From: Treponema sp.
GTDB lineage: Bacteria; Spirochaetota; Spirochaetia; Treponematales; Treponemataceae
DNA length: 64,000 bases
Reading direction: 5' to 3'
Assembly: GCA_017934745.1 (NCBI GenBank)
Contig: JAGBIY010000011.1
Coordinates: forward strand, 79,178 to 143,177
Positions 1 to 64,000 of the stretch are shown piece by piece. The notes under the pieces are model-generated. The model saw only the letters and a program-made list of their open reading frames with translations. It was not told the origin of the DNA and did not search any database. The translations under genes were made by a program, and so were the position numbers. Within the stretch, counting starts at the first letter, position 1; each line of letters opens with the position of its first letter.

Positions 1-853
1 CCGAAGCGGCCTTGTAGTCGAAATCCGACACGAAAAACGATTCGTAGTCGATTCCTCCGTCCTCGAATTTTCCAAGAGGAGCGTCGTAGCGCAGGCTGAT
101 GAGTTCCTTGGAGAAGAACGCGTTCTCCCTGTCGGCGCGCACTTTCTCGCCGATTGCGCCCTTGATTTCGGAAGCGTGCTCGTAGAGTCCTTCGACAGAG
201 CCGTACTGGGTTATGAATTTCACGGCGGTCTTGTCGCCAACTCCCTTCACGCCCGGAACATTGTCGGCGGTGTCGCCAGTGAGGCTCAGAACGTCGCAGA
301 TTTTAGACGGAGGAACGCCCCATTCCTCAAGAACGCCGTCGGAGTCGACCTCCTCCCACATCTTTGTCTTGTCCTTTTTTCCCGGACGCAGGATTTTCAC
401 GTTGTCGTCGACAAGCTGCAGAAGGTCCTTGTCGCCCGAAAGGACGAAGACCTTGAGACCGTCGGCGGCGGCTTTCTTCGAGAGTGTCGCTATCACGTCG
501 TCCGCCTCGAATCCGTCCGCGCGGATTGCCGGCATCTTGAGCGAGGAAAGCACATCCTCTATCCACGGGAACTGCGCCTTCAAGTCGTCGGGGGTCTCCG
601 CGCGGTTCGCCTTGTACTGCTCGTATTTCTCGTGGCGGAACGTCGGTGTCTTGGAATCCAGAGCGACGACCATCATGTCGGGTTTGAGGTTCTTGAGGGT
701 GGAAGCCAGATTGTTGAAAAAACCGTGGACGGCGGAAACATTCTCCCCGTTCTTGTTGGTGAGAGGCCTCTTCATGAAAGCGAAATATTCCCTATAGATT
801 AGCCCATAGCTGTCCAATATAAATATAGTCTTGCCTTTGATATCAGTATCCAT
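1..853 (-). CDS. polA: DNA polymerase I, N-terminal 5'-3' exonuclease part (cut by window edge)
   Basis: Removes RNA primers and fills gaps during replication and repair. Only the first 284 residues are in the window; the gene runs off the left edge. Reading from an ATG at 853, the protein shows the 5'-nuclease (FEN-like) fold: ILDSYGLIYREYFA near residue 12, GFEADDVIATL near 114, LSGDKDLLQLV near 138, and LTGDTADNVPGVKGVG near 191 (metal-binding aspartates and the helix-hairpin-helix). A TATAAT box lies only 9 nt upstream of the ATG, so the transcript may be nearly leaderless. It is divergent from the lipoprotein gene at 912. The polymerase domain cannot be judged here. Confidence 0.95.
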   Translation of the reverse strand, partial: MDTDIKGKTIFILDSYGLIYREYFAFMKRPLTNKNGENVSAVHGFFNNLASTLKNLKPDMMVVALDSKTPTFRHEKYEQYKANRAETPDDLKAQFPWIEDVLSSLKMPAIRADGFEADDVIATLSKKAAADGLKVFVLSGDKDLLQLVDDNVKILRPGKKDKTKMWEEVDSDGVLEEWGVPPSKICDVLSLTGDTADNVPGVKGVGDKTAVKFITQYGSVEGLYEHASEIKGAIGEKVRADRENAFFSKELISLRYDAPLGKFEDGGIDYESFFVSDFDYKAAS

Positions 854-862
854 AACATTCCA

Positions 863-868
863 ATTATA
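863..868 (-). promoter_or_regulatory. -10 box of polA, close to start codon
   Basis: The minus strand reads TATAAT here, 9 nt before the ATG at 853. The -35 region is weak. It belongs to the set of close-set -10 boxes in this window. Confidence 0.45.
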
Positions 869-911
869 CACGAACAGACTTCCATGATAAAATAAGAAAC
901 TGGAGAATGTT

Positions 912-1703
912 ATGCGCAATTTTAGAAAGCTTTCAATGGCTGGAACCGCAGTCATAATGGCGGTGGCGGCGTTTTTGCTCGGCTCGTGCGAGAAGAAGCA
1001 GCTTGAACCGGAATCGAAGGAAGTCTTCGGATCGATATGCATGGTGAACCTTTACGAAAGCGGCACGGAAAAACTTTACGAGGAAATTTTCAACAGGCTT
1101 GAGGAAATCGAAAGAGTTTTTTCCACCGACGAAAAGGCGAAGGAAGCTTCAAGCCGGGTCTTCCAAGTCGGCAACGAATCAAAGAAATATACATCGATGA
1201 AGGGTTTCGCCATCGAGGAAATCAAGGGAATGGCGAAAAAGTCGCATGCGGACTGCCTCATCGTGAACCTGAACGGAAAGGTGCTTCTGCGTGGAGAGAA
1301 AAGCGACAAAACACCGTGGAAAGTCGGCATAAAGAACCCCGCGAACCCGAACGGGATGTCCATCGCGATAATAACGGGTCTCACAGACACATCGATAATG
1401 ACGAAGGCGGAATTCGCGGACGAGATTGGCACCGGGAAAAAGTATCCGTCGGTGACGGTCATAGGCTCCGACAGCATATACGCAGACACCTGCAGCTCCT
1501 ACGTGTTCGACTTGCTCAACAAGGTCGGAGAGACTAGAAGGGACAAATCCTCGGTGGAAAAAATCGAAGAGATTTGCGAAAAGCTGCGGAGGATTGAGAA
1601 CAAAATCGTAATCGTCGACTCCGACGGAAGGATTTTCGCCTCGAAGGAGCTTGAAGGCTACATAGGAGCGAGCCTCGACGACTACGAGATAGTCTTCAGG
1701 TGA
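912..1703 (+). CDS. ApbE-like lipoprotein, shortened and divergent
   Basis: The 263-residue protein starts with a lipoprotein signal peptide ending LLGSC (Cys about 26). The order of elements matches FAD:protein FMN transferases (ApbE/Ftp), which attach FMN to threonines of Rnf/Nqr-type subunits. FGSICMVNLYESGTEKLYEE matches the family start, DCLIVNLNGKVLLRG the central strand, PWKVGIKNP the following turn, and SVTVIGSDSIYADTCSS the metal-site helix. It is well short of the usual 310-360 residues. The middle FAD-binding stretch is largely missing and I cannot find the family's His-Ile-Asp-Pro segment. In the last motif Ser replaces the usual Thr. It is therefore probably not a normal transferase. 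It may be a decayed or repurposed paralog, perhaps a flavin- or cation-binding lipoprotein. The family call is inference from motif order. Confidence 0.6.
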   Translation: MRNFRKLSMAGTAVIMAVAAFLLGSCEKKQLEPESKEVFGSICMVNLYESGTEKLYEEIFNRLEEIERVFSTDEKAKEASSRVFQVGNESKKYTSMKGFAIEEIKGMAKKSHADCLIVNLNGKVLLRGEKSDKTPWKVGIKNPANPNGMSIAIITGLTDTSIMTKAEFADEIGTGKKYPSVTVIGSDSIYADTCSSYVFDLLNKVGETRRDKSSVEKIEEICEKLRRIENKIVIVDSDGRIFASKELEGYIGASLDDYEIVFR

Positions 1704-1704
1704 A

Positions 1705-2934
1705 TCAGATGTAGTGCCTTATGTCCGTGTGGTCGATTGTCTTCATCTTCACGGCCGTTATGTAGCTTGCGTATATCGCGCTCGTCACGTCGAATATCGC
1801 TGCGAAAGAGCAGAGCACCGGCGCGGCGGGACGGAGAAGCAGGTATCCCGCGGCGACGCCTCTTCCGTACATGGTGCAGAGGAGCGTGAGAGCCACGAAA
1901 GTGCCGCCGGAAGGAATCGCGCACAAGATGAACGAGATGAAGAAAGAGCTTGTGAAGAGCCACACCACGTCGTCCACCTTTATTCCGAGTTTCGAGTACG
2001 AGCGCAGAATCGTCACGAAGCAAATCGCCATCACGAGCGCGGTCCCTCCCCTGCTGAATATCGAGAAGAGAGGGAACGTCATGCTGTTCGTCTCGTCGCG
2101 TATTCCAAGGCTCTCGCGGCCGTGCCTCATGTTCACCTGCATCGCAAGGTTCGTGTCGCCGGAGAAGAATGCGGCGAGAATGGGCGTGATGCTTGCGTAG
2201 AGGACATGGAACGGGCGGGGGTCCTTGCAGAGGATTCTGATGAGGAGCGGACAGAGGATGCACGCGAAAATCACGAAATCCACAAAGACCACGGCTGTGA
2301 GCGGAAGGAAAATCTTCGTCTCAAAAAACGCCTTCGTCGATATGAGCCAGTTGCAGGCAATCGCTATCATTCCGACAGAGAGCCATTCGACCACAAAGCT
2401 CAATATCGAATAGCATATTTTGGATGCGGCTTCCAGGAACGTCACGACCGGCTTGGCGATTTCCTTCTCGGCCGCGCATCCGAATCCGGCGAACGCTGAG
2501 AAGACGAAAAGAGGAAGCAGGTAAACGCCGTCCCGGAGAGAGTCGAACCCGGAGAACGGGAAAATCTGCATGAGAAGCTCTTTTATGGAAATGTCCGGCA
2601 GCTCCGTCATCTTCTCGCCCGTTATCGGGATTCTTGGAAGCTCCACAATCAAAGCGGAAGCCACTCCGAGGACGAGAAGAACAAGAGTGAAGACGATGAG
2701 AAGCCCGACAGACCAGGAGAGGGTCTTCAAAAAAGTCTTGGAATCCTTCAGCCTGAAAAACGCGTACGACGCGCTGAAGAAAAGCAGCGGAGCCAACGCA
2801 TAACGTCCGAAGCGAACAGAGAATTCCGAGAACGAAGTCATGAAGTAGTTCACGACAGGAGTGTTCAACGGAAGAATGAAATAGGCGGCAATGCCGAGGG
2901 CGATGCCAATCAAATATTTTATCCAAACTTTCAT
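1705..2934 (-). CDS. Dicarboxylate/amino acid:cation symporter (DAACS family)
   Basis: About 409 residues with many hydrophobic segments, the size of the glutamate/dicarboxylate:Na+(H+) symporters (GltP/DctA/GltPh family). The C-terminal half carries the family features: ETNSMTFPLFSIFSRGGTAL in place of the usual LPxGxTINMDG region, then PSGGTFVALTLLCTMYGRG and AIFDVTSAIYASYITA (re-entrant loop and transport helix). The substrate is not predictable. A GTG at 2940 could also start it, but the ATG at 2934 lies 8 nt after a perfect TATAAT, so I prefer the ATG. It is divergent from the gene at 2986, with both promoters packed into about 50 bp. Confidence 0.85.
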   Translation of the reverse strand: MKVWIKYLIGIALGIAAYFILPLNTPVVNYFMTSFSEFSVRFGRYALAPLLFFSASYAFFRLKDSKTFLKTLSWSVGLLIVFTLVLLVLGVASALIVELPRIPITGEKMTELPDISIKELLMQIFPFSGFDSLRDGVYLLPLFVFSAFAGFGCAAEKEIAKPVVTFLEAASKICYSILSFVVEWLSVGMIAIACNWLISTKAFFETKIFLPLTAVVFVDFVIFACILCPLLIRILCKDPRPFHVLYASITPILAAFFSGDTNLAMQVNMRHGRESLGIRDETNSMTFPLFSIFSRGGTALVMAICFVTILRSYSKLGIKVDDVVWLFTSSFFISFILCAIPSGGTFVALTLLCTMYGRGVAAGYLLLRPAAPVLCSFAAIFDVTSAIYASYITAVKMKTIDHTDIRHYI

Positions 2935-2942
2935 AGACACAA

Positions 2943-2976
2943 ATTATATCAAATATGCTTTTACTTGTGGTATAAT
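2943..2976. promoter_or_regulatory. Overlapping divergent promoters, both close to their start codons
   Basis: On the minus strand TATAAT (2948-2943) sits 8 nt before the symporter ATG. On the plus strand TATAAT (2971-2976), preceded by TG one base away (extended -10), sits 9 nt before the ATG at 2986. Neither start has a Shine-Dalgarno sequence, so both mRNAs are probably leaderless. Confidence 0.55.
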
Positions 2977-2985
2977 CAATGAATC

Positions 2986-3747
2986 ATGGAAAGAACACTG
3001 TTGATAGCAGGCAAAGAACTTCCAGACGGAGAAAGTTTTGCATCGGGCGCCGTTGCGAGCGGAAGGAAGACAATAATAACGAGGAACCACACAGACGAGT
3101 CGGCATCGGCTCCGAACGGCACTACGGCCGTGACATGGAACAGGCCGTCCGCCCTTTCAGCGCGCTCTGTCGTATTGAAGGCGTTGAACGAGTGCGGACA
3201 TCTTGACGAGTGCGTCATCATATTCGACGAGAAATTCTTCATCGAGAAGTACGGAAGCGCAGATGGAACGGCGGAGAACGTCAGGGTGATAGAGGAGTTG
3301 ATTTCAAGCTACCAGTACATGACGATGGAGGCAATCACAAGGGCGTTGAAGAAGAACAAGATGGATTTTTCGACATCGGCCGAGACCGACAAGAGAAAAT
3401 TCAGAATCGTCTTCCTGCACAAGACTTCGCCATCTCTTTCGGAATGCGTCGTGTCCAAGCTGACAGCGAAGCCTTCCACTCCGTTCATCTCCACGGCTTC
3501 GCAGGCGTTCAAGACATACGCCCAGAACATCGCCGCGGCAAACATCGAAAACGAGGACATGGACTTCCTCCTCGTGAACTGTGATCCATCGAACGAGCTA
3601 TACACCAACGACAACGCGCTTTCGTCTTGGCTTTTCAGCTACATCGCCGCTGTAGACGCGCTCAAGAGGCCGCTCACGGTGAAGCAGCGGCTCACATGGA
3701 CGAAAGCCGGAACAAAAAGCCCGGGCGCGTTCGGATTCTTCGGATAA
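2986..3747 (+). CDS. Conserved-looking hypothetical protein, Rossmann-like
   Basis: The 253-residue soluble protein has no signal peptide. It has alternating hydrophobic strands (CVIIFDEKFF near residue 77, RIVFLHKTSP near 138, DFLLVNCDPS near 197) and alanine-rich helices, an arrangement reminiscent of short-chain dehydrogenase-like Rossmann folds. No clear GxxxGxG nucleotide-binding motif or YxxxK pair is visible, so no function is assigned. It begins directly after an extended -10 promoter without a ribosome binding site. MgtC follows after 44 bp and is likely co-transcribed. Confidence 0.6.
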   Translation: MERTLLIAGKELPDGESFASGAVASGRKTIITRNHTDESASAPNGTTAVTWNRPSALSARSVVLKALNECGHLDECVIIFDEKFFIEKYGSADGTAENVRVIEELISSYQYMTMEAITRALKKNKMDFSTSAETDKRKFRIVFLHKTSPSLSECVVSKLTAKPSTPFISTASQAFKTYAQNIAAANIENEDMDFLLVNCDPSNELYTNDNALSSWLFSYIAAVDALKRPLTVKQRLTWTKAGTKSPGAFGFFG

Positions 3748-3791
3748 GTCGGCGGCCGAAAAGGCGGCTTCCCCAAAAACAGAGGTTCCAG

Positions 3792-4469
3792 ATGGAGATA
3801 GACTACAGATTCGTTTTTGTTTGCGTTTTCAGAATCGCCTTGAGCTTCATGTCAGGCTCCGTGCTCGGACTTGAGAGGAAATTCAGGCAGCAGGTCATAG
3901 GGCTTAGAACGCTCATATTGATTTCCGAGTCGGCAACCCTTTTGGGAATGCTCTCTCTCTTCGTCCCGAACGTCATGCCCGGAGACGCGGAGCGAATCGC
4001 GGCGCAGGTCGTGAGCGGAATCGGATTCCTCGGCGGCGGCGCGATAATGAAGCAGGGGCTGAACATAAAGGGATTGACGAGCGCGGCAATCATCTGGGCA
4101 ACGGCCGCTATAGGGCTTTCCATCGGAATGGGATTCTACATTCCCGCGCTCATCTGTCTGCTGGTCTCTGTGCTTTCGCTCGTGACGCTCGAACGTTTCG
4201 AGGACAGGCACTTTCCGACGGTCCGCGTGAAGTCCCTCCACCTGACGTTCGAGCTTGACGGAGAGAAGAAACTGGACATGGAGGCGGTAAAATCCGCCAT
4301 CGAAAAACACGGTTTCATCATCTCCGACTTCAACATGAGCAGGATAATCGCAAACGACATCATGATTCTCCACTACTCCGTGAAGGCTCCACGCAAAAAC
4401 GACTTCTCAGAACTGATAACTGAACTCGGAGAAGTCGGAAAACTTTCGGAATTTTCGATAACGGACTGA
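3792..4469 (+). CDS. MgtC/SapB family membrane protein
   Basis: The 225-residue protein is most likely an inner-membrane MgtC-family protein; in other bacteria these affect Mg2+ homeostasis, ATP synthase activity and host survival. The N-terminal ~140 residues are four to five membrane helices with the family's conserved patches: SGSVLGLERKF near residue 18, QVVSGIGFLGGGAIMK near 74, and GLTSAAIIWATAAIGLSIGMG. The C-terminal ~80 residues form a soluble ACT-like alpha/beta domain, as in longer MgtC proteins. The ATG at 3792 fits the family start; the open frame extends upstream but without family similarity. XPB follows 34 bp downstream. Confidence 0.88.
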   Translation: MEIDYRFVFVCVFRIALSFMSGSVLGLERKFRQQVIGLRTLILISESATLLGMLSLFVPNVMPGDAERIAAQVVSGIGFLGGGAIMKQGLNIKGLTSAAIIWATAAIGLSIGMGFYIPALICLLVSVLSLVTLERFEDRHFPTVRVKSLHLTFELDGEKKLDMEAVKSAIEKHGFIISDFNMSRIIANDIMILHYSVKAPRKNDFSELITELGEVGKLSEFSITD

Positions 4470-4503
4470 TTCAAAATCGATTTTCATATAAAATGTCTCT
4501 CTT

Positions 4504-6324
4504 ATGCAAAACAGATTTGAAAATCCATTGATAGTACAGAGCGACAGGACAATATTGCTCGACGTACACGCTCCAAGGGCTGGCGAGTGCAGGCAGGCTC
4601 TCGTACCCTTCGCGGAACTCGAAAAATCGCCGGAACACCTACACACATACAAACTCACCCCGCTCTCCCTGTGGAACGCGGCCGGAGCCGGATTCACGCC
4701 GGAAGACGCAATCAGCGTCCTGAACGAATACTCGAAATACGACGTGCCGCAGTCGGTCGAAGCCTGGATACAGGAGACGGCCGGCAGGTTCGGGAAACTC
4801 AGGCTGGTCGAGGGCTATTCAATCGAAGTGCCAAAGAAATTCGACAAGGACGGAAATCCGAGCGAGGAGACAGTCAAGGAAGAATATCTCTACATGGTGA
4901 CCGACAGCCAAAACGTCTTCAGGGAAATCAACGCTTCAAGAGTCGGGAAAAAATATCTGCAGATGGCGGAATACAAGGAACCGGAAAACCCGCAGACGAC
5001 GCTCACAGAGAACGAGAGGAAATTCTGCTTCAGTCTGCCGCTCACACTCAGGGGAACCATAAAGCAGGAGCTTCTGCAGATGGGCTGGCCTGTGAAGGAC
5101 GACGTTCCGATGGGCGACGGAGAGCCGCTTGAGATAAATTTGCGCGAGACGACGCTTTCGGGAAAACCGTTCGCAATCAGGCAGTACCAGAAGGAGGCCG
5201 CCGAGTCGATTGTGGGCGACAAAGGCCCCGGAACCGGATTCGGCACAATCGTGCTTCCATGCGGAGCCGGAAAGACGATTGTCGGCATGACCACGATGAG
5301 CCTCTTGAAGACGAACACCCTCGTCATCACGACGAACATCAGCGCGGTTCACCAGTGGATAGACGAGCTTCTGGACAAGACGAACCTGACGAGGGACGAC
5401 ATAGCCGAATACACGGGCGAATCGAAGACGATAAAGCCCGTCACGGTGGCGACCTACCAGATTCTCACATGGAGACCGGAAAAGGAAGGGCCGTATCCGC
5501 ACTTCTCGATTTTCAAGGAAAGGAACTGGGGGCTCATCGTCTACGATGAAGTGCACATGCTCCCGGCACCGGTCTTCCGCGTCGTGGCGGAAATACAGGC
5601 GGTCAGGCGAATCGGCTTGACGGCCACGCTCGTGAGGGAGGACGGCTGCGAGGGGCACGTCTTCTCGCTCGTCGGCCCCAAAAGGTACGACGTGCCGTGG
5701 AAGGATTTGGAGCATTCGGGCTTCATCGCGACGGCGGAATGCATAGAAGTCAAAGTGAACCTCCCGGAAAGCATGGAAATCGACTACGCAGTGGCGGAAC
5801 AGAGGAAGAAGCACAAAATTGCGAGCGAGAACCCGGCGAAGCTTGATTTCGTGAAGACTCTCGTGGAGAAATCCCCCGACGACAAGATTCTCGTCATCGG
5901 ACAGTACATCGAACAGCTCAACCAGATAGCGAAGATGCTCTCCTGCCCCATAATCACTGGAAAGACCCCGAATTCAGAAAGGGACGAAATCTACAGGAAA
6001 TTCAGGACGAGCGAGATAAAAGTCCTCGTGGTCTCGAAAGTCGCCAATTTCGCAATCGATTTGCCGGACGCGAGCATGGCGATACAGGTGAGCGGAACGT
6101 TCGGAAGCCGGCAGGAAGAGGCGCAGCGGCTCGGAAGGATTCTGCGCCCCAAAGAAAGGAAATCCAGATTCTTCACGCTCATAACGAGGAACACTGTCGA
6201 GGAAGAATTCGGCTCGAACAGGCAGAAATTCCTCGCGGAACAGGGCTACTCGTACAGAATCGCCAGGTGCGAGACAGTGGCGGACTTGGACGAGGAACTT
6301 GAAGAGAAATTCTGCCTGAACTAG
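4504..6324 (+). CDS. XPB/Rad25-type DNA helicase (superfamily 2)
   Basis: The 606-residue 3'-5' helicase resembles bacterial XPB, whose eukaryotic relative opens DNA for excision repair and transcription. Visible motifs: Walker A PCGAGKT near residue 252, DEVH (motif II) near 348, GLTATLVREDG (motif III) near 371, and RLGRILRP (motif VI) near 541. The first ~200 residues are a damage-recognition-like extension, and the closing EEFGSNRQKFLAEQGYSY segment is typical of XPB. Spirochaetes such as Treponema pallidum are known to carry an XPB homologue. The 722-residue partner gene starts 16 bp downstream, the same pairing seen in actinobacteria. There is no clear ribosome binding site; an AT-rich TATAAA lies 11 nt before the ATG. 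Confidence 0.92.
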   Translation: MQNRFENPLIVQSDRTILLDVHAPRAGECRQALVPFAELEKSPEHLHTYKLTPLSLWNAAGAGFTPEDAISVLNEYSKYDVPQSVEAWIQETAGRFGKLRLVEGYSIEVPKKFDKDGNPSEETVKEEYLYMVTDSQNVFREINASRVGKKYLQMAEYKEPENPQTTLTENERKFCFSLPLTLRGTIKQELLQMGWPVKDDVPMGDGEPLEINLRETTLSGKPFAIRQYQKEAAESIVGDKGPGTGFGTIVLPCGAGKTIVGMTTMSLLKTNTLVITTNISAVHQWIDELLDKTNLTRDDIAEYTGESKTIKPVTVATYQILTWRPEKEGPYPHFSIFKERNWGLIVYDEVHMLPAPVFRVVAEIQAVRRIGLTATLVREDGCEGHVFSLVGPKRYDVPWKDLEHSGFIATAECIEVKVNLPESMEIDYAVAEQRKKHKIASENPAKLDFVKTLVEKSPDDKILVIGQYIEQLNQIAKMLSCPIITGKTPNSERDEIYRKFRTSEIKVLVVSKVANFAIDLPDASMAIQVSGTFGSRQEEAQRLGRILRPKERKSRFFTLITRNTVEEEFGSNRQKFLAEQGYSYRIARCETVADLDEELEEKFCLN

Positions 6325-6340
6325 GAAAAACGGAGAAAAA

Positions 6341-8509
6341 ATGGACAGGGAACAAGTGCAAAACGCTCAGAGAATACTCGAATGGAGAAAATCAATAGAG
6401 AAGATGCCTGACAACCAGTTCTTCGAATTGATGCGCATGTACATAGGAGAAGTGAAGACTCCGTTCAACAAGCACAAATTGATAGAAGAGCTAAGCGTAT
6501 TTTTGCGGAAGATAGAGAACAAGGAAAAAATCGCAAAGCTCCTGAGCGAATCCGACATGAGCGTGATAGCCGCGGTGAAATTCATAAGCAACGCGACGAC
6601 AAAAAAAGTCACGACATTCTTCGGGGGGACATTCACGTTCTCAAAGCTCTACGAGAGAATCATCAACCTTGAAGAGAGGCTCATACTCTACCGGCACGAT
6701 GAAGACGGAAAGGAATACCTACGCGTGAACCCGCATTTGGACGAAGTTTTCGACAAAATCATCACAAAGTCCATCCTGGTGAAAAAGGCGAACGTCATCA
6801 ACGAGAACAAGAGCCAGTATTTCAGGCTCTCGCCGGAGCTTCTGGCGGCGTTCGCCTCGTTCGTGGGGGGGAATCCGAGCCTGTGCAAAGCCGACGGAAC
6901 ATTCAAGAAAAAGACCGCGGCCCTGCTCGAAGAGATGTTCGGCGACAACTCAGGCCCGCTCTTTCTCGTGAAGCAGGCGTTCGAGAACCTGTCGATTCTC
7001 GTTGAGGACGAAAACGGAAAATCATCAATCGACAAATCAAAATTCATCTCGTTCTCGCGGCTTCCAGAAACGGTGCAGCACGCGTACATCGCAGTCGCGT
7101 CCCAGGGGCGATTCTCAAGGGGTTCCCTCACCCAGCAGGCGAAACTCCTAATCGAGACGATTCTGTCAATCCCGGAAAGCGGATACACGAGGGAGAACCT
7201 CCTCCGCTCGGCGTTCATAAAGTCGGGGAAGAAAAAGGACAACACGGGAGAGTCGGCGTTCGGAGCGCGCGGACGGTTCGCGAGCATACTCCAGAGGGCG
7301 AAGGAGAGGGAAGCCGAGGACGCGGACGAAAGCAGGAAAACGGCAACAGAGGACAACGACACGATTTTTTCGACGATGGACAGGCTCCTCGACTCTGCAC
7401 AGGAACTCGGACTTCTTCGCATAAAGGGGATAGAGAAAGGCGGAATCGACGTCCTTGAGGCCGGGGAAGGGCTAAGGGAAGGACTTTTCCAGAATTTTTC
7501 GGGAGCGGAGGAGCGGAAAGTCCTGAACATAGACGCGGCTTACAACGTCCTGCTTTTTCCTGGACTACCGCTGGAGAGCCTCATTCCGCTGACAGAAATC
7601 CTCGACTTGAAGAAATTCGACACGGCAGTTTCGTTCGAGCTTACCAAAAAGTCCATCATGCGGGGATTCGACTCCGGCATGGACGAAAAAAGCGTCGTCT
7701 CCACGCTTCAGGCGCACTGCGTCCACGACCTTCCGCAGAATCTCCTCGTGTCCATCGACGACTGGAAGAAAAGCTATTCCTCCGTTGCGGTATACAAGGG
7801 CTACATCCTGAAAGTCGCATCCGACAACCCCGCCCTCTCCGAGAAAAACCCGAATTTCGCGAAGCACATAGTCGAGACTCTCGCGCCGGGAATTTTCCTT
7901 CTGGACGTTTCGACCGACGAAGAGGCCAAAAGAATACTTGAATCGAGCGGAAAGGACTTCGTGGCGAAAATAAGGAGCGCGGAGCCGAAGAAGGCTTCGG
8001 AGGACTTCCCGATTCTGAGGATAGACGACGCTGAAAACGGAGACGGCGGAGATGGAAGCGGATTTCTGGTTCCGACATCCGACGACGAAAGGAAAGCGCA
8101 TTTCGACAAACTCAGGGGCGCGCTTTCGTCGATGAGGGAGAGGGAGGAGCTGACCCAGGAAGAGTACGAATGCCTCCTCTTCCGAGTGAACAGGAAAATC
8201 GTCCTGGACGAATCCCAGCTCAAGAAAGAGAGCGTCAAATTCGCAAAGCTTGAGGCCACCGGAATGGATTTTCCCGGCAAAGTGCACATAATCGAGCAGG
8301 CCGTGGCGGACAGGAGCACGATAGAAATCACGTTCATGTCGAGCGAAAACCCGGAAGGCGTTCTGGCTACAGGAATCCCGGTCTCCACCGAAAAATCCGA
8401 CGACGACGTGACCGTGACCATGAAGATGACCGGCACGAGCGTGATGAAGACATTCTCCATAAGCCAGGCGAGCAAGGTCAGACGCGTCTACAGCTCGGCG
8501 TTCTCGTGA
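6341..8509 (+). CDS. XPB-associated protein with helicase-associated (Helicase_C_3-like) and WYL-like regions
   Basis: The 722-residue protein is encoded immediately after XPB and most likely works with it. Residues ~405-540 (from YNVLLFPGLPLESL through LPQNLLVSIDDWKKSYSS to IFLLDVSTDEEAKRILESSG) match the pattern of the XPB/Ssl2 amino-terminal-type domain that bacteria often encode as a separate partner. The N-terminal ~300 residues look like helical winged-helix repeats. The last ~90 (VADRSTIEITFMSS and onward) resemble a WYL-like sensor fold. There is no signal peptide and the protein is highly charged. Its function is inferred from pairing: regulating or loading XPB in DNA repair. The first array of the TGAGCGnAGTCGAA repeat begins 12 bp after the stop codon. 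Confidence 0.75.
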   Translation: MDREQVQNAQRILEWRKSIEKMPDNQFFELMRMYIGEVKTPFNKHKLIEELSVFLRKIENKEKIAKLLSESDMSVIAAVKFISNATTKKVTTFFGGTFTFSKLYERIINLEERLILYRHDEDGKEYLRVNPHLDEVFDKIITKSILVKKANVINENKSQYFRLSPELLAAFASFVGGNPSLCKADGTFKKKTAALLEEMFGDNSGPLFLVKQAFENLSILVEDENGKSSIDKSKFISFSRLPETVQHAYIAVASQGRFSRGSLTQQAKLLIETILSIPESGYTRENLLRSAFIKSGKKKDNTGESAFGARGRFASILQRAKEREAEDADESRKTATEDNDTIFSTMDRLLDSAQELGLLRIKGIEKGGIDVLEAGEGLREGLFQNFSGAEERKVLNIDAAYNVLLFPGLPLESLIPLTEILDLKKFDTAVSFELTKKSIMRGFDSGMDEKSVVSTLQAHCVHDLPQNLLVSIDDWKKSYSSVAVYKGYILKVASDNPALSEKNPNFAKHIVETLAPGIFLLDVSTDEEAKRILESSGKDFVAKIRSAEPKKASEDFPILRIDDAENGDGGDGSGFLVPTSDDERKAHFDKLRGALSSMREREELTQEEYECLLFRVNRKIVLDESQLKKESVKFAKLEATGMDFPGKVHIIEQAVADRSTIEITFMSSENPEGVLATGIPVSTEKSDDDVTVTMKMTGTSVMKTFSISQASKVRRVYSSAFS

Positions 8510-8520
8510 GGAAAACGGTG

Positions 8521-8670
8521 CTTCGGCTACGCTCAGCAACCGGCTTGTTCATTGAGCGGAGTCGAAATGCGGTCATTGAGCGGAGTCGAAATGCGGTCAT
8601 TGAGCGAAGTCGAAATGCGGTCATTGAGCGGAGTCGAAATGCGGTCATTCCGAACTTGTTTCGGAATCTG
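8521..8670. repeat. Fold-back repeat array (core TGAGCGnAGTCGAA), first array
   Basis: An inverted unit (TTCGGCTACGCTCAG, 8522-8536) is followed by the centre CAACCGGCTTGTTCATTGAG. Four direct 24-bp units with TGAGCG(G/A)AGTCGAA then start at 8550, 8574, 8598 and 8622. The array ends in the hairpin ATTCCGAACTTGTTTCGGAAT (8648-8668). It lies between the XPB partner and the leucine-rich-repeat gene. Confidence 0.9.
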
Positions 8671-8699
8671 TGATAGGGCTTTGAAAAGGAGGAGGGAAA

Positions 8700-10532
8700 A
8701 TGGCGAAGACAATCGACTCAATTGTTTATTCGGACGACATGAATGAAGTTCTGGGAGTTGAAAGCAAAAACATGAAGACCGCCCGCATTGCCGACGGCGT
8801 TCACACAATCGGCATAAACGCGTTCGCTTCTTGCACCCAACTTGAAGAGATTTTTCTTCCGAGCGGACTTTTCCGTGTGAAAATGAGAGCGTTCGCGAAC
8901 TGCGCATCGCTTTTGAAAGTGCACCTTGCCGACGACATGACGTACTTGAAGGCGACTTGGTTCAAGGACCTGCCAAAGCAGTATGAACTCATCTGCAATG
9001 AGAAAAGCGAAACGTTCAAGATAATCAAGCGAAGCATGAAGCTAAAAGCGCACGTCAGGTCACTCGCCCTGTCATACGCGAAAAGCGAAAAGATAAAGCA
9101 GGTGCAAAGCGCAAGCATTGACGCCCTTCTTTCTTCTTTGCTTTCAAAAGTCGAAGGCTCGTTTTATGAGATTTTGTCCGCCCGAAAGACAGCGATTGTC
9201 GTTCTCGTTCAGATTGGAAAAAACTGCGGTTCGTTCAGGTTCGGCACGGACAGTTCAAAATGGCTTTCAAAAATCCAGAAAATCATCGAAATCCTGGGCG
9301 ACCAAGAAAAAGAGGGCGCAGAGATTTACAAGGAACTGAAAGAGAGCAAACTTACCCTATCGGAGTTGACCTCGGCGGGATATGTTTACACAAGCGCGGA
9401 CGCTTCTGGCAATTTCAATCTGTTCATGAGAGGAACGCTGAAAGGAGCTTTGAAGGTCACAGGAAGCAACACTTTTTCGATATTCGGAGCGCGCTCAATC
9501 GGCTACAACGCCTCCTCCTGCGTTCGGGAATTTTCGTCGGTCGTGCTTGGTGCAGGGCTTGAAAAAATTGAGGCGACAGCGTTTCAGAGTTGCCTAAAAC
9601 TGTCGTCAATCACCATTCCTGAAGGCGTGAGAGTAATCGATTTCGCATCCTTTGCGGCATGCACTTCTCTCACGTCGATTTCCCTGCCCGAAAGCGTGGA
9701 GGTGATAGCAGCTTATGCTTTCCAGTTTTGCTCGTCGCTTTCCTCTATTAACATTCCAAAAGCGATAAAGAGAATCGGTGGAAATGCATTCCAAGACACA
9801 AACATCGCGAATCTCGGCGCTCCAATCCACATCCAAAACGATGACGGCGATATCGTAGAGTTCACAATAAAGGACTCTCTCGCGGTTGAGAACAAGACTC
9901 TTGTTTACGCAACCACAAATATCCAGGAACTTGTCGTTCCAAGCGGCATCGAGGAAATCGCGAGCTTCGCTTTCCGGAACTGCAAGTCCTTGGAGCGCGC
10001 AAGGATTTGTGAAGGCGTCAAGAAAATCGGGAGTGGCGCGTTTGAGGGCTGCACGAACCTGAGGGAAGTATCGATTCCTGATTCCATTGAACAAATCGAA
10101 GATTTCATTTTTGACGACACAGCGATTGTCAATCTTGGAAAAACGTATCGCGTCAAGTCCGCAAAAATCAGAAACAAAGGCAGAGTCGTGGACTTTACGA
10201 TAAGAGACGGCTTTGCGATGCAGGACGACAAGCTCGCCTACGTTGCCTTCAACAAGTGGAATCTCTTGCTTTGTGAGGAGACTTTCGTCATCAAAGACTT
10301 TGTGAAGCATATCGGCTCTCTTGGAGGTTCGTGCAAGACAATCACGAGCCTGTTTATTCCCGCAAGCGTCGTGTCAATCGATTTCGGCGCGCTCAGAGAA
10401 TGCAGAATCCTTTTCACAATCAAATACGGCGGAACAATGGCGCAGTGGAAGGCAATCGAAAAAGAAGACGGCTGGAATTTGGACGTGAACGCAAAGAGCG
10501 TCAAATGCACAGACGGCGACGTTGAATTTTAG
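8700..10532 (+). CDS. BspA-type leucine-rich-repeat protein
   Basis: The 610-residue protein carries several copies of the Treponema pallidum/BspA-type LRR (LRR_5). Examples are GINAFASCTQLEEIFLPSG (residue ~38), IEATAFQSCLKLSSITIPEG (~285), IASFAFRNCKSLERARICEG (~420) and IGSGAFEGCTNLREVSIPD (~443). These proteins usually mediate adhesion or protein binding. This one has no signal peptide, so it may be cytoplasmic or exported by an unusual route. Residues ~95-220 form a non-LRR helical insert. A good ribosome binding site (GGAGGG) precedes the ATG. Repeat arrays flank the gene on both sides, so it may have been acquired or duplicated by recombination. Confidence 0.88.
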   Translation: MAKTIDSIVYSDDMNEVLGVESKNMKTARIADGVHTIGINAFASCTQLEEIFLPSGLFRVKMRAFANCASLLKVHLADDMTYLKATWFKDLPKQYELICNEKSETFKIIKRSMKLKAHVRSLALSYAKSEKIKQVQSASIDALLSSLLSKVEGSFYEILSARKTAIVVLVQIGKNCGSFRFGTDSSKWLSKIQKIIEILGDQEKEGAEIYKELKESKLTLSELTSAGYVYTSADASGNFNLFMRGTLKGALKVTGSNTFSIFGARSIGYNASSCVREFSSVVLGAGLEKIEATAFQSCLKLSSITIPEGVRVIDFASFAACTSLTSISLPESVEVIAAYAFQFCSSLSSINIPKAIKRIGGNAFQDTNIANLGAPIHIQNDDGDIVEFTIKDSLAVENKTLVYATTNIQELVVPSGIEEIASFAFRNCKSLERARICEGVKKIGSGAFEGCTNLREVSIPDSIEQIEDFIFDDTAIVNLGKTYRVKSAKIRNKGRVVDFTIRDGFAMQDDKLAYVAFNKWNLLLCEETFVIKDFVKHIGSLGGSCKTITSLFIPASVVSIDFGALRECRILFTIKYGGTMAQWKAIEKEDGWNLDVNAKSVKCTDGDVEF

Positions 10533-10540
10533 CCCCCGTC

Positions 10541-10605
10541 ATTCCGAACTCGTTTCGGAATCCGCTGAATTAAAGTAGATGTTGAAACAAGTTCAACATG
10601 ACAAA
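10541..10605. repeat. Two small hairpins with core GAACTTGTTTC and different stems
   Basis: ATTCCGAACTCGTTTCGGAAT (10544-10564) and GTTGAAACAAGTTCAAC (within 10580-10600, inverse orientation) share the loop-proximal core but have different, internally compensated stems (TTCC/GGAA against GTT/AAC). The first is nearly identical to the hairpin at 8648-8668, so such hairpins lie on both sides of the leucine-rich-repeat gene. Confidence 0.75.
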
Positions 10606-10627
10606 GAATGGAGAATTGAAAGATGTG

Positions 10628-10772
10628 CTTCGACTCCCTTCGACTTCGCTCAGGGAACAGCCCAGCAACCGGCTTGTTCATTGAGCGAAGTCGAAATGCG
10701 GTCATTGAGCGGAGTCGAAATGCGGTCGATGAGCAGAGCCGAAATGCGGTCATTGAGCGGAGTCGAAATGAA
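10628..10772. repeat. Fold-back repeat array (core TGAGCGnAGTCGAA), second array
   Basis: Inverted units (CTTCGACTTCGCTCAGG) are followed by the same centre as the first array (CAACCGGCTTGTTCATTGAG). Four direct 24-bp units follow, one degenerate (ATGAGCAGAGCCGAA). It ends about 35 bp before the GIY-YIG gene. Confidence 0.9.
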
Positions 10773-10807
10773 CAAAATAAAAATAAATACGGAGAGAGAA
10801 ACGGACT

Positions 10808-11314
10808 ATGAAAGGCTATATGTACATATTAAAATGTGCAAATGGAAGTTATTATACGGGGAGTACAATTGATTTGGAACGACGTTTGGAGCAACATAAA
10901 AACGGAGAAGGTGCAAAATTCACAAAGAAGCATTTGCCCGTGGAACTTGTTTATGTTGAAGAGTTCTCGAAGATAGAAGATGCGTTTTATCGTGAAAAAC
11001 AAATACAAGGTTGGTCGAGAAAGAAAAAAGAAGCGTTAATGGCAGGAAATTTTGAAGAATTGCATGAATTGGCAGAATGCAAAAATGCTACAAAATCGCT
11101 TGCTTCGGCTACGCTCAGCAACCGTGCTTCGACTCTCTTCGACTTCGCTCAGGGAACAGCTCAGCAACCGTGCTTCGACTCCGCTCAGCAACCGGCTTGT
11201 TCATTGAGCGCAGTCGAACCGTGGTCGGTGAGCGGAGCCGAACCGCGGTCATTGAGCGCAGTCGAAATGCGGTCGGTGAGCGGAGTCGAACCGACAATGA
11301 AAACGGAGAATTGA
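10808..11314 (+). CDS. GIY-YIG nuclease family protein with repeat-derived C-terminal tail
   Basis: Residues 1-94 form a complete small GIY-YIG domain of the YhbQ/UvrC-N type. YMYILKC and SYYTGSTIDLERRLEQH give the Y...YxG and Arg motifs, and FYREKQIQGWSRKKKEALM gives the catalytic Glu helix. Related proteins are usually about 80-100 residues. Here the frame stays open for 74 more residues (FDFAQGTAQQP, SLSAVE, SVSGVEP) that are simply translation of the fold-back repeat array. The domain part is AT-rich with codon use unlike its neighbours, which suggests transfer. Arrays on both sides suggest that nuclease and repeats are linked. Whether the tail is made or tolerated is unknown. Confidence 0.85.
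   Translation: MKGYMYILKCANGSYYTGSTIDLERRLEQHKNGEGAKFTKKHLPVELVYVEEFSKIEDAFYREKQIQGWSRKKKEALMAGNFEELHELAECKNATKSLASATLSNRASTLFDFAQGTAQQPCFDSAQQPACSLSAVEPWSVSGAEPRSLSAVEMRSVSGVEPTMKTEN
11099..11296. repeat. Fold-back repeat array (core TGAGCGnAGTCGAA), third array, inside GIY-YIG frame
   Basis: Three to four inverted units (TTCGGCTACGCTCAGCAACC, TTCGACTTCGCTCAGG, TTCGACTCCGCTCAGCAACC) are followed by the shared centre CAACCGGCTTGTTCATTGAG. Four direct units (TGAGCGCAGTCGAACC, TGAGCGGAGCCGAACC and similar) follow. It overlaps the 3' third of the GIY-YIG coding frame. Confidence 0.9.
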
Positions 11315-11328
11315 GAATTCTTCAATCT

Positions 11329-12540
11329 TCATTTTTCCCCCATCAGTTTCCGCAGTGTCTGATTCAAGGAGAGCGCGGAAAGCAGGCTCTCGAAACCGAG
11401 TGGGCACTCCCTGTTTCCTGACTTCACGGCGCGGATGAGGAGGTTCTTCGGGGTGTTTCCGCTGTCGATGAATTCGAGAATCTGCACCTTGTAGCCGCTT
11501 TTTTCCAGAAGCTCGGCTCGGATTGCGTCGGTGGCGAGGGCGGCGAACCGCTCTTTTATGAGGCCGTAGCGGAGGAACGGCTCGAACGGAGAATCCTTGG
11601 GCGCGGACGACTTTGAAAGCTGGGCGTTGAGCTCGTGCTGGCAGCATGGAACCGAAAGAATCGCCGAGACACCGCTCTTCACGGCGTAGTCCAATGCGTA
11701 GTCGGTCGCGGTGTCGCAGGCGTGCAGGGTGACCACGATGTCGGGACTTTTTCCGCCTGAATAATCGCTTATGTCGCCCACGGCGAAATTCAGGTTCTTC
11801 AAGCCGAGTTCCGAAGAGAGCTTGGAGCAATACTCAATCACGTCCTTCTTCAAGTCCAGGCCGAACACCTCGCAGTCGATTTTCCTCACCTCCGTCAGAA
11901 AATAGTGGACCGCAAACGTCAGATACGACTTTCCCGAACCGAAATCGACGACGCGGACCGGGGAAGAATCGCCGCGTTCTGTTCGGATTCTCGTCACGTC
12001 GGGAAGGATGTCGTCCACGAATTCCAGAAAGCGGTTTATCTGGCGGAATTTGTCGTACTTGGAGGCGATGACCTTTCCCTCCGCTGTCTGGATTCCAAGC
12101 CGCACAAGGAAGGGGACTGGGATTCCGTCGGGAAGTATGCGGTTCTTCGTCTGGTTCGACGAGCCGCTCCCGGTCTTCATCTTTATGTTCTTGAAAGCGG
12201 AGGCAACCTCCCCCAAATCAGAATTCGGCTTTCCGATTTTCTTCTCAAGCCAAGAGATTTTTCCCTTCTTGTTCGCGAGAATCTGGATTTCAGAATCCTC
12301 CGTCCTCTCCACGCAGACTTTGAACGAGATTCCAGCGTTCCTTCCAAGAAATTCACCAAGCGACTCCTCGGAGAATTTCTTGTGGAAGACCTGCTTCTCG
12401 GTGAAGAATTCGGCCAGATACGCCTCGTCCGCTTTCGCGCCGGAAGAGACGTTCCGCTTTATCTTCACCCGCACATAGTCGTCGCCGAGAATGGAGGAAA
12501 TGTTCTTTACAGGTTTCGAGAGAGTGACGGAGAGAATCAT
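11329..12540 (-). CDS. SAM-dependent methyltransferase (Methyltransf_32 type)
   Basis: About 403 residues. The N-terminal ~150 are a specific extension. The rest is a class I methyltransferase fold with VVDFGSGKSYLTFAVHY (SAM-binding motif I, near residue 195), EVFGLDLKKDVIEYC, NFAVGDISDY and VTLHACDTATDYALDYA. PCCQHELNAQL follows, a cysteine-rich signature typical of the Methyltransf_32/METTL25-like family. The substrate is unknown, probably RNA or protein. The ABC ATPase stop overlaps a possible GTG start at 12546 (GTGA), and an ATG two codons later has GAGGTG just upstream. Either way it is translationally coupled as the last gene of the serC-serA-ABC run. Confidence 0.85.
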   Translation of the reverse strand: MILSVTLSKPVKNISSILGDDYVRVKIKRNVSSGAKADEAYLAEFFTEKQVFHKKFSEESLGEFLGRNAGISFKVCVERTEDSEIQILANKKGKISWLEKKIGKPNSDLGEVASAFKNIKMKTGSGSSNQTKNRILPDGIPVPFLVRLGIQTAEGKVIASKYDKFRQINRFLEFVDDILPDVTRIRTERGDSSPVRVVDFGSGKSYLTFAVHYFLTEVRKIDCEVFGLDLKKDVIEYCSKLSSELGLKNLNFAVGDISDYSGGKSPDIVVTLHACDTATDYALDYAVKSGVSAILSVPCCQHELNAQLSKSSAPKDSPFEPFLRYGLIKERFAALATDAIRAELLEKSGYKVQILEFIDSGNTPKNLLIRAVKSGNRECPLGFESLLSALSLNQTLRKLMGEK

Positions 12541-12542
12541 TT

Positions 12543-13340
12543 TCACCTCAGAAGAAGAGCGTCGTTGTTCACTTTTATCTCGCGGAATTTGTCGATGATT
12601 CCATCCATCGTCAAATTCGCCTTCTCTTTTCCGCCGATGTCCCAGATGATGCGCCCCTTGTCCATCATCAAAAGCCTGTTTCCATAGTCGAGCGCGTGCT
12701 GCATGTTGTGGGTGACCATCATGACGGTGAGATTGTACTCCTCGGCGAATTTTCTGGTCAGGTTCATCACGATGTCGGCGTTCGACGGGTCGAGGGCTGC
12801 GGTGTGCTCGTCCAAAAGGAGAATCGACGGCTTGGACATGACGGCCATGAGCAGTGTGAGTGCCTGCCTCTGTCCACCGGAGAACTGGTCAACGTTGTCG
12901 TTCAGCCTGTTTTCAAGGTTCATTCCCAGCACCTTCAGCCGCTCCCTGAACTCCTCCCGCTTTTTGTTGTTCAGGCTTATCCGCAACCCCTTCGCGCCTT
13001 TTTTGGAGCATATTATCATGTTGTCCTCAAGACTCATCTTGCCGGCGGTGCCCAAAAGCGGATTCTGGAAAATACGCCCGATGTAGCGAGCGCGCTTGAA
13101 TTCCGCGTCGTTCGTTATGTTCCGAACGCTTCCATCCTCCGTCTCAAGCTCGATTTTTCCGGTCGTGGCGCGCAGCGTTCCGGCGATTATGTTGTAGAGC
13201 GTCGACTTTCCCGCACCGTTCGAGCCGATTACTGTTATGAAGTCGCCCTTTTCTATCTGGAGGTTCACGTCCCTCAAGGCAGTGTTCTCGTCGGGTGTTC
13301 CCGCGTTGAATGTTATTCCGATGTTTTCCAGTCTGAGCAT
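12543..13340 (-). CDS. ABC transporter ATP-binding protein
   Basis: The 265-residue ATPase energises the transporter encoded with the permease and binding protein upstream. It shows Walker A IGSNGAGKST near residue 39, signature FSGGQRQALTLLMA near 155, Walker B ILLLDEHTAALDP, and the H-loop MVTHNM. The combination with a LivH-like permease and an ABC_sub_bind lipoprotein matches the TrpXYZ-type uptake systems of Firmicutes and spirochaetes. The ATG at 13340 starts the ABC domain; longer frames upstream lie within the permease gene. There is one base between the permease stop and this start. Confidence 0.92.
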   Translation of the reverse strand: MLRLENIGITFNAGTPDENTALRDVNLQIEKGDFITVIGSNGAGKSTLYNIIAGTLRATTGKIELETEDGSVRNITNDAEFKRARYIGRIFQNPLLGTAGKMSLEDNMIICSKKGAKGLRISLNNKKREEFRERLKVLGMNLENRLNDNVDQFSGGQRQALTLLMAVMSKPSILLLDEHTAALDPSNADIVMNLTRKFAEEYNLTVMMVTHNMQHALDYGNRLLMMDKGRIIWDIGGKEKANLTMDGIIDKFREIKVNNDALLLR

Positions 13341-13341
13341 T

Positions 13342-14283
13342 TCATTTTCCCCCGTTCGCAGCAGCCCCTGAGCCAGGCCTTGAAAGATGCTTCTTGAAAT
13401 ATCCGGCGACATCGGTTTTCGAGACGATGAGGCAGACGATTATCAAAAGTCCGCTTATGAGTTTCAAGTCGTTCGGGTTCATTCCAATGACGAATCCGTA
13501 GCGGCGGGCGGCGAACATGAGAAGACGGTACAGGAACGAGCCTATGAGCACTCGCAGAGTCTGGACGGCAATCCTGTTCGACTTCAATATGAATTCTCCG
13601 AGCATGAGGGAGGCCAGTCCCGAAACGATGATTCCGGTTCCGCTTCCGATGTCGGCGAATCCCAAGTACATAGCGCACATCGCTCCGCTCAAAGCCGCGA
13701 GTCCGTCACCGAAGCAGACACCCACCCCGCGCACGAATTTCGGATCGACACCCTGGGAGACTATCATCTGCTCGTTCGAGCCGAGCGCGCCCATCGTCAA
13801 GCCGAAGTCGGTCGAGAAGAAGACGTTCAGCAGAACGACGAGGATTCCGACGAAAACGACGAGGAAAACGACTATTCCCCAATCGGAAGAGACCTGCGGA
13901 AAAGATGTCTCCATGAAAGTCCTGATGCCGGAGAACACGGTCGGAATCTTCCTCAAAGAAACGTTCGACTGGTTCTCCATTATCCTTATGTTCACGGAAT
14001 AGAGCATCGTCATGGTGAGTATTCCGGCGAGCAAATCTGGAAGGCGGAGTTTCGTGTATATGAGAGTCGTAATAAAACCGGCGAGGCATCCGCCTATGAA
14101 AGCGAAAACAAGGGCGAGCTGCGGGCTGAGTCCGTGGACAAGGCATGTCGCAAGCACGCAAGCCCCCATGGGAAACGCTCCGTCCACCGTCATGTCGCAA
14201 AAGTTCAACACCCTGAACGTCATGAAAACGCCCAGGACCATGATTCCGTAAATCAGGCCTTCTATCAAACTGCCTGTTATCAT
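13342..14283 (-). CDS. ABC transporter permease (TrpY/LivH-like)
   Basis: The 313-residue integral membrane protein has about eight to nine helices of the branched-chain amino acid-type permease fold. DMTVDGAFPMGACVLATCL near residue 31 is the hallmark DLTVEGSF-like segment of ABC_sub_bind-linked permeases. GVDPKFVRGVGVCFGDGLAA contains the loop that contacts the ATPase. The ATG at 14283 has a good ribosome binding site (AGGAG). A longer frame would begin inside the palindromic element upstream, which I reject. Confidence 0.9.
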   Translation of the reverse strand: MITGSLIEGLIYGIMVLGVFMTFRVLNFCDMTVDGAFPMGACVLATCLVHGLSPQLALVFAFIGGCLAGFITTLIYTKLRLPDLLAGILTMTMLYSVNIRIMENQSNVSLRKIPTVFSGIRTFMETSFPQVSSDWGIVVFLVVFVGILVVLLNVFFSTDFGLTMGALGSNEQMIVSQGVDPKFVRGVGVCFGDGLAALSGAMCAMYLGFADIGSGTGIIVSGLASLMLGEFILKSNRIAVQTLRVLIGSFLYRLLMFAARRYGFVIGMNPNDLKLISGLLIIVCLIVSKTDVAGYFKKHLSRPGSGAAANGGK

Positions 14284-14314
14284 AAACACTCCTCTGTTTG
14301 TTTTTCTGAATGGG

Positions 14315-14492
14315 TCTAATAGGGCGAAAGTCGAGTTTTCACAGTGCAATGGCAGAAACGAGCGGAAGCGGGGTTCCGTCCATCAAAACACTCAGCCACC
14401 GCGAAGCGGTACTGCCGTTTTGATGGGCGGGTTCCCACTGGGAGCTTGTTTCTGCAACTACGGTATGCATAAACTCGACATTCGACCTAATA
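14315..14492 (+). repeat. Palindromic element, copy A (full length)
   Basis: Terminal inverted repeats TAATAGGGCGAAAGTCGAG and TTAGGTCGAATGTCGAG (right end read inversely) enclose long imperfect arms. The arms pair GGCAGAAACGAG with TTGTTTCTGC, then CCATCAAAAC with GTTTTGATGG, around the central hairpin ACCGCGAAGCGGT. It sits between the binding-protein and permease genes of one operon, so their mRNA would carry a roughly 175-nt hairpin. Confidence 0.9.
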
Positions 14493-14582
14493 TTAACACA
14501 ATTCGCAAAAAAAATGCGGATTCCACACTGCATGAGGAATCCGCAGAAAACGGTCTGGAAACAGAACCGCAAAATCACAAGC

Positions 14583-15572
14583 CTACTCTTTCGAGGTCAA
14601 CTTTCCGTTCTCGAATATGAGGTTCGCCTTGCCGAGGATTTCCGCCGGAATCTCAATTCCGCAGTTTTTGGCGGCATCCAAATCAACGAGGAAGTCGGAA
14701 TCTTTCGGATCGGTCATGAACTTCACAGGAATCTCGCTTGGACTTTTCCCGTTTCTGAGAATGTCCACGATGATGTTTCCCGTAGCCCTGCCGGCCTTGT
14801 AGTAGTTGAAACCGAAAGCCAACATGCATCCACCCGACATCGCGCCCGTCACATCCGCAGAGAAAATCGGCTTCTTGGCGTCGCCGAAGACCTGCACGAT
14901 GCTGGAGATTGCCGAGAAAATCGTGTTGTCGGTCGAGATGTACAAACCGTCAACCCTGTCGATAATCGCTTCGGCCGCCTGCTTGACCTCGTTCGTGGAA
15001 GAAATCGCCTGAGTGACAAGCTCAAGCCCCTCCTTCTCGCACGCTTCCTTCACAAGACGGAGGCTCGTCTGTGAATTCGACTCGTTGGAAGTGTAGATGT
15101 AGCCGAGCGTCTTGATTCCGGTGACGCTCTTGAACATCGCTATGTGCTCGCCGGTAGGGACGGCGTCGCTCATTCCGGTAACATTGCCCTCGCCATGCTC
15201 AAGAGTCGAGACGAGTTCAGAACCGACAGGATCGGTGATGGCCGCGAAGACGACAGGAACATCCTTAATCGAGTTCGCCAGAGCGACTGCAATCGGAGTT
15301 CCAATACCGACAGCGAGTTTCACCCCTTCGTCCCTGTACTTGAGGGCTATCTGGTTGGCGGTTCCGACATCGTTGTTGGCGTTCTGCCTGTCGAACTCCA
15401 CATCGAAGCCCTCCTCTTTCAGAACGTCCATGATTCCGATTTCCGCGGCTTCCAACGCCGCATGAGGCTGAATCATGGCGATTCCGATTCTGTCTTTTCC
15501 CGACTTTTCCAAGCAGGAAAAAAGCAGAACGGAAGACACAATGGCAAAAAACGCCTTCAAAACTTTTTTCAT
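14583..15572 (-). CDS. ABC transporter substrate-binding lipoprotein (TrpX-like, ABC_sub_bind)
   Basis: The 329-residue lipoprotein has signal peptide MKKVLKAFFAIVSSVLLFSC (lipobox LFSC, Cys 20). The mature part is the PF04392-type periplasmic binding fold: IGIAMIQPHAALEAAEIG at the start, KLAVGIGTPIAVALANSI and VPVVFAAITDPVGSELVS in lobe 1, and DGLYISTDNTIFSA and CMLAFGFNYYKAGRATG in lobe 2. It delivers the substrate to the adjacent permease and ATPase. In relatives the ligand is tryptophan, tyrosine or a similar small molecule, but this cannot be decided from sequence. It starts 24 bp after serA, suggesting co-expression with serine synthesis. Confidence 0.9.
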   Translation of the reverse strand: MKKVLKAFFAIVSSVLLFSCLEKSGKDRIGIAMIQPHAALEAAEIGIMDVLKEEGFDVEFDRQNANNDVGTANQIALKYRDEGVKLAVGIGTPIAVALANSIKDVPVVFAAITDPVGSELVSTLEHGEGNVTGMSDAVPTGEHIAMFKSVTGIKTLGYIYTSNESNSQTSLRLVKEACEKEGLELVTQAISSTNEVKQAAEAIIDRVDGLYISTDNTIFSAISSIVQVFGDAKKPIFSADVTGAMSGGCMLAFGFNYYKAGRATGNIIVDILRNGKSPSEIPVKFMTDPKDSDFLVDLDAAKNCGIEIPAEILGKANLIFENGKLTSKE

Positions 15573-15596
15573 ATCAAATTCCCGTCTTTCAAAAAA

Positions 15597-16778
15597 CTAC
15601 GCATAAATCGGACGGACGTTGATTACGCCCTCGATCGCCTTCAAGGCCGCCAATGCATCGTCGTCCACCTTTCCGTCAACGTCTATCAAGGCGTAGGCGA
15701 TTTCGTTCCTGTTCTGGTCAATCATTCCGCCGATGTTGAGTTTGGCGTTTCCGAGAACCGAAGTGAAGCCCGCAATCATGTTCGGGATGTTCTTGTGGGC
15801 AATGCACAAGCGGGTTCCGCCTGCAGGAATCGCGGAGTCGATTGAAGCCTTCGGGAAGTTCACTGAATTGACGATGGCTCCGGTCTCAAGGAAGTCGCGG
15901 AGTTCTTTCACGGCCATCACGGCGCAGTTGTCCTCGGCCTCTGGAGTAGAAGCTCCCAAGTGCGGCAGACAGATTACTTTCGGATTGTTCAAGAGAGCCT
16001 CGTCGGCGAAGTCTGTCACATGGGCGGCGACCTTGCCGGAATTGAGGGCCGCGAGCATGTCGGCGTTGTTCACGAGACCGCCGCGAGCCAAGTTGATGAT
16101 TCTCACTCCGTCCTTCATGACCTTGATTGACTGGGCGTTTATCATTCCCTTGGTCTCGTTCGTCTGAGGAACGTGGACAGTGATGTAGTCGGCCTTTGTG
16201 TAGATTCCGTCCAAAGTCTCGACGATTTTCACGTTGTGGTCGAGGGCAAGGGCGGCCTTCAAAGAAAGGAACGGGTCGTATCCGATGACGTTCATTCCGA
16301 GCGCGATTGCAGTGTTGGCGACCATGTTTCCAATAGCACCGAGACCGATGACGCCCAAAGTCTTTCCTTTAAGCTCCGGTCCCACGAACTTCGACTTTCC
16401 TTTCTCGGCGAGAGCCGCGATTTCGTCTCCTTTTCCAGCCAACTCGGACTCGACCCACTTGTTCGCCGCAATTGCTGGGCGGGAAGAGAGAAGAAGAGCG
16501 AGGATTACAAGCTCTTTGACGGCGTTCGCGTTCGCGCCGGGAGTGTTGAAAACGACGATTCCCTTTTCAGCGAGTTTGTCGCAAGGGATGTTGTTCGTTC
16601 CGGCACCGGCGCGGGCGACGGCCTTCACGTTCTCAGAAAGGGCCATCTCGTGCATATCCGCCGAGCGGACGAGGATTGCGTCAGGATTGTTGATTTCAGA
16701 AGCGACTTCGTAAGTGTCGCGTGGGAACTTGTCCAAACCGATTACGCTTATTTTATTCAATGTCTGAATCTTGAACAT
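15597..16778 (-). CDS. serA: D-3-phosphoglycerate dehydrogenase
   Basis: Catalyses the NAD-dependent first step of serine synthesis, 3-phosphoglycerate to 3-phosphohydroxypyruvate. The 393-residue protein shows a Rossmann motif LGVIGLGAIGNMVANTAIALG near residue 145, an arginine in RIINLARGGLVNNADML, a glutamate in FADEALLNNP, and the histidine motif LPHLGASTPEAE near 280. A C-terminal ACT domain (about 320-393, IAGFTSVLGNAKLNIGGMI) probably binds serine for feedback control. The gene follows serC by 80 bp on the same strand. The ribosome binding site is AAGGA. Confidence 0.95.
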   Translation of the reverse strand: MFKIQTLNKISVIGLDKFPRDTYEVASEINNPDAILVRSADMHEMALSENVKAVARAGAGTNNIPCDKLAEKGIVVFNTPGANANAVKELVILALLLSSRPAIAANKWVESELAGKGDEIAALAEKGKSKFVGPELKGKTLGVIGLGAIGNMVANTAIALGMNVIGYDPFLSLKAALALDHNVKIVETLDGIYTKADYITVHVPQTNETKGMINAQSIKVMKDGVRIINLARGGLVNNADMLAALNSGKVAAHVTDFADEALLNNPKVICLPHLGASTPEAEDNCAVMAVKELRDFLETGAIVNSVNFPKASIDSAIPAGGTRLCIAHKNIPNMIAGFTSVLGNAKLNIGGMIDQNRNEIAYALIDVDGKVDDDALAALKAIEGVINVRPIYA

Positions 16779-16858
16779 CTTTATTCTTCCTTATTTATTT
16801 TCCAATCGATGAACGAACCTGCCCGGAAAGCGATTCTTCCAAACAGGTTCTCAAAAAA

Positions 16859-17976
16859 CTATTTGTTCTCTTCCGCGAATTTCTTCATGAATTCGACGAG
16901 CGCCTTCACTCCGTCGAGCGTCATGGCGTTGTAGATTGAAGCGCGCATTCCGCCGACCAAGCGGTGTCCCTTGAGGTTCACAAGACCGGCCTTCGTGGCT
17001 TCCTTCACGAACTTGTCGTTGATTTCCTTCTCTTTCGGGTCGTCGGCGACACCCTTGGAGTATTTCGTGAGGAACGGAACGTTCATCAAAGAGCGGCTGC
17101 CCTTCTCCGCAGTCGCGCGGTAGAAGTCGCTTGAGTCGAGGTAGTTGTAGAGGTAGTCAGCCTTCTCCTTGTTGCGCTTGAGCATTCCCTCTGCGCCTCC
17201 GTTCTTCTCAATCCAGTGCAAGACTTTTCCGAGGACGTAGATTGTGTAGCATGGCGGAGTGTTGTACATTGAGCCGTTGTCCGCGTGTGTCTTGTATGCG
17301 AGCATTGTCGGTGTTCCAGGCAGGCAGTTCTCCGGCTCTGGAATCAAGTCCTCGCGGACGATTGCGAGAGTGACGCCGGCAGGAGCCAAGTTCTTCTGCG
17401 CACCAGCGAAGAGGAGACCGAATTTAGAAACGTCGATAGGCTCTGAAAGAACGCATGAAGAGATGTCGGCCACGAGCGGGATGTTTCCAGTGTCAGGAAG
17501 GTACTCGTAGTGGGTTCCCATGATTGTGTTGTTCAAGCAGATGTAGACGTAGTCGTAGTCGCCTGTGACTTTCTCAACGCGTGGGATGTATGAATAGCCC
17601 TTGTCCTTCGAGGAGGCGATGACGTCTACGGCCACACCGAGCTTCTTGGCCTCTGCGGCGGCTTTCTTCGCCCAAACGCCTGTCTCGATGTAGGCGGCCT
17701 TCTTGTTCTTGATACCGAGGTTCTCGGCGACCATAGCGAACTGTGTAGAGCCGCCGCCCTGGATGAACATGACCTTGTAGTTCTCAGGAACGTTCATCAA
17801 CTTGCGGACCATCGCCTCCGCGTCCTGGATGATAGGCTCGTACGCCTTCGAGCGGTGGCTCATCTCCATTACGGACTGGCCGGTTCCATTGTAATCGAGC
17901 ATTTCGGCGGCGCATTCGTTCAAAACCTCTTCCGGCAAGCAAGAAGGACCAGCAGAGAAATTGTAGACTCTAGACA
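16859..17976 (-). CDS. serC: Phosphoserine aminotransferase
   Basis: Second step of serine synthesis: PLP-dependent transamination of 3-phosphohydroxypyruvate with glutamate. The 372-residue class V aminotransferase begins SRVYNFSAGPSCLPEEVL, with substrate-binding MEMSHRSKAYEPI near residue 40, FIQGGGSTQFAMVAENL near 72, and the PLP lysine in FAGAQKNLAPAGV near 195. The C-terminus has GHRLVGGMRASIYNAM. The ATG at 17976 has a GGGG ribosome binding site 8 nt upstream; a TTG seven bases further up is less likely. It leads the minus-strand serine/transport operon. Confidence 0.95.
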
Positions 17977-18135
17977 TTTTCAATACCCCTTTGTATCAAT
18001 TTATTTTTCACTGTGAATTTTTTCACAAAATCATGCTTCAATTTTATGATTTTGAACCGATATGGTCAAGGATTATTGAGAATTTTGAAGAAAAATCTGT
18101 CATTTACTGTGATTTTTTTCACAATAAAGCGATAT

Positions 18136-18203
18136 TTATTAGGACTAAAGTCGAGTTTTTACAATGCAATAGCTGAAACGAGCGTAAGCGGGGTTCCGTC
18201 CAT
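18136..18203 (+). repeat. Palindromic element, copy B (left half only)
   Basis: It starts TATTAGGACTAAAGTCGAG and keeps the left arm through GCGGGGTTCCGTCCAT. It then breaks off into an unrelated hairpin carrying the TGAGCGnAGTCGAA core. The right half is absent, so the two repeat families are joined end to end. Confidence 0.8.
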
Positions 18204-18246
18204 GAAAAAACGGTCATTTCGACTTCGCTCAATAACCGTTTTTTAC
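18204..18246 (-). terminator. Terminator of the DUF2207 gene with repeat core in its loop
   Basis: AAAAAACGGT (18207-18216 region) pairs with ACCGTTTTTT (18234-18243). The loop is TTCGACTTCGCTCAAT, the second repeat family's core. It lies a few bases after the stop of the minus-strand gene ending at 18251. Confidence 0.7.
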
Positions 18247-18250
18247 TCTG

Positions 18251-20032
18251 TCAGCCTTTGGAATAGGCCTTTGAATAGCTTTCGTAGATTGGATTGTAGA
18301 CGCACGACAAAAGCGACTTGTGGTACTCGGAAGGAGAGGACGCAGGCTCTCCTGCTGACGAATCGATTGAATCGAACACGGAAGCCCACTTGTCGGCAAG
18401 ACCGAAGACGGCCGCGTACGGAAGAATCCGCTTGAAATACCCGCCGTCGCTTTCCTGCTTTGCCCGAAGTTCCTCGCTGTCAGCCGAAGCCGACGCGATG
18501 AATTTCTTCAAGCCCAAAAGACGGCCGGAAACCTCCAGATTGTACTTGGTCGGACGGCGGAGACGAGAGACCACCAAGTCAAGGGCGGTGACCAAAGCGA
18601 ACGGAACAATGACCAGGATTTTCGGAACAACAATGTCGGAAGAATGGGTGAAGCCCAAAGTCACCAAGGTCGAGACGGAAGCGACCAAAAGAGTGACGAG
18701 CCTCGTCATGATGAACGAATTTCCGCCGAAGATGAGCCGCTTTTTCCCGAACGAGACCAGAAGGCCGCAGACGAAGAGCAAAACCGCAGAAAATCCTCCG
18801 AAACCGCCGAAAAATTCAACCTTCGTGTTCAACTTCAAAAAGAGGAAGAGAAAGACGCACGAGACGAGGCAGACCCAGACCGAGCCTTTGTCGGTGAAAA
18901 GCTCCCGGTCGCCCTTGAACGCCTCCGACAGGCTGTTCCTTGAGGAGCGGACACCTTTCGCGACGCGCTCCGGCAGATTCGACAAATCCAAAGACACGGA
19001 AGAAGCGAAGAGCGAATCGAAAAATTTCCTTTCATATGTAGGCGCGTCGCCCGGCAAATCGGAAAGCCTCTTCAAAACGACCTTCTTCTTTCCGTCAAGC
19101 TCCGACTCTTCGATTCCCACAATGCCCTTGGAAGCCCAATACGGAACGAGGGAAAAGATATCGTCGATGTCGGCCGACGAATCCACGATGAAGCCCACCT
19201 CCGCGCTTGAGACACCGGCGGGCGGCTCCGACTCCAGCTCGGCATCGAACTTCTCCGACTTCTGGAAAAGGGAGAGCAGAAGCATGAGGGCAGCCACCGC
19301 GCAGGCCGACACGAACGAAACGACCGCGAGCAGAGAGAAGAGGAAAGTCCCCTTCCCGCCCACGAAATACCCCTCCGGCAGGCTCATGAAGACGGTGACG
19401 GCAGTGTTCTCTGGAACATCCTTCGCGCTCCCCGAAAAATGGCTCTTGTCGAAATCCACGTCCACGTTCAGCTTGTTCGACTTCTCCTTCCTGTCGCCGC
19501 TGACGACCGAGAATTCCGAGAGGTTTTCTATCTTCTTTTCGAACGCCACCTTGAACTTGAAGGACTTGACGGCCGCTCCGATTTCAGGCGAGAGGACAGA
19601 ATAATAGAAGAAATCGTAATCCTTGATTCTGTCGTCGGGGAAAACGATGTCGTAGGAGATTTTGAACTTCCGCTTTCCGGAGAACTTCGCTTCCCCGCTT
19701 TTTGCAGTGGCGGTGAAGACAGACGAATCATCAATCTCCAGGCCCTCGTCAAAGCCGTCGACCTTGAAATCCCTCACTTCAAGGACATACTTCATATTCA
19801 CACCGTCCTTGCTCCTGTAGAAGATTTCCTTCGGGATTTTCCGCGAGAATTCGTCAGACGGCTCCTTGAAATCCACATCGAGCGTCTCGCTCACGGAAAG
19901 TACGTCGTTCTCGGCGAGTTTTCCGCTCAAATCGAACGAGGAAATCTCATATCCGGCATCCTTGGAGAACGCCCGGAAGGAAACAAGCGAAAGCACGAGA
20001 GCAATCGCCATGAAAAGTTTTGATTTTCCCAT
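18251..20032 (-). CDS. DUF2207-domain membrane protein
   Basis: 593 residues. An N-terminal signal sequence (MGKSKLFMAIALVLSLVSF) is followed by an extracytoplasmic beta-rich domain with YEISSFDLSGKLAENDVLSV, DVDFKEPSDEF and KISYDIVFPDDRIKDYDFFY, matching the DUF2207 pattern. There is one helix near residue 250, a cytoplasmic segment (VGFIVDSSADIDDIFSLVPY to ERKFFDSLF), two or three more helices near 410-500, and a cytoplasmic tail (KKFIASASADSEELR). The role of DUF2207 proteins is unknown. The ATG at 20032 is chosen because the upstream extension reads into palindromic element C. Confidence 0.8.
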   Translation of the reverse strand: MGKSKLFMAIALVLSLVSFRAFSKDAGYEISSFDLSGKLAENDVLSVSETLDVDFKEPSDEFSRKIPKEIFYRSKDGVNMKYVLEVRDFKVDGFDEGLEIDDSSVFTATAKSGEAKFSGKRKFKISYDIVFPDDRIKDYDFFYYSVLSPEIGAAVKSFKFKVAFEKKIENLSEFSVVSGDRKEKSNKLNVDVDFDKSHFSGSAKDVPENTAVTVFMSLPEGYFVGGKGTFLFSLLAVVSFVSACAVAALMLLLSLFQKSEKFDAELESEPPAGVSSAEVGFIVDSSADIDDIFSLVPYWASKGIVGIEESELDGKKKVVLKRLSDLPGDAPTYERKFFDSLFASSVSLDLSNLPERVAKGVRSSRNSLSEAFKGDRELFTDKGSVWVCLVSCVFLFLFLKLNTKVEFFGGFGGFSAVLLFVCGLLVSFGKKRLIFGGNSFIMTRLVTLLVASVSTLVTLGFTHSSDIVVPKILVIVPFALVTALDLVVSRLRRPTKYNLEVSGRLLGLKKFIASASADSEELRAKQESDGGYFKRILPYAAVFGLADKWASVFDSIDSSAGEPASSPSEYHKSLLSCVYNPIYESYSKAYSKG

Positions 20033-20051
20033 TTGCAACCTCACTTTTTTA

Positions 20052-20250
20052 TATAGCAGGGCGAATGTCGAGTTTATGCATACCGTAGTTGCCGAAACGC
20101 GCTCCCAGCGGGAACCCATAGCCGAATGCGGCAGTACCGCTTCGCGGTGGCGTTAACATCGCGTGCGATGTTTAGTGCATTCGGCTATGGAACCCCACTT
20201 CCGCTCGTTTCTGCCATTGCACTGTGAAAACTCGACTTTCGCCCTTCTAT
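20052..20250 (-). repeat. Palindromic element, copy C (inverse orientation, with loop insertion)
   Basis: Same ends as the other copies. The variable stem is CATAGCCGAATGC pairing with GCATTCGGCTATG, the type seen in copy E. Near the central hairpin a three-base loop segment is replaced by about 23 bp containing the palindrome AACATCGCGTGCGATGTT (20155-20172). The element's edge includes the rex stop codon (20247-20249). Confidence 0.9.
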
Positions 20251-20861
20251 TTTGCCTTCGATGCCAGATTCGACAGGGCGAACGCCATCGAGACATTCTC
20301 CACTTCAAGGCCGGCCGGCAGTTTCAGAATCGTGTTCGTGTAGTTGACGATGCCTTTTATCCCGGCTGCGGAGAGCCTCTCGGCGATTTTCTGGGCATCC
20401 CGGTCGGCGACGCAGAGAATGGCGTAGTCGATTTTCATCTCCCCAATCTCGCCCTCCAAATCCGATGTCGAAAAAAGCGGAATCGTGGACTCCAGAAGCT
20501 CAATCCGGTTTGTGCTGGAGTCGAAGCCGGCTGCGATTCGGAAATTCGTCCCGGAGAAATCCGAATTCTCAAGGAGCGCGGCGCCGAGCTTCCCCAATCC
20601 GACGACGCAGCAGTTCCTGCGCCCCTCCTCGGAAAGGTTCAGTCTCTCGCGAATCGCCCTGCGTAGCTCCCCCGCCGGATATCCGTTCGACTTTCCCGAA
20701 TGCAGCTTCAAAAGGGAGATGTCCCTGCGTATCGTCGCCTCGCTCCAGCCGGTGCGCGACGAAATCTCTACGGAAGTTATCTTTGAATTTTCCTCAAGCT
20801 GTGAAAGAATCTGCGAAAGGGTCACGAGCCGCTTTCTTGAAGGAGAAGGAATCTGGTTCAT
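20247..20861 (-). CDS. rex: Redox-sensing transcriptional repressor Rex
   Basis: The 204-residue NADH/NAD+ sensor represses fermentation and respiration genes when NAD+ is high. An N-terminal winged helix (RLVTLSQILSQLEE, ITSVEISSRTGWSEATIRRD, a signature helix of Rex) is followed by the Rossmann domain with CCVVGLGKLGAALLENSDF near residue 85 and ILCVADRDAQKIAERLSAAG near 148. The ATG at 20861 is preferred to a TTG two codons upstream. Pyruvate formate-lyase and the alcohol dehydrogenase in this window are plausible targets, but I found no convincing Rex operator. The stop codon lies in the terminal repeat of palindromic element C. Confidence 0.93.
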   Translation of the reverse strand: MNQIPSPSRKRLVTLSQILSQLEENSKITSVEISSRTGWSEATIRRDISLLKLHSGKSNGYPAGELRRAIRERLNLSEEGRRNCCVVGLGKLGAALLENSDFSGTNFRIAAGFDSSTNRIELLESTIPLFSTSDLEGEIGEMKIDYAILCVADRDAQKIAERLSAAGIKGIVNYTNTILKLPAGLEVENVSMAFALSNLASKAK

Positions 20862-20873
20862 GCACAAAGATTA

Positions 20874-21467
20874 TCACGTTTGCGGCTTTGTAGCGAATGG
20901 AGATGATGGGAAAATCCATTTTTCTACTCTCAACTCCTGAAGTTCAAAGCGTTCGCCAATACTGATATGCAGAGAATCAGAAAGAGTAGGCTCTAATAGC
21001 GGACGAATGCATGATTCGTAGAGCTCCGCATCGGAAGCAGTCATGGTTGCTCTGAGCGAAAAAAGCGCGGGCGCAGTTGTGTCGTGATTATCATGCACAT
21101 CGTCCAAAATAAAAAACGGTCCATGCGATGCCTTCGGAATCGCATAGCGAACTCCGTCAGCATCCGTACCTGTCTCAAGGGCAAGCCCAAGAGATGCCGC
21201 CTCAGACAAAAGAGGTTCCCAATCAGTGCGACTTTTCACAGTAAGCCCGATTTCGTAGTCGCCGTCGTAGTGAAAATCATTGCAAGGAGCAAGCACAAGC
21301 GGAACACCGCCTGCATTTGCGTGCCAAGCTGCACAGATTTCGCCAGTTTGGTCAGCCACGCTACGCTTTTCGTTTTGTACGCCACAAGTTTCAAGCGACG
21401 TGACGGAATTTTTCAAGCGGTCATGTGAGAGAAAAATCGTTATGCAGTACAGGGAAAACTTTGACAT
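20874..21467 (-). CDS. Hypothetical protein upstream of rex
   Basis: About 197 residues from the ATG at 21467 (MSKFSLYCITIFLSHDRLKN). The start could also be a little upstream. GGVPLVLAPCNDFHYDGDYE, IGLTVKSRTDWEPLLSEAAS and YAIPKASHGPFFILDDVHD suggest an alpha/beta domain with a glyoxalase/VOC-like rhythm, but no metal-ligand set is clear. No function is assigned. The stop is 12 bp before the rex start, so the two are probably one transcript. Confidence 0.55.
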   Translation of the reverse strand: MSKFSLYCITIFLSHDRLKNSVTSLETCGVQNEKRSVADQTGEICAAWHANAGGVPLVLAPCNDFHYDGDYEIGLTVKSRTDWEPLLSEAASLGLALETGTDADGVRYAIPKASHGPFFILDDVHDNHDTTAPALFSLRATMTASDAELYESCIRPLLEPTLSDSLHISIGERFELQELRVEKWIFPSSPFATKPQT

Positions 21468-21527
21468 GGGATGAATTGTAACAGTTTTTTGACAGCACCA
21501 GAAATGCTCCATTATCCAAAAATTGAA

Positions 21528-21548
21528 TTTACTCAGCGATTGAGTAAA
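21528..21548. promoter_or_regulatory. Operator-like palindrome between divergent genes
   Basis: TTTACTCA (21528-21535) and TGAGTAAA (21541-21548) form an 8-bp inverted repeat with a 5-nt spacer. It lies in the intergenic stretch between the minus-strand gene starting at 21467 and the plus-strand gene at 21646. The regulator is unknown. Confidence 0.4.
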
Positions 21549-21645
21549 ATCAACAATTCATTCGGAAACAGCAGTTTTCCAAACATATTTGATATTTTCC
21601 TTTTTGCGCCATAAAAGTAAAATTCAACAAACGGGAGGAAAAGAA

Positions 21646-22344
21646 ATGACGAAAGAAGAAATCTGGACAAAGGCACAAAAATGCGCCGCAGCGGACAAAA
21701 TCGATGACGATACAAGAGAATACGTCAACTTTGCGTTCTATCTTTTGGAAAACGAAATCGAAAGCGATGACATTTTCATTCTGGCAGGGCTTTCCGAAAG
21801 CGATATTTCCTTCCGCTACGATGCACGCCATTATTTTGCACTTGTTTGCGATGCACTTAAAATCGAAATCGACGGGAGCAAGACCGATTATTTTTACGCA
21901 TGCTATCTGCTCGACTGCGTTAAATCAGGAAAAGTTTCCGCATTTGGCGCTGTTTTCGATTTGGCAAACTTGTATTTTCAAGAAAACAAGCAGATTTTTA
22001 AAGACTGGCTGGATTTTTCTTACCAGCTGGAAGCTTTGGACGACGAGTGCGTGCTTGTTGACCCAAGACTTACTCTGACAAAGACGAATGCACAATCGTA
22101 TATAGTGAGGCGTTTTGAGCTCTGGAAGATTTTTTATGATTTACCTCTGCCAGAAGATTTTAAGAAGCAGGCGTATTGCAAAAAGTGCGGATATCGCGTG
22201 GAGCCCAAAACTGTGGAGCGCGGATTTTTCAGAAAGTCGCTTCACACAATCTGCCCGAAATGCAAGGCGGAGGATTTTGCTTGGTGCTGCGACAACTCAG
22301 GAATGGAGATTTATCTTAACGGAAAAGCGTATACAAGTTCTTGA
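21646..22344 (+). CDS. Hypothetical protein with C-terminal zinc ribbon
   Basis: The 232-residue protein is acidic and helical (LENEIESDDIFILAGLSESD, YFYACYLLDCVKSGKVSAF) and ends in CKKCGYRVEPK...ICPKCKAEDFAWCC, two CxxC knuckles of a zinc ribbon. No known enzyme motif is visible. The ribosome binding site GGGAGG precedes the ATG. Base composition is AT-richer than the core genes, consistent with the surrounding accessory stretch. The function is unknown. Confidence 0.65.
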   Translation: MTKEEIWTKAQKCAAADKIDDDTREYVNFAFYLLENEIESDDIFILAGLSESDISFRYDARHYFALVCDALKIEIDGSKTDYFYACYLLDCVKSGKVSAFGAVFDLANLYFQENKQIFKDWLDFSYQLEALDDECVLVDPRLTLTKTNAQSYIVRRFELWKIFYDLPLPEDFKKQAYCKKCGYRVEPKTVERGFFRKSLHTICPKCKAEDFAWCCDNSGMEIYLNGKAYTSS

Positions 22345-22432
22345 GCGCAGCCGGACAAAATCCAAGGCGCAATGCTCTCGCTTATAGTAGAGTAACTTGT
22401 TTCCGCATGACGTTTCCAATATTCTTTTGGGC

Positions 22433-22594
22433 ATGTATCAGAAAAAACTGGAAGAAGACATCCGCTGTCCGCTTGAGTACGGCATGGAAGTTTTCGGCGG
22501 AAAATGGAACTCATCGTAGAAAGTAGGCATAGGAAAGGAAGCAGATGAGGAAATCAATTCTGTCGTGGACAACATAAATTTGATAATCGAATAG
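22433..22594 (+). pseudogene. Relic of an HxlR-type regulator gene, with a foreign-looking tail
   Basis: From the ATG at 22433 the first 28 codons read MYQKKLEEDIRCPLEYGMEV then FGGKWNSS and a stop. CPLEYxxxVFGGKW is the N-terminal signature of HxlR-family winged-helix repressors, normally 100-120 residues. In the same frame after the stop, EADEEINSVVDNINLIIE ends at 22594 and may be the tail of another gene, possibly a class V aminotransferase-like one (weak). This is a decayed remnant. Confidence 0.6.
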
Positions 22595-22604
22595 AGCAGC
22601 GGGC

Positions 22605-22640
22605 GACATGCTTTTCAAAGCCGCCCGCCCCACGCAAAAA
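22605..22640. other. GC-rich inverted repeat
   Basis: GCGGGCG pairs with CGCCCGC across a loop containing CTTTTCAAAG. No T-run follows on either strand, so its role is open. It may be the terminator remnant of the lost gene. Confidence 0.35.
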
Positions 22641-22663
22641 ACACCGCCATGGGGCAGCCCTCT

Positions 22664-22735
22664 CTAATTCTTCGCAGTGAAATACCCCGGATTTCCCTCC
22701 GTGTCCACATGCGCGTAAGTCACATCATTAAATTC
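22664..22735 (-). pseudogene. C-terminal gene fragment
   Basis: On the minus strand FNDVTYAHVDTEGNPGYF then TAKN and a stop reads like the well-formed end of a lost protein, with a stop codon immediately upstream in frame. The parent family is not recognised. It overlaps the end of the P-loop gene at 22728. Confidence 0.45.
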
Positions 22736-23213
22736 TCAGATTAAAGGGCGCGACGCTCAGAATATTCTTTGCCAACGTTTCAACACAGTTGCTATACCAC
22801 TTCATCGCTACATTTTTATTACTTGCTTTTTGATTGATTTTTGCAAGGGGAATTTCTATTTCAAAACCGTTTTTAACTCTGTATTTCTGTATAACTTTTT
22901 GAATATCTGCCCGTTCTTTTCCAAAACTTCGGATTGCGGTGATAATAATGTCACAAGGAACTTGCTTCAGAAAAGAATCAAAATTATTTATCGTTGGGAT
23001 ATTATCTGCGGCAGTGTTTATAACTATATCTACTTGCCTTCCTGAATTATCGTTTCCCCGAAGTTGATAAAGCCTGTCAACAGATATATTCCCTGTAGAC
23101 TGCGATTTTATTGTGTTGTATCCGTTCTTAATCAACTCTTGCGCTATATATTCTGCTGTCGTTGATTTTCCCGTATTTGACGAGCCTCCTATTAGCAATA
23201 TAGATATTGCCAT
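22728..23213 (-). CDS. Small P-loop ATPase/GTPase, function unknown
   Basis: The 161-residue protein starts AISILLIGGSSNTGKSTTAE, a canonical Walker A (GGSSNTGKST, residues ~8-17). CDIIITAIRSFGKERADIQK near residue 90 is a possible Walker B/strand. It resembles small nucleotide kinases or CobW/MobB-like P-loop proteins that manage one substrate. It is AT-rich compared with core genes. It forms a two-gene unit with the 70-residue cysteine-rich protein upstream (23280-23492) and is probably acquired. The start is ATG at 23213. Confidence 0.65.
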   Translation of the reverse strand: MAISILLIGGSSNTGKSTTAEYIAQELIKNGYNTIKSQSTGNISVDRLYQLRGNDNSGRQVDIVINTAADNIPTINNFDSFLKQVPCDIIITAIRSFGKERADIQKVIQKYRVKNGFEIEIPLAKINQKASNKNVAMKWYSNCVETLAKNILSVAPFNLRI

Positions 23214-23279
23214 TTTTTCCTCCAACAATTAATTTTCATCGGGAACTGGAGGAATTGCATTTCCCCCAGTTCCCTATTA

Positions 23280-23492
23280 TCACCTCTTAAAAACTACTTG
23301 AGGTGTGTGGCAATCTCGTCCGCAGCCACCATTGCAGTTTTGTAGATTCTGTATACACTGCTGAGGGGTGGTGTATTCAAACCGACCTCCATTAGGCCAC
23401 GACATACCACAATATTGGCAAATTGCATAGCAATACGATTTATCTGGCATACCGGACTTTGCAATGTCGAAAAGTGCTCCAAACAATCCCAT
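23280..23492 (-). CDS. Small cysteine-rich protein
   Basis: The 70-residue protein starts MGLFGALFDIAKSGMPDKSY and contains CYAICQYCGMSWPNG, then CIQNLQNCNGGCGRDC. This gives two CxxC-type pairs and further cysteines, probably a zinc-binding knuckle. A strong ribosome binding site (AGGAGG) supports this ATG. It lies 66 bp before the P-loop gene on the same strand, so it may be a partner or substrate. The function is unknown. Confidence 0.65.
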   Translation of the reverse strand: MGLFGALFDIAKSGMPDKSYCYAICQYCGMSWPNGGRFEYTTPQQCIQNLQNCNGGCGRDCHTPQVVFKR

Positions 23493-23553
23493 AATGTCCT
23501 CCTTTTTTGGTTCGATGTTTTTCAACAGTCAACGACCGCTGATTGACATCTTT

Positions 23554-23672
23554 GGTTAGCCGATTTTAAGCGAATGCGAGAAAATCGGCTAACAGCCATT
23601 CCGTCAATGGCTGTTAGTGTATACACTAACAGCTCGCTCCGCGAAAAATTTTCGCACAGACTGTGCGCATTT
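23554..23672. repeat. Chain of five adjoining, partly overlapping palindromes
   Basis: In order: GTTAGCCGATTTT/AAAATCGGCTAAC; CTAACAGCCATT/AATGGCTGTTAG; the perfect palindrome GTTAGTGTATACACTAAC; GCGAAAA/TTTTCGC; GCACAG/CTGTGC. Neighbours share CTAAC/GTTAG, so the first and second, and the second and third, are mutually exclusive folds. The chain lies between the cysteine-rich gene (minus) and the Rpn gene (plus). Confidence 0.75.
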
Positions 23673-23769
23673 CCGAACTTCATCATTTTTCCACCAGCAA
23701 AACTCAATCTTGACCACTCCCCTCCATTCGCAAACTTCTGTTTTTGTATACAAATTTCCCCATATCCCC

Positions 23770-23775
23770 TATCAT
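23770..23775 (+). promoter_or_regulatory. -10 box 6 nt before the Rpn start codon
   Basis: TATCAT ends 6 nt before the ATG at 23782 with no Shine-Dalgarno sequence. The -35 (TATACA, 17 bp upstream) is weak. Probable leaderless start. Confidence 0.4.
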
Positions 23776-23781
23776 GCAATC

Positions 23782-24678
23782 ATGGGTGTGAAAGACATTG
23801 CGGAAAAGAACCTGGAAGCATGGAACGATGTCTTTGCGGACATTGTGAACGTTCTGCTTTTCAAGGGAAAGAGAATCGTGCATGAAAACGAGCTTGAAAA
23901 CGACACGAAAGACAGCATGCTGAAAGCTGATGGCGGAGTTCATGAACAGGAAAGGGATGTATCGAAATTTTGGAAGAACGGGGAAATCCGAATATCGATT
24001 CTGGGATTTGAAAACCAGACAGTCCAAGACTACAAAATGCCTCTTCGGGTCATAAGCTACGACGGAGCTTCGTACAAGCAGCAACTTTTGGACAAGAAGA
24101 GCAGGAAGAACTACCCAGTCGCGACATTGGTGCTATATTTCGGGACAGACTCGAAATGGTCGGCACCGAAGAACCTGCTAGAATGCTTCGATGTGCCAGA
24201 AACGCTAAAGCCGTTTGTGAGCGATTACAAGATAAATGTTTTCAACATAGCGTGGCTCAGCGACAAAACCACAGAAATGTTCCAAAGCGATTTCAAATTC
24301 ATAGCGAAGTATTTCCAGACAAAGCGGAAAAACAAAAAATACGTTCCGACAAATGAGGAAATCAAGCACGTCGATTCTCTGCTCAAAATGTTCTCGACAC
24401 TAACCGGTGACAACCATTTTGAAGCGATTTATAATGACCGCATCTTAAGCAAAAAAGGAGGCGTTACCATGTGCGACATTGTTCAAAGTTTTGTAAACGA
24501 AGGAATCGAACGAGGCATTGAAGAAGGAATCGAACGAGGAATCGAAAAAGGCAAGGCTGAGTTGATAGCGAATCTCATTGAATCCGACGCTGGCAGCATA
24601 GAGCAGATTGCGGCTTGGGTAAAGCTTCCCGTGAGCGAAGTCAAGAAACTGGCGGAGAAAGTTCAAACAAAAGCGTAG
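23782..24678 (+). CDS. Rpn/PD-(D/E)XK transposase-like nuclease family protein, copy 1
   Basis: The 298-residue protein belongs to the family annotated as recombination-promoting nuclease (Rpn) or PD-(D/E)XK family transposase. The signature is GFENQTVQDYKMPLRVISYD near residue 80, followed by PVATLVLYFGTDSKWSAPKN and PFVSDYKINVFNIAWLS. Family members nick DNA and raise recombination, but activity here is untested. Near residue 235 a short in-frame repeat (EGIERGIEEGIERGIEKGK) forms a charged helix typical of Rpn C-termini. A paralog lies at 47555. Both start directly after a -10 box without a ribosome binding site. Confidence 0.8.
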   Translation: MGVKDIAEKNLEAWNDVFADIVNVLLFKGKRIVHENELENDTKDSMLKADGGVHEQERDVSKFWKNGEIRISILGFENQTVQDYKMPLRVISYDGASYKQQLLDKKSRKNYPVATLVLYFGTDSKWSAPKNLLECFDVPETLKPFVSDYKINVFNIAWLSDKTTEMFQSDFKFIAKYFQTKRKNKKYVPTNEEIKHVDSLLKMFSTLTGDNHFEAIYNDRILSKKGGVTMCDIVQSFVNEGIERGIEEGIERGIEKGKAELIANLIESDAGSIEQIAAWVKLPVSEVKKLAEKVQTKA

Positions 24679-24779
24679 AAGGGAAAGAAGCGGAAAAAAC
24701 CTTGTTTCTGCGAAAGCGCGCATTTCAGAACTTCTCCGTTTTCGCAGGCAAGATCAAAAATAACTTTTTGTTGCAAACG

Positions 24780-24827
24780 TTGACATTTTTTGTCGTTTAT
24801 TGACATTTTTTCCCAATTCAATAGAAT
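24780..24827 (+). promoter_or_regulatory. Promoter of the MATE gene, leaderless layout
   Basis: TTGACA (24800-24805) and TAGAAT (24822-24827) are 16 bp apart, and the ATG follows 6 nt later. A second TTGACA lies at 24780. There is no Shine-Dalgarno sequence, so transcription should begin at or within a base or two of the ATG at 24834. Confidence 0.6.
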
Positions 24828-24833
24828 TTTTGC

Positions 24834-26294
24834 ATGATTAAGAACATCGATATTTTTGAGAAAGCCCCAATACCAAAGGCGGTTTTCAAGCTTGCGGTTC
24901 CGACGGTCCTGAGCATGATTGTCGCGGTCCTCTACAACATGGTGGACGCGTTCTTCGTCGGAAAAACGAACGACCCAAGCATGTTCGCGGCGGTGAATGT
25001 CGCGACCCCTGTTTTCATGTTTTTGATGGCGGCGGGAAACATCTTCGGAATGGGCGGAAGCTCGTTCTTGAGCCGCGCGCTCGGTCAGAAGAACTTCGAA
25101 AAAGTGAGCAACATCTCCTCGTTCTGCTTCTACGGCTCGCTCGTGGTTGGAATCGCGGGAGGGGCAATCATCCTAGCGTTCATGGAGCCGATTCTCGGCG
25201 CGATTGGAACGACATCGGGAACGGCAGGATTCGCGCGGGAATACCTTTCGATTATCGCGATGGGAGGCCCGCTCATAGTCGTCTCCACAGCGTTCACGAA
25301 CATCATCAGGGGCGAGGGCGCGTCCAAGAATTCCATGATTGGAATGATGGTCGGAACTGTCGTGAACATAATCCTCGACCCGATTTTCATTTTGGACGAG
25401 ATTTTCGGAATCAAGCTTCTTGGAATGGGAGTGAAGGGAGCGGCGATTGCGACCCTCATAGGAAACGCGGTCTCGCTCGCCATGTTCATAGTCCACATAC
25501 TCTCGAAAAATTCCGTCCTCACGTTGAACATCAAAAAATTCAAGATTGGAGGCGGCATTCTTTCAGGCGTGCTCGTCATAGGACTTCCGGCGTCGCTCAC
25601 GAACATCCTCATGTCTGTGAGTTCGATTGCCACGAACAAGCTCCTCGCAAGCTACTACGGCGTGGAAGTCGTGTCCGAGAGCCTGATTCAGCTCGTGACC
25701 ACGTTCGCCGACGGAAAGCCCGTCTACGGCGACATTCCGGTTTCAGCGATGGGCGCGGCGTTGAAGGCGAACATGCTCGCAATTTTCGTGCAGCTCGGAC
25801 TCGGAATGGGAATCGCGCCGCTCATCGGCTACAACTACGGAGCGAGGAACTTCAAGCGCATGAAGGGCGTGATGAAATTCTCCATCGCCGCGAACGTAGT
25901 GGCGGGAGTCGTGCTGACCGCGCTCTACTGCATCTTCGCGAAGCAGATAATCCAGATATTCTCGAACGTGGACATCGTTCTCCACATCGGCCGCAACATG
26001 ATTTTCGGCTTGATGACTTCCGTTCCGTTCATCGGAATAATGTTCTGCCTGAACTTCACGTTCCAGGCGATTGGAAAGGGCGTGCAGTCGCTCATCCTCG
26101 CAGTGAGCAGGCAGGGATTCGTCTTCTTCCCCATGCTCTTCATAATGAACCACTTCTTCGGAATCTACGGAATCGTCTACGCGCAGCCCATCGCCGACAT
26201 AATCTCGGTCTTCATCGCTCTCTTCATGTTCCTCAAGCTCAACAGGGACTTCAAGGAAATAGAGGCCGAGATGGAGGCGCTGCAGCTCGTCTGA
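24834..26294 (+). CDS. MATE family multidrug/Na+ efflux transporter
   Basis: 486 residues and about twelve membrane helices, the normal size for MATE drug:cation antiporters. The halves are marked by KLAVPTVLSMIVAVLYNMVD near residue 17, FGMGGSSFLSRALGQKNFEK near 63 (the conserved SRxxGxxN-type patch), MGAALKANMLAIFVQLGLGM, and IGYNYGARNFKRMKG near 325 (second-half equivalent). It exports cationic compounds in relatives; the substrate here is unknown. The start codon lies directly after a strong promoter. Confidence 0.93.
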   Translation: MIKNIDIFEKAPIPKAVFKLAVPTVLSMIVAVLYNMVDAFFVGKTNDPSMFAAVNVATPVFMFLMAAGNIFGMGGSSFLSRALGQKNFEKVSNISSFCFYGSLVVGIAGGAIILAFMEPILGAIGTTSGTAGFAREYLSIIAMGGPLIVVSTAFTNIIRGEGASKNSMIGMMVGTVVNIILDPIFILDEIFGIKLLGMGVKGAAIATLIGNAVSLAMFIVHILSKNSVLTLNIKKFKIGGGILSGVLVIGLPASLTNILMSVSSIATNKLLASYYGVEVVSESLIQLVTTFADGKPVYGDIPVSAMGAALKANMLAIFVQLGLGMGIAPLIGYNYGARNFKRMKGVMKFSIAANVVAGVVLTALYCIFAKQIIQIFSNVDIVLHIGRNMIFGLMTSVPFIGIMFCLNFTFQAIGKGVQSLILAVSRQGFVFFPMLFIMNHFFGIYGIVYAQPIADIISVFIALFMFLKLNRDFKEIEAEMEALQLV

Positions 26295-26309
26295 CGCAAA
26301 GACGGCGGC

Positions 26310-28082
26310 CTAGATTTCCTCAAGGATTCTCAGGCTGTCGTCGTCCATCGAATCCTCGAAGCCCACCTGGCTCTTCTTGTCGAATTTTTTCTTGAGGTAC
26401 GCCTTCACGTCGTCCTTCAATGCGATGAAAATCTCGGCGAGTTCCGGGTCGAAATGGCTTCCCGCGTCCTTCCTGATTATCTCGAACACATCGTCCACAT
26501 CGAACGCTTCCTTGTACACGCGCCTTGACGCGCACGCGTCGAACACGTCAGCTATCGCCATGATTCTCGCGCAAAGCGGGATGTCCGCGCCCTCAAGCCC
26601 GACCGGGTAGCCCTTGCCGTTCCATTTTTCGTGGTGGTACATGACGACCTGGACGCACATCTCAAGCATCCTCTTGTCTATGCTCTCTCCGAAGACGGCG
26701 CGGACTATTCCCGCTCCCATGACGGTGTGCTGCTGCATAGTGGCGAATTCGACCTCCGTGAGTTTTGCGGGCTTGTTCAATATCTGGTCGGGGATGGCGA
26801 TTTTTCCGATGTCGTGCATGGCGGCCGCGTTTCCTACCATCGACAAAAATTCCTCGTCCACCTCCTCTTTGTGCAGACCGTGCTCGTAGAGGTAGTTCGC
26901 GAGCATGAGGACGTAGTGCTTCGTGTTCTGGACGTGGTGGCCCGTGTTCATGTCGCGGTACTCTATTATCGTCGCCATTCCTTCGATGACGCACTCCTGC
27001 ATCTCCGAAAGCTTCTTCAAGTTCCTCGCGTTCTCCGCCTCCGCGCGCACCCGCATGTTCCTCTGGTCGACGTACTGCTTTTCGAGTTTCGTCTTGTAGA
27101 CTTCAAGCTTGTGGGCGTAGCGGGCGACCTTGTTCCTCTGCTTGAAATTCGAATAGAACTGGTAGAGTATGAAGCAGACAACGACGAGGAAACCCACCAG
27201 AGTGAGCTGCAAATCCCGCTGTATGTCTATCATCAAGGATTTTGTGGGAATGACCATGACGAAGTGCCAGTCGCCGAAAATACGCTTGGCAAAGACGTTG
27301 CTGGGAACTCCCTCGTATACAAGCTCGAAGTCGCACTCCTCGTTTCCGATTATCTTCCTCGCCATCACGTTGTTCTCAGGGCGCATCACGTTGTCGAAGT
27401 AGTAGTTCCCGATTTGGCTCATGTCCGTGTGCGAGGCTACGAATGAGCTGGAGTCGATTATGAAGCTGGTGCTACCCTCCCCTACCTTGGAGTCCTTTAT
27501 CAGGTGCTGAATCTCAAGCATCGGAATGTCTATCGACACGACGCTTTTCTTGTCCACGAGAAGCTCCGCCACGGAAAAGATGACGGTGGAAGTCTTCACG
27601 TCCACATACGGGCGCACGAAAGTCAGCTTGCCCCCGTTTTTCTGCGCGTCCACATACCAGTCCCTCATCGTGGGAATGAAATCCTCGTTCGGCTTCCAGT
27701 CCGAGCCGTCCACGAATTCGCCGTTTATGTAGCCGTAGACGCCCTCGAACTCTTTTGAGAATTTTTCTTTGTTCGCAATAGTGATTTCCCTCAGATAATC
27801 CTTGATTTTCCCCTGCGGCTCGCCATTTCTGAGCATGAAGTTGAGGGAATCCGCCGCGGAGTCCAAAATCTCCCCGCTCTGCACGAAATACGCAACGAGC
27901 TTGCCGGAAACATCGTCGAGGACGATTTTTCCATGTTTGGAGACGTTCGACTTCGATGCCTTGTAAAACGAAAAATAAGCGAACGAAATAATCAAAAACA
28001 ATGCGAGGGCCATGCAAATCTGCATAAAAACCAGAAAGCCCATATTCTGCGAAAACGAAATTTTTTTGAGTAACTTTCTCAT
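26310..28082 (-). CDS. Cache-sensor HD-GYP domain protein (probable c-di-GMP phosphodiesterase)
   Basis: 590 residues. An N-terminal helix (FLVFMQICMALALFLIISFA) is followed by a periplasmic dCache-type ligand-binding region (~45-290; PTMRDWYVDAQKNGGKLTFV and STSFIIDSSSFVASHTDMS), a second helix (TLVGFLVVVCFILYQFYSNF) and a coiled linker. The HD-GYP domain has GHHVQNTKHYV near residue 385, AAAMHDIGKIAIPDQILNK near 415 and YHHEKWNGKGYPVGLEG near 480. HD and GYP motifs are intact, so c-di-GMP hydrolysis is likely, controlled by an external signal. It is convergent with the MATE gene, with stops 15 bp apart. Confidence 0.92.
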   Translation of the reverse strand: MRKLLKKISFSQNMGFLVFMQICMALALFLIISFAYFSFYKASKSNVSKHGKIVLDDVSGKLVAYFVQSGEILDSAADSLNFMLRNGEPQGKIKDYLREITIANKEKFSKEFEGVYGYINGEFVDGSDWKPNEDFIPTMRDWYVDAQKNGGKLTFVRPYVDVKTSTVIFSVAELLVDKKSVVSIDIPMLEIQHLIKDSKVGEGSTSFIIDSSSFVASHTDMSQIGNYYFDNVMRPENNVMARKIIGNEECDFELVYEGVPSNVFAKRIFGDWHFVMVIPTKSLMIDIQRDLQLTLVGFLVVVCFILYQFYSNFKQRNKVARYAHKLEVYKTKLEKQYVDQRNMRVRAEAENARNLKKLSEMQECVIEGMATIIEYRDMNTGHHVQNTKHYVLMLANYLYEHGLHKEEVDEEFLSMVGNAAAMHDIGKIAIPDQILNKPAKLTEVEFATMQQHTVMGAGIVRAVFGESIDKRMLEMCVQVVMYHHEKWNGKGYPVGLEGADIPLCARIMAIADVFDACASRRVYKEAFDVDDVFEIIRKDAGSHFDPELAEIFIALKDDVKAYLKKKFDKKSQVGFEDSMDDDSLRILEEI

Positions 28083-28206
28083 TCTTCTATTATCGAACGA
28101 AAAAACACCAGCCGCAAATGTAATCTTTCTCTGTCTTTAAGTACCTCGCCATTTTTGATATATTTTGAGTCAACAAATCCTTCTTCGGAAGAAAATTTCA
28201 AAAAGC

Positions 28207-28242
28207 GGGGACTTCAAGAAGCCAAAGTTTTTCGGAGTCCCC
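28207..28242 (+). promoter_or_regulatory. Hairpin in the ilvC leader
   Basis: GGGGACT (28207-28213) pairs with AGTCCCC (28236-28242), just before the ribosome binding site AAAGGAGA (28246-28253). No T-run follows, so it is more likely a stability or translation element than a terminator. Confidence 0.4.
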
Positions 28243-28261
28243 TCTAAAGGAGATTCCCAAA

Positions 28262-29743
28262 ATGGGTGAAAATTATTTCAATTCAATTCCTTGGCGCGAG
28301 GCTCGCCTCCAGCTCGGACACTGCCGCTCAATGGCAAAAGAAGAATTCGCTGACGGAGTGAACGCTCTCAAAGGAAAGAAAATCGTTATCGTCGGATGCG
28401 GCGCTCAGGGTTTGAACCAGGGTATGTGTCTCCGCGATTCAGGACTCGATGTATCTTACGCTCTCCGCGAAAGCGCAATCGCAGAGAAGAGACAGTCTTG
28501 GAAGAACGCGACGGAGAACGGCTTCAAAGTCGGAACGTACGACGAAATGATTCCAACCGCTGACCTTGTAGGAAACTTGACTCCAGACAAGCAGCACACT
28601 CCTGTAATCACGGAAGTCCAGAAGAGAATGAAGCAGGGAGCTGCTTTGTGGTACTCTCACGGCTTCAACATGATTGAAGAAGGAATGCAGATAAGGAAGG
28701 ACATCACGGTCGTCATGTGCGCCCCAAAAGGACCAGGCACGGAAGTCTACAACGAATTCCACAGAGGATTCGGAGTTCCTGACCTCATCGCCGTCCACCC
28801 TGAGAACGACCCTGAAGGAAAGGGCTGGGCAATCGCGAAGGCTTTGGCTGTCGGAATGGGCGGAAGCAAGGCGGGCGTCCTCGAGTCTTCTTTCGTCGCT
28901 GAAGTAAAATCCGACCTCATGGGCGAGCAGACAATCCTCTGCGGTATGCTCCAGGCCGGAACAATCGTCTGCTACGACAAGATGGTCGCCGACGGAATGG
29001 ATCCGAAATGGGTCACAAAGTTCCTCATGCACGGCTGGAACGTCGTTTCCGAGGCTTTGAAATGGGGCGGAATCACAGGAATGATGGACCGCCTCTCGAA
29101 CCCCGCGAAAATCAAGGCGAACGCGATTTCAAAGGACATCAAGAAGCTCCTCGCTCCTCTCTACCAGAAGCACATGGACGACATCATCTCCGGAAAGTTC
29201 TCTTCAACGATGATGGAGGACTGGAAGAACAAGGACCACGACCTCCTCACTTGGAGAGAGGCTACAGGAAAGCTTCCGTTCGAGTCACAGGAAGAGTCTT
29301 CTGAGGAGATCGCCGAGCAGGAATACTTCGACAAGGGAATCTTGCTCGTCGCGATGGTCAAGGCAGGCTGCGAACTCGCTTTCGAGACAATGGTCGACGC
29401 CGGAATCAAGGAAGAGAGCGCATACTACGAGTCTCTCCACGAAGTTCCGCTCATCGCGAACCTCATCGACAGGAAGCGCCTCTATGAGATGAACCGCGTC
29501 ATCTCCGACACCGCCGAGTACGGCTGCTACCTCTTCGCGAACGTGGCCGCTCCACAGATGGCCAAGGACCTCATGCCGAAACTCACCACAGAGGTCATCG
29601 GAAAAGGCTTGAACGTGAAGGACAACGGCGTGAACAACGCCGAGCTCGTCGCCGTAAACGCCGAAATCCGCAACCACCCAATCGAGGTTGTTGGCCGCAA
29701 GTTGAGAGCCTACATGACCGCAATGAAACCGCTGGTAAAATAA
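28262..29743 (+). CDS. ilvC: Ketol-acid reductoisomerase, class II (long form)
   Basis: NADPH- and Mg2+-dependent isomeroreduction of acetolactate or acetohydroxybutyrate in valine, leucine and isoleucine synthesis. The 493-residue length and collinearity with the E. coli enzyme place it in the long class [18 protein letters not shown] at the start, the NADPH motif [12 protein letters not shown] near residue 43, and the metal-ligand helix [19 protein letters not shown] (Asp217, Glu221) are visible. C-terminal repeats [18 protein letters not shown] and [19 protein letters not shown] complete the family pattern. No other ilv genes are adjacent. Just downstream lies a diverged copy of the last ten codons (29801-29830). 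Confidence 0.96.
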
Positions 29744-29912
29744 GGTTTTTGCGAGTTTTCGCGAAAGCGGAAACTCGGTACTTTGCGCAAGCAAAGTACC
29801 ATGACTGCGATGAAGCCGTTGTTTAAGTAAAAAATCCTGTTTTACTTAAACAAGCACACAACGCTACGCGTTGTGTCGCCGTGTGCCGCACGTCCTGTGC
29901 GGCTAGCGGGGG
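29744..29912 (+). repeat. Hairpin chain containing a duplicated ilvC tail
   Basis: Right after the ilvC stop come GAGTTTTCGC/GCGGAAACTC (29753-29776) and the perfect GGTACTTTGC/GCAAAGTACC (29777-29800). Then 29801-29830 encodes MTAMKPLFK and a stop, a second version of the ilvC end [37 protein letters not shown] (29819-29853), ACAACGC/GCGTTGT and GCCGCAC/GTGCGGC follow. Confidence 0.8.
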
Positions 29913-29928
29913 GAAAGATGAAATAACG

Positions 29929-29973
29929 AAAAAGCACGGTGGCTGAGCGTAGTCGAAGCCAGCGTGCTTTTTT
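29929..29973 (+). terminator. Terminator-like hairpin with repeat core in the loop
   Basis: AAAAAGCAC pairs with GTGCTTTTTT. Inside, GGCTGAGCGTAGTCGAAGCC carries the TGAGCGnAGTCGAA core on its own GGC/GCC stem. It is probably the transcriptional end of ilvC. Confidence 0.65.
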
Positions 29974-30008
29974 GCACGGCTGCTGGTGACAATGAAATAA
30001 CGAAGAAG

Positions 30009-30036
30009 CATGGTCACTGAGCGAAGTCGAAGTGAC
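30009..30036. repeat. Solitary TGAGCGnAGTCGAA hairpin
   Basis: GGTCACTGAGCGAAGTCGAAGTGACC forms a closed hairpin with the family core as its loop. The stem differs from the copy 70 bp upstream but is fully paired. The rest of the gap up to 30183 shows no gene. Confidence 0.7.
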
Positions 30037-30183
30037 CGGGCGGCTTCCGCCAAACTTTAATTGTCATGCTGAACGGCTTTCACACAGATTTTCGTTTTGC
30101 ACCACATAAATGTATCTTGAAGATATTTTTGATATCAAATATTTTTTTATTCCCATACACATTATTTTACAGAGATAAAAATC

Positions 30184-30930
30184 ATGGACAAAAATATTTT
30201 ATTGATTCACCAAATACCTGAAAAAATAATTGAAATCATAAAAAATTCAAGCGACTTCTGTTTTTTGGTCACGCCATATTTCAAACCATGGACAATTCTT
30301 GAAAGGGAATTCGAAAAAGCTGCTAAAAACAACAAAAAAATCATTTTTATTTTTCGTGATGAAAATGATTCAATAAACAGATTTTCATATCTCAACGACG
30401 ACTATGATTTCGATTTGATTTTTGTTGAACGATTGCACGCAAAATTGTACCTAAACGAGAAAGAAGCACTTCTTACATCTATGAACTTATACGAATCTTC
30501 AAAGGATAACAACTACGAAATAGGCTATTATCTTCAAGGTATCGCAACTGCCAAAAACCTGAAAAAACAAGTCATTGAAGACGATATCCTGCAAGGGAAT
30601 CCCTGCATACTCAAGGGACGCTATTTCCGAGAACTTGAAGAAAAAGAAAACTCAGAACAGCAAAGAAAAGGTCAACATGAATTAAAGAAAGAAGAACTAA
30701 GACAGCAAAAAAACGAAAAAGGTTTCTGCATTCACTGTGGAACAAAAATAAGATTCGACAGAGAGCGTCCATTCTGTTACGAATGCTTCCAAATTTGGAA
30801 CACATTTCAAAATCCAAATTATCCCGAAAGATTCTGTCATGAATGCGGAAGAAAAAATGGAGATTTCTTTAACATAACTTTCTCAAAGCCGATTTGCGAA
30901 GAGTGTTTCAGGCGCGGCGCTAGATTCTAA
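30184..30930 (+). CDS. PLD-like protein with C-terminal zinc ribbons
   Basis: 248 residues. The N-terminal half has one phospholipase D-type half-site, RLHAKLYLNEKEALLTSMNL near residue 87 (His-x-Lys and a later Ser-x-Asn), preceded by FLVTPYFKPW and KKIIFIFRDEND. One HKD motif usually means the enzyme dimerises. After a charged helix (~155-185), CIHCGTKIRF...CYECFQ and CHECGRKNGD...CEECFRRG give four CxxC knuckles, probably two zinc ribbons. The gene is much AT-richer than the core genome, so it is likely acquired. It might be a nuclease or a nucleic-acid-directed effector; this is inference. Confidence 0.7.
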   Translation: MDKNILLIHQIPEKIIEIIKNSSDFCFLVTPYFKPWTILEREFEKAAKNNKKIIFIFRDENDSINRFSYLNDDYDFDLIFVERLHAKLYLNEKEALLTSMNLYESSKDNNYEIGYYLQGIATAKNLKKQVIEDDILQGNPCILKGRYFRELEEKENSEQQRKGQHELKKEELRQQKNEKGFCIHCGTKIRFDRERPFCYECFQIWNTFQNPNYPERFCHECGRKNGDFFNITFSKPICEECFRRGARF

Positions 30931-31008
30931 CTGCGATTTTCCTCTTCGACGTGATTTTTGAGGCAATGAAATAACGAGAACAGAACAATTTCCCCTCACT
31001 AAAACACA

Positions 31009-31042
31009 AAAAGCCGCCCGAACAAAAATCCGGGCGGCTTTC
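31009..31042. terminator. Bidirectional terminator
   Basis: AAAGCCGCCCG (31010-31020) pairs with CGGGCGGCTTT (31031-31041), with A-run and T-run flanks. It serves the minus-strand alcohol dehydrogenase ending at 31106 and possibly the plus-strand PLD gene. Confidence 0.85.
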
Positions 31043-31105
31043 GCATTCAAAGAGATTCCGTCTGGAATCCTGAAATCCGTGTGGCAATCACGCGGACTCA
31101 GCTTC

Positions 31106-32332
31106 CTAGAAATTGACTTCGGTGTCGTAGTAGCAGCACTTCAAGAGCTTCTCCATCTCTTCCTGGGTCGGCTGTCTCGGGTTGCTTCCAGTGCAGGCGT
31201 CGGCAATCGCGTTCTTGGCGATTTCAGGCAGCCGTTCAAGGAAGACGTCCTCGGGGACGAAGCCCTTCTCGCACGGATAGCTGTCGGCGCCGTATGTTCC
31301 GATTGAGTGCGGAATCTTGAGGTCGTCGTTCATGCCGCGGAGATATTTGATGAGAGCGGCGATTTTCTCTTTCTCGGTCGAGCCGCCCAAGCCCATGAAG
31401 TCGGCGATGACGGCGTATCGCTTCGCCGCGGTCGGGTCCTTCGCGTTGAAGGCGATGACTTTCGGAAGATACATCGCGTTCGCCGCACCGTGTATGATGT
31501 GCGCGTGAAGGCCTCCCACGTCCTCGAAAGCAGCTCCGGTCTTGTGCGCCATGGAGTGCACGATGCCGAGAAGCGCGTTCGAGAACGCCATTCCGGCCAG
31601 GCACTGTGCGTCGTGCATCCTGTCGCGCGCGCCCATGTCGCCGTTGTACGATTTGACCAAATCCGCCTGAATCATCTTTATCGAATGCAATGCGAGCGGG
31701 TCGGTGTAGTTGCAGTTCGCTGTGGAAACGTAAGCCTCGATTGCGTGCGTGATTGCGTCCATTCCTGTGTGGGCGACGAGCTTCTGCGGCATCGTCTCGG
31801 CGAGTTCGGGGTCCACAATCGCCACGTCAGGCGTGATTTCAAAGTCGGCGATTGGATATTTGATTCCCTTGTCGTAGTCGGTGATGATTGAGAACGCCGT
31901 GACTTCAGTGGCTGTGCCGGAAGTTGACGAGACGGCGCAGAAATGGGCCTTTTTGCGGAGTTCCGGGATTCCGAAAACCTTGCACATGTCCTCGAAAGTG
32001 CTGTCGGGATACTCGTACTTTATCCACATTGCCTTGGCCGCGTCGATTGGAGAGCCGCCGCCGATGGCCACAATCCAGTCCGGCTGGAATTCGAGCATCT
32101 TCTTGGCTCCGTTCATCACAGTCGTCACCGACGGGTCAGGCTCGATTCCGTCGATAATCGAGACCTCCATTCCGGCTTCCTTCAGGTATTTCTCGGCCTT
32201 GTCGAGGAATCCGAACATCTTCATCGAGCCGCCACCAACGCAGATGACGGCCCTCTTTCCCTTGAGATTTTTGAGGGCCTCAAGCGCGCCCTTTCCGTGA
32301 TACAAGTCACGAGGCAGAGTAAATCTTTGCAA
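31106..32332 (-). CDS. Iron-containing alcohol dehydrogenase
   Basis: The 408-residue enzyme of the Fe-ADH family (butanol dehydrogenase/AdhE C-terminal type) probably reduces aldehydes with NAD(P)H during fermentation. It shows nucleotide-binding VAIGGGSPIDAAKAMW near residue 89, SSTSGTATEVTAFSIITD near 140, and metal-ligand segments DPELAETMPQKLVAHTGMDA ITHAIEAY (Asp/His near 190-205) and HSMAHKTGAAFEDVGGLHAH (His near 262-280). The start is a TTG with a strong AAAGGAGG ribosome binding site 8 nt upstream. A perfect palindrome sits just upstream of that site and may regulate it. Confidence 0.93.
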   Translation of the reverse strand: MQRFTLPRDLYHGKGALEALKNLKGKRAVICVGGGSMKMFGFLDKAEKYLKEAGMEVSIIDGIEPDPSVTTVMNGAKKMLEFQPDWIVAIGGGSPIDAAKAMWIKYEYPDSTFEDMCKVFGIPELRKKAHFCAVSSTSGTATEVTAFSIITDYDKGIKYPIADFEITPDVAIVDPELAETMPQKLVAHTGMDAITHAIEAYVSTANCNYTDPLALHSIKMIQADLVKSYNGDMGARDRMHDAQCLAGMAFSNALLGIVHSMAHKTGAAFEDVGGLHAHIIHGAANAMYLPKVIAFNAKDPTAAKRYAVIADFMGLGGSTEKEKIAALIKYLRGMNDDLKIPHSIGTYGADSYPCEKGFVPEDVFLERLPEIAKNAIADACTGSNPRQPTQEEMEKLLKCCYYDTEVNF

Positions 32333-32346
32333 AATAAGTACCTCCT

Positions 32347-32370
32347 TTTTTTAACAACTCTGTTAAAAAA
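32347..32370 (-). promoter_or_regulatory. Perfect palindrome upstream of the alcohol dehydrogenase RBS
   Basis: TTTTTTAACA and TGTTAAAAAA form a 10-bp inverted repeat around ACTC, touching the ribosome binding site. It looks like an operator or an mRNA hairpin. The half-sites face the opposite way from the usual Rex operator (TTGTTAA...TTAACAA). Confidence 0.5.
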
Positions 32371-32540
32371 TAGGATAAATCCAGTTTCGCGAGATTGCAA
32401 ATTCGATTATGGGGAGAGCGCTACACTTGCAGTTCGATGAAGGCGATTTTCTGTGCGCTCAAGGAACACAATAGCTTCAAAATAGATTTTCCGGCTGTCA
32501 TTTCCGAGCCCTATCTTGATTGTATACTTTTTTTTATATA

Positions 32541-32677
32541 GTAGGGCGAAAATCGAGGTTTTACAGTGCAATGGCAGTACTGCCGTTTTGGGCAAGACTG
32601 CGCAAGCAGGCTGCGGTTCCCGCCGGGAGCTTGTTTCTGCAACTACGATATGCATAAACTCGACATTCGGCCTAATA
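32541..32677 (+). repeat. Palindromic element, copy D (internally shortened)
   Basis: Both ends are present (GTAGGGCGAAAATCGAG and the right end CTCGACATTCGGCCTAATA). The left arm jumps from CAATGGCAG to TACTGCCG, so part of the arm and the usual centre are lost. The new centre is TTGGGCAAGACTGCGCAAGC. It is directly followed by copy E. Confidence 0.85.
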
Positions 32678-32678
32678 G

Positions 32679-32853
32679 GTAGGTCAAAAGTCGAGTTTTT
32701 ACAGAGGAATGGCCGAAACGAGCGGAAGCGGGGTTCCATAGCCGAATGCACTCAGCCACCGCGAAGCGGTACTGCCGCATTCGGCTGTGGGTTCCCGCTG
32801 GGAGCGCGTTTCGGCAACTACGGTATGCATAAACTCGACATTCGGCCTAATAG
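32679..32853 (+). repeat. Palindromic element, copy E (full length)
   Basis: Outer arm GGCCGAAACG pairs with CGTTTCGGC, where other copies have GGCAGAAACG and GTTTCTGC. The variable stem CATAGCCGAATGC pairs with GCATTCGGCTGTG, where copies A, G and I have CATCAAAAC and GTTTTGATG. The central hairpin ACCGCGAAGCGGT is unchanged. With copy D it fills most of the 600-bp gap between the alcohol dehydrogenase and the HTH gene. Confidence 0.92.
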
Positions 32854-32933
32854 GTAATTTTCATTTTCTCACTATTTTGCGGTAATAATCAAGTTTAAAA
32901 GATAATTTCAATTTTTTTCTACAGAATCATTCG

Positions 32934-33272
32934 ATGAATTTTTGGGAAATAGTTGATGCAGAACTTGAATACAGGGGAATGAGCAGAAAAACTCTGTCTG
33001 ATTTGGCGGAATTCAATTTGTCAAATGTCGGAAAGGGGATAAAGCTCGGAATCACACCGTCTGCAGAAACTGCCGTCAAAATCGCGCAAGTACTGAACGT
33101 TACGGTGGAATATCTCGTGACAGGCAAAAATTCAAATGGGGCAAACATGGAAGACGACGAACTACCGTTGCTTCACAAATACAACAAGGTGGTGAAGTCG
33201 CTTGAATCAATATCCCCCAAGACACGAAGCGCGATAATAAAAATGATAATGGAGATTGGAAAAATCCAGTGA
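32934..33272 (+). CDS. Small XRE-type HTH regulator
   Basis: The 112-residue protein has an N-terminal Cro/C1-type helix-turn-helix (MSRKTLSDLAEFNLSNVGKG then PSAETAVKIAQVLNVTVEYL, residues ~15-62). A C-terminal helical part (VVKSLESISPKTRSAIIKMI) is probably for dimerisation. It has no clear ribosome binding site. It is convergent with the ATPase/nuclease pair that ends at 33306 and may regulate it, as small XRE proteins often do beside defence or toxin genes. That link is inference. Confidence 0.8.
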   Translation: MNFWEIVDAELEYRGMSRKTLSDLAEFNLSNVGKGIKLGITPSAETAVKIAQVLNVTVEYLVTGKNSNGANMEDDELPLLHKYNKVVKSLESISPKTRSAIIKMIMEIGKIQ

Positions 33273-33305
33273 CTCCCCCACAAAGAAGCACACGCTGGAT
33301 AGTTT

Positions 33306-33896
33306 TTAATGCGGATAAATCTGGTTGACAATTTTTTTCTTCATGGCCATCTCCGCAGTTATCGCTTGAACTTTTATGAATGATGAAGGGAAAATTCTCC
33401 CCATCTCAGATTGCAATCTCCTGCTTATGTTTTCGGCCCAATCAGGCTTGCTGTCTGTTATGACAAGCAAAAAAACGACCTTCAAATCTTTTTTCCGCAT
33501 AAATTCCAGCATTTGCTTTGGCATACTGGTATCAGTCAGATAACCATTAGCAATTCCCATCGAAAGAAAAAAGGATGACACGAATTTTTCAACAATTTCT
33601 ACCACAAAAGAGGAACGAAGATTTCGGTGGGAAATAAACTTTTCAAAATCGGAAATACAATCATCTTTTATATATGATCGTAAACTTTTTTCATCCTGTG
33701 GAGATAAATTTGGACTTGTCTTTTTTGCCTCGACAAACAATATTTTCTCGTTAAGTTGAAGAACAAATTCAACGCTCCGACTTTTGTTACAATGTCCCCT
33801 AACAGGAGAATTTTCTATGTCGTAATAACAAGAGGGCTCAAATCCTCCGAATTGCAAAAAGGAACCTTTCTCATCCCTATAGACGGGGGTGGTCAT
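33306..33896 (-). CDS. Putative PD-(D/E)XK-type nuclease partner of the ATPase
   Basis: 196 residues. SVEFVLQLNEKILFVEAKKT near residues 41-60 has the E...(hydrophobic strand)-ExK arrangement of PD-(D/E)XK nucleases. The rest is helical with a hydrophobic strand KVVFLLVITDSKPDWAE near 140. The start ATG overlaps the ATPase stop (ATGA), so the two are translationally coupled. I do not recognise a named family. The nuclease role is inferred from the ExK strand and from the ATPase partner. Confidence 0.6.
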   Translation of the reverse strand: MTTPVYRDEKGSFLQFGGFEPSCYYDIENSPVRGHCNKSRSVEFVLQLNEKILFVEAKKTSPNLSPQDEKSLRSYIKDDCISDFEKFISHRNLRSSFVVEIVEKFVSSFFLSMGIANGYLTDTSMPKQMLEFMRKKDLKVVFLLVITDSKPDWAENISRRLQSEMGRIFPSSFIKVQAITAEMAMKKKIVNQIYPH

Positions 33897-34909
33897 AAAA
33901 CCTCCCCGACTTCTTCCTCGTAAAGCCTAACAGACTCGTTGATGATAGGATTCTCTGGAAGCCCGTCCAACAAATCATAGTAAGAGGGAGCGTCAAGCCT
34001 TCTATCTAAAGAAAGCAACGGCACAGAAACATTCTGCTTCATCGCCAGCACATAAAGCTTTTTCAAAACAAAATATGAATGGGTTGCCAAAAATATCTGC
34101 ATACCCGATTTGGCGAGGAGCCATAATATATCCATCAACTTTGTTATGGCAGATGGATGGATTCCGGATTCTGGCTCGTCAAAAATCAGGACCGATTTAT
34201 TGTCAAGGTATCTGTTTCCAAGAAGCTTGTCCAAAATTGCAATTTTTTTTACGCCTTCTGCGGCAAGCCCTATGGAGAATTTCGCTTTTCCCTGTGTATA
34301 GACCCATGTATTGGCTCCTTCATTGTAGTCGATTGAGCCGCCTATTATATCCTTCAATATGTTCCGACTCTCAGCAAAAGGAGCGTAATTCTTCCCCTTC
34401 ATAGTCGGTATGGAGATTGCATTTACGAGATCCAGATACGTATCGTCAAAACCAAAATCAGAATATTGCCCACGGCTCTTGCGTATTATATTGAAAAGCG
34501 AAACAACTTCCTTTTCAGGGATATAAACAGAATTGCTTTCACGCGTAGCGCAGGAGTTGGAAACAGACGAAATGGATTTTACAGTACTGTCGCCAAAACC
34601 GTATGAGAACACCCCCTCATCCAACACCAATTTGCATTCCAATCCGCCTGTAGAAGATTTTTTCACCAAATCACCGACAGCATTTGGCTGGAACGTCCAA
34701 TACAACTTGTCAAACAATATCTGTGCTGAAGTTCTATTATCTTTTCCCCTTCCAAAAGCTTCTATCGTTTTCATAGCAGTATAAATAGACTTCAAGATGA
34801 ATGACTTTCCACATCCATTTTCACCTATCACAAGGTTTATGAATCCTAAATTCTTCCATTGAATTTCGCTGTGTATACCATAATTCTTTAAATACAGAGA
34901 TTGAATCAT
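33893..34909 (-). CDS. AAA/OLD-type ATPase, probable defence-module ATPase
   Basis: The 338-residue SMC/ABC-like ATPase is of the AAA_15/AAA_21 type. SLYLKNYGIHSEIQWKNLGF and NLVIGENGCGKSFILKSIY give the Walker A (GENGCGKS) near residue 35. The C-terminal half has LIFDEPESGIHPSAITKLMD (Walker B) near 250 and IFLATHSYFVLKKLYV (His switch) near 278. The helical insertion between is short, so it is not a full OLD nuclease and has no Toprim domain. The effector is probably the coupled nuclease. Similar ATPase plus nuclease pairs occur in anti-phage systems. It is AT-richer than neighbouring parB. Confidence 0.85.
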   Translation of the reverse strand: MIQSLYLKNYGIHSEIQWKNLGFINLVIGENGCGKSFILKSIYTAMKTIEAFGRGKDNRTSAQILFDKLYWTFQPNAVGDLVKKSSTGGLECKLVLDEGVFSYGFGDSTVKSISSVSNSCATRESNSVYIPEKEVVSLFNIIRKSRGQYSDFGFDDTYLDLVNAISIPTMKGKNYAPFAESRNILKDIIGGSIDYNEGANTWVYTQGKAKFSIGLAAEGVKKIAILDKLLGNRYLDNKSVLIFDEPESGIHPSAITKLMDILWLLAKSGMQIFLATHSYFVLKKLYVLAMKQNVSVPLLSLDRRLDAPSYYDLLDGLPENPIINESVRLYEEEVGEVL

Positions 34910-34930
34910 ACTCTCTCCTCTAAACAAAAA

Positions 34931-36025
34931 TCACTTCACTATCAGCGAATAAATCCTGTCCAAGTCCTCTTTGGAGAAATAGTCGATTTCGATTTTTCCC
35001 TTTTCGAGAGAGCCGTTCAGGACGACCTTGGTGCCGAGAGCCTCGATGAATTTCTGCTCGATTTCGGCGATTGTCGGATCCTTCGCGGCGGACACCGCGT
35101 TTTTCTGCGGCTGGAATTTGCGCGCGCCTCCGTTGTTCAGCTCTGCGGCCATCTCCTCGGCTTTGCGGACGACCATTCCGGTGTCTATTATCTTGTTGAA
35201 AAGCACACGGCGGTCGGCAGAATCCTTCACAGCGAGAAGGGCGCGGGCGTGGCCTGCGGTGAGCTTTCCCTCCACAAGCGCGTCCTGCATGTCCTCCGGG
35301 AGTTTCAAGAGGCGGATTGCGTTCGCCACGGTCGAGCGGTTCTTTCCGACGCGCACGGCTATCTGGTCCTGACTCAATCCGGAAATCTGCATGAGCTTGT
35401 AGTAGGCCTTCGCCTCCTCGATGTCGTTCAAGTCCGCGCGCTGGATGTTCTCGATGAGAGCGATTTCGAGTTTTTCCTGGTCGCTCTCGAATTTTCCGAT
35501 TCGGACAGGGACTTTCGACAATCCCACGATTTTGGCCGCGCGGGTCCTCCTCTCGCCCGAGATTATGTAGAAGCTTCCGTCATGCGCGTCCTCAATCTCT
35601 ATCGGCTGGTGGATTCCGTGCTCGCGTATCGATTCGGCAAGCTCGTTCAGCTTCTCCTCATCGAATTCCGTCCTCGGCTGCTGAGGATTCGGCTTCAATA
35701 GCTCCACGTCCACGAAAAGCTGCCCGAATTCGTCAGAGGAGATGCCGGCGGGAAGCGCAGACGATTTTGCACTCAACGAATGAGGTGAACCTGCCGCCTC
35801 CATAGCATCCACCCCGTTTTTCTGGGCGGATGCGGATTCGGAAACTATGTCGAATGAAACGCTTTCCGCCTCGGTCCGCGCGTCCGAAACGGAATCGGAA
35901 GGACTCGCGGGCTGGAAAGCGGATGCGGGAACCGAAGAAGGAGCCTCGACTTTCGGCTGTGATTTTTGCTCGTTTCTGTAAAGGGCGTTGACTCCGCCGC
36001 CACCAAGTCCACGTTTCTTAGCCAC
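34931..36025 (-). CDS. parB: Chromosome partitioning protein ParB
   Basis: The 364-residue CTP-dependent DNA clamp loads at parS and organises origin segregation with ParA. MAKKRGLGGGGVNALY at the N-terminus binds ParA. A roughly 75-residue low-complexity linker (SAFQPASPSDSVSDARTEAE) is longer than usual. The core begins VDVELLKPNPQQPRTEFDEE near residue 107, with the CTP-binding ISGERRTRAAKI near 155, ALIENIQRADLNDIEEAKAY near 190, and the HTH LSQDQIAVRVGKNRSTVANA near 215. The last 60 residues are the dimerisation domain. The start overlaps the end of parA by 8 bp. Confidence 0.95.
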   Translation of the reverse strand: MAKKRGLGGGGVNALYRNEQKSQPKVEAPSSVPASAFQPASPSDSVSDARTEAESVSFDIVSESASAQKNGVDAMEAAGSPHSLSAKSSALPAGISSDEFGQLFVDVELLKPNPQQPRTEFDEEKLNELAESIREHGIHQPIEIEDAHDGSFYIISGERRTRAAKIVGLSKVPVRIGKFESDQEKLEIALIENIQRADLNDIEEAKAYYKLMQISGLSQDQIAVRVGKNRSTVANAIRLLKLPEDMQDALVEGKLTAGHARALLAVKDSADRRVLFNKIIDTGMVVRKAEEMAAELNNGGARKFQPQKNAVSAAKDPTIAEIEQKFIEALGTKVVLNGSLEKGKIEIDYFSKEDLDRIYSLIVK

Positions 36026-36770
36026 GGTTCATCACCTCTATCGCAAGCTGCTTGTAGCTTTTCGCGCCGACGCAGTTGGGGTCGTAGTCGCATATCGCCT
36101 GGCCATAGGACGGAGCCTCTGAAAGGCGGACGTTCCTCGGAATCATCGTGTTGAAGACATCCTCTCCGTACTTTTCCTTTACAAGTTTCACGACATCCTT
36201 CGCGAGAGTCGTCTTTCCGTACATCGTGAAGAAAATCCCCCCGATTTTGAGGTTGGGGTTTATAGATTTCTGGACCTGCTCCACAGTCTGGAGGAGAAGG
36301 GAAAGTCCTTCCAACGCGAAATACTCGCACTGCATCGGCACGAGAATCGCGTCGGACGCGGCGAGTCCGTTCAGCGTCAAAAGACCGAGAGACGGCGGGC
36401 AGTCTATCAAAATGTAGTCGTATGTTTTTCTGAAAGGGTCGAGGGCGTTCTTCAAGAAAAATTCCCTGTTGTCCTGGTCGACAAGCTCAATCGCGGCGCC
36501 GGACAAATCAATCGAAGCGCAGATTGCGTCGAGGTTCTTCACGGCGGTGTGCTTCACGCACTCGTTCGCGGGAGTCAAGTCGGCGAGAAGTTCGTAGATT
36601 GTCGGCTTGTCCTTGGTCACACCGATTCCGCTCGACATGTTCCCCTGGGAGTCGAAATCGACAAGAAGGACTTTTTTTCCAGCAAGCGCCATGTACGCGC
36701 CTATGTTTATGGCGGATGTCGTTTTTCCGACACCGCCCTTCTGATTGACAAATACGTATATCTTTCCCAT
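36018..36770 (-). CDS. parA: Chromosome partitioning ATPase ParA/Soj
   Basis: The 250-residue deviant Walker ATPase drives segregation of ParB-parS complexes on the nucleoid. FVNQKGGVGKTTSAINIGAY gives the deviant Walker A (residues ~9-18), VLLVDFDSQGNMSSG the A' motif near 38, YILIDCPPSLGLLTLNGLAA Walker B near 118, and MIPRNVRLSEAPSYGQAI the conserved C-terminal arginine patch. The ATG at 36770 fits the family; longer upstream frames run into lrgB. It is co-transcribed with parB. Two GTGAAACA half-sites lie about 30 bp upstream. Confidence 0.96.
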   Translation of the reverse strand: MGKIYVFVNQKGGVGKTTSAINIGAYMALAGKKVLLVDFDSQGNMSSGIGVTKDKPTIYELLADLTPANECVKHTAVKNLDAICASIDLSGAAIELVDQDNREFFLKNALDPFRKTYDYILIDCPPSLGLLTLNGLAASDAILVPMQCEYFALEGLSLLLQTVEQVQKSINPNLKIGGIFFTMYGKTTLAKDVVKLVKEKYGEDVFNTMIPRNVRLSEAPSYGQAICDYDPNCVGAKSYKQLAIEVMNRG

Positions 36771-36800
36771 GCCGTCTACTTTATCAGATAATCGGACTCT

Positions 36801-36819
36801 GTGAAACAGTTGTGAAACA
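36801..36819. promoter_or_regulatory. Two parS-like half-sites in the parA promoter region
   Basis: GTGAAACA occurs at 36801-36808 and 36812-36819 as direct repeats 11 bp apart. It equals the right half of the canonical parS palindrome. No full parS was seen in the window. Confidence 0.4.
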
Positions 36820-36838
36820 GTTCTATCCCCAAACGAAT

Positions 36839-37552
36839 TTAAATGAGGTTGGCGAAGACGGACATTAGGACGACGGTCATCAAGCCGCAGACGGCAATCG
36901 AAAGTCCGCTCATCGCCCCCTCGACTTCCCCTATCTGCAGCGCCTTGGTCGTGCCGAGAGCGTGGCTGCAGGTTCCGATGGCGACACCCTTCGCCACCGG
37001 GTCGGTCACCCGGAAAAGGCGCAGAATCTGCTCGCAGAAAGTGTTCCCCGTGATTCCCGCCACGCAAATCGAGCCGACAGTGATTCCGACGATTCCGCCG
37101 TACTGGTCCGAAAGAGCGATTCCAATCGCGGTCGTGATTGATTTTGGGAGAAGAGAGACGTATTCAACGTGCGAGATTTTGAAGCAGAGGCAGCAGACGA
37201 AGACCATCGAAAGGTTCGCGAGAGTGCCAACGAAGATTCCTCCGATTATGGCCGGCCAGTTGTCCTTGAGCTTCTGGAACTGCTCGTAGAGCGGAATCGC
37301 CAGGCAGACGGTCACGGGAGTGAGGAAGAACGAGAGGATTCTCGTGCTTTCATCGTATTTTTTTATGTTGATTTTGAAGAATGCCACGAAGGCTATGGAT
37401 AAAACTATCGCCACGAGCATCGGATTGAAAATCGCAAGCTTGAACTTTCTCTTCAGCAAGCCTCCGAATGCGTAGGTCACCAAGGTCAGGATAATTCCCA
37501 AACAGGATGACGACTCAAAAAACACTTTCACAGATTCCATTGCGCTTTCCAT
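36839..37552 (-). CDS. lrgB: LrgB/CidB family membrane protein
   Basis: 237 residues, six to seven helices of the LrgB family. In other bacteria LrgAB is linked to control of murein hydrolases, and in Bacillus and Streptococcus the pair works in pyruvate uptake. Family patches: NPMLVAIVLSIAFVAFFKIN near residue 44, FFLTPVTVCLAIPLYEQFQK near 75, LLPKSITTAIGIALSDQYGG near 135, and AKGVAIGTCSHALGTTKALQ near 185. The start is 3 bp after the lrgA stop. Pyruvate transport would suit an organism relying on pyruvate formate-lyase; this is inference. Confidence 0.88.
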   Translation of the reverse strand: MESAMESVKVFFESSSCLGIILTLVTYAFGGLLKRKFKLAIFNPMLVAIVLSIAFVAFFKINIKKYDESTRILSFFLTPVTVCLAIPLYEQFQKLKDNWPAIIGGIFVGTLANLSMVFVCCLCFKISHVEYVSLLPKSITTAIGIALSDQYGGIVGITVGSICVAGITGNTFCEQILRLFRVTDPVAKGVAIGTCSHALGTTKALQIGEVEGAMSGLSIAVCGLMTVVLMSVFANLI

Positions 37553-37555
37553 TTT

Positions 37556-37933
37556 TCACATTCTCCCCTCTTCTGGATTTTTCTTTTTGCTCGTCAGGCG
37601 GATTATTATCTGCGTGGCCCAGCCGGAAACGACCATGACCACGAACGTCGAAAGCACCCCAAGCAAGAGGAAGAAATGCCAGTGCGACTTCAAGACCTCG
37701 ATGTTGGCGAGGAGGGCGATTGCCGGCGATATGAAGAAAATCGGCATGACGCCAAGAAGAAAATCCCCGGTCTCTTTCACTGCGGAAACCGGGCATATCT
37801 TGAAGTGAAGCGCGAAGAACATCAGCACAAGCCCGTAAATCGAAGCGGGAATCGGAAGCGGAATCAGAAAGTTCAACGCTTCGCCAATCAACGAAAACAA
37901 TGCGATTAAAAAGAACTGTTTGATAAATTTCAT
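37556..37933 (-). CDS. lrgA: LrgA/CidA family membrane protein
   Basis: The 125-residue, four-helix holin-like protein starts FIKQFFLIALFSLIGEALNF, with IPLPIPASIYGLVLMFFALH near residue 25 (the conserved P-x-PxS-IxG motif) and GDFLLGVMPIFFISPAIALL near 60. It forms a pair with LrgB. The upstream TTAACA-17 bp-TAAGAT promoter ends 7 nt before the ATG, without a ribosome binding site. Confidence 0.88.
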   Translation of the reverse strand: MKFIKQFFLIALFSLIGEALNFLIPLPIPASIYGLVLMFFALHFKICPVSAVKETGDFLLGVMPIFFISPAIALLANIEVLKSHWHFFLLLGVLSTFVVMVVSGWATQIIIRLTSKKKNPEEGRM

Positions 37934-37940
37934 GCAGGAA

Positions 37941-37969
37941 ATCTTAGAACTTAATGCGAATTGTGTTAA
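37941..37969 (-). promoter_or_regulatory. lrgA promoter, leaderless layout
   Basis: On the minus strand TTAACA (37969-37964) and TAAGAT (37946-37941) are 17 bp apart, and the ATG at 37933 follows after 7 nt. The first transcribed base should be close to the A of the start codon. Confidence 0.5.
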
Positions 37970-38010
37970 TCTACAAAAATCAATTCAATGCTAAAAACAG
38001 GAGAAAAAAA

Positions 38011-38436
38011 ATGGCAAAGAAAATCGATGTAAAATCTTATCTTTATGCAATCGGAATGGCTCTGGTCGTAATCGGCTGCTTCCTTCCGCTCGTCTCGACA
38101 AGGCTCGGCAGCAGCTCAAGCGCGTTCAGCATCATCACGAAGGGCAGCGGCAGCGGAGTCGTGAGGGTCGGAGCGATTCTCGCCATGCTCGGAGCCGTGG
38201 CGGGTGTCGCGCTCACGTTCGTCAAGGGCAAGATGTACAAGCTCATCGCTTTGGTCGTGTCGATTCTTGGCGGACTCTACGTCTTCGTGAACTATTTGAA
38301 CCAGAGCGGAGCCGTAAAAGGAATCGCAAAATTCGCGGCAAAAGCTTCCGGAGCCACACCGGGAATCGGCGTCCTCCTCATCGTAGTCGGCTGGATTGTC
38401 GCGCTTTTGGGATTCTTCTTCACAAGAGAGAGATAA
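38011..38436 (+). CDS. Small four-helix membrane protein
   Basis: 141 residues with four predicted membrane segments: YLYAIGMALVVIGCFLPLVS, VGAILAMLGAVAGVALTFV, LIALVVSILGGLYVFVNYL, and IGVLLIVVGWIVALLGFFF. No family motif is recognised. A GGAG ribosome binding site precedes the ATG. It sits just upstream of the ketoacyl synthase gene (24 bp), so they may share a transcript. The function is unknown. Confidence 0.7.
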   Translation: MAKKIDVKSYLYAIGMALVVIGCFLPLVSTRLGSSSSAFSIITKGSGSGVVRVGAILAMLGAVAGVALTFVKGKMYKLIALVVSILGGLYVFVNYLNQSGAVKGIAKFAAKASGATPGIGVLLIVVGWIVALLGFFFTRER

Positions 38437-38460
38437 TCGAATAAAAATTCAAATAGGAAA

Positions 38461-39741
38461 ATGGCAATGGAAAATTCTAACAATAGAAGAAGAGTCGTCA
38501 TCACGGGAATGGGGGCTGTCTCGCCTGTGGGGAACACGGTGGAGGAGACTTGGGAGAGCGTCAAGAGCGGAAAATGCGGAATCTCAAAGATAACGCTTTT
38601 CGACCCTTCCCGCCTTTCGGTGAAGATTGCGGGAGAAGTGAAAAATTTCGACATTGAACGCTACGGGCTTGAGAAGAAGGTGCTCAGGCAGAAGGCGAGA
38701 TTCACGCAGCTCTGTCTTGGAGCGTCGGCGCAGGCCGTGTCGGATTCAGGCTATTCAGCGGAGAAGCTCGGCGGCGAAAGATGCGGAGTCGCGGTCGGCT
38801 GCTGTCTCGGCGGACTCGACGTGATGGCGGAGGCGTTCGCGAAAGTGGACGACCCGAACGCGGGCCCAGACAGGATGCCGCCACTCACAACCCCGATGAT
38901 GATAACGAACGAAGCCGCGGCGAACGTCTGCATCCAGTTCGGCATCAAGGGCTTCGGCTGGGCTTTGAACACGGCGTGCGCATCAGGCTCGGACGCGCTC
39001 GGACTCGCCTTGGACATGATTCGCTCCGGCCGCGTGGACATGTGCCTTGCCGGAGGAACTGAATCCGCGATAACGGAATTCTCAATCGCCTCTTTCATAA
39101 AGCTCCACGCCCTCGCCACGAAGTTCAACGACTGTCCGGAAAAGGCTTCCCGCCCGTTCGACAAGGACAGGGACGGATTCGTCATGGCGGAAGGCAGCGC
39201 GATGTTCATGATTGAGGAACTTGAGCACGCGAAAAAGCGCGGCGCGAAAATCTACGCTGAACTTGCAGGATTCGGAACGAGCAACGACGCATACCACATA
39301 ACCGCGCCACTCAAGGACGGAAGCGGAGCGGCGCAGGCCGTGAAGGCGGCTCTGGAGGATGCCGGAATCAGGGGCGAGGAAGTCCAGTACTACAACGCCC
39401 ACGGAACATCGACCCACGCCAACGACTCCGGCGAGACCGCCATGCTCAAACTCGTATTCGGCGACCACGCCAAAAAGCTCAAGATTTCTTCCACGAAATC
39501 CATGACCGGCCACCTCGTCGGAGCGGCAGGAGCAATCGAGGCCCTTTTCTGCGTGAAAGCGATAAACGACAGCTTCATTCCGCCCACAATCAACCTTGAA
39601 AACCCGGACACGGAAGGCGGCTGCGACCTCGACTACACGCCGAACAAGGGCGTGGGCGCGGAAGTGAGGGCTGCGGTCTCGGCATCCCTCGGATTCGGCG
39701 GCCACAACGGCTGCGTCGTAATCAAGAAGTTCGAGGAGTAG
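38461..39741 (+). CDS. fabF: 3-oxoacyl-ACP synthase II (KAS II, FabF-like)
   Basis: Condenses malonyl-ACP with acyl-ACP in fatty acid elongation. The 426-residue protein carries the Cys-His-His triad of the FabF/B class: NTACASGSDALG (Cys173), YNAHGTSTHANDSGE (His314) and KSMTGHLVGAAGAIEA (His351). It opens with RRVVITGMGAVSPVGNTVEE and closes with SASLGFGGHNGCVVIKKF. Two ATGs are possible (38461, 38467). No other fab or acp gene is adjacent, so a role in a dedicated lipid pathway cannot be excluded. A miniature palindromic element follows the stop codon directly. Confidence 0.93.
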   Translation: MAMENSNNRRRVVITGMGAVSPVGNTVEETWESVKSGKCGISKITLFDPSRLSVKIAGEVKNFDIERYGLEKKVLRQKARFTQLCLGASAQAVSDSGYSAEKLGGERCGVAVGCCLGGLDVMAEAFAKVDDPNAGPDRMPPLTTPMMITNEAAANVCIQFGIKGFGWALNTACASGSDALGLALDMIRSGRVDMCLAGGTESAITEFSIASFIKLHALATKFNDCPEKASRPFDKDRDGFVMAEGSAMFMIEELEHAKKRGAKIYAELAGFGTSNDAYHITAPLKDGSGAAQAVKAALEDAGIRGEEVQYYNAHGTSTHANDSGETAMLKLVFGDHAKKLKISSTKSMTGHLVGAAGAIEALFCVKAINDSFIPPTINLENPDTEGGCDLDYTPNKGVGAEVRAAVSASLGFGGHNGCVVIKKFEE

Positions 39742-39819
39742 GTTGAATGTCGAGTTGATGAAAATTGCAAATGTGGAAACAAGCTTCCACCTTGCATTCG
39801 TAAAACTCGATATTTGACC
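39740..39819. repeat. Palindromic element, copy F (miniature, about 80 bp)
   Basis: Ends GGTTGAATGTCGAGTT and AAACTCGATATTTGACC match the family. The interior is reduced to a short hairpin, GTGGAA/TTCCAC within TGCAA/TTGCA. It starts at the fabF stop codon and may end its transcript. Confidence 0.7.
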
Positions 39820-39830
39820 AATTAAACAAA

Positions 39831-39877
39831 AAAAACGGATTTGCCCACTTTTGAACATTCTTGGACAAATCCGTTTT
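39831..39877 (-). terminator. Terminator of the small lipoprotein gene
   Basis: AAACGGATTTGCCCA pairs with TGGACAAATCCGTTT. Stem and loop are nearly identical to the terminator at 40464-40509. Confidence 0.75.
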
Positions 39878-39882
39878 GGAAA

Positions 39883-40407
39883 TCACTCTATTTTCACATC
39901 AAAGATTTTTATATCAACACCACCATGCCCATCAATATCACCACTGTTGACATAATGATTTTCAACACTTAGCGAAGTCGGGTATGAGCTGTTTTCAAGA
40001 AAAGTTGCGGAATAAGTTATTCCTATCAGAAAATCATCAAGCGTACTGTGGTTCTCATAGCAGTTTTCAAAATATTCATAGATTTCAGCAATCGAAGAAA
40101 ACCTTCCAGTTGTGGAAGTCTCAGCAGCATTGGACTCTTCGTCCTCCACCGTGACATCTCCGTTTGAAACATGGGCCACAATGGGCGCCATCGAATCTCC
40201 CAGACCGAACCTGTACGAAAAAGAATAAGACGCAGGCTCATTCCATGCGTTTTTCTTCTCCGTGAAAAGTTCATAATCAGGAAATCTTATCCCCCGAAGC
40301 GACTCGTATTCATCGATTTCGGTGTCGTCATCGCAGGCAAGAAAAGAAAATCCAATCGCGAGGAGTGAAACAATAAATGAAACTGACTTTTTTCTTAAAA
40401 ATTTCAT
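39883..40407 (-). CDS. Small lipoprotein, DUF6174-like
   Basis: The 174-residue protein has a signal peptide and lipobox LAIGFSFLAC (Cys about 25). The mature part has the order seen in DUF6174 proteins: AWNEPASYSFSYRFGLGD (a YSFxY strand), MAPIVAHVSNGDVTVEDEE, SSIAEIYEYFENCYEN, and IGITYSATFLENSSYPTSLS near the end. The function of that family is unknown. The ATG at 40407 begins the signal peptide. Near-identical terminator hairpins flank the gene, so it may be a recombined or inserted unit. Confidence 0.65.
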   Translation of the reverse strand: MKFLRKKSVSFIVSLLAIGFSFLACDDDTEIDEYESLRGIRFPDYELFTEKKNAWNEPASYSFSYRFGLGDSMAPIVAHVSNGDVTVEDEESNAAETSTTGRFSSIAEIYEYFENCYENHSTLDDFLIGITYSATFLENSSYPTSLSVENHYVNSGDIDGHGGVDIKIFDVKIE

Positions 40408-40463
40408 AAAAAAAATCCTTTTTACATATAGTAACACCGTAAGCAACTTTTTTGCAAACAAAA

Positions 40464-40512
40464 AAAACGGATTTGTCCAGTTTGAAACATTCTTGGACAA
40501 ATCCGTTTAAAA
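40464..40512 (-). terminator. Terminator of the radical SAM gene
   Basis: AAACGGATTTGTCCA pairs with TGGACAAATCCGTTT, with an A-run on one side and T-rich sequence on the minus-strand exit side. It lies 16 bp after the minus-strand stop at 40528. Confidence 0.8.
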
Positions 40513-40527
40513 AAAATGCCTTTTTTA

Positions 40528-41571
40528 TCAATTCTCCACAAAGCCCCTCGACCAGTGCCAGACGGGCTTCGCGAGTTTGTACGAGAACGGCTGGACACGC
40601 TCGAAGTCCGGAAGCCACTCCGTGTCGGGACACAAGTCCTGGTAGAAAAGATAGTCGAAGTCGTATGCCTCAATCAAATCCTTCAAGTCAGCGTCCTCGC
40701 TCTCGTTCACGAGCCTGTTCTCAATCACGGAGAGGGCCTTTTTGCGCCGTTCAAGCTCCTCCTCCGTCCCCTTGAACGGAACCGGCGTGTACTGCGACAT
40801 GAGCGAGATTATCGCCTTTCCGTCGACTTTCTCATGCAGCCAGTCAAGCACGTCGGCGGTCTCGAAGAATTTTCCAGGAAGGAAAAGGTGCCGGACAATC
40901 ACGCCGTTCTCGATTTTCTCTTTCTTGGCGGAAGGATTTGCAGAATCAGCCACTTCCACTATTTTGAGAGGATTTTTGGAAATCATGTACTCAATCGCTT
41001 TTTTGGCGACATCTGGATAGTCGGAAGCGGCGCAGAGGCTTTTTGAAAGCTCGGAAGAGAGAGTCTTGAGGTCTGGAAGATAAATAGAAACAAGCCCTTC
41101 GAGCATTTTGAGGCTCTCCACGGAATCGTAGCCGCTGGAATTCCAGCACACGGGAATGGAAAGACCGCGCTTTTTCGCAAGGGAAAGCCCCTCCGCTACG
41201 GCCGGCACATGGTGGCTTCCCGTCACGATGTTGATGTTCTCCGCGCCAATCGCCTCAAGTTTCAGGCAGATGTCGGCGAATTCTTCTATTGATACGGTCT
41301 TTCCCATGCCCTGCTGTGAAATCTGGTAGTTCTGGCAGAACGCGCAGCGGAGATTGCAGCCAGTCAAGAAAATCGTGCCGCTGCCCCCGTTCACCGTCAA
41401 AAGAGGCTCCTCGCCGAAGTGCAGGCAGGCCACGGCGACACGGATTCCGCTCGGCTCCATGCAAAAACCGAATTTTCTCTCGGAAAGAGGCGTGGAAGAA
41501 TCCCAGCCGCTCCGCTCCACTCCGCAGTTTCTCGGACACAGGCGGCAGTTTGAATAGATATCGTTTTTCAA
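40528..41571 (-). CDS. Radical SAM protein, pyruvate formate-lyase activase-like (COG1313 type)
   Basis: 347 residues. The radical SAM cluster motif is GCNLRCAFCQN (Cys72, Cys76, Cys79). Unlike true PflA there is also an N-terminal CRLCPRNC cluster (Cys9, 12, 16), as in COG1313 proteins of unknown substrate. SIPVCWNSSGYDSVESLKML and IVRHLFLPGKFFETADVLDW are further family segments. The start appears to be a TTG at 41571, only 12 bp after the upstream gene's stop. The true activase of pyruvate formate-lyase is more likely the protein at 46688-47431. Confidence 0.85.
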   Translation of the reverse strand: MKNDIYSNCRLCPRNCGVERSGWDSSTPLSERKFGFCMEPSGIRVAVACLHFGEEPLLTVNGGSGTIFLTGCNLRCAFCQNYQISQQGMGKTVSIEEFADICLKLEAIGAENINIVTGSHHVPAVAEGLSLAKKRGLSIPVCWNSSGYDSVESLKMLEGLVSIYLPDLKTLSSELSKSLCAASDYPDVAKKAIEYMISKNPLKIVEVADSANPSAKKEKIENGVIVRHLFLPGKFFETADVLDWLHEKVDGKAIISLMSQYTPVPFKGTEEELERRKKALSVIENRLVNESEDADLKDLIEAYDFDYLFYQDLCPDTEWLPDFERVQPFSYKLAKPVWHWSRGFVEN

Positions 41572-41583
41572 TTTCGGACTCGG

Positions 41584-41991
41584 TTACAACGCGCCTTTCT
41601 CAAGAATCACGCTCATCATGTTCTGCAAAGCGTTCAAGTCGATTGTCTCCGCCTCGAAATTCACGAAGTCGCGGAGGTTTTCCCAGTCGTCGGCGGTCAA
41701 AACGTCGAGCGTCTCCGAAACGTCGTTGTTGACGAACGAGTGGAACGCCTTGATTTTGTCCAGGTTCGCCTCGCTCGGCTCGTTCGCCAAATCCTCGCTT
41801 TCGAGGACGTATGTGTTGAACCAATACTCGCTAATCTGGCGGGCGACACCCGGCACATCACGGTTGTAGGTCTCGAAGAGCTTGCAGATTGACTCGCACG
41901 CCCTTCTTCCGTCGTAGTGGCCGCCGTTGTTCGCGCGGTCGTATTTGATAGCCTTCTGAATGTCCGAATAAAATTTCTCGATAGTAGTCAT
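41584..41991 (-). CDS. Hypothetical helical protein
   Basis: The 135-residue protein is acidic and alpha-helical (FYSDIQKAIKYDRANNGGHY, YVLESEDLANEPSEANLDKI, NFEAETIDLNALQNMMSVIL) without signal or known motif. It directly precedes the radical SAM gene and is probably co-transcribed, so the two may work together. A perfect TATAAT ends 7 nt before the ATG and there is no ribosome binding site. The function is unknown. Confidence 0.6.
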   Translation of the reverse strand: MTTIEKFYSDIQKAIKYDRANNGGHYDGRRACESICKLFETYNRDVPGVARQISEYWFNTYVLESEDLANEPSEANLDKIKAFHSFVNNDVSETLDVLTADDWENLRDFVNFEAETIDLNALQNMMSVILEKGAL

Positions 41992-41998
41992 GGAAAAG

Positions 41999-42004
41999 AT
42001 TATA
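41999..42004 (-). promoter_or_regulatory. -10 box, leaderless layout
   Basis: TATAAT on the minus strand, 7 nt before the ATG at 41991. The -35 is poor. Confidence 0.45.
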
Positions 42005-42035
42005 GAGCAAACATAAGGTTTATGGAATTTTGGAC

Positions 42036-44138
42036 CTAGAACTTGAATCCGTCGATTTTGCTCGCGATGTTCTGAACGGCTTCGGCTGTCTCGTCGGACG
42101 TGTCCAAAAGGTCGTTCTTGATGTCGAGGACAGTCCTCGTGACTTCAAGGGCCTTGGAAAGCGACTCCTTCGTGCTGGCGGTCTGCTCGTTGAGAGAGCG
42201 CACTTCCCGCAGAATCGCCTTGTTCCCCTCCTGCATCTGCACCGAAGCGGATTTGACTTCCGATGTCGTGTCCGCAAGCGAGCGAAGGGCCTCGATGATT
42301 TGCTGCGACCCGGACGACTGCTCCGCCATGGCGTTCTTTATCGAAACGACGAGCTGGGCAGTCTCATCCATCATCTTTCCGGTCTCGGCATAGACTGAAT
42401 CGGCAACGGCGGAGGAAGAGACAATCGAAACAATCAAATTCCTGATGTTCTCGATTTGGGATTTTATGCTGTTGGACTGGACGGACGAATCCTCGGCCAG
42501 TTTCCTGATTTCGTCGGCGACAACGGCGAACCCCTTTCCAGCCTCCCCGGCGTGGGCGGCCTCTATCGCGGCGTTCATGGCCAAAAGGTTCGTCTGCTCG
42601 GCGATGTTGGAGATTATCATGTTCGCTTCGTCCAAGCTCTGCGACTGCTGCTCGACATCAGCTATTTTCCTTGAAACCTCGCCGCTAGTCTCGATTCCCT
42701 TCTGAGTGTTGTCCTTGAGTTTGTCGAACGCGTCCGACATGTTCTCGCTTGATTTCGTCACGGAACGAATGTTGCCAATCATCTGCTCGACGGCGGAAGA
42801 AGCCTCGGCAGAGGCGGCGGACTGCCTCTCCACCAGACGCTCCAGGTTCTCTATCGACATCGAAATCTTCTCGATAGAGCCGGAAGTCTCCTCCACGCTC
42901 GCTTCCTGCTGCCGCATCTGGCTTGTCACCGCATCGATGTCCCCGGTGAGAGCGGAAATCGCGCGGTCGGTCGAATCCACGCTTGCCCTGAGGTTCGATG
43001 AAGTCTGCGTCATCGCGTCCTTGGAACCGGCGATGTCCTTTATGAGCGACTGCAAATTCTGAATGAAAAGGTTGAAGCTTCTCGTAATCTGCCCAATTTC
43101 GTTGTTCTTCACTTCCTCAAGCCGCACCGTCAAATCAGCGTTTCCTGTGGAAATCCTGTGGAATTCCTTGTTCAACGCCTTGAGCGGCCTGAAGCTCACC
43201 ACGAGGAGGAGGACCGTCACTGCGATAATTAGGGCCAAAGCTAGGAAATTCGACACGAGAAGCGAACGGACGAGTCCCGAAGCTGAAGAATTTATCGTGG
43301 AAAGAGGAACGAGCACGGCAAGATTCCAAGAAGTCCCCGAAACCTGCTTGAAGAAGACCTCGTACGGTTTTCCATTGAGCTTCACTCGGCCGCCCCCCTC
43401 CTTCTCCCCGCTCAGAACCTCCCTGAATTTTTCCGGCACCGACATTCCAGGCGTGTCCTCGATTCTCTTTGAAAGGCTGTAGGAAATCTCAGGAGCGCAT
43501 ATGTAGAGCCTGTCCTTCGTGAGCAGGACCGCGTAGCCTTCCGGGGAATCCTCGGCTCCGCCCTTTATGCCCTTGATTCCATCGTTGACGTAGCTGACAG
43601 GAGTGAACCCCACGAAACAACCGATATGCGTCTTTCCGTCATCCATTTTCGGCTCGGAGGCCTTGCAGATTGGAACGATTCCGTTCTCGAAATTCGTACC
43701 CTCCGGATCCGAATAAAGCTGGGACAGATTCTCGCCCTTCATGCGCTTGAAATAATTCTCTTCGGCGATGCTCTCCACCCTTCCGTCGTCGTAGTAGCAG
43801 AGGGCCGTCCCGTAGTCGACATACGCGACGTTCCTGAAATTCTTCTGCCTGTTCTTCGCCCTCTTCATGAGCATGGCCTGGATTTCAGAAGGGTCCCTGG
43901 AATTCAGCCCCACATCGTCGAGCATCGTGTAGCTGCGAAGCTGCTGCATCTGGATGTTGTTCCTGTACTGCGTAGCGACGACAATCTGCTTCAACAGCTC
44001 CTTCGCGTCCTTCACGACCATGGCGTAGGAGTCCTTCCTCAAATTGTTCACACAGAACAACGCCGACACAGAAACGAGCAGCGCGATTACGACTCCAATT
44101 TTCCAACTGAGGCTGAAAACCAAACTCTTCTTTTTCAT
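42036..44138 (-). CDS. Methyl-accepting chemotaxis protein with Cache sensor
   Basis: The 700-residue chemoreceptor has an N-terminal helix ([20 protein letters not shown]), a periplasmic dCache ligand domain (~40-300, with [34 protein letters not shown] and [16 protein letters not shown]), a second helix ([20 protein letters not shown]), and HAMP ([20 protein letters not shown]). A long cytoplasmic coiled coil carries the signalling tip [20 protein letters not shown] and EIRKLAEDS. The tip and methylation helices are intact, so it should signal to CheA. The ligand is unknown. The ATG at 44138 has an AGGTGG ribosome binding site. Confidence 0.94.
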
Positions 44139-44273
44139 AACCCACCTGTTTTTACATTTGAAAACGAGAAAATCCCGAAAATACAGACTTCCGAGCGTTT
44201 TCATTCTATCACTACTACAAAATAATCGACATTTTTTTTCAAAAATCGGACAACCTTTCTAGAAGTTTTTTCC

Positions 44274-44302
44274 TTGACTTCTGTTTTGAGTGAATTTATA
44301 CT
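44274..44302 (+). promoter_or_regulatory. Strong promoter of the PTS IIA gene, leaderless layout
   Basis: TTGACT (44274-44279) and TATACT (44297-44302) are exactly 17 bp apart. The ATG at 44310 comes 7 nt after the -10 box, where transcription itself should begin. No Shine-Dalgarno sequence fits in between. Confidence 0.65.
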
Positions 44303-44309
44303 TCTCATT

Positions 44310-44756
44310 ATGGACTTAAAAACTGTTTTAACACCTGATACTGTTGAGCTTCATCTCAAAGGTAAGACAAAAGAAGAAATTATCGATGAGATGTTGGATA
44401 TCCTTATCAAGGCTGGAAAAGTAGCTGACAAAGCTATAGCGCGTGAGTGTGTGCTGGATCGCGAGAGAAAGATGTCAACTGGTATGAAGCACGGCATCGC
44501 AATTCCTCACGGAAAAACAGACACTGTCGCAGATTTGGTTGCATGTATTGGTATCTCTGACAACCCGGTCTCTTTCGACTCGCTTGATCAGGAGCCTTGC
44601 CGCATTTTCATCATGACGCTTTCGCCTATCAACAAAACTGGGCCTCATCTCCAGTTCTTGGCAGAAGTTTCCCTTCTCTTCAAGAGCGCGGAAAAACGGG
44701 CGCAGATTTTGAACACGCAGGACAAAGCCGAAGTAATCAAGATATTGACAGAATAG
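44310..44756 (+). CDS. PTS EIIA component, fructose/nitrogen (PtsN-like) family
   Basis: The 148-residue single-domain EIIA protein has the phospho-accepting histidine in HGIAIPHGKTDTV (His67). KGKTKEEIIDEMLDILIKAG and LDRERKMSTGMK are typical of the fructose/PtsN class. ISPINKTGPHLQFLAEVSLL-type sequence (here LSPINKTGPHLQFLAEVSLL) follows. With no EIIB or EIIC nearby it is more likely regulatory (PtsN-like) than a sugar transporter part. It has its own strong promoter and a terminator at 44781-44816. Confidence 0.9.
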   Translation: MDLKTVLTPDTVELHLKGKTKEEIIDEMLDILIKAGKVADKAIARECVLDRERKMSTGMKHGIAIPHGKTDTVADLVACIGISDNPVSFDSLDQEPCRIFIMTLSPINKTGPHLQFLAEVSLLFKSAEKRAQILNTQDKAEVIKILTE

Positions 44757-44780
44757 GCTTGCGATTTCCGTCAATTTTGG

Positions 44781-44816
44781 AAAACCTCTGCACTTCATAC
44801 AAAGCAGGGGTTTTTT
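44781..44816 (+). terminator. Terminator of the PTS IIA gene
   Basis: AAAACCTCTGC pairs with GCAGGGGTTTT (one G-T pair), followed by T residues. Confidence 0.8.
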
Positions 44817-44844
44817 GATTTTAAAGACACACAAGGAAGAACAA

Positions 44845-45267
44845 ATGAAACTTGAAAGACTTTTTGAAGTCAAGGACTCGAAACTCTACAAAATCGGGGA
44901 GAATGCCGAATACAAGCCGGAAGTGCGCGCCGTCAAGTGGAGCGACGTGGAAGGCAACCCGGAGGAATACAACGAGGAATTTCTCGCCAAGCTGAGGGAC
45001 GAGCTGAAAGCACTGGAGGAAAAGGGCGGCTTCGTCTTGATTGAGCCGCTCTTCGACAAAAGCGCGGACGCGCAGCAGTTCACGGCGGCGATGAAGCACA
45101 CCGCAAGGCGCATAAAGGACTGCGTTTCGGTAATCGGATTCGCCATACCGGAGGAAATTTCGGGAGAAAGCGAAAGGGCGTTTTATATTGAAGAGATGAG
45201 CGCGAAGCACAAGCATTATTGCTTCTTCTCAAAGAAGGCTCTCGGAAGCGACATCGCCGTGTATTAG
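44845..45267 (+). CDS. Hypothetical protein
   Basis: 140 residues from the ATG at 44845 (MKLERLFEVKDSKLYKIGEN). Segments such as WSDVEGNPEEYNEEFLAKLR, GGFVLIEPLFDKSADAQQFT and ARRIKDCVSVIGFAIPEEIS suggest a small alpha/beta protein, perhaps a carbohydrate- or cell-surface-linked enzyme fragment. No motif is decisive. It stands alone between a terminator and the transglycosylase gene. The function is unknown. Confidence 0.55.
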   Translation: MKLERLFEVKDSKLYKIGENAEYKPEVRAVKWSDVEGNPEEYNEEFLAKLRDELKALEEKGGFVLIEPLFDKSADAQQFTAAMKHTARRIKDCVSVIGFAIPEEISGESERAFYIEEMSAKHKHYCFFSKKALGSDIAVY

Positions 45268-45386
45268 TCGTTTTAACAAAAATGGAGATTATGGAGATTT
45301 TGCGAAATAACGCAAAGGTTTCAATAAAACTTCATTATATTCAAAGATTTGTTGAACAAAGTTCTCATTTGTGAAATGATTGTGGC

Positions 45387-46523
45387 ATGAACTCTTACAA
45401 ACTGAAATCCCTTCTCGGGACGTTGTTCTTTTGCGGGCTTTTCCTTGCCCTCTGCTACATCGTCATAAAGTACGTTCCGGGAAAAACAGACTCAGCGAAG
45501 ATTTGTTCGGAACAGGCGGAATTCAAATCTTTGCATTCAAAACTTGAGAACCCCAGGCTCTTCCTCACCCAAAAATTCTTGGACGAGAAGAGGCAGGTGT
45601 CTGCAACCGAAATTGAAAAAGACGAGGCTGAAAAAAAAGCCGACGAAAAAATCGAAATCGCCATCGACTTGGGCGAAGAAGAGCCGGAACCGGATTTTCT
45701 TTCGATGCTGCAGACGCCAGAATTCAAAGACGGTCTGGCCGCGCTCCTGACGGAAAGCAGGGACGAGCAGATTGAACAGCCCGCGAAAAAGGCGGCGCCG
45801 CAAAAGAAAAAGAAAGAAGACTTCAGCACACTTTCGCTCGCGCAGAATTCGCTTTCCGCCACAGCCTTTGCTGAAACGCTCGGAATGCCGGGCACGCAGA
45901 TTTTCAATTCGGCAAGCTTCGAACTTGCATATTCGAACGCGAAAGTCGACAACAAGGCAGGCTACAACGAGGACTACTCGCCGGTCGAGGACAGCTGCCT
46001 GGCACTTTACAGGCAGCAGCAGTCGCGCCCGGCAGTGGAATGGTTCTTCTCGCACATAACGAACAACAGGGAAGTCGCCCAGGCAATCCTTGAGAACGCC
46101 GACAAGAACGGAATATCGCCCACCCTCGCCTTCGCGCTCGCATACGTCGAAAGCCGCTACAAGGCCACGGCCGTGAACCACAACGCGAACGAATCTGTCG
46201 ACAGGGGGCTTTTCCAGCTGAACAGCAAGACCTTCCCGAAGCTGACCGAATCGGACTTCTTCAATCCGAGGACAAGCGCGAAATACGGCATGAAGCACCT
46301 GCGCTACTGCCTCGACATTGCCGGCAACGAACTGACCGCGCTCGCAATCTACAACGCCGGAACCTACCGGGTCAAGACGAACAACACACCGGAGCAGACT
46401 CTCAAGTACGTCGCGAAAATCTCGCGCTACAAGAAAAGCCTGGACAGCCAATTCTCCACGGAAGTCCTCGCATTCTACAGCACAGACGCCCGCACAAAAG
46501 CCCTCGCCATGCTGACAAACTAA
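45387..46523 (+). CDS. Lytic transglycosylase (SLT domain), membrane-anchored
   Basis: The 378-residue protein has an N-terminal anchor (LLGTLFFCGLFLALCYIVIK) and an acidic, lysine-rich linker (~45-160, e.g. EKKADEKIEIAIDLGEEEPE). The C-terminal goose-type/SLT domain has ISPTLAFALAYVESRYKATA with catalytic Glu255, then DRGLFQLNSKTFPKL and ALAIYNAGTYRV. It cleaves peptidoglycan glycan strands with anhydro-ring formation. The substrate-side Gly-Leu-Phe-Gln and Asn-Ala-Gly motifs are present. It probably acts in the periplasm on cell-wall remodelling or flagellar insertion. Confidence 0.9.
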   Translation: MNSYKLKSLLGTLFFCGLFLALCYIVIKYVPGKTDSAKICSEQAEFKSLHSKLENPRLFLTQKFLDEKRQVSATEIEKDEAEKKADEKIEIAIDLGEEEPEPDFLSMLQTPEFKDGLAALLTESRDEQIEQPAKKAAPQKKKKEDFSTLSLAQNSLSATAFAETLGMPGTQIFNSASFELAYSNAKVDNKAGYNEDYSPVEDSCLALYRQQQSRPAVEWFFSHITNNREVAQAILENADKNGISPTLAFALAYVESRYKATAVNHNANESVDRGLFQLNSKTFPKLTESDFFNPRTSAKYGMKHLRYCLDIAGNELTALAIYNAGTYRVKTNNTPEQTLKYVAKISRYKKSLDSQFSTEVLAFYSTDARTKALAMLTN

Positions 46524-46535
46524 AAAAAGACAGAC

Positions 46536-46690
46536 TCCGTGTTCAGAACGCTGCGCGTTCTGAGTAGTTTCGCCACAATCGCAAAGCTTCTTCAACCAGT
46601 GTCGCGAAACTCCGTGTTCAGAACGCGCAGCGTTCTGAGTAGTTTCGCTACAATCGCAATATTTTTTTTCCAACCAGTTTCGCGAAACTA
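46536..46690. repeat. 75-bp tandem duplication of a hairpin unit
   Basis: Two units start TCCGTGTTCAGAACGC at 46536 and 46611. Each contains GAACGC/GCGTTC and an outer AGTTTCGC/GCGAAACT pair. The second ends within the pflA stop region (46688), so it probably ends that minus-strand transcript and the plus-strand transglycosylase transcript. Confidence 0.8.
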
Positions 46691-47431
46691 CCTCCACCCA
46701 TCGTATTTTTCGCACTCAAGTATCTTCCGCGCGTTCGCGACTCGCTCCTCGGAAGGCGACTCGACATCCTTGAGGGCGTAATCGATTCCCAAATCCTTGT
46801 ATTTCGTTATCGCAAGCCCGTGGTAAGGCAGAATCTCCACGCGCTGGACATTGTGGAGCGTCCTGATGAAGTCGCGCGTCTTCTCCAGGTACTCGTCGTT
46901 GTCGGTGATGCCGGGAACGAGGACATGGCGAATCCAAATCGGCTTTTTTATTTCGTCGAGATAGCGGAACATGTCGATTATGTTCTTTCCGCTCCTGCCC
47001 GTGAGTTTCTTGTGCTCCTCCTCGTCGATGTGCTTGATGTCGACCAGAAGAATGTCGGTCACCTTCATGAGCCTCTGGAATTTCTCGAACCACTCGCCTT
47101 CCCTTGTGAACGGCTCGCCGGCAGTGTCGATGCAGGTGTTTATCCCCTTCTCCTTAGCCTTCTCGAATAACTCAATCAAAAAATCAATCTGCACAAGCGG
47201 CTCGCCACCGGAGACTGTTATTCCGCCCTTCTTCCCCCAATAGGACTTGCAGGCAAGGGCCTCGTTCAATATCTCGTCCGTCTCCATCTGCTTGCCCTTC
47301 ATCAAATCCCACGTGTCTGGATTGTGGCAGTACTTGCAACGCAAACGGCATCCCGTCGTGAAAACGATGAAGCGGCTTCCCGGTCCATCCGCGCACCCGA
47401 ACGACTCAAGTTGGTGAATATATCCTTTCAT
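46688..47431 (-). CDS. pflA: Pyruvate formate-lyase activating enzyme
   Basis: The 247-residue radical SAM enzyme makes the glycyl radical on pyruvate formate-lyase. It starts GYIHQLESFGCADGPGSRF, the PflA signature, followed by TTGCRLRCKYCHNPDTW (Cys28, 32, 35 ligating the [4Fe-4S] cluster). GGITVSGGEPLVQIDFLIEL near residue 70 and PIWIRHVLVPGITDNDEYLE near 155 complete it. The length is normal. The ribosome binding site is GAGG. Its presumed target, pyruvate formate-lyase, is encoded about 3.6 kb away (51005-53380). Confidence 0.93.
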   Translation of the reverse strand: MKGYIHQLESFGCADGPGSRFIVFTTGCRLRCKYCHNPDTWDLMKGKQMETDEILNEALACKSYWGKKGGITVSGGEPLVQIDFLIELFEKAKEKGINTCIDTAGEPFTREGEWFEKFQRLMKVTDILLVDIKHIDEEEHKKLTGRSGKNIIDMFRYLDEIKKPIWIRHVLVPGITDNDEYLEKTRDFIRTLHNVQRVEILPYHGLAITKYKDLGIDYALKDVESPSEERVANARKILECEKYDGWR

Positions 47432-47519
47432 ATCTGTACCTCGCGTTGTATTCTACCATAAAAGCGGATTTTGAACTTGAGCAGGAACAGGAGGAAAAAG
47501 CGCACACACAAAATTGCAA

Positions 47520-47548
47520 TTGTCCTTTCAAAAAAAAGCATTTATATT
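47520..47548 (+). promoter_or_regulatory. Promoter of the second Rpn gene, leaderless layout
   Basis: TTGTCC (47520-47525) and TATATT (47543-47548) are 17 bp apart. The ATG at 47555 is 6 nt downstream, with no Shine-Dalgarno sequence. Confidence 0.5.
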
Positions 47549-47554
47549 TTGACC

Positions 47555-48472
47555 ATGGGTAAAAAGGATTCGGCAGAAAAGCTACTTGAAGCGCACAACG
47601 ACGTGTTTGCGGATATCGTGAATGCTCTTTTGTTTGGTGGAGAACAGATTGTGAAAGAAGATTCTTTAACAGACGCCCAGCCTTTCTCTTCGTTCAAAGC
47701 GACCGGCGACACAAGGCTGCAGGAAAGAGATGTCGCGAAATACTGGAACGAGGACTGCATACGAATAGGCTTCTGCGGAATCGAGAACCAAACAGCCCAG
47801 GACAGGGATATGGCACTGCGGGTAATAAGCTACGATGGAGCCGCATACCGCTCTCAGCTTTCCGAAAAACCGCAGAACAAGAACAAGTCAGGAGAGACGG
47901 TTCGCTACCCTGTAGTGACACTCGTCCTGTATTTCGGCACAGAACACCGCTGGAGCGCGGCAAAGTCGCTTCACGAACGACTTTCAATAAACGACAGACT
48001 CCTGCCGTTCGTCAGCGACTACAAGATGAATCTATTCGAGCTTGCGTGGCTTTCGAATGAACAGATATCCGCATTTAAAAGTGATTTCCGAGAAGTTGTC
48101 GAATACCTGCGCTCGTGCCGCATGCACACCAGATATGAAGGGTCGGAGCGCGAGCTTCAGCACATCACGGAAATGCTAGAGTTGTTCCGAGCAATTTCAG
48201 GTGATGAGTCATTCAAGACGATAGAAAATGAGATTTTGAACACGAAAAAAGAGAAAGGAGGCATAAAAATGTACGACGTATTTCGGGCAGTAAAAGACGA
48301 AGGCATCGCTCTCGGCCGAAACGAAGGCATCGCTCTCGGTCGAAACGAAGAGCGCACATCGCTTCTTTCGTTGTTCGCGGCGTTGTATGCGGAGGGCAGA
48401 GCGGACGACGTGCGGAGGGCGACAAGCGATCAGGCATATTTGCAAACGCTCATGGACGAATACAAGAAATGA
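47555..48472 (+). CDS. Rpn/PD-(D/E)XK transposase-like nuclease family protein, copy 2
   Basis: The 305-residue paralog of the gene at 23782 shares the opening LLEAHNDVFADIVNALLF, the signature GIENQTAQDRDMALRVISYD, PVVTLVLYFGTEHRWSAAKS and FVSDYKMNLFELAWLS. The C-terminal helix carries a perfect two-unit repeat (EGIALGRNEGIALGRNE), the counterpart of the EGIERG repeat in copy 1. Repeat length and sequence therefore vary between paralogs at a fixed place. Presumed to bind and nick DNA; this is unproven. Confidence 0.8.
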   Translation: MGKKDSAEKLLEAHNDVFADIVNALLFGGEQIVKEDSLTDAQPFSSFKATGDTRLQERDVAKYWNEDCIRIGFCGIENQTAQDRDMALRVISYDGAAYRSQLSEKPQNKNKSGETVRYPVVTLVLYFGTEHRWSAAKSLHERLSINDRLLPFVSDYKMNLFELAWLSNEQISAFKSDFREVVEYLRSCRMHTRYEGSERELQHITEMLELFRAISGDESFKTIENEILNTKKEKGGIKMYDVFRAVKDEGIALGRNEGIALGRNEERTSLLSLFAALYAEGRADDVRRATSDQAYLQTLMDEYKK

Positions 48473-48484
48473 CCCACGCGCAAA

Positions 48485-48520
48485 AAAAGGGCGGTCAAAA
48501 ATTCTTCGACCGCCCTTTTC
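48485..48520. terminator. Bidirectional terminator between the Rpn and porin genes
   Basis: AAAAGGGCGGTC (48485-48496) pairs with GACCGCCCTTTT (48508-48519), with an A-run on the left and a T-run on the right. Confidence 0.85.
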
Positions 48521-48551
48521 CATCCGCCACTTCAATCAGAGGAAAGCAAGA

Positions 48552-49766
48552 CTAGTATGTGTACTTCCAAGAAACCGGGAGAGCGAACTCTGTGTATCCG
48601 TAGTCTGAGTCCGTGCAAGACTGGAGAATGAGACCGCCAGCGAGAGTGTGGTGGTCGTTCAAAGCGAACACAATCTTCGGATAGATTCCGAATGTCGGGT
48701 CGAGGTCACGCCACTTTGCTTTTGAAGCATTCCATACAGTCTCGTCGCCAAAGTCGAAGAGTGCCAAGCCCTTGATGTCCAATGTGAGCTTGTCTGTGAG
48801 TCCAAGAGCGAAGTCTACAGCAGTGTAGAAGTCGTATGCACCCTGTCCAATGTGAACTCCCTTATACCAACTGTCGGCATATTTATAATCTGCATCAAGA
48901 TTGAAGGCAGCATCAGCTCCAATAGTGAAACTTCCCGCATCATAAGTTACACCAGCTGAAAGGATGTTTTTTCCATAGATTCCCTCAGCAGGCAAGAACG
49001 AAACCCAATCTTCATTTTCACCATCCCAATAGCTATAAGGAGAAACGAATGTCACGTTTCCAAGTCCTGCGTCTCCGTCATCAGAGTGAGTGAATCCAAC
49101 ATTGATTACGAGCTTGTCGATGGCCTTGATAGAAGCATAGACACCAACCTGCAAGTGGTCATCTGTTCCGATGTGGCGGATAGAACCACCAATCGCGAAC
49201 GGGTCAGAAGTGTAGTCGACACCGAGTGCGATTTCGTAAGCGTCTGTGTCATTGTCGCTAAACCAACGGGCTGGAACATCAAATCCAGCTCCGAAAGAAA
49301 GACCTTCAACAGGGCGGATAAGAACGGCGAAACCGTTTGTGCTGTAGTTACCAGCGTTGATATTGTCATCGAGAACTGGGAGATAAGAACCCTCTGTGTA
49401 AAGTTCATCAGAGAATCCGAATCCAACAACCTTAAAAGGATTGAATTCAACATACCAGTCGGCATCCCACTCGCTGATGATGAACGGCTCATCGTCGTCG
49501 TCGTTCCAAGTTCCGTTCGGGTCAGTAAGTGAAAGCGTTGCATCAACTCCAACTTTTACAATGTCGCCATCATAGTCGGCAGTGACGTTCTCATCGATTC
49601 CTGCAAAGGCTGTGTGAGAATCTTTGTCGCTGTCTTTTGGCGCGATGTGATGAACAATGTCTGACGACAATTCATTCGTGAACTCGATCTGCTTTTTCTT
49701 GTCGGCTGCGAAAGCGGCTGAAGAAAGCGCTGCGGCTGCGAGGGCCGCGAAAACGATTTTTTTCAT
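48552..49766 (-). CDS. Outer membrane beta-barrel protein, porin-like
   Basis: The 404-residue protein has a cleavable signal peptide (MKKIVFAALAAAALSSAAFA). The mature part is Gly- and aromatic-rich with alternating strands (VVGFGFSDELYTEGSYLPVL, AIGGSIRHIGTDDHLQVGVY, LTLDIKGLALFDFGDETVW) and ends in an aromatic residue (SWKYTY), as outer-membrane barrels do. It resembles the abundant porin-like proteins of treponemes in general layout only. Codon use is strongly biased, and a good ribosome binding site (AGGAG) suggests high expression. The transported solute is unknown. Confidence 0.75.
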   Translation of the reverse strand: MKKIVFAALAAAALSSAAFAADKKKQIEFTNELSSDIVHHIAPKDSDKDSHTAFAGIDENVTADYDGDIVKVGVDATLSLTDPNGTWNDDDDEPFIISEWDADWYVEFNPFKVVGFGFSDELYTEGSYLPVLDDNINAGNYSTNGFAVLIRPVEGLSFGAGFDVPARWFSDNDTDAYEIALGVDYTSDPFAIGGSIRHIGTDDHLQVGVYASIKAIDKLVINVGFTHSDDGDAGLGNVTFVSPYSYWDGENEDWVSFLPAEGIYGKNILSAGVTYDAGSFTIGADAAFNLDADYKYADSWYKGVHIGQGAYDFYTAVDFALGLTDKLTLDIKGLALFDFGDETVWNASKAKWRDLDPTFGIYPKIVFALNDHHTLAGGLILQSCTDSDYGYTEFALPVSWKYTY

Positions 49767-50128
49767 GTTTTTCTCCTATTAAAACATAAGTGTTTTCTTA
49801 GAAAATTTCGCAAAGGGTGCGTTTTTTCGCATCCGTTTGCAAAAACAAGAAAAACATATCAAAAATGTTAGGATTTTGTCAAATTCATATTTTCTCATTT
49901 GGCGAATTTATTTTTTTTGCAAATTCCAAATGGACTGTTGACCCGAAGCAGGCCTGACGATAGATTATATGAAAGCGGTGTTTCCCAGCCAAAAATGGGA
50001 ACGAAAAAAGCGGTGTTTCCCAGCCAGAAAAGGGAACGAAAAAGGGCGGATATTCCGCCCATTTTTTTTAGGGTAGAACAGTGAAATTTTATCATATAAA
50101 ATCTGGTAAATATTTCTTGGAGGCAAAA
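49767..50128. other. Intergenic region with tandem 35-bp hairpins and a terminator
   Basis: Next to the porin start lies AT-rich promoter-like sequence with a small hairpin (GTGCGTTTTTTCGCAT). At 49973-50042 a 35-bp unit (AGCGGTGTTTCCCAGCC and following) occurs twice, each with a TTCCC/GGGAA stem. A strong plus-strand terminator, GGGCGG ATATT CCGCCC then eight T residues (50044-50069), follows and lies upstream of the nitroreductase gene. No gene is visible. Confidence 0.7.
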
Positions 50129-50698
50129 ATGACGACACTCGACTTGATAAAAAAGTGCAGGACGTACAGGAGATTCGAGCAGAAGGCGATTTCCGACGAG
50201 GCAATCAACGAGATTCTGGAGGCTGCGCGGTACACGGCAAGCGGAAGAAACGCACAGCCGTTGGAATTCATCGTGGCGAAATCGAAGGAGGCGGTGGAGA
50301 AAATTTTTCCGCTCACGAAATGGGCGGGAGCCTTGCCGCCGGAGCTTGGAACGCCGAAAGAGGGCGAGAGGCCGGTGCTCTACATCGCGGTCATAATCAA
50401 CACGGAAATCAACAAGAACGCCGACACTGACGCGGGTCTCGCGCTCCAGTCGATGTCGCTCGCCGCGATGGACAAGGGAATCGGACGCTGCATCCTCGGA
50501 GCCATCGACAGGCCGAAACTCTCGGAAATGTTCGCGCTGCCGGAGACGAAGAAAATACACACGCTCGTTGCGTTCGGCTATCCATCGCACGAATCCACAA
50601 TCGAGGACTTCAACGGAGAGACCGCCTACCACCTGGACGACAAGAAAAACTACATCGTCCCAAAAAGAAAGCTTGAGGACATCGTGAGGACAATCTAA
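50129..50698 (+). CDS. Nitroreductase family protein
   Basis: The 189-residue FMN-dependent oxidoreductase reduces nitro- or quinone-type substrates, or drives other flavin reactions, with NAD(P)H. The family start is LIKKCRTYRRFEQKAISDEA (Arg pair binding FMN phosphate). AARYTASGRNAQPLEFIVAK near residue 36 is followed by DAGLALQSMSLAAMDKGIGR near 105 and LVAFGYPSHESTIEDFNG near 155. The length is normal. A strong TTGGAGG ribosome binding site precedes the ATG. A terminator and palindromic hairpins upstream could attenuate it. Confidence 0.9.
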   Translation: MTTLDLIKKCRTYRRFEQKAISDEAINEILEAARYTASGRNAQPLEFIVAKSKEAVEKIFPLTKWAGALPPELGTPKEGERPVLYIAVIINTEINKNADTDAGLALQSMSLAAMDKGIGRCILGAIDRPKLSEMFALPETKKIHTLVAFGYPSHESTIEDFNGETAYHLDDKKNYIVPKRKLEDIVRTI

Positions 50699-50728
50699 GC
50701 CTTCAACTCTAGACATCTTCAAAAACGA

Positions 50729-50775
50729 CAAAAGCCCCCGGACAAATCCAGCACGATTCATCCGGGGGCTTTTTC
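50729..50775 (+). terminator. Terminator of the nitroreductase gene
   Basis: AAAGCCCCCGG pairs with CCGGGGGCTTTTT, a strong GC-rich stem with a T-run. Confidence 0.85.
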
Positions 50776-50807
50776 ATCGGCAATCAAAGCTGACTGCCGA
50801 TTTTTAT

Positions 50808-50978
50808 TTGGGCGAAAGTCGAGTTTTCACAGAGCAATGGCAGAAACGAGCGGAAGCGGGGTTCCGTCCATCAAAACACTCAGCCACCGCGAAGCGGTAC
50901 TGCCGTTTTGATGGGCGGGTTCCCGCTGGGAGCGCGTTTCTGCAACTACGATATGCAGAAACTCGACATTCGACCTAT
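50808..50978 (+). repeat. Palindromic element, copy G (full length)
   Basis: Ends GGGCGAAAGTCGAG and CTCGACATTCGACCTA (right end as written). The variable stem is CATCAAAAC/GTTTTGATG as in copies A and I. It lies between the convergent nitroreductase and pyruvate formate-lyase genes. Confidence 0.9.
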
Positions 50979-51004
50979 TTTTCCCAAAAGTGGGAATCAA
51001 TCAA

Positions 51005-53380
51005 TTACAAAGCTGCGTGGCAAGTACGAGCGATGACGTCGTCCTGCTGCTCTTTTGTAAGGTTGATGAAGCGCACAGCGTATCCAGAAACGCGGACTGT
51101 GAAGTTGGCGTACTCCGGCTTCTCTGGGTGGGCCTGGCAGTCCTTGAGCTTCTCAACGCCGAAGACGTTGACGTTCAAGTGGTGGGCACCGGCGTGTCCA
51201 GACTCAGGTCCAACATCGAAGTATCCGTCGAGGACGTTCACCAAGTTGTCGATCTGCTCGCTCTTCTCGTGTCCGAGAGCTGACGGGTTGATTGTCTGAG
51301 TGTTTGAGATTCCGTCCAAAGCTTCCTCGTATGGAAGTTTCGCGACAGAGTTCAAAGACTTCACGAGACCCTTTGTCTCGGCACCGTATGACGGGTTGGC
51401 TCCCGGTGAGAATGGCTCGTGGGCCTTTCTTCCGTCAGGCATAGCGCCTGTAGCCTTTCCGTAGACGACGTTCGAAGTGATTGTGAGGATTGATGTAGAA
51501 GGCTCGGCATTGCGGTATGTCGGGTGCTTCCTGATCATTCCCATGAACGTGCGGAGGAGCCAGACTGCGATTTCATCGGCGCGGTCGTCGTCCTGTCCGT
51601 AGCGAGGGAAGTCTCCCTCGACAACGTAGTCGATGGCCTGGTTCTTGGCGACCTCAACGACCTTCACCTCTCCAGTCTTCTTGTCCTTCTGCTTGACTTC
51701 GACATCGCCGCGGATGACCTTGACCTTCGCGTACTTGATAGCAGAGAGAGAGTCGACGACGTGTGAGAATCCAGCGATACCGGTAGCGAACGTTCTCTTG
51801 ACATTTGTGTCCTCGAGAGCGAGCTCCTCGGCCTCGTAGTAGTATTTGTCGTGCATGTAGTGGATGGCGTTCAAAGAGTTGACGTAGATGTCAGCGAGCC
51901 ATTCGAGCATTGCGACGTACTTCTTCTCGACTTCCTTGTAGTTTGAAGCGTCGAGGACATCGGCAGTGATTGGCTGGTATGCAGGTCCGACCTGTTTTCC
52001 TTCCGCCAATCCGCCCTTCTCGTCGCGTCCACCGTTGATTGCGTAGAGCAAAGCCTTCGCGAGGTTGGCGCGGGCACCGAAGAACTGCATCTCTTTTCCA
52101 GTCTGTGTAGCGGAAACGCAGCAGCAGATTGAGTAGTCGTCACCCCAAACCGGGCGCATTACATCGTCGTTCTCGTACTGGATTGAAGAAGTGTCGATGG
52201 AAATCTTCGCGCAGTAGCGGCGGAAAGACTCAGGCAACCTCTTTGAGTAGAGGACTGTCATGTTCGGCTCTGGAGATGGTCCCATGTTCTCCAATGTGTG
52301 GAGGAAGCGGAAGTCGTTCTTCGTGACCATTGAGCGTCCGTCCTGTCCGAGACCGCCGACTTCGAGGGTCGCCCAAACCGGGTCTCCAGAGAAGAGGTTG
52401 TTGTAAGACTCGATGCGTGCGAAGCGGACCATGCGGGCCTTCATGACGAGGTGGTCGATGAGCTCCTGGGCCTGCGCCTCAGTGATTTTTCCAGCCTTCA
52501 AGTCGCGCTCGATGTAGATGTCGAGGAACGTAGAGACACGTCCGATAGACATGGCGGCACCGTTCTGAGTCTTGATGGCTCCGAGGTATCCGAAGTACAA
52601 CCACTGGACAGCCTCTTTCGCAGTCGTGGCAGGCTTGGAGATGTCGAATCCGTAGATTTTGGCCATCTCTTTGAGTCCCTTGAGAGCCTTGATCTGCTCA
52701 GCGACCTCTTCCTTGAGACGGATGACTTCCTCTGTCATTGTTCCGTCGCCGATGTTGGCCTTGTCGGCTTCCTTGGCTTTGATAAGAGCGTCGATACCGT
52801 AAAGAGCAACGCGGCGGTAGTCTCCGACGATGCGTCCGCGTCCGTATGTGTCAGGCAAACCTGTCAAGATGTGTGAGTTGCGGACAGCGCGGATTTCCGG
52901 AGTGTAGACATCGAAAACCGCGTCAGAGTGTGTCTTGTGGTAGACAGTGAAAATCTTGTGGAGTTCTGGATCAGGAGTGTATCCGTACTGCTCGCAAGAC
53001 TGCTCGGCCATCCTGATTCCACCGAACGGCATGAAAGCCCTCTTCAAAGGCTTGTCAGTCTGGAGACCGACGACCTGCTCCAAGTCCTTCAAAGCCGGGT
53101 CGATGTATCCGGCAGCGTGGGCTGTGAGGCCTGTGACAATTGAAGTGTCCATGTCGAGGACACCGATTCTCTCTTTTCCGTCTTTTCCGATTGACTTCTT
53201 GTTGTGCTCGGCCTTCTGCAACTCCTGCAACTTGTCGAAAAGTTTGTTGGTCGCGTCTGTCGGACCTGCGAGGAACTTCTCGTCTCCATCGTAAGGTGTG
53301 TAGTTGTTCTGGATAAAGTCGCGAACGTTGATTTCTTCTTTCCAAAGGCGTCCTTTGAATCCGTCCCAAGCTTCTGCCAT
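51005..53380 (-). CDS. pflB: Formate acetyltransferase (pyruvate formate-lyase)
   Basis: Converts pyruvate and CoA to acetyl-CoA and formate, the main anaerobic pyruvate step. The 791-residue glycyl-radical enzyme has the active-site cysteines in [20 protein letters not shown] (Cys420-Cys421, with an extra Cys419 where E. coli has Ala) and the glycyl radical in [16 protein letters not shown] (Gly766). It is about 30 residues longer than the E. coli enzyme; an insert with [20 protein letters not shown] lies near residue 565. It is activated by PflA (46688). A good GGAG ribosome binding site and biased codons suggest high expression. Rex control is plausible but no site was found. Confidence 0.96.
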
Positions 53381-53791
53381 AAAAATACTCCTTCCTGCAT
53401 TTTTCGGAGCCTTGGCAAAGCATTGTCGACATCGATTCCGTCCGCATAAGACCGCGTGGACTCCATACTACGATGGAAACCCACGGGAAATTTGAAGATG
53501 GAAGAGGCTTGAGCCGAGAGAACGACCCAAAATCCTTTTGGATGCAGCAACATAGTTTCAACAAGGCTCGTATTTATGCAAGCAAATTAATTGATAACTA
53601 CGGGATGGCGTTCACCATCCCACTGTTTATTCTGTCTTTAGTATATTCAAAAATCAACTTGTGTTTCAATTTGATTTTTGAACACACCCGATTTTTTACA
53701 AACTGACTTCAGACTCTCCTGGAGTCAGTTTGTAATCATTACAAAAATGAATATAGTACAAACAGACTGTTTTGTCAAACGGACATTCAGC
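53381..53791. other. 411-bp region between pflB and the binding-protein gene
   Basis: It holds the pflB leader. GGGATGG/CCATCCC (53605-53624) is a small hairpin. ACAAACTGACT (53698-53708) pairs with AGTCAGTTTGT (53723-53733), an 11-bp stem. No gene is recognisable in either strand and no Rex operator was seen. Confidence 0.6.
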
Positions 53792-55363
53792 CTATTTCAG
53801 CAGATTGTTCTTCTGGGCGAACTCCAAGCACTTTTCGTTCCACTCGCGTCCGCCCTTATTGTCGAAATCGGAAAGCCAATCCTTCCAGTTGTCAGGAGTC
53901 AAATTGCGCTTTCCGCGCACGAAATCCACAAGGCTTGTCTCCACGAATTTCTTCAAATCCGCGCTGGAGGCAGGAAGCTGATCCGCACCTACTCCGTTCG
54001 TCCAAGTCATTCCCCGCATCTCTTCAAGAACTTTGTACGCGCTCATCTTCTTTCCGTTGTTCGTCGTCCACTCTGGATATCGGGCTTCAAGCTCCTCGTC
54101 AGAATTGTAGAGGACGAGGTTCCGAAGCTGCAGGTACGGCATCATCTCCGGCTTCGAGTAAGCCTTCAATGGATCGGGGAGGTTTTCAACGCTGATTTTT
54201 CCGGCAGCGTCGCGGGTGTAGTTTTCGCCCTCGATTCCGTAGCCGAGCAGATGGTAGCCCTCGTCGCTGCTCATCCATTCCAGAAGCTCGGCGATTTTCG
54301 CGAGTTTCGGCTCGGCCTTCTTGGAGACGGCGAGGAGACGGTGGCCTGTCTCGGTGAAGATTCCGACAGACTTCTTTCCGCCAGGACCCACGGGCGCGTC
54401 GATGACAATCCACTCACCTTCCGGGTACGCATCGTCGAACGGCTTGTAGTTTGCCTCAAGTGCGAAAGCCGCGTTCTGCTCGCGCATGATTCCGAAGCGG
54501 CCGCTCTTCCACGCGTTCCTGAAATCGTCTTTTCCGTAAGCGTCCCAGTTCGGGTCGATGACTTTCGCCTCGATTATTTTTCTGATGAATTCAAGCGCGT
54601 CGTAATATTCCGGTTTGTATATCGAAAGTCCTGCCCTGTCTTTTTCAAGGCAGAAAGTCCCCGGAACGCCGAAAGCTCCGAAGAACGGCTGGAATTTTCG
54701 CCCCAATCCGTCCTCCTCCTTGCGAACCTCAAGGAACGCGCCGAAACCGAATGTGTCATCCTTTCCGTTTCCGTCAGGGTCCCTGAACGTGAAGTCCCTC
54801 ATCACATCGAAGAATTCATCGATTGTCACAGGAACTTTCAGAGAAAGTTTGTCGAGCCAATCCTTCCTGATGAGGAGACCTTCGTTCTGGGCTACAGAAC
54901 TTTGCTGAGCAAGCGCGTATGAATGCCCCTTCGTGTTGTAGACGTTTCTCGAATATTCGTCGTACATCTTGGCGGTCCTGTTCGGCATCATGTCGAACAT
55001 GGACTCCACAGGCGCGACATCTTCGCTCTGTATCATCTTAGAAAGTGCCTCGCCCGTGGTGGAAAAGAGGTCGGGAAGTTTTCCGGACGAAGCCGCGTCG
55101 AGGATGAGCTTCGTCTGGTCGGCGGATTTCGCCGGAAGTGGAGTCAACTTCAGATTTATGCCAAGCTCTTTCTTGACCTTGTTGAAGACGACCCAATCGG
55201 AGGGTGGCGGACCGGCTTCAGAAAAGCTTGGGTTGTACCACACCTCGACCGTCGTCAATTCCGAATCAGAGTCATCGCACGAAACGAGCGATGCGCTGAT
55301 GCAAAAAACTGCAAGAAATGCGACAAATTGCAACATTTTCAAAATATTCAACGTTTTTCTCAT
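53792..55363 (-). CDS. Extracellular solute-binding lipoprotein, paralog 1
   Basis: The 523-residue family 1 (sugar/oligosaccharide type) binding protein is anchored as a lipoprotein (lipobox SASLVSC, Cys about 28). Shared segments with the next gene include TVEVWYNPSFSEAG, GLLIRKDWLDKLSLKVPVTI, TFRDPDGNGKDDTFGFGAF and SGRFGIMREQNAAFALEANY. A calcium-binding-like DPDGNGKDD loop is present. It resembles the LipO/YtcQ-type proteins that feed complex-sugar ABC transporters, but no permease or ATPase gene is adjacent, so it must use a transporter encoded elsewhere. It is preceded by paralog 2 with a 116-bp gap. Confidence 0.88.
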   Translation of the reverse strand: MRKTLNILKMLQFVAFLAVFCISASLVSCDDSDSELTTVEVWYNPSFSEAGPPPSDWVVFNKVKKELGINLKLTPLPAKSADQTKLILDAASSGKLPDLFSTTGEALSKMIQSEDVAPVESMFDMMPNRTAKMYDEYSRNVYNTKGHSYALAQQSSVAQNEGLLIRKDWLDKLSLKVPVTIDEFFDVMRDFTFRDPDGNGKDDTFGFGAFLEVRKEEDGLGRKFQPFFGAFGVPGTFCLEKDRAGLSIYKPEYYDALEFIRKIIEAKVIDPNWDAYGKDDFRNAWKSGRFGIMREQNAAFALEANYKPFDDAYPEGEWIVIDAPVGPGGKKSVGIFTETGHRLLAVSKKAEPKLAKIAELLEWMSSDEGYHLLGYGIEGENYTRDAAGKISVENLPDPLKAYSKPEMMPYLQLRNLVLYNSDEELEARYPEWTTNNGKKMSAYKVLEEMRGMTWTNGVGADQLPASSADLKKFVETSLVDFVRGKRNLTPDNWKDWLSDFDNKGGREWNEKCLEFAQKNNLLK

Positions 55364-55479
55364 AATGAGGAAAACATGGCATATTTTTACATTGTTTTCA
55401 ATTGAATTTGCAGTTTTTCAGCCATTGTTGATAAAAAACGGCAGATGCGCTCCGGAAAATCAAATTTTCCGCCACAGGT

Positions 55480-57030
55480 CTACTCCACGAACGAATTCGA
55501 CTCTTCGACCTGGGTTACGCAAGCCTTCTCCCACTCCAAGCCGCCGAGCCTGTCGAACTCTGAAAGCCAAGAATTCCAGTTGTCGCGTGTGAGGTTGCGT
55601 TTTCCGACAGCGAATTCCATGAGGCTGGACTCGTAGAATTTCTTCAAATCGGCTGGAATCGAAGGAACTCCGACAGACTTCGCCCACGGCTTCTTCTGCA
55701 TAGCACGGAGAAGGGTGAGCGCGCTCATCTGCCTGCCCATCTTTGTGTACCATGTCGGATAGCGGGCGGCAAGCTCGGCATCGCTTCCGTAGAAAACGAG
55801 ATTGCGGAGCTGGAGCATCGGAGCCATTTCCTTTTTTGTGTAGGCAAAATCAGGATTGAGGAGATTCTTCGTCGAAATGTTTCCGTCGCCGTCTATCGTG
55901 TAGTTCACATCCTTGAGACCATAGGCGATGACGTTGTATCCGTCAGTGCTCATCCATTCAAGCAATCGCGCGATGTGCTCCATCTTGCCAAGCTCGGAAG
56001 CGCGTCTGGACACGGCGAACGTCCTGTACGACTGGGTGTAGCAGCCGACCGCGGATTTTCCGTCGGGTCCCACGGGCGGATCGATGAGCATCCACTCTCC
56101 GTTCGGGAAATTTTCGTCGAAAGGCTTGTAGTTCGATTCTAGAGCCAGCGCGGCGTTCTGCTCGCGCATGATTCCGAAACGACCGCTCTTCCACGCTTCC
56201 CTAAAGTCGTCCTTCTTGTACGCCTCCCAGTTCGGATCGATGAGTTTGTCGGCGACGATTTTCCTGACAAGCGTCATGGCGTCGTAGAACCCAGGTTTGT
56301 GCACGTTCAAGCCGATGTCGCTCTTCGACGCGTTGAAAGTGCCTGCCACACCGTAAGCTCCGAAGAAAGGAGAGAATCTGCGTCCAAGCCCGCCTTCATG
56401 GTTGTTGATTTCGATGAACGCGCCCAATCCGTAAGTGTCGTTCTTTCCATTTCCGTCAGGATCGTTGTAGGTGAAAGCGTGCATGACTGAAAGATACTCG
56501 TCCACAGTCTTCGGCGGCTGGAGTCCAAGCTTGTCCAGCCAGTCCTTCCTGATGAGGACACCCTCATTCCTGTCTATGGAACCGAGCTGACAAAGGCCGT
56601 ATGTCAATCCGTCGAACTGTCCGGCCTTGCGCGCGCTCTCGTCGTATATCGTCGAAGAGCGGCGTGGCATCAACTCGAACATGCGGTCTACACGGGCGAC
56701 CTTGTCCTCTTTCACGAGTTTCACGAGAGTCTCCCTGTTGCACATGAAGAAGTCCGGGAGGGCGTTCGCCTTGGAAGCCTGAGTGATGACCTCCGCCTGC
56801 TCGTCAGTCTTAGACGGAAGCGGCTTTGTCTTGAGCCTTATTCCGAGCTGGTCCTCTATTATTTTGTACCCGGGCCAATCGTCCGGCAAAGGAGCGTCCG
56901 CGCTGGTGTATGGGCTGTACCAAATTTCAAGATCGACAAGTCCGTCGTTTTTGTCAGCGGAGCAAGAGAAGAGCAGCGAAAGCGACGCGCACAAGAATGC
57001 CGCACCCGCTTTTTTCATAATTTTCTTCAT
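55480..57030 (-). CDS. Extracellular solute-binding lipoprotein, paralog 2
   Basis: 516 residues from the ATG at 57030 (MKKIMKKAGAAFLCASLSLL), lipobox LLFSC (Cys about 24). Collinear with paralog 1: DLEIWYSPYTSADAPLP, EGVLIRKDWLDKLGLQPPKT, TYNDPDGNGKNDTYGLGAF, SGRFGIMREQNAALALESNY. It arose by tandem duplication and both copies look intact. The two probably differ in ligand. Further upstream frames are not family-like, so this start is preferred. Confidence 0.88.
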   Translation of the reverse strand: MKKIMKKAGAAFLCASLSLLFSCSADKNDGLVDLEIWYSPYTSADAPLPDDWPGYKIIEDQLGIRLKTKPLPSKTDEQAEVITQASKANALPDFFMCNRETLVKLVKEDKVARVDRMFELMPRRSSTIYDESARKAGQFDGLTYGLCQLGSIDRNEGVLIRKDWLDKLGLQPPKTVDEYLSVMHAFTYNDPDGNGKNDTYGLGAFIEINNHEGGLGRRFSPFFGAYGVAGTFNASKSDIGLNVHKPGFYDAMTLVRKIVADKLIDPNWEAYKKDDFREAWKSGRFGIMREQNAALALESNYKPFDENFPNGEWMLIDPPVGPDGKSAVGCYTQSYRTFAVSRRASELGKMEHIARLLEWMSTDGYNVIAYGLKDVNYTIDGDGNISTKNLLNPDFAYTKKEMAPMLQLRNLVFYGSDAELAARYPTWYTKMGRQMSALTLLRAMQKKPWAKSVGVPSIPADLKKFYESSLMEFAVGKRNLTRDNWNSWLSEFDRLGGLEWEKACVTQVEESNSFVE

Positions 57031-57104
57031 GGAAAATCTCCTAGATGTGTGTCTGATAAACTCGAACCGAAAAACAAATCTATTGTAGAACAGTTTGAAA
57101 AAAA

Positions 57105-57872
57105 TCAAAACTGGACTTTGACGGCCAAATCGAAAATCATTCCGTCAAAGAAATCCCCGGAGATTGCGGAGCCGACTGAGAAATAAGTCCTGAATTCCCC
57201 GCCAATCATGCATGTTCCAAGAAAAGAGGGAATTGAACGGAGGTAAGAGAACGATATCTCAGGATAAAGGAAGTTCGCCTTCGAATAGAACCACGAATTT
57301 ATAGAAGAAACGTCGTCTCCGGCAGTGGAGTAGGATGTTCCGTCATACTCGCCTCCCTGATCATCGGAATCGACACCGGAAGCGAGAAGGCCCACGCGGA
57401 CGAGAACGCCCAATCCGCCAGACAGCGAGAACTGGTTCAGACCACGCACCCATACGTGCCCGCACGTCATGTCGAGCATCAAAGAAAGGGCTACGGCAGT
57501 CCTGTTCTCTATCTCCGCCGGCTGCGCGCTCTCTCCGTCCCACAAGTAATAGTTCGTGAAGAAACTGCCCCGGACTTCCCCGAAAACGTTTCTGTCCTGG
57601 AAAAAGTCGTACCCGAATCCAAGCGAGAACATGACAGGGCTTGGGGCGGAATCCGTGCCGTCGTCGGTGTTGACCATGAGCATCGGGCCTGCGGTGACGA
57701 AGAACGCGCTCTCACGAAGGACGAACGAATCCAGCTGCGGCCCGCCGACCGGGGAAGAAACGTCTTCCTCCGCATGGAGCGAATGAAATGAGAAAAGAAG
57801 AATCGAAATCAACAGCAAAAATCTTCTCGCCACAGCCAAAGTCCGAACAAAACTCACAATGCGCATCAGCAT
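57105..57872 (-). CDS. Putative outer membrane beta-barrel protein
   Basis: The 255-residue protein has a signal sequence (RRFLLLISILLFSFHSLHA). The mature part has amphipathic beta strands (FFVTAGPMLMVNTDD, VMFSLGFGYDFFQDRNVFGE, LSGGLGVLVRVGLLASG) and a C-terminal phenylalanine (DLAVKVQF), typical of outer-membrane barrels. The number of strands (about eight to ten) suggests a small barrel. It lies between the lipoprotein gene at 57899 and the binding-protein pair, all on the minus strand. The function is unknown. Confidence 0.65.
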   Translation of the reverse strand: MLMRIVSFVRTLAVARRFLLLISILLFSFHSLHAEEDVSSPVGGPQLDSFVLRESAFFVTAGPMLMVNTDDGTDSAPSPVMFSLGFGYDFFQDRNVFGEVRGSFFTNYYLWDGESAQPAEIENRTAVALSLMLDMTCGHVWVRGLNQFSLSGGLGVLVRVGLLASGVDSDDQGGEYDGTSYSTAGDDVSSINSWFYSKANFLYPEISFSYLRSIPSFLGTCMIGGEFRTYFSVGSAISGDFFDGMIFDLAVKVQF

Positions 57873-57898
57873 CCATTTTATTTATATTGAATATTTAT

Positions 57899-59143
57899 CT
57901 AATAGAAGAGTTTCGCCATGTCGACGGTGAGGAATCCGCTTCTCTTTATCTTGAAGAATTCCTTGTCGTCGCACTCTTCCCAGCCGACGACGAGATAGTC
58001 GCCCGAAACGCAGAAATTCGTGTAAAGGAAATTCTTCGGAAGCTTCGGAAGCCTGAACGCGACCGTTTTGCCTTCGTTCACAAGCCCCCTGCCCTCTATC
58101 GCGCCCGCGAAATAGGTCGTTCCGTCCTCGAAGACGGCGCAGTTCCATGTTTCGCCCGTGATGGCTGTTCCATCCGAGGAGCCGCCGTCTCCAAGCCGGA
58201 AGAAGAATTTCGGGGAACCGCCGCCCGCGTTCCTGTGGACGACGGAGAACGAGAACGAATCGGGGAGCGGCGACAAAAGCTCGCGAAGCCCCTCAGGAGC
58301 AGTGTCGAAAGAATACGGTCTGTACGACGCGCTGTACGAGTCGGACGTGACGGTCTCGACGGACAATTTTCCTTCGGAAGCGGCGGCGGAGAGTGCCGAG
58401 TAGCTCAAATTCGCCCTCCATTTTTTGTATTCCACATTCGAATTTCCGAAATCCTCGTCGAACGGCGTCGTCTCTATGCGCCTGATTAGGGAAATCCAAT
58501 CGACACCATTGAAGTAGGAGCCGGAAATCTCCTTTCCGCGCTCTATCATCAAATCCGCGTATGTGACGCACGGAAGAAGGAGCCTGCTCTTCGTGTCTAT
58601 CCTCATGAGGTACGGCCTCGCCAAGAATTCGCTGTCCTGCGCCTCCGAAAATTCGTCAAGGCTTTTGTTGAAGCGAATGTTCTTGGAGAGCGTAAAGTAA
58701 GGGACACCCTCGCTGAATATCAGATTCGATATCGTCGACTTGGAAAGGTACATCTTGTCCTCTATGAGCGTAGGCGTGTCTTTCTTCTCGAACACGAGCG
58801 CGCCAAGCCTGTTCACGAGGAAATATCCGTTGCCGTCAAGCCCGGTGTCGGAATCGGCGATGCGCATACACTCGGTCCACGGAGAGTCCGACTGGTACGG
58901 AGCCTTCTGCGGAAGCTCCACAGGAACGAACGAATCGTTCTTGAACGCATACCAATAGTGGTCGTTCGACTTGTCCGGGAGCTGTCTGACGGAAACAGAG
59001 GAGGCAGAGTCCGAAGATGAACCGCCTTTTCCGTCATTCTTGCATCCGATAGATACAAAAGAAAAAGAGGATATAATCGATATTGCCGATATTGTGGTGA
59101 ATACGGATTTCAACACGCTCGAATTTTTGCTGATGACTTTCAT
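57899..59143 (-). CDS. Hypothetical lipoprotein
   Basis: 414 residues. The signal peptide ends SSFSFVSIGC (Cys about 34) and a Ser/Gly/Asp-rich tether follows (KNDGKGGSSSDSASSVS). The mature part alternates short strands with charged turns (YWYAFKNDSFVPVELPQK, GYFLVNRLGALVFEKKD, YFAGAIEGRGLVNEGKTVAF, FCVSGDYLVVGWEECDD), a rhythm suggesting a beta-propeller-like surface protein. No catalytic motif is recognised. It may be co-transcribed with the barrel gene downstream (26 bp). Confidence 0.6.
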   Translation of the reverse strand: MKVISKNSSVLKSVFTTISAISIISSFSFVSIGCKNDGKGGSSSDSASSVSVRQLPDKSNDHYWYAFKNDSFVPVELPQKAPYQSDSPWTECMRIADSDTGLDGNGYFLVNRLGALVFEKKDTPTLIEDKMYLSKSTISNLIFSEGVPYFTLSKNIRFNKSLDEFSEAQDSEFLARPYLMRIDTKSRLLLPCVTYADLMIERGKEISGSYFNGVDWISLIRRIETTPFDEDFGNSNVEYKKWRANLSYSALSAAASEGKLSVETVTSDSYSASYRPYSFDTAPEGLRELLSPLPDSFSFSVVHRNAGGGSPKFFFRLGDGGSSDGTAITGETWNCAVFEDGTTYFAGAIEGRGLVNEGKTVAFRLPKLPKNFLYTNFCVSGDYLVVGWEECDDKEFFKIKRSGFLTVDMAKLFY

Positions 59144-59236
59144 TCCTAAAATTTCGGTAAATTTTCATTCTATTTGAGTAGATAATTCAGTTATAACATA
59201 CTCAACGAATTCACTTTTTTTAAGGAGACAAACAAA

Positions 59237-60022
59237 ATGAAGAAATTGATGGCCGTCTTTTCAGCGGCACTCGCTTGCGTTTCATGCTTCGCTTCGACGG
59301 ACGAGGCAAAAATCGACTCGGTTCTTTCAAAAATGTCGCCAAGAGCGCGGCAGGAAATAAGCATAACGAACAAGGCAGAATTCATCTCCGACTTGAACAA
59401 GGTTCTGGCCTTCGAGAAAAAGACAACGGCAGAAAGCGGGGATTTGGGGCTTCTCTACCTTCTGGACAAGAAAAACGGGCACCTCTCTTCAAGCTACGTT
59501 CCGAAAAACCTCGTCGCGGTGGAGAACAGGAAGCTCTACAAAGTCAACAAGGCCGGAATGCAGATTCGAAAGGACGTGAAGGAGAAGCTTGAGGAGATGG
59601 TGAGGGCGTACGACAAAGACACGGGGGCGGCCTTGTTCGTGGTCAGTTCCGCGTACCGCTCGTACTCGTACCAGAACGGGCTATTCAACCGCTATGTAGA
59701 ACAGGACGGACTTGAGGAGGCGGAGCGTTACAGCGCGCGCCCGGGAACGAGCCAGCACCAGCTCGGAACTGCGATGGACTTCGGCTCGATAACGAACGAG
59801 TTCGCAGAGACCAAGCAGGGCAAGTGGATGTACGAGCACGCGTGGGAGCACGGCTTCAGCCTGAGCTTTCCGAAGGGCTACGAACCGGACACGGGCTTCA
59901 TGTGGGAGAGCTGGCACTTCAGGTACATCGGCGTGGAGGCGTGCAAACTGCAGAAGAAGTACTTCAACGACGTGCAGCAGTTCATGCTCGAATTCATAGA
60001 CCTTTGGAAAAATGAGAGTTGA
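59237..60022 (+). CDS. VanY-type D-alanyl-D-alanine carboxypeptidase
   Basis: The 261-residue secreted zinc peptidase trims peptidoglycan stem peptides. The signal peptide is MKKLMAVFSAALACVSCFA; a Cys in the C region might also make it a lipoprotein. The peptidase M15B signature is complete: AYRSYSYQNGLFNRYV near residue 137, PGTSQHQLGTAMDFG near 169 (zinc His and Asp), and MWESWHFRYIGVEA near 230 (catalytic Glu and zinc His). A well-placed ribosome binding site (AAGGAG) precedes the ATG. Palindromic element H lies between this gene and the next. Confidence 0.92.
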   Translation: MKKLMAVFSAALACVSCFASTDEAKIDSVLSKMSPRARQEISITNKAEFISDLNKVLAFEKKTTAESGDLGLLYLLDKKNGHLSSSYVPKNLVAVENRKLYKVNKAGMQIRKDVKEKLEEMVRAYDKDTGAALFVVSSAYRSYSYQNGLFNRYVEQDGLEEAERYSARPGTSQHQLGTAMDFGSITNEFAETKQGKWMYEHAWEHGFSLSFPKGYEPDTGFMWESWHFRYIGVEACKLQKKYFNDVQQFMLEFIDLWKNES

Positions 60023-60077
60023 TAATAGAGAGTTGGGAATTTTAAATTGAGAGTTGAAAAATTGAATAGCAGAAGAA

Positions 60078-60241
60078 TTGGTCGAAAGTCAAGTTTTCAC
60101 AGAGCAATGGCTGAAGCTAGCGGAAGCGGGGTTCCACAGTCGAATACACTCAGCCACCGCAAAGCGGTACTGCCGTATTCGACTGTGGGTTCCCGCTGGG
60201 AGCTAGACTCAGCAACTACGATATGCTCAAACTCGACATTC
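60078..60241 (+). repeat. Palindromic element, copy H (right end abuts the next gene)
   Basis: Third stem type: CACAGTCGAATAC/GTATTCGACTGTG. The central hairpin ACCGCAAAGCGGT has a changed loop (AAA for GAA). Outer arms read GGCTGAAGCTAG and CTAGACTCAGC. The right terminal repeat stops at CTCGACATTCG, and the GTG start of the LPP20-like gene follows at once. Confidence 0.88.
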
Positions 60242-61447
60242 GTGCGGATTGTTTCTTTGTGGGGGCTTTTGCTGTGCGCCGCCTCAATCCTTTTCTCGTG
60301 CGCGACGAACGACGCGCTCCTTTCGGATTCGGCGTTCGAGGACGGAATCTACTCGTGCAGCTACGAGCGGGTCACGGAGAACGTGCAGACAGAAAGCCTC
60401 TATCTGAATTCCGGCATGGACTACTCTCTTTGGCAGAGCGGCACGATGAGCGGAACGGCGGTCGAAATGTCCGGCAGGAAATTCACACAGGGCGGATTCT
60501 ACGACGACGAGGGCAGGCTTTCCGGGCTTGAGCTCTCGATAGACGCAGACGGAACGATTTTTTCGGAGCAGAACGAAAGCGTGAGCGGAAAAGCCTACGC
60601 GGACGGCAGGATTTTCTGGAGCGGAGTCGTGGAAGAGCACGGCCAGAAGGTGTTCGTGACTGAATACGCATACCTCAGCAGAGTCTACGAAACATCGCTC
60701 GCCCCCTCGAAACTCAACGGAAAGTACAAGGTGAATCTCGACAGGAGGTTCGGGGAACTTGAGTTCACGCTCAAAAACGGAATCGCAGAATCGGACGTCT
60801 CAAAATTCATCGTCGACAAGAACGGAGAGTTCAGAAGCAGGAACAGCATGAAAATCGTGCAGAAGCTTGGAGGTGAATCCCAGGCGAACACGATTCTGGA
60901 TGTCGCAAGCTACGGAAAAATCGATTCTGACGGAAAAGTGACTTACAAGATGTACGCGGGAACTTCATCCGCTGTCGATTCGGCTGATTCCTCAAACGAA
61001 AACGGAACGCTCTCCTTCACCGGAGAGAAAGTCGCGACATCGGCAGAGGAAAACGTGAGCGACGAAGGGACTGCGGACTCGGCAACTTCTTCGGCAGAGA
61101 AAAAAACATCAACGCAGGAGAAGACGAATCTCCAGAAACCGAATTTTCCCCCATGGTACAAAAACGAAGTCGAGGAACGGAGCGGAAAACTCGTTTCATG
61201 CGCCCACGCGTCGGCAAGGGGAAAAAGCGTCGCGAAAAACATCGCGCTGACCACGGCACTCTCGAAAATCTCCAGCCACAAGGCACTTTCCGTGAAGTCG
61301 GAAAGCATTTCAAAACTCGACGGCGACACACGAAGCCTGATGGAATTGATAGAAATCATGTCGGAGAGAAAAATCGACTACGAAATCGAAGAAGAATACG
61401 CCGAAAAGGAAAGCCAGACCTATTTCGTAAAAATAAAGGAGAAGTGA
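60242..61447 (+). CDS. LPP20-like lipoprotein
   Basis: About 401 residues. The signal peptide VRIVSLWGLLLCAASILFSC (Cys about 20) is in frame with a GTG at 60242. No ribosome binding site is visible, because the upstream sequence is palindromic element H. Reading could instead start at an ATG inside the element (60107). Residues ~40-270 form beta-rich repeats (FEDGIYSCSYERVTENVQTE, GMDYSLWQSGTMSGTAVEMS). A Ser/Glu-rich linker leads to the C-terminal LPP20 domain (PPWYKNEVEERSGKLVSCAH ASARGKSVAKNIALTTAL). LPP20 proteins are surface lipoproteins of unclear role. It is coupled to the RNase H gene (2 bp). Confidence 0.72.
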   Translation: MRIVSLWGLLLCAASILFSCATNDALLSDSAFEDGIYSCSYERVTENVQTESLYLNSGMDYSLWQSGTMSGTAVEMSGRKFTQGGFYDDEGRLSGLELSIDADGTIFSEQNESVSGKAYADGRIFWSGVVEEHGQKVFVTEYAYLSRVYETSLAPSKLNGKYKVNLDRRFGELEFTLKNGIAESDVSKFIVDKNGEFRSRNSMKIVQKLGGESQANTILDVASYGKIDSDGKVTYKMYAGTSSAVDSADSSNENGTLSFTGEKVATSAEENVSDEGTADSATSSAEKKTSTQEKTNLQKPNFPPWYKNEVEERSGKLVSCAHASARGKSVAKNIALTTALSKISSHKALSVKSESISKLDGDTRSLMELIEIMSERKIDYEIEEEYAEKESQTYFVKIKEK

Positions 61448-61449
61448 AA

Positions 61450-62025
61450 ATGACACTCAAGGAAGAAGCCCACGACTTAATCGAAAAATCAAGCGAAGCG
61501 GATGTCAAGAAAGTCATAGCCTACCTTTCCTCAAAGCTCCCGAAAAAAGACGACGCAAAGAAGAGCGTCGATAAAAGCGAGAACGTCGTAATCTACACGG
61601 ACGGCGGCTGCCACGGAAACCCGGGCCCCGGCGGCTGGGGGGTCGTCGTAATCGCGGACGGAGAAGCGAAGGAAGCGAGCGGCGGCGAAAAATTGACGAC
61701 GAACAACCGCATGGAGCTCACAGCGGCAATCACCGCGCTCTCAATCGTCGCCAACACGCCTTCTTTCAGCGGCCGCAAAATCGAAATCAACACCGACAGC
61801 CAATATGTGAAGAACGGCATCACGGGCTGGGTCGCCGGTTGGAAAAAAAACGGCTGGAAGACATCGGCGAAAAAAGACGTTCTGAACAAGGACCTCTGGG
61901 AAAAGCTCGACGAACTGAACACGTCCGTGAAACCGCTGTGGAAATGGGTGAAGGGACACGCGGGAGTCGAGTTCAACGAGAGGTGCGACCAACTCTGCCA
62001 GGAAGAGATAGCGAAGTTCGAGTGA
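61450..62025 (+). CDS. rnhA: Ribonuclease HI
   Basis: Degrades the RNA strand of RNA-DNA hybrids, e.g. at replication primers and R-loops. 191 residues. A roughly 45-residue acidic helical extension (EEAHDLIEKSSEADVKKVIA) precedes the catalytic domain, which shows all four metal ligands: YTDGGCHGNPGPGGWG (Asp51), NRMELTAAITAL (Glu89), INTDSQYVKNGI (Asp116) and NERCDQLCQEE (Asp180). The extension is unusual and may mediate interaction. It starts 2 bp after the LPP20-like gene. Confidence 0.95.
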   Translation: MTLKEEAHDLIEKSSEADVKKVIAYLSSKLPKKDDAKKSVDKSENVVIYTDGGCHGNPGPGGWGVVVIADGEAKEASGGEKLTTNNRMELTAAITALSIVANTPSFSGRKIEINTDSQYVKNGITGWVAGWKKNGWKTSAKKDVLNKDLWEKLDELNTSVKPLWKWVKGHAGVEFNERCDQLCQEEIAKFE

Positions 62026-62115
62026 AAAATTTCTTGCCGATTCAAGCGTTCGTTATTAATTTCATTTTCAGAAGCAAAAAATAACTGCGAATTTTCGCAT
62101 CAGGAGAACAAAAAA

Positions 62116-63747
62116 ATGGCTAAACAGTTGGTTTTCAATGAAGAAGCTAGAAAAAAGATGCTTTCAGGCGTCGAGCAGATTGCGCGCGCAGTGAAAGTCA
62201 CACTCGGACCTTGCGGAAGGCTCGTAATGCTCGACAAGAAATTCGGAGCGCCGACAATCACGAAGGACGGAGTTTCAGTAGCGAAAGAAGTTGAATTGAA
62301 GGACCCATTCGAGAACATGGGCGCGCAGCTTGTAAAGGAAGTTTCTTCAAAGACGAACGACGTCGCTGGAGACGGAACGACAACAGCAACAGTTTTGGCA
62401 TACGCAATCGTCCGCGAGGGACTCAAGGCTGTCTCGGCAGGAATGACACCAATCGAAATCAAGCGCGGAATCGACAAGGCTGTCGCAATCGCGGTCGACT
62501 CAATCAAGAAGAACTCGCGCGCCGTCAAAGGCTCGGAGGACATCACGCACGTCGCTACAATCTCCGCGAACAACGACCCAGAAATCGGTAAAATCCTCGC
62601 TGACGCAATCGAGAAGGTCGGAAAGGACGGAGTCATCACAGTCGAAGAGTCAAAGAACATGGACACGACTGTCAAGACTGTTGAAGGAATGCAGTTCGAC
62701 AGAGGATACATCTCTTCATACTTCGTTACAGATCGCGAGAGAATGGAAGTCAACTACAACGACGCATACGTCCTCATCCACGACAAGAAGATTTCCACGA
62801 TGAAAGACCTTCTTCCGTTGCTCGAGAAAGTCGCGCAGACAGGAAAGCCGCTCGTCATCATCTGCGAGGACATGGACGGAGAGGCTTTGGCGACACTCGT
62901 CCTGAACTCAATCCGCGGAACGCTCAAGGTCGTTGCCGTGAAGGCACCGGGCTTCGGCGACAGAAGAAAGGAGATGCTCCAGGACATCGCAATCCTCACA
63001 GGCGGCCAGGTCATCACAGAGGAGCTTGGACTCAAGCTTGAGACTACAGAGTTGAGCCAGCTCGGACAGGTCAAATCCGCAAAAATCGACAAGGACAACA
63101 CAGTTCTCGTCGACGGCGCCGGCGAAAAGACAGCAATCGCTAACCGCATCACAGAAATCAAGGCTCAGATTGAGAAGGCGACATCAGACTACGACAAGGA
63201 GAAGCTCAAGGAACGCTTGGCGAAACTCTCTGGCGGAGTCGCGGTCATCAACATCGGAGCCATCACAGAGACCGAGATGAAAGAGAAGAAGTTCCGCGTG
63301 GAGGACACTCTCGCGGCGACACGCGCGGCTCTTGAGGAAGGAATCGTACCGGGCGGCGGAATCGCTTTGATTGAGGCTTCAAAGGCCTTGACGGACGAGG
63401 TCGCCTCATCGCTCTCCGAGGACGAGAAGGCCGGATTCAGAATCGTCAAGAGGGCGTTGGAAGAGCCAATCCGCCAGATTGCTGACAACGCGGGAGTCGA
63501 CGGTGCCGTAATCGCCGACAAGGCAAAGTCCGCTGCGAAGGGAACAGGCTACAACGCCTACACAGGCGAGTGGGTGGACATGATGGAAGCGGGCGTCATC
63601 GACCCTGCCAAAGTCACACGCTCAGCTTTGCAGAATGCGGCTTCTGTCGCCGGAATGCTCCTCACGACAGAGTGCGCAATCACCGACATCCCGGAACCAC
63701 CGGCACCACAGCCAGCGCAGCCAGGCATGGGAGGAATGGACTACTAA
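62116..63747 (+). CDS. groEL: Chaperonin GroEL (Hsp60)
   Basis: ATP-driven folding chaperone forming double heptameric rings. The 543-residue protein is full length: [20 protein letters not shown] at the start, [20 protein letters not shown], the ATP-binding [15 protein letters not shown] near residue 85, and [11 protein letters not shown] near 197. The apical domain is followed by [15 protein letters not shown] near 400 and the C-terminal GGM tail (PGMGGMDY). No groES gene is adjacent. It has a normal ribosome binding site (AGGAG) and strongly biased codons. No CIRCE repeat was seen in the 90-bp leader; only TGCGAA/TTCGCA is present. Confidence 0.97.
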
Positions 63748-63773
63748 AAAAAACAGGCATCAGATGAATCACT

Positions 63774-63826
63774 AAAATCGCCGCCGCCCGCGAACGAACT
63801 TTGCGGGCGGCGGCGATTTTTTTTTC
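63774..63826 (+). terminator. Terminator of groEL
   Basis: ATCGCCGCCGCCCGC pairs with GCGGGCGGCGGCGAT, followed by nine T residues. Strong intrinsic terminator. Confidence 0.92.
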
Positions 63827-63859
63827 TCATTCGCATGATTCCACCATAGACTCTGAATA

Positions 63860-64000
63860 CTAGGTCGAATGTCGAGTTTCTGCATATCGTAGTTGCAGAA
63901 ACAAGCTCCCAGCGGGAACCCGTCCATCAAAACGGCAGTACCGCTTCGCGGTGGCTGAGTGTTTTGATGGACGGAACCCCGCTTCCGCTCGTTTCTGCCA
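63860..64000 (-). repeat. Palindromic element, copy I (cut by window edge)
   Basis: It begins TAGGTCGAATGTCGAG in the inverse orientation, with the stem GTCCATCAAAAC/GTTTTGATGGAC and the central hairpin ACCGCTTCGCGGT. It runs to the end of the window within GCTCGTTTCTGCC. Confidence 0.9.

Follow-up and report, generated by a model that had tools for sequence, protein, structure and literature searches.

The repeats in the window

The window, i.e., the whole stretch of 64,000 nucleotides under analysis, belongs to a Treponema draft genome (G000; 3.58 Mb, 73 contigs) and contains nine copies of a near-palindromic repeat, the number given in the initial annotation. Five copies are complete, one is truncated by the window edge and three are partial. 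The adjoining genes are ordinary and include those of a permease, an alcohol dehydrogenase, a pyruvate formate lyase and a chaperonin, among others. The copies are as follows:

14322–14487, plus strand: complete 166-bp copy with arm GTCCATCAAAAC, flanked by the 5-bp duplication TAATA
18142 to about 18211, plus strand: partial copy, 5′ half only
20059–20244, minus strand: complete copy of the 186-bp class, with an additional head hairpin
32544–32672, plus strand: internally deleted copy of 129 bp that forms a tandem with the named one
32682–32847, plus strand: named copy, 166-bp class; core at 32712–32817
39741–39819, strand not given: remnant copy, 79 bp after deletion
50810–50975, plus strand: complete copy, 166 bp; 5-bp duplication TATTT
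60080–60245, plus strand: complete 166-bp copy with the arms CACAGTCGAATAC / GTATTCGACTGTG and no visible duplication
63863–64000, minus strand: copy truncated by the window edge

The copy at 32682–32847, referred to here as the named copy, is a real element with the inner arms CATAGCCGAATGC and GCATTCGGCTGTG; the wider interval first assigned to it, 32679–32853, had taken in a few flanking bases. It is flanked on both sides by the 9-bp repeat TAATAGGTA (32673–32681 and 32848–32856). The predicted fold reaches −92.1 kcal/mol, compared with a shuffled mean of −55.1 (z = −9.6), and none of 200 shuffles was as low. The three inner-stem versions quoted in the initial annotation are all present and all paired, one of them with a G.U pair. 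The annotation had placed no coding sequence inside, and no sign of a conserved one was seen; mechanically called open reading frames overlap some copies. The annotation had also recognized no named family, and the Rfam search of the window agrees, with no family at the gathering score and, at E-values up to 5, eight sub-threshold models, mostly microRNA precursors.

Other repeats occur in the same window. Two 53-bp palindromic repeats, 92% alike (39824–39876 and 40456–40508), adjoin the 79-bp remnant at 39741–39819. Repeats spaced by 24 bp form two clusters and one single copy (8490–8662, 10643–10791 and 11166–11290). Multiple stretches of 53840–54921 recur about 1.68 kb away in 55531–56603 with 72–77% identity and are probably paralogous genes.

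Ends, copy number and insertion

The search of the whole source genome for the ends, with up to three mismatches, gave 95 matches to the 3′-end pattern and 88 to the 5′-end pattern, and none to a reversed control. The true copy number is uncertain, because many contigs start inside a copy. Sixty-one copies were collected with both ends, and they define a terminal inverted repeat of 17 bp: the copies start with GGKCGAAWGTCGAGTTT and finish with its reverse complement. The main length classes are 166, 186 and 203 bp, accompanied by deleted forms of 90–129 bp; a single nested copy measures 269 bp. Such repeats are short (90–269 bp), non-coding and present in many copies, as miniature inverted-repeat transposable elements (MITEs) are.

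An exact 5-bp target duplication surrounds 25 of the 54 source-genome copies with both flanks, whereas shuffling gives a mean of 1.8 and a maximum of 5. The length is specific, since equality over 4 bp was found in none of these 54 copies and over 6 bp in one. The target sites of this genome resemble TANTA, and insertion is mostly into AT-rich DNA. Duplications are rarer in genome G059 (4 of 16) and absent in the more distant G060 (0 of 14), as expected for older insertions. An empty site, visible on one flank, lies near window position 46520, where the source genome is continuous and G059 carries a copy. The duplications and the empty site, the latter a check that had been proposed at the outset, indicate that the element moves, or moved, in the manner of a MITE. 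The repeats are a non-autonomous, non-coding, MITE-type mobile element of rumen Treponema.

The exact 3′ end occurs in 13 stretches of named records, from four Treponema metagenome-assembled genomes, three of which are named for roe deer, goat and sheep samples. Of 197 genus genomes, 24 contain the exact 17-bp end. Plasmid and phage records gave no match to the element, and viral contigs gave none to the 3′-end pattern. Near-exact ends also bound other short element families with different interiors. Such common ends on different interiors point to a shared mobilizing enzyme.

Short families starting with the same 17-bp end were seen in genomes G028 (L222–L231), G005 (L233–L235), G085 (L236) and G009 (L203); the G009 family retains the GGA/GGGA core described below, and the others have unrelated hairpins. 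In a further family, that of L171 (G171 C3 and G152 C80; L493, L498), the elements of about 40–56 bp comprise scarcely more than both ends.

A search for a complete element, in which these ends would enclose a transposase, had also been suggested; it was made in several ways and found none. Transposase domain PF01609 had matches in 10 of 35 genomes, and no end repeat (up to three mismatches) lay in those loci; the single PF01609 gene of the source genome is presumably ISAs1-like. Ends that are not continued by the family's own sequence occur, among the places listed, at 31 positions in seven of eight genomes, and those inspected revealed no parent element. Around other ends (G028, G005, G085, G009 and G000), 18 stretches contained no distant second end at the stringency used. 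A search for exact ends in the 197 genus genomes and viral contigs led to the inspection of 37 loci, whose nine translated long open reading frames were judged by eye to be ordinary genes, and a Tn3 transposase (PF01526) exceeded the cut-off in none of the 197 genomes. An autonomous element with these ends is thus absent from the places inspected, among draft genomes that may miss one. Some known MITE families likewise have no known parent. The Neisseria CREE (PMC2649163) is an example.

Paired changes in the stem

Covariation was studied in an alignment (A1) of 54 different 166-bp-class copies, taken from four genomes, from which one hybrid (L092, 1 of 55) was excluded; 24 of 82 source-genome rows, of 128 or 148 bp, had been dropped, apparently as copies truncated at contig ends. 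The consensus fold has 48 pairs, of which 26 changed on both sides. Paired cells amount to 99.0%, compared with 88.0% in shuffled alignments and 35–41% in slid registers, a percentage that is by itself biased upward because the structure was derived from the same sequences. The covariation score is 0.328, against 0.108 for shuffled alignments and 0.033–0.055 for slid registers, and on none of five measures did any of 500 shuffles score as high. The 13-nt inner arm is the clearest example of such behavior: it exists in 26 versions among the 54 copies, with a mean difference of 5.7 positions, and 51 of the 54 rows are paired throughout. The covariation of the hairpin stem beyond these controls is real, as the initial annotation had proposed. 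The 26 different inner arms also speak against the inversion of one ancestral insert, which had been named there as another account of the stems.

Two motifs of unpaired or wobble positions accompany the stem. GGA opposite GGGA is near-invariant in the alignment, and some G060 copies have GTA or GTGA. In the second motif, GUU opposite GUU, the G.U and U.G pairs are each present in 53 of the 54 copies.

The core across the genus

A covariance model (R1) of the central 106 positions was built from 30 of the 54 aligned sequences, following the search of related Treponema genomes that had been recommended. At E ≤ 0.001 it has matches in 64 of 147 genus genomes and none in 83, a few of these entries being apparently repeats of earlier ones; among the matches listed, five of the 64 genomes have more than 20. 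In 183,688 bases of other loci, the model had no match. It matches the copies on the opposite strand as well, with a far lower score, as near-palindromes do. The choice first offered between a mobile element and a structured RNA is therefore not an exclusive one: the first is borne out by the target duplications, and MITE ends here enclose a 106-nt fold found in 64 of the 147 genomes.

The diverged members of the core differ entirely in their stems and, judged by eye, have at least five types of head, and GKA/GRGA and GUU/GUU are placed identically in them. In two genomes the outer arms are private to each copy. In G138 (20 copies), the value for an arm with its own partner is 15.4, compared with 8.95 across copies and 7.7 after shuffling; in G119 (10 copies), the values are 16.6, 9.61 and 7.8. 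The contrast is weaker in G032 (7 copies; 12.4, 8.9 and 9.4), and in the recently amplified family of the source genome the own and cross-copy values are equal (14.9 and 15.3). In three genomes, G102 (L364), G077 (L366) and G091 (L373), the core and similar 3′ flanks precede the same start region, AAAGGGTGTGGAAATGA; with flanks and start region in common, this copy looks vertically kept.

Wobble pairs and changes at common sites

The RNA and DNA levels can be told apart by the mismatches. If the selection acts on RNA, G.U is tolerated and A.C is not; if only DNA is involved, both are tolerated equally. By parsimony on the alignment, single changes led to G.U in 31 cases, to A.C in 12 and to another mismatch in 9, and double changes number 87, a count in which the fold, predicted on the same strand, could favor G.U columns. 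Isolated mismatches were counted in unique contexts on a strand-neutral alignment, which gave 33 G.U and 6 A.C in the core, against 29 G.U and 42 A.C in the outer arms. By source, the core ratio is 20:2 for pattern-found copies, and the first and second batches found with the model give 6:4 and 8:0, respectively. A looser count of the outer arms, including shared mismatches, gives 293 A.C and 145 G.U, or 103 and 88 without G000, G059 and G061. The difference between 33:6 and 29:42 suggests that selection at the RNA level acts on the core, with no visible sign of it on the outer arms, whose pairing would be better explained by arm copying at the DNA level. The idea that selection or copying acts on the fold, as RNA or as single-stranded DNA, thus divides: the RNA-type preference is confined to the core.

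Copies at the same site in G000 and G059 (flank identity about 88–97%) reveal how the element changes in place; the nested pair L134/L296 was excluded, as its insertion points do not coincide. Three sites are nearly unchanged (L117/L307, L014/L316 and L271/L303). At L094/L298, the same 203-bp site has a different inner arm, unpaired in both copies. L026/L299 share the duplication and differ in orientation and stem, L053/L306 are of 166 and 203 bp with one flank rearranged, and L121/L312 are of 90 and 166 bp. The site of the remnant at window position 39741 holds 79 bp in G000, 203 bp in G059 (L310) and 165 bp in G060, and L310 looks recombinant, as if half of an old-site copy had been fused to half of a young-type one. 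At the 203-bp site L139, G059 retains scarcely more than both ends (L321), and at the site of L114, G061 carries a different, fully paired stem (L348). Counts of single and double changes at such pairs are affected by alignment slips in the swapped stems.

Template switching homogenizes arms and inverts spacers, as parts of one source describe (PMC8604942), and has been proposed, in parts of another, as both the creator and the maintainer of RNA hairpins (PMC8794818). The block changes could equally well stem from gene conversion between copies. An unrelated 75-bp tandem repeat in the window (46534–46584 and 46609–46659; L311, 840–950) has its palindromic center exactly inverted between units, GAACGCTGCGCGTTC versus GAACGCGCAGCGTTC, and the center is also inverted between G000 and G059 at the unit adjoining the empty site. 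The pattern is a minor trace, left by the inversion of a spacer or by an exchange between the units.

Interpretation

It is fairly likely that the repeats are a non-autonomous mobile element whose core hairpin is selected as RNA and whose arms are rewritten by DNA processes. A transposase acting in trans would move the element, which inserts with the 5-bp duplication. The hairpin core, about 106 nt long, keeps its fold across much of the genus, with paired changes in the stems and persistent GKA/GRGA and GUU/GUU motifs. It probably acts as RNA, because of these paired changes, the persistent unpaired motifs and the excess of G.U over A.C mismatches, and most likely as a protein-bound mRNA hairpin, by analogy with the Neisseria CREE and RNase III. 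The paired changes probably arise largely from DNA processes, template switching within the palindrome and gene conversion, which copy one arm onto the other or exchange the interiors of different copies. RNA-level selection would retain the copies with a folding core, as the wobble asymmetry and the genus-wide motif conservation suggest. Several results count against this explanation: taken by itself, the first model-found batch has no core wobble preference (6:4), the changed arm at L094/L298 is uncompensated, no transposase with these ends was found, 83 of the 147 genomes have no core match, the looser outer-arm count is dominated by A.C (293 to 145) and a gene-orientation bias was not repeated.

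A broader proposal, to be held only tentatively, is a genus-wide mobile RNA module, whose core would be the RNA target of a protein, either a host RNase or regulator or the missing mobilizing enzyme. If true, the element spreads a ready-made part for post-transcriptional control, and arm copying keeps rewriting its stems.

The element could also be an ordinary palindromic MITE without RNA function, in which template switching and gene conversion keep the pairing and the core is conserved through a few master copies. Whole blocks swap or flip at common sites, L310 looks recombinant, the outer arms are paired copy by copy with no wobble preference, double changes prevail (87 versus 31 + 12 + 9) and the mechanism is published, as the parts of PMC8604942 and PMC8794818 used here describe. 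Arm copying should, however, erase GKA/GRGA and GUU/GUU, yet these are near-invariant across genomes with different stems, and the core prefers G.U to A.C (33 to 6), which makes the absence of any RNA function rather unlikely.

Another rival is a domesticated terminator or mRNA 3′-end element, spread through recombination rather than transposition. The copies of G020 and G111 with calls on two sides mostly lie after genes (+− 11, ++ 9, −− 6, −+ 0; n = 26), none lying between divergent genes, and 6 of 14 G060 copies are of the +− type. The copies of G000, G059 and G061 have no orientation preference (++ 17, −− 19, +− 15, −+ 12; two without a left call). A first diverged set has an operon-sense bias (++ 23, −− 6); it is not relied on because the second set failed to repeat it (++ 14, −− 11). 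Genes in these sets were crude open reading frames in 500-bp flanks (45 of 49 copies in the second set, the rest being short-flanked), and a version with 1500-bp flanks was set aside since the frames ran into the element. There is no preference for a T-run after the element, TTTT being found within 15 nt downstream in 11 of 54 copies and upstream in 14 of 54, and on these counts the terminator family that had been suggested finds no support. A consensus terminator scan of 32300–33100 found one in the adjoining partial copy and none in the named copy, and the target duplications show insertion, so this origin is very improbable.

An enzyme of the Y1/HUH or integron type that reads the folded single strand would suit a long hairpin with conserved extrahelical motifs, but it is highly unlikely here, as the core wobble excess (33:6) is unexpected for DNA folding and IS200/IS605 or attC recombination is not known to leave exact 5-bp duplications like those of 25 of 54 source-genome copies, on which ground both hairpin types were set aside.

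Significance and comparison with known systems

The reading as a mobile element with an RNA-selected core concerns a structured family that is apparently undescribed, occurs in many Treponema genomes, breaks draft assemblies and may affect the mRNAs of adjoining genes. No published description was found in the open-licence literature on MITEs, palindromes and transposases, structured RNA, rumen Treponema and insertion sequences; a microbiome survey (PMC8040213) mentions, in the part used here, Treponema motifs, 86 and 57 bp long, located upstream of ribosomal protein genes. The family is in effect a natural replicate experiment on the pairing of long hairpins, with dozens of insertions in one genome and sites common to sister genomes. 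Selection on RNA can be separated in it from template switching on DNA, because a wobble-tolerant core sits beside arms without wobble tolerance.

The miniature elements derived from Tn3 (TIMEs) are non-autonomous and short and make a 5-bp duplication, and the ends of Tn3 are of 38 bp and terminate in TAAG. The Treponema element shares the short length, the lack of autonomy and the duplication; unlike TIMEs, it occurs in a genus with no Tn3 transposase above the cut-off among 197 genomes, and the 38-bp ends were not seen. REP, BIME and REPIN sequences resemble it as many intergenic palindromes per genome, but it is much longer, its ends are defined, its core is oriented and it has a target duplication; REP palindromes were set aside on length and duplication.

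Palindromic bacterial MITEs, as parts of one account describe them, have AT-rich intergenic targets, inverted ends, duplications faded with age and transcripts with stable stem-loops (PMC10969869). The AT-rich targets, inverted ends and fading duplications are common to the Treponema element, which differs from such MITEs, as generally portrayed there, in an interior fold kept genus-wide, in compensated stems and in a strand-specific tolerance of wobble.

The nearest working parallel is the CREE (NEMIS) of Neisseria, of which the Treponema element is not a member. According to the sections of PMC2649163 used here, CREE are non-coding, mobile and 104–157 bp long, with inverted ends, a target duplication and an oriented conserved core; they insert at TA sites, their mRNA hairpin is bound by RNase III, and no mobilizing enzyme is shown in those sections. 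The Treponema element shares with them its short length, mobility and lack of coding sequence, as well as the inverted ends, the target duplication and a conserved core that has an orientation. Unlike CREE as described there, it has a 5-bp duplication rather than a TA target, its end repeat and core are unrelated to the CREE parts compared, and in its core the stem exists in many compensated versions and the heads are modular. By analogy, the two may nevertheless work alike.
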